Origin: a bacterium
GTDB lineage: Bacteria > CAIWAD01
Direction of reading: 5' to 3'
DNA: 9,302 bases
Assembly (NCBI GenBank): GCA_030429345.1
Contig: JAUIFJ010000061.1
Coordinates: 1-9,302, forward strand
This document shows, piece by piece, positions 1-9,302 of this stretch. The position numbers were made by a program, and so were the translations under genes. Below the pieces are notes generated by a model, which was not told where the DNA came from, did no database searches, and saw only the letters and a list, made by a program, of their open reading frames with translations. Position 1 is the stretch's first letter; the number at the start of each line of letters is the position of its first letter.

Positions 1-24
1 CCCGCGAAGGCGGGGGAATGACAG
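1..24. repeat. Right-end fragment of a palindromic repeat, cut by the window edge
   Basis: These bases match 386-409 exactly. They contain a GC-rich hairpin (stem CCCGC and GCGGG around loop GAAG, 1-14) followed by GGAATGACAGC, which is the typical right end of the element family. The stem is probably longer to the left, as in the 384-401 copy. This implies that the repeat array continues outside the window. Confidence 0.75.
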
Positions 25-374
25 CCGGGGGGCAGCCTGCGCGGTTGCCACTGTTCGTGTCATCCCGTGGCTTGACCACGGGATCCTCGTCCGCGTCGAA
101 GACCGGAGGGCCATCCGGATTGCGCGAGCCGACCGCGCCATTCCATTTCGCCATCCGGCCTGCGGCCCACTCAAAGGATTCCGTGGTCTCGCCACGGAAT
201 GACAGCAGGGGGGCAGCCCGCGCCGTTGCCACTGTTCGTGTCATCCCGTGGCTTGACCACGGGATCCTCCTCCGCGTCGAAGACCGGAGGGCCATCCGGA
301 TTGCGCGAGCCGACCGCGCCATTCCATTTCGCCATCCGGCCTGCGGCCCACTCGAAGGATTCCGTGGTCTCGCC
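23..374. repeat. 181-bp tandem duplication (two units)
   Basis: Unit 1 begins at 23 and unit 2 at 204, giving a period of 181 bp. Comparing 23-193 with 204-374 by eye I find five mismatches in 171 bp, about 97% identity. Each unit is a 36-bp GC-rich spacer followed by one palindrome-doublet element. Identity stops abruptly at 375, where unit 2 switches to a different hairpin arm. No gene is supported in 1-419: the open frames here merely translate the repeats, and because 181 is not a multiple of three the two units are read in different frames. Confidence 0.92.
59..203 (+). repeat. Palindrome-doublet element, copy A
   Basis: A 145-bp element bounded by inverted 28-bp arms at 59-86 and 176-203; the left arm and the reverse complement of the right arm match at 24 of 28 positions. 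Each arm is a hairpin with a 9-bp stem: ATCCCGTGG with CCACGGGAT around CTTGA (62-84), and ATTCCGTGG with CCACGGAAT around TCTCG (178-200). The ends read GTCAT and ATGAC. The interior has box 1 (TCCGCGTCGAAGACCGGAG, 90-108), a variable core, and box 2 (CCGGCCTGCGGCCCACTC). The design resembles REP/BIME doublets. I see no clear target-site duplication. Confidence 0.85.
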
Positions 375-407
375 TAAGGCCTGCCCCCGCGAAGGCGGGG
401 GAATGAC
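240..407 (+). repeat. Palindrome-doublet element, copy B with a swapped right arm
   Basis: Nearly identical to copy A through 374: left hairpin at 243-265, the same boxes and the same core. The right arm starts normally (GGATTCCGTGG at 357) but after CTCGCC at 374 the expected ACGGAATGAC is replaced by a linker and a GC-rich hairpin (384-401) before the standard GGAATGAC end. It is therefore a chimera of two arm types. It ends 12 bp from the panC stop codon. Confidence 0.82.
384..401. repeat. GC-rich hairpin arm 12-36 bp downstream of panC
   Basis: A perfect 7-bp stem, CCCCCGC (384-390) and GCGGGGG (395-401), closes a GAAG loop. Read in the panC direction (minus strand) the transcript would form this hairpin soon after the panC stop codon, but no U-run follows, so it is not a canonical intrinsic terminator. 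It could protect an mRNA 3' end as REP hairpins can; that is inference. Confidence 0.6.
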
Positions 408-419
408 AGCGGGGGGACA

Positions 420-1304
420 CTAGATCTCCACCTCCCGCCCCTTACGCAGGAAGACATTGTCGATCAGGCGGGCCTTGCCGGCCTTGACGGCGCCCAGCAG
501 CACCAGGTCCTGCGGCAGGGTTTCGCCTTCCTGCAGCTGCCGGAAGTCCTGCCAATCCACCAGTTCCAGGTACTGCGGCTGCAGCAGCTTTTCGGAGCGC
601 AGGCGCTGCCAGGCTTCCGCAAGCAGCTGCTGCGGATTCCCGCCAGCAGCGATTTCCCGGGCCAGGGCCTGCAGCGTCCGCGGCAGGGCGAGAGCCGCTT
701 CCCGTTCTTCCGGCTGCAGGTAGATGTTGCGCGAACTCATGGCCAGGCCGTCGGGATCGCGGACCAGCGGGCCCTCCTCGATCCGGTGCTCGAGCCCCAT
801 GTCGCGGGCCATGCGCCGGATCAGCCAGAGCTGCTGGGCGTCCTTGCGCCCGAAGATGGATACCTGGGGCCGGACCCAGTGGAAGAGCCGGTAGACCACG
901 GTCAGGACACCGCGGAAATGCCCCGGACGCCAGGGGCCGCAGGCCCGCTCGCCGGCCATCCCGGGGTGGATCCAGGTGTCGAAGCCCGGCGGGTAGACCT
1001 CTTCCGGGGCCGGCAGGAAAAGGGCATCCACGCCGACAGAGGCGCAGAGCTCCGCGTCCCGGACGGGGTCTCGCGGATAGGCCGCCAGGTCCTCCCCGTG
1101 CCCGAACTGGCTGGGGTTGACGAAGATCGAGACCAGCAGCGTATCACAGCGCTGCCGCAGGCGGCGCATCAGCTCCAGGTGCCCCTCGTGGAGAAAACCC
1201 ATGGTAGGCACCAGCCCGACCCGACGCCCCTCGGCCTCCCATTCCGCGCGTCTCCGGACGAGCTCGGCGACAGAGGCGATTTCCAGCAGCCTGTCCGGGC
1301 TCAC
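420..1304 (-). CDS. panC: Pantothenate synthetase (pantoate--beta-alanine ligase)
   Basis: Condenses (R)-pantoate with beta-alanine at the cost of ATP to AMP, giving pantothenate for coenzyme A; cytosolic. The 294-residue product has the family's nucleotidyltransferase signatures in order: PTMGFLHEGH (33-42, HxGH class), VSIFVNPSQFG (58-68), GHFRGVLTVV (128-137), FGRKDAQQL (151-159), RDPDGLAMSSRN (182-193, the KMSKS-like loop) and C-terminal QYLELVD and ARLIDN. The family usually has FGEKD; here Arg replaces Glu. Length is near the usual 280 or so. The GTG start (1302-1304) overlaps the panB stop in a GTGA, and no strong ribosome site precedes it, so translation is probably coupled to panB. 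Repeats begin 12 bp after the TAG stop. Confidence 0.97.
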   Translation of the reverse strand: MSPDRLLEIASVAELVRRRAEWEAEGRRVGLVPTMGFLHEGHLELMRRLRQRCDTLLVSIFVNPSQFGHGEDLAAYPRDPVRDAELCASVGVDALFLPAPEEVYPPGFDTWIHPGMAGERACGPWRPGHFRGVLTVVYRLFHWVRPQVSIFGRKDAQQLWLIRRMARDMGLEHRIEEGPLVRDPDGLAMSSRNIYLQPEEREAALALPRTLQALAREIAAGGNPQQLLAEAWQRLRSEKLLQPQYLELVDWQDFRQLQEGETLPQDLVLLGAVKAGKARLIDNVFLRKGREVEI

Positions 1305-2110
1305 TGCTCATCCGCGGAGGGGAAGTCGCCGGAACGGACAGCGGCGGCATAGTCGGAAACGGCCTGTCTCACGGCCTGGCCCAGCTCGGCGAAGCGTCTC
1401 ACGAATCGGGGCTGGAAGTCCTCGAAGAGGCCCAGCATGTCCGCGTTGACCAGCACCTGGCCATCGCAGTCGGCGCCGCTGCCGATGCCGATGGTCGGAA
1501 TCCGAAGCTCCCGTGTGATCCGCGCGGCCAGCTCCGGTTTCACCTTCTCCAGCACGATGGAGAAGCAGCCCGCCTCCTGCAGGGCCAGGGCGTCCTCCAG
1601 CAGGCGATCGGCCTCCGTTCGCCGTGTGCCACGGGTGCGATACCCGCCAAGGGAATGGATGCTCTGGGGAATCACGCCCAGGTGCCCCATGACGGGGATC
1701 CCCACATCCACCAGGCGGGCAATGGTCCTGCTGACGGCCTGGCCGCCCTCGATCTTGACCGCGGCGGCCCCGCCTTCGGCCAGCAGCCGTCCGGCGTTCC
1801 GCAGGGCCTCTTCCGTCGAGACCTGCGCGCTGAGGAAGGGCATGTCGGCGATGAGCAGGCTGTGACTCAATCCGCGGGAAACCATGCGCGTGTGATAGAC
1901 CATTTCGTCCAGGGTGACGGGAATCGTCGTCGGCAGGCCGCCCTGGACCATGCCCACGCTGTCGCCGACCAGGATGGCGTCCACCTCGCCGCCGTCCTGC
2001 AGACGGGCGAAGAGGGCGTCGTAGGCGGTCAGCATGACGATTTTTTCGCCCTTCTTCTTCCGCCGCGCGAAGAGCGTGATGCTGGCAGCGGAAGCGCTCT
2101 GCTTGCTCAT
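1301..2110 (-). CDS. panB: 3-methyl-2-oxobutanoate hydroxymethyltransferase
   Basis: Transfers a hydroxymethyl group from 5,10-methylene-tetrahydrofolate to 2-oxoisovalerate, giving ketopantoate, the first committed step to pantothenate. The 269-residue product is a TIM-barrel PanB throughout: TAYDALFA (28-35), LVGDSVGMV (47-55, metal ligand Asp50), IADMPF (87-92, Asp89), AVKIEGG (117-123, Lys119 and Glu121), PVMGHLGVIPQSI (139-151), LEKV (187-190, likely catalytic Glu188) and IPTIGIGSGADCDGQVLV (204-221). I chose the ATG at 2108-2110 because GAGGA lies 7 nt upstream, and the frame upstream to 2218 codes for a low-complexity, Pro/Arg-rich stretch unlike PanB. It overlaps panC by 4 nt. The ketopantoate reductase acting between PanB and PanC is not in the window. 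Confidence 0.97.
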   Translation of the reverse strand: MSKQSASAASITLFARRKKKGEKIVMLTAYDALFARLQDGGEVDAILVGDSVGMVQGGLPTTIPVTLDEMVYHTRMVSRGLSHSLLIADMPFLSAQVSTEEALRNAGRLLAEGGAAAVKIEGGQAVSRTIARLVDVGIPVMGHLGVIPQSIHSLGGYRTRGTRRTEADRLLEDALALQEAGCFSIVLEKVKPELAARITRELRIPTIGIGSGADCDGQVLVNADMLGLFEDFQPRFVRRFAELGQAVRQAVSDYAAAVRSGDFPSADEQ

Positions 2111-2221
2111 GGGGGGTTCCTCGGGAATCCGTGTGTCACAATCCATCAGCGGCCCTTCCGGGGCCGTCGGAACCGGCTCCCGCTTCGATGGGGGAAGCGG
2201 TGGCCGGGCCGGCCGCACAAG
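2111..2221 (-). other. Intergenic gap before panB with two stem-loops
   Basis: This is the only sizeable gap in the six-gene minus-strand run. It holds two perfect stems: CGGCCC (2150-2155) with GGGCCG (2161-2166), 5-nt loop; and CCGCTTC (2180-2186) with GAAGCGG (2194-2200), 7-nt loop. Neither is followed by a U-run on the transcribed strand. I see no convincing -35/-10 pair, so whether panBC has its own promoter is open. Confidence 0.45.
2118..2122 (-). promoter_or_regulatory. Ribosome binding site deciding the panB start
   Basis: On the minus strand GAGGA stands 7 nt before the ATG at 2110. It supports the 269-residue PanB over the in-frame extension that would begin at 2218. Confidence 0.75.
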
Positions 2222-4120
2222 CTACGATTTTCCTCCGGGCCGCCAGACCAGGCTCAGCTCGCCCCACAGGTTCCAGCTGGGCCGGCTTCCCAGGTCGACC
2301 TGCTCGTAATACAGGAAGCCGCCGGCCTCCAGGCTGCCGTGGAGCCAACGGATCTCCAGGTCCGGCCCCCTGCGGTAGAGTTCCCGTTCCAGGCTGCGCG
2401 CGCGGCTTCCGGCCTTGCTTTCCCACTGGTAGTCGCGCCGGTTGAGCCAGCGCAGGCCCGGGGCGATCCAGCCGCGGGCGTGGCACAGCCGCCAGGCCAG
2501 GCGGAATTCCAGTTCGCGGGCGGAATCGGAAAGCAGCTCCAGCTCGTCGCGGCGATCGAAACGGCCGCCGTCCTCCTCGAGCCAGCGCGAACGGATGCGC
2601 CATTCCTCCCCGCGCAGGACGGCAAGCCAGGGGCTGAGCAGTCCCGGCGCCTGCCAGCGCAGGTGCTCGTCCCATTGCCAGCGGCGCTGGATCGTGCTGC
2701 GCGGGTCCTGGGCGCTCTCGTATTCGTAGAGCCGGAAGGTGACGCCGGTGCGCGCCTCGCCTTCCAGCAGCAGGCCGGGCGCGGGGCGCAGGACATGCCC
2801 CACGGCCACCTGGAGGCGCCTCAGCTCGTGGTTGCCCGCGCTGCGATCGGCCTGCAGGTGATTTTCGCCCTGGCGGCTGAGCAGCAACGACAGGTCCAGG
2901 TCCGCCCAGGAACGCAGACGATGCCGCCAGCCGCCTTCCACCAGAAGCGAGAGCCGGTCCTGGTCCTGGCGGTCCCGGGCCAGTCCCTCGCGATCCACCT
3001 CTGCGTCCCGCCGGCGCATTTCCAGTCGCGGCACCAGGAAGAGACTGTCGCGGGGCAGATCGGACCAGAAACGCAGCTGCAGGCGGTTGCTCTGGACCCG
3101 GCTCAGGTTGTTCTCGCCGATGGCGCCCAGGGTGCGGTAGCGGCTGTCCAGCCGCTGGCGGCTGAGGGCGATCTGCCCCTCGGCCTGAAGGCGGCCCAGC
3201 TGCAGCAGATGCTCCAGGCTGCCTTCGACGCCCAGGTCCCGGTAGCGGCTGGAACGGGCCGTTCCGCTGGTGGCGGCGCTCAGCGCCAGCGAATCCCTGC
3301 GCCAGGGGTCCCGCTGGACCTTCAGGTTCCAGGCCTCGAAACGCAGGCGGCTGCGCCCCATGGCGGCGAAGTCGCTGCTCAGGTGATTGGCCAGGCGCAG
3401 GCCGGATTCGCTGCGCGCCTCGAGCAGGCCGGCCCGTTCGTCCAGGTAGAAGTCCTGCCAGTCGCTCGTATACGCCAGCTCGAGACGATTGCTGGTCTGG
3501 CCCTCGAAACGGGTCTGCCAGCTGCTGCCCAGCTCCACGTGGCGCTGCCGCCGGTCGTCCAGGTTGAGGGCCTCTCCGCGGATACTCGCCTGCCAGCTGT
3601 TGCCCGCCGCGCTGCCGCGTGATGCGAGGCGCGCGACCCCCCGCGGCCCTGCATCACGGATCCCGGCGCGGAAGTCGGATGCTCCGCCGGCCAGCAGGGA
3701 CAGCCGCCCCTTGAGCGCCGGAAGGGGCAGGGTGGCGCCGGCGCCGATGTCGGCCTTCAGGCTGCGGCGACGGAGACGTCCGCCCGTATACTCTTCCACG
3801 TAGACCTGTTCGCCGCCTTCGAGCAGCCAGCGCCGCCGCGAGTCCGCGCGCCCGTCCAGGGGCCGGCTCCAGGCCAGCTCGAGCTGCTGGCCGAGGCGCC
3901 GCGAATCGCGGTTGTGCGCGCGAAAGCCGCGCCGCCAGTGGCTGTCCAGTGTGATAAGCAGGCTGTCCGAGCCGATCCGCCCGGACCAGTGCAGCTTTTG
4001 TGTGGCATTGTGGAACTCGAGTCCGCGGTTGAGTCCCAGCTCCAGGTCCGGCAGGACCGCCGCCTCGCCGCGAGCGGCGGGGAACAGAAGCAGGGAACAC
4101 AAGAGCAGGACGGATCTCAT
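2222..4120 (-). CDS. Unrecognised secreted, probably outer-membrane beta-barrel protein
   Basis: I do not recognise a family. The 632-residue product starts with MRSVLLLCSLLLFPAARGEA, a typical signal peptide with likely cleavage near residue 21. The rest has almost no long hydrophobic stretch. It is dominated by short alternating polar/apolar segments rich in Arg, Leu, Trp, Tyr and Asp/Glu (for example RLQVAVGHVL, GLLLEGEARTGVTFRLYEYE, AGGFLYYEQVDL), as expected for amphipathic strands of an outer-membrane barrel. The C-terminus (LWGELSLVWRPGGKS) has a strand-like tail but not a textbook terminal aromatic. The ATG at 4118-4120 overlaps the DUF502 stop in an ATGA, with AGGA 3 nt upstream, which supports a real co-translated gene. 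The barrel assignment is inference from composition; a soluble periplasmic beta-rich protein is the alternative. Confidence 0.85.
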   Translation of the reverse strand: MRSVLLLCSLLLFPAARGEAAVLPDLELGLNRGLEFHNATQKLHWSGRIGSDSLLITLDSHWRRGFRAHNRDSRRLGQQLELAWSRPLDGRADSRRRWLLEGGEQVYVEEYTGGRLRRRSLKADIGAGATLPLPALKGRLSLLAGGASDFRAGIRDAGPRGVARLASRGSAAGNSWQASIRGEALNLDDRRQRHVELGSSWQTRFEGQTSNRLELAYTSDWQDFYLDERAGLLEARSESGLRLANHLSSDFAAMGRSRLRFEAWNLKVQRDPWRRDSLALSAATSGTARSSRYRDLGVEGSLEHLLQLGRLQAEGQIALSRQRLDSRYRTLGAIGENNLSRVQSNRLQLRFWSDLPRDSLFLVPRLEMRRRDAEVDREGLARDRQDQDRLSLLVEGGWRHRLRSWADLDLSLLLSRQGENHLQADRSAGNHELRRLQVAVGHVLRPAPGLLLEGEARTGVTFRLYEYESAQDPRSTIQRRWQWDEHLRWQAPGLLSPWLAVLRGEEWRIRSRWLEEDGGRFDRRDELELLSDSARELEFRLAWRLCHARGWIAPGLRWLNRRDYQWESKAGSRARSLERELYRRGPDLEIRWLHGSLEAGGFLYYEQVDLGSRPSWNLWGELSLVWRPGGKS

Positions 4121-4785
4121 GAGTCCTGGCCGAGGCTCCGTTCCGCTTCGGTGGCCGGCTTCCGCGCGGTACCGTCCACTTCCGGATTGTGCACGCCGGC
4201 CGAGATGACCAGCTTGAGCGCCTCTTCGACGGTCAGGTTGAGGTAGATCACCTCGTCGCGGGGCAGGAAGATCAGCATGCCGCTGGTCGGGTTGGGCGTG
4301 GTCGGCACGAAGATCGAGATCAGTTCGCGTCCCACGTGCTCGGGAATCTCCCCTTCCGTGCGACGGGTGGCGAAACCGACGGACCAGATGCCGAGGCGCG
4401 GGTACTGGATCAGCACCGCGTGGCGGAAGAGTTCCTTGTTGTCGCTGAGCAGGCTTTCGAGGATCTGGCGAATGGCGAGCACCAGCTTGCTCAGGAAGGG
4501 GATGCGGTTGAGCATCGCCTGGCCCAGGTCGATCAGCTTGCGCCCCAGGTAGAGGCGGGCCAGGGCGCCGACGAAGAAGATCAGGATGATCAGGACCAGC
4601 AGGCCCAGGCCGGGAATGTAGATGCCGACGTGCTTGTCCAGCAGCGGACGCAGCACGGGCTGCAGCAGGTTGTCGAGCAGCCGGAAGAGCCGATAGAGGA
4701 TGAAGACGCCCAGCGCCACCGGCGTGATCGTCAGGATGCCGGTAATGAAAACGCGCCTCAGGCCCGCGACGCCGCCCTTGCTCAC
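4117..4785 (-). CDS. DUF502 (LIKE-COV) family inner-membrane protein
   Basis: A 222-residue member of DUF502, a family of unknown function found in bacteria and, as the COV proteins, in plants. It has two transmembrane helices (about 12-34 and 57-79), with PGLG (58-61) at the start of the second. The soluble C-terminal domain carries family hallmarks: NRIPFLSKLV (93-102), LIQYPRLGIWSVGFAT (125-140), FVPTTPNPTSGML (159-171) and EEALKLVISAG (187-197). The GTG start (4783-4785) has a strong AAGGAG 7 nt upstream (4793-4798) and overlaps the ftsB stop in a GTGA. The stop overlaps the barrel gene start in an ATGA. The context suggests a cell-envelope role, which is inference. Confidence 0.93.
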   Translation of the reverse strand: MSKGGVAGLRRVFITGILTITPVALGVFILYRLFRLLDNLLQPVLRPLLDKHVGIYIPGLGLLVLIILIFFVGALARLYLGRKLIDLGQAMLNRIPFLSKLVLAIRQILESLLSDNKELFRHAVLIQYPRLGIWSVGFATRRTEGEIPEHVGRELISIFVPTTPNPTSGMLIFLPRDEVIYLNLTVEEALKLVISAGVHNPEVDGTARKPATEAERSLGQDS

Positions 4786-5117
4786 TCCGCTGCTCCTTCC
4801 GTGGGATCCTGTTCCGTTTTCAGGCCTTCCAGGCTGTCGGCTTCCGTGGCCAGCAGGTAGACGCGCTCTCCGGGACGGATCATGCCCTGGGCCCGCGCCT
4901 CCTGCTCCAGGCGATCCGGGTCATTGGCGCGAAGGCGTGACACATCCTCCCGCAGGAAGGCGTTCTCCTCCTCCAGCTCCTGCTCGAGGGCGCGCAGGGA
5001 ATCCAGCCGCGCGTGATACTCGCGCTGCTCGAACAGCCCCCCGTCGAAGAGCGCCAGAGCGGCAAGGAGTCCCGCGAGCGGGATCCACAGCCAGCGACTC
5101 TTCCACGGGGAGCTCAT
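4782..5117 (-). CDS. ftsB: FtsB/DivIC-type septum formation initiator
   Basis: A small single-pass division protein, 111 residues, of the FtsB/DivIC family, which with FtsL and FtsQ forms the septal complex that helps activate cell-wall synthesis. It has a short cytoplasmic N-terminus, one membrane helix (about 9-27), a periplasmic coiled coil rich in Glu, Leu and Arg (about 31-65), then the family's diagnostic DPDRLEQEAR (66-75) and GMIRPGERVYLL (78-89). The Asp/Glu-rich tail after residue 90 is variable in the family. The ATG (5115-5117) follows the eno stop by 4 nt, and its GGAAG ribosome site (5125-5129) lies inside the end of eno. The eno-ftsB neighbourhood is known from several Gram-negative bacteria such as Pseudomonas. 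Whether to call it FtsB or DivIC depends on lineage. Confidence 0.93.
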   Translation of the reverse strand: MSSPWKSRWLWIPLAGLLAALALFDGGLFEQREYHARLDSLRALEQELEEENAFLREDVSRLRANDPDRLEQEARAQGMIRPGERVYLLATEADSLEGLKTEQDPTEGAAE

Positions 5118-5121
5118 GACG

Positions 5122-6435
<1,314 letters not shown>

Positions 6436-6485
6436 TCAATCCACAGATCGATTCGTCCAGTCGGCCAAGGTACGATTGCAGGAGT

Positions 6486-6618
6486 GTCATTCCGTGGCTT
6501 GCCCACGGAATCCTTCGAGTAGGCCGCAGGCCGGAGGGCTCCTGTCAGGGATTCTGGTAGTTGCAGCACTCCGGTCTTCGACGCGGATCAGGATCCCGTG
6601 GGCAAGCCACGGGATGAC
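6486..6618 (-). repeat. Palindrome-doublet element, copy C (inverted orientation)
   Basis: A 133-bp element in the opposite orientation to copies A, B and D. Arms at 6486-6513 and 6591-6618 run from GTCATTCC to GGGATGAC. The left hairpin is ATTCCGTGG and CCACGGAAT around CTTGC (6489-6511); the right is ATCCCGTGG and CCACGGGAT around GCAAG. Read on the minus strand, its 77-bp interior matches copy D with five differences by eye, including a core starting TGCTGCAACTACCAG absent from A and B. It lies 46 bp past the stop of the 102-aa gene and 75 bp before the eno ATG, so it may affect transcription between them. No U-run follows either hairpin. Confidence 0.88.
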
Positions 6619-6664
6619 TGGCATGGGTGGCGGGATGGCAAGTCGTGAGATAGGTACTGAGTAG

Positions 6665-6973
6665 CTAGTTCGCCGCTTCGGGATCCGGGCGCTTGAGGAT
6701 CATGACCGTGGCGCCTCCGCAGGGACCGATGGCGCAGACCATCCAGCCTTCGTGCTCGCGCTGGTGGAGGATCTTCTTCAGGGTGTCGTCCTTGCGCCCG
6801 GTGACGGCGACCACCTGGTGGTTCCACTTGCGGCCGTCCTTGTAGAGGAACAGCCGCTGGCCGACGATCTCTCCCATGCCGACGACACTGAAGCCCGCCG
6901 CTTCCTGTTGCTCGAGCAGGGTCTCGAGGGTTTCCCGGTTGGAGAGCTGCGGATCCAGGATGGCATGCTTCAT
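6665..6973 (-). CDS. Small protein of two tandem 49-residue repeats (DUF4177-like halves?)
   Basis: I do not recognise it with certainty. The 102-residue product has no signal peptide or membrane helix. It is an internal duplication: residues 15-48 and 64-97 align without gaps at an offset of 49 with about 10 of 34 identical, including TL, L, Q-x-E, G, V and two further Gly (compare LLEQQEAAGFSVVGMG with ILHQREHEGWMVCAIG). His3/His52 and hydrophobic strands (AILD, QVVAV) extend the match towards the N-terminus. Each half reads as strand-helix-strand-strand. The EGWxV turn followed by a strand ending LKRP resembles small DUF4177-type domains, but that is inference. The ATG (6971-6973) has AAGGA 8 nt upstream. 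It lies upstream of eno on the same strand and diverges from purB. Confidence 0.8.
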   Translation of the reverse strand: MKHAILDPQLSNRETLETLLEQQEAAGFSVVGMGEIVGQRLFLYKDGRKWNHQVVAVTGRKDDTLKKILHQREHEGWMVCAIGPCGGATVMILKRPDPEAAN

Positions 6974-7094
6974 GGGTTTCGTCCTTGCTGGCCCCGGCGC
7001 TGCGGAGCGTTGCTGAATGGTGTGCCGGCGATGTTCTTATCGGCGGATCGGGGGGGGTGATTGAATTATGGGGGGCAATACGCCTCCCACAGGC
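6974..7094. other. Leader and left part of the 504-bp divergent intergenic region
   Basis: This holds the AAGGA ribosome site (6982-6986, minus strand) of the 102-aa gene and an AT-richer patch next to G-runs. On the minus strand a CATAAT hexamer (7065-7070) resembles a -10 box, but I find no matching -35, so no promoter is called. No open frame here looks coding. Confidence 0.35.
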
Positions 7095-7206
7095 TGTCAT
7101 TCCGCGGCGTAGCCGTCCTCTCTGTTATTCCGCGGCGTAGCCATCCTCGGTGTCATCGCGTGGCTTGACCATCCTCGGTGTCATCGCGTGGCTTGACCAC
7201 GGGATC
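7095..7206 (+). repeat. Four tandem 28-bp arm-like units
   Basis: Units start at 7095, 7123, 7151 and 7179, each beginning TGTCAT or TGTTAT. Units 1 and 2 continue TCCGCGGCGTAGCC; units 3 and 4 continue CGCGTGGCTTGACCA. Units 1-3 end in a variant of GTCCTCTC or ATCCTCGG instead of the second stem half. Unit 4 runs on into the complete left arm of copy D. The period equals the arm length of the element, so the array appears to be an amplification of truncated arms. There are no spacers. Confidence 0.85.
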
Positions 7207-7312
7207 CTGATCCGCGTCGAAGACCGGAGTGCTGCAACTACCAGGATCCATGAAAAGAGCCCTCCGGCCTGCGGCCCACTCGAAGGATTCCGCGGTCAAG
7301 CCGCGGAAAGAC
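7180..7312 (+). repeat. Palindrome-doublet element, copy D
   Basis: A 133-bp element in the same orientation as A and B, with arms at 7180-7207 and 7285-7312. The right hairpin is TTCCGCGG and CCGCGGAA around TCAAG (7288-7308), where both stem halves differ from the CCGTGG type in a way that keeps pairing. The left arm (GTCATCGCGTGG) has one stem mismatch. Box 1 (TCCGCGTCGAAGACCGGAG) and box 2 (CCGGCCTGCGGCCCACTCG) are intact, and the core matches copy C. The right end reads AAAGAC rather than AATGAC. Confidence 0.87.
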
Positions 7313-7477
7313 AGCGGTGGGGGGTGGGACTCACAGCGGGGGTCACGGTATGACAGCGGGGGTGGGCGGCGGGGTGTCATCGGTAGGGAACCGCGGAAGG
7401 ACAGCGGAGCAAACCTTGGGCGAGCGGTCTTCGAGAAATACCTTGCCCCGCCTGTTCAAAAGCACCCGGAGAACCCG
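7313..7477 (+). other. G-rich tail repeats and leader of purB
   Basis: ACAGCGG occurs at 7311, 7333, 7353 and 7401, three times followed by runs of G, echoing the ATGACAGC-plus-G tail seen after the right arms at 18-32 and 403-416. The strand is purine-skewed with several G-runs (7317-7375). From about 7403 the sequence is ordinary leader. GGAG at 7468-7471 stands 6 nt before the purB ATG. A TTGGGC (7416) followed 16 nt later by ATACCT is too weak to call as a promoter. Confidence 0.45.
7376..7402 (+). repeat. Decayed solo arm of the palindromic repeat
   Basis: A 27-bp stretch begins GTCAT and ends CCGCGGAAGGAC, matching the end of copy D's right arm (CCGCGGAAAGAC) at 11 of 12 positions. A short stem CGGT/ACCG with loop AGGGA remains. 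No partner arm or boxes are present, so it is a solo or degraded arm. Confidence 0.6.
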
Positions 7478-8908
7478 ATGAGCCGCGACCGCTATTCCAG
7501 CCCCCTGAACGAGCGCTACGCCTCCGCCGAGATGAGCGCCGTCTTCAGCCCCGACAACAAGTTCCGTACCTGGCGGCGTCTTTGGATCGCCCTGGCGGAG
7601 GCCGAGCAGGAGCTGGGCCTTCCGATCAGCGAGGAGCAGATCGCCCTGCTGAAGGAGAGTTGCGACGAGATCGACTACGAGCGCGCCGCCGCCATCGAGA
7701 AGGAGACGCGCCACGACGTGATGTCTCACGTGCGCGCCTGGGGCGAACAGTGTCCGGAGGCGGCGGGCATCCTGCACATGGGCGCCACCAGCTGCTATGT
7801 CGGCGACAACACGGACCTTCTGCAGATGCGCGAAGGCCTGCAGCTGCTGCGCGGCAGGCTGCTTTCCGTGATCCGCCGCATGGGGGAGTTCTGCCGCACC
7901 TGGGCCGATACGCCGACCCTGGGCTATACGCACTACCAGCCGGCGCAGCCAACCACCGTCGGCAAGCGCGCCAGCCTCTGGCTGCAGGACCTGCTGATGG
8001 ATTTCGAGGACCTGGAGCACCGCCTGGCCGGCATGCGTTTCCGCGGCGTCAAGGGCACGACGGGGACGCAGGCCTCCTTCATGACGCTCTTCGAGGGAAA
8101 CGAGAAGAAAGTGCGACAGCTGGACGAAAGCGTATCACGGAAGATGGGTTTCGAGAAGCGCTGGGCCGTCACCGGCCAGACCTACCCGCGTAAGGAGGAC
8201 GCGCGGATCATGGACTGGCTCGCCGGGCTGGGCCGCAGCGCGCACCGTATCACGAATGATCTGCGCCTGCTGCAGAACCTGAAGGAGGTCGAGGAGCCTT
8301 TCGAGAAGGGGCAGATCGGCTCGAGCGCCATGGCCTACAAGCGCAACCCCATGCGCAGCGAAAGGGTCAGCTCGCTGGCCAAGTTCCTGATGAGCCTGCC
8401 CGCCGGCGTCGGCATGACCGCGGCCACGCAATGGTTCGAGCGCACCCTGGACGACAGCGCGCAGAAGCGCATCGCCGTGCCGGAGGCTTTCCTGGCCGCC
8501 GACGCCATCCTGCTGATCCTCGACAACCTCTTCTCCGGGCTGGTCGTGTATACGGGCGTGATCCATCGCCACCTGATGACCGAGCTTCCCTTCATGGCGA
8601 CCGAGACGATCCTGATGGAGGCCGTCAAGCGCGGCGGCGACCGCCAGCACCTGCACGAGGTGATCCGCCGCCACTCGATGGCCGCCGCCCGCCAGGTCAA
8701 GGAGGAGGGCGGGGACAACGACCTGCTGCAGCGTCTGGCCGCCGACAGCCAGATCCCCTTCAGCCTGACGGAGCTGGAGGTCATGCTGAACCCCCGCACC
8801 TTCACCGGCCGCGCCGGCAACCAGGTCCGCGAATTCCTCGGGGCCGAAGTCGACCCCCTGCTGGCGGCGAACCCGGTCGCTGAAACTGCCGTAGAGTTGA
8901 AGGTGTAA
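7478..8908 (+). CDS. purB: Adenylosuccinate lyase
   Basis: Acts twice in purine synthesis, splitting fumarate from SAICAR and from adenylosuccinate; a cytosolic homotetramer in the aspartase/fumarase superfamily. The 476-residue product shows RHDVMSH (78-84), TSCYVGDNTD (104-113), THYQPAQPTTVGKR (151-164, likely general acid His152), FRGVKGTTGTQASF (188-201), TGQTYPRK (232-239) and the signature GSSAMAYKRNPMRSE (281-295, catalytic Ser282 or 283). The signature has Ala where many members have Pro. From memory, length and motifs match the animal/clostridial-type enzyme better than the E. coli type. I chose the ATG at 7478 because GGAG lies 6 nt upstream and the protein starts like its family (RYSSPLNERYAS); the open frame further upstream only translates repeats. 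It appears monocistronic. Confidence 0.97.
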   Translation: MSRDRYSSPLNERYASAEMSAVFSPDNKFRTWRRLWIALAEAEQELGLPISEEQIALLKESCDEIDYERAAAIEKETRHDVMSHVRAWGEQCPEAAGILHMGATSCYVGDNTDLLQMREGLQLLRGRLLSVIRRMGEFCRTWADTPTLGYTHYQPAQPTTVGKRASLWLQDLLMDFEDLEHRLAGMRFRGVKGTTGTQASFMTLFEGNEKKVRQLDESVSRKMGFEKRWAVTGQTYPRKEDARIMDWLAGLGRSAHRITNDLRLLQNLKEVEEPFEKGQIGSSAMAYKRNPMRSERVSSLAKFLMSLPAGVGMTAATQWFERTLDDSAQKRIAVPEAFLAADAILLILDNLFSGLVVYTGVIHRHLMTELPFMATETILMEAVKRGGDRQHLHEVIRRHSMAAARQVKEEGGDNDLLQRLAADSQIPFSLTELEVMLNPRTFTGRAGNQVREFLGAEVDPLLAANPVAETAVELKV

Positions 8909-8915
8909 GACCTCG

Positions 8916-8951
8916 CACGGAGAACGCGGAGTAGACTGAGACCACAGAGAA
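8916..8951. repeat. Four degenerate 9-bp units between purB and the GxxExxY gene
   Basis: CACGGAGAA (8916), CGCGGAGTA (8925), GACTGAGAC (8934) and CACAGAGAA (8943) form a 9-bp period with a shared GAG core. It fills most of the 57-bp gap between two converging genes. No terminator hairpin is visible in the gap. Confidence 0.6.
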
Positions 8952-8965
8952 GAGAAATGCTGGAG

Positions 8966-9302
8966 CTATTCCTCCAATTCTCCGTTGATGATGCGAACGA
9001 TGCCGTTCTTCAGTACTGTCTCGCCGAAGTTGAGCAGATAGCCGAGTTTCAGGCCGCTGAACCGAAGATAGGTCAATAGTTGACGCTTGTGGCTCGCGTT
9101 CAGCTGCTCGACGGCTTTCAACTCGACAATGACCTTGCCTGCTACAACCAGATCCGCACGAAAACCGGCTTCGATCCTGACTCCGTCGATTCGTCCGTCT
9201 ACGGGTACTTGCCGTTCAAAGGGAACGCCATACCTCGATAGTCGAACTGCCAACGCCTTCTCGTAAACAGACTCCAGCAAGCCAGGCCCTGTAGCACGAT
9301 GC
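8966..9302 (-). CDS. GxxExxY family protein, 5' end outside the window
   Basis: A partial gene. The visible reading frame runs to the window edge (codons from 9301 on the minus strand) and reads HRATGPGLLESVYEKAL, containing the family-defining GLLESVY. The family is related to PD-(D/E)XK nucleases, and the core is visible as RADLVVAGKVIVELKA: Asp then Glu-x-Lys. Further family features are HKRQLLTYLRFSG, LGYLLNFG and LKNGIVRIING near the C-terminus. The TTG at 9278-9280 is not the start, because the conserved HRxxGPG segment lies upstream of it; full members are about 120-130 residues, so only some 10-20 are missing. The function is unknown; nuclease activity is inferred. It ends with TAG 57 bp from the purB stop, convergently. 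Confidence 0.93.
   Translation of the reverse strand, partial: HRATGPGLLESVYEKALAVRLSRYGVPFERQVPVDGRIDGVRIEAGFRADLVVAGKVIVELKAVEQLNASHKRQLLTYLRFSGLKLGYLLNFGETVLKNGIVRIINGELEE

Follow-up and report, generated by a model that had tools for sequence, protein, structure and literature searches.

The repeats described here come closest to the CGTC-tagged REPs, a superfamily which includes dRS3 of Neisseria and RPE-4 and RPE-6 of Rickettsia (Di Nocera et al., 2013, PMC3733652). No transposase is known for these REPs; that study leaves open which enzyme, if any, mobilises them, and a flanked RAYT is described there as equally lacking in other CGTC genomes (Di Nocera et al., 2013, PMC3733652). REPs may also serve as targets of other elements, for which ISRm22, an insertion sequence of the IS4 family, provides the precedent (PMC1525189). 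The DNA studied here, the window, is a stretch of 9,302 nucleotides taken at its full length, and it was analysed along with the assembly of its host. In work published in 2025, GIY-YIG nucleases named Ssn are reported to cut single-stranded DNA at a Neisseria repeat, with effects on transformation. From sequence comparison we consider it rather probable that the elements of the window are miniature, non-autonomous derivatives of a hairpin-bounded GIY-YIG cassette and are mobilised via its nuclease.

The repeats of the window

The gene order of the window, as read from the translations, is panC, panB, a large ORF, a DUF502-like gene, a septum-formation-like gene, eno, a 102-aa ORF, purB and the end of a GxxExxY gene. 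The domain search returned no match for the 102-aa ORF between eno and purB. It identified the GxxExxY (PD-(D/E)XK) nuclease gene at 8966-9280, at the contig end. An Rfam search gave no match, and a tRNA search found none. The repeat features are as follows.

1 to 25, minus strand: end of a further arm
58 to 204: copy 1, a head-to-head dimer of half-units 58-113 (plus) and 148-204 (minus)
239 to 408: copy 2, with half-unit 239-294 (plus) and a right half from 329, its arm swapped for another hairpin at about 379-407
6485 to 6619: copy 3, in the spacer between eno and the 102-aa ORF, a head-to-head dimer of half-units 6485-6541 (plus) and 6564-6619 (minus)
about 7095 to 7178, plus strand: a tandem run of decayed, incomplete arm units just before copy 4
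7179 to 7313: copy 4, in the spacer between the 102-aa ORF and purB, a head-to-head dimer of half-units 7179-7234 (plus) and 7257-7313 (minus)

The first-pass annotation had placed four copies at 59-203, 240-407, 6486-6618 and 7180-7312, and all of them are present, in both orientations and between genes. The window copies match the genome at E = 1e-66 to 2e-19, which excludes chance, and copies 3 and 4 form inverted repeats with 92% identity over 134 nt. The arm end at 1-25 indicates that the contig probably starts inside an array. The inverted arms that had been described as common to the copies are real, except that copy 2 is without a right arm of its own and that copy 4 has GTCTT in its right arm; the left arm of copy 4 contains GTCATCGCG. 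In copy 2, GGATTCCGTGGTCTCGCC is followed by a different hairpin, whose loop is 4 nt long (GCCTGCCCCCGCGAAGGCGGGGGAATGACA, about 379-407). A right-arm replacement of this type recurs at C41:21641-21720, and either the array was copied or the arms were exchanged.

The repeat unit and its distribution

With a single copy as the query, 79 matches were found in the whole assembly (4.24 Mb in 92 contigs, which break in repeat arrays). Sixty-four distinct half-units were aligned, and the covariance model then used to search the host genome returned 103 hits at E<=0.01, of which 98 form 48 clusters. Among the 48 close neighbours in this set of 98, 30 are head-to-head pairs with their tags outward (110-212 bp, median 141) versus 7, 5 and 6 for the three other arrangements, which implies that the unit is the half and that the composite of 133-168 bp recognised earlier is a head-to-head dimer. 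Tandem arrays of units are also present, and single halves are common genome-wide. The earlier annotation would have been refuted had the genome held its four copies only; the search gives 98-103 half-units at about 48 places, well beyond these.

The half-unit is about 56 nt long and combines a TGTC tag and a hairpin (stem of 9 bp, loop of 5 nt) with a covarying mini-hairpin; its consensus over the 64 aligned half-units is TGTCATCCCGYGGCTTGACCRCGGGATCCT-NN-TCCGCGTCGCAGACCGGAG. Almost all of the 64 have TGTC or CGTC as their tag, the 9-bp stem is paired in 97.6% of cells with compensatory changes at two pairs, the loop of the arm hairpin is CTTGA and variants of it, and the unpaired tail keeps CC followed mostly by T. 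The mini-hairpin (GTC-GCA-GAC or GCC-GCA-GGC, 3 bp) has compensatory changes at one pair. An outer 4-bp extension of the mini-hairpin, with just 68% of cells paired, is not claimed. The two conserved internal boxes of the earlier description are present, but they are really the inner parts of the 56-nt half-unit with its 3-bp mini-hairpin.

The family is specific to the lineage of the host, as far as the four near relatives in the genome panel can tell: in the same run of the covariance model, three genomes of the same family gave 0, 0 and 4 hits versus 93 for the host. The order of eno, the 102-aa ORF and purB is kept in three sister genomes, and their spacers are free of elements. The comparison of insertion sites with relatives that had been proposed has been answered by absence at the orthologous place in three genomes, but not by base-precise empty sites, the sister spacers being too diverged to align. 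What stands of the earlier picture is a REP/BIME-like hairpin doublet, high in copy number, lineage-specific, intergenic in the window and present in both orientations, and probably a non-autonomous element; the RAYT partner assigned to it does not stand.

GIY-YIG genes between the hairpins

Three GIY-YIG matches were found in the host genome, namely two small proteins and a 613-aa frame taken as UvrC. The gene for one small protein (C19, 728-1033) lies between window-family units at 675-730 (plus) and 1135-1190 (minus), which are head-to-head. The second (C21:13304-13591, L067) lies between arrays of another CGTC-like family, AGTCGCCCCCGCGAAGGCGGGGGCC, whose hairpins are likewise head-to-head around the gene, with 29 copies at <=2 mismatches in the host genome. 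The small protein matches Pfam PF01541 (E = 2.5e-12), residues Y7, Y18, R28, H32, E65 and N84 are invariant in six aligned relatives, and the nearest solved relatives are the UPF0213 structures 1ZG2 and 1YWL (E = 3.5e-6 and 3.4e-5). UPF0213 proteins have no known link to repeats; the host protein is probably of the Ssn kind. Elsewhere on C19, a short-period tandem repeat (3700-4299, L060), with frames such as GTVPGTVPGTVP, runs off the contig end.

The enzyme and the repeats occur together in the same genomes. In a set of 290 genomes, which shared descent keeps from being independent although almost every one represents a different family, at least 20 matches to GTCATYCCSN{8,12}SGGRATCC were present in 16 of the 42 genomes with the enzyme at E<=1e-25 versus 3 of 248 (Fisher P = 1.6e-12), and a backwards-read control pattern gave zero matches. 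There are CGTC-rich genomes outside this association: G022 (97 pattern matches) has UvrC only among GIY-YIG proteins, and in G098 (37 pattern matches) a close relative of the enzyme was not found.

The genes and the hairpins are also physically linked. Around 39 gene copies, mostly closer relatives of the enzyme, tag plus hairpin occurs 2.73 times per kb up to about 300 bp from the gene versus 0.20 times per kb beyond, and the perfect-hairpin finder detected a hairpin nearby in 28 of the 39, on both sides in 17 and head-to-head in 14. The same test succeeded for only 2 of 20 divergent gene copies. By inspection, several divergent loci are flanked on both sides by inverted, bulged repeats of the GTCATTGCGAG or GTCATTCTGAG type, and the linkage test was therefore repeated, this time with GTCAT alone as the criterion and shifted positions as controls. 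GTCAT upstream together with ATGAC downstream brackets 32 of 50 GIY-YIG genes (the top matches rather than a random selection) versus 8 of 193 shifted positions; the resulting P = 7e-20 is generous, as the shifted controls lie partly in coding sequence and reuse the same genes at several shifts, and the bracket was defined after part of the same data had been seen, a bias which the controls limit and do not remove. The same bracket was found at 0 of 10 RAYT genes and 0 of 7 UvrC genes. A scan of a named genome collection yielded eight named proteobacterial loci (six from Sphingomonas, one from Caulobacteraceae and one unplaced), of which five have a CGTC dimer immediately 5' to the gene and one has a single hairpin; at the Sphingomonas loci the dimer is mostly on one side only.

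Matching of repeat types and borders of the cassettes

Repeat types are distributed on the enzyme tree, itself poorly resolved (95 columns), with 14 changes versus 27.9 when shuffled, and 0 of 200 shuffles were as low. Two enzymes in one genome can have different repeat types (G024 and G058), which argues that the type tracks the enzyme rather than the genome. Paralogous cassettes within one genome were also compared. In G007 and G109 the tag is precisely where their homology begins, and in G028 homology ends at GGAATGAC, the outer flanks being unrelated in each; the borders are less exact in G188 and G056, and in G191 homology continues past the tag. Genome G047, with 96 pattern matches that include arms identical to those of the window, carries a GIY-YIG remnant between head-to-head arms, and this decayed cassette is plausibly an intermediate on the way to a dimer without a gene. 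In G047 the GIY-YIG gene that is better preserved (C96) has GTCATTGCGAG-type repeats instead.

Proposed origin and alternatives

In the cassette reading, each half of a dimer would be a cassette end, the full cassette consisting of a TGTCAT hairpin with its mini-hairpin, the GIY-YIG gene and an inverted copy of that end. The encoded protein, probably an Ssn-type GIY-YIG nuclease, would recognise its own hairpin in single-stranded form, on the replication lagging strand or in DNA taken up, and would cut at or near the TGTC tag, after which host repair or recombination would spread the cassette and, in trans, the miniature dimers. The comparison, which is one of sequences throughout, shows the anatomy of the cassette, its co-distribution and linkage, the match of type and enzyme, the tag-bounded paralogues and the decayed cassette of G047; the recognition and cutting of single-stranded DNA, and cutting as the driver of copying, we infer. 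Enzyme gene, bounding hairpins and short dimers together can be read as the RAYT-REP logic with a nuclease replacing the transposase. It counts against mobilisation that, to our knowledge, GIY-YIG enzymes have no strand-transfer or copying chemistry. A further point against is that the gene might have entered a pre-existing dimer.

Among the other explanations, the one which survives best, though we think it unlikely, is that the repeats are immobile or extinct and play a role for the host, in transcription end, mRNA stability or supercoiling, the GIY-YIG enzyme merely cutting there, for example in controlling DNA uptake or recombination. Such a role agrees with the compensatory changes that preserve both hairpins and with Ssn, which is reported to act in transformation and not in transposition. 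However, the lineage-specific amplification to about 100 units looks like spread, as do the tag-bounded paralogous cassettes and the tandem arrays.

Movement by RAYT was the expectation of the first-pass annotation: a Y1 (HUH) transposase of the host would recognise and move the hairpins, as TnpA-REP does for GTAG REPs. The host genome has ten Y1_Tnp genes and the dimers resemble REPINs in anatomy, but arms of the window family lie within 1.5 kb of 0 of the 10 and CGTC-REP hairpins within 700 bp of 0 of the 10, the tag is TGTC or CGTC and not GTAG, and the gene that does lie between the arms encodes a small GIY-YIG protein. The search for a flanked Y1 gene led instead to a RAYT gene (C46:127112-127456, L035) with its expected partner, GTAG hairpins (GGTAGCTGCGGCCGACAGCCCGCAGCGG), an ordinary RAYT-GTAG pairing that serves as an internal contrast in the host genome. 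Other CGTC genomes likewise have no flanked RAYT (Di Nocera et al., 2013, PMC3733652), which points in this direction too. With none of the ten genes bracketed and a tag of another kind, RAYT was rejected as the partner, and we regard this explanation as very improbable.

An IS4-like element with ends AACCGGACACTAGTG, nearest to ISPosp4 among annotated relatives, is the sole insertion sequence tied to the repeats. It has six ends in the assembly, at the ends of contigs C16, C19, C40, C56, C58 and C65 (L061-L066), and 6 of 6 abut the GG-loop-CC of window-family hairpins; as judged across contigs from matching duplications of 9 bp (GGTCAAGCC or GGTCCCGCC), the six ends belong to three insertions. 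That the repeats are MITEs of an ordinary DDE insertion sequence, as a length of 110-212 bp and inverted ends might suggest, is scarcely credible, since this element is an invader inside the hairpin tip whose ends differ from the arm in question (TGTCATCCCG), and since single halves are common.

The GIY-YIG cassette may have a wider reach. We suggest tentatively, and with rather less confidence than for the window itself, that TGTCAT-tagged palindromes across bacteria (perfect CGTC hairpins, GTCATTGCGAG and GTCATTCTGAG) could be miniatures of one widespread selfish GIY-YIG cassette which spreads by cutting single-stranded DNA without a transposase. The comparison suggests a concrete candidate enzyme for mobilising CGTC REPs, including dRS3 of Neisseria and the RPEs of Rickettsia. 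Enzymes and hairpins come in matched pairs, with two different pairs in some genomes, so that specificity is directly testable in vitro. If the Ssn work already covers the link, the value of the present analysis lies in the other repeat types and in the tag-bounded cassettes.

Comparison with known systems

Judged by sequence features, the window repeats form a new family within the CGTC-tagged REP superfamily, which gives a place to the distinct family suspected earlier. Host repeats and superfamily have in common the CGTC/TGTC tag, a 9-bp stem starting with AT, a 5-nt loop, a CC tail, a predominance of head-to-head dimers and no flanked RAYT; the stem described for the superfamily (8-9 bp, its first pairs A-T and T-A) and its loop of 4-5 nt are both found in the host family. 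The tail is mostly CCA in the superfamily and mostly CCT in the host, and the host unit, unlike that of the superfamily, is extended to about 56 nt by the covarying mini-hairpin. The link to a GIY-YIG gene, seen for the host family, is not reported in the accessible sections of that paper (Di Nocera et al., 2013, PMC3733652).

Like ISRm22, the IS4-like element of the host inserts only into hairpins (three insertions, six ends), a comparison which concerns an invader of the repeats and not their mobiliser. As reported for Ssn, many copies of one repeat accompany a small GIY-YIG protein whose key residues are conserved; the repeat and the host differ, and the nuclease role of the host protein is predicted. 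The RAYT and GTAG REP systems (REPIN, REPtron) likewise have hairpins that bracket an enzyme gene and many short gene-free dimers, whereas the tag in the host is TGTC instead of GTAG and its nuclease is of another fold.
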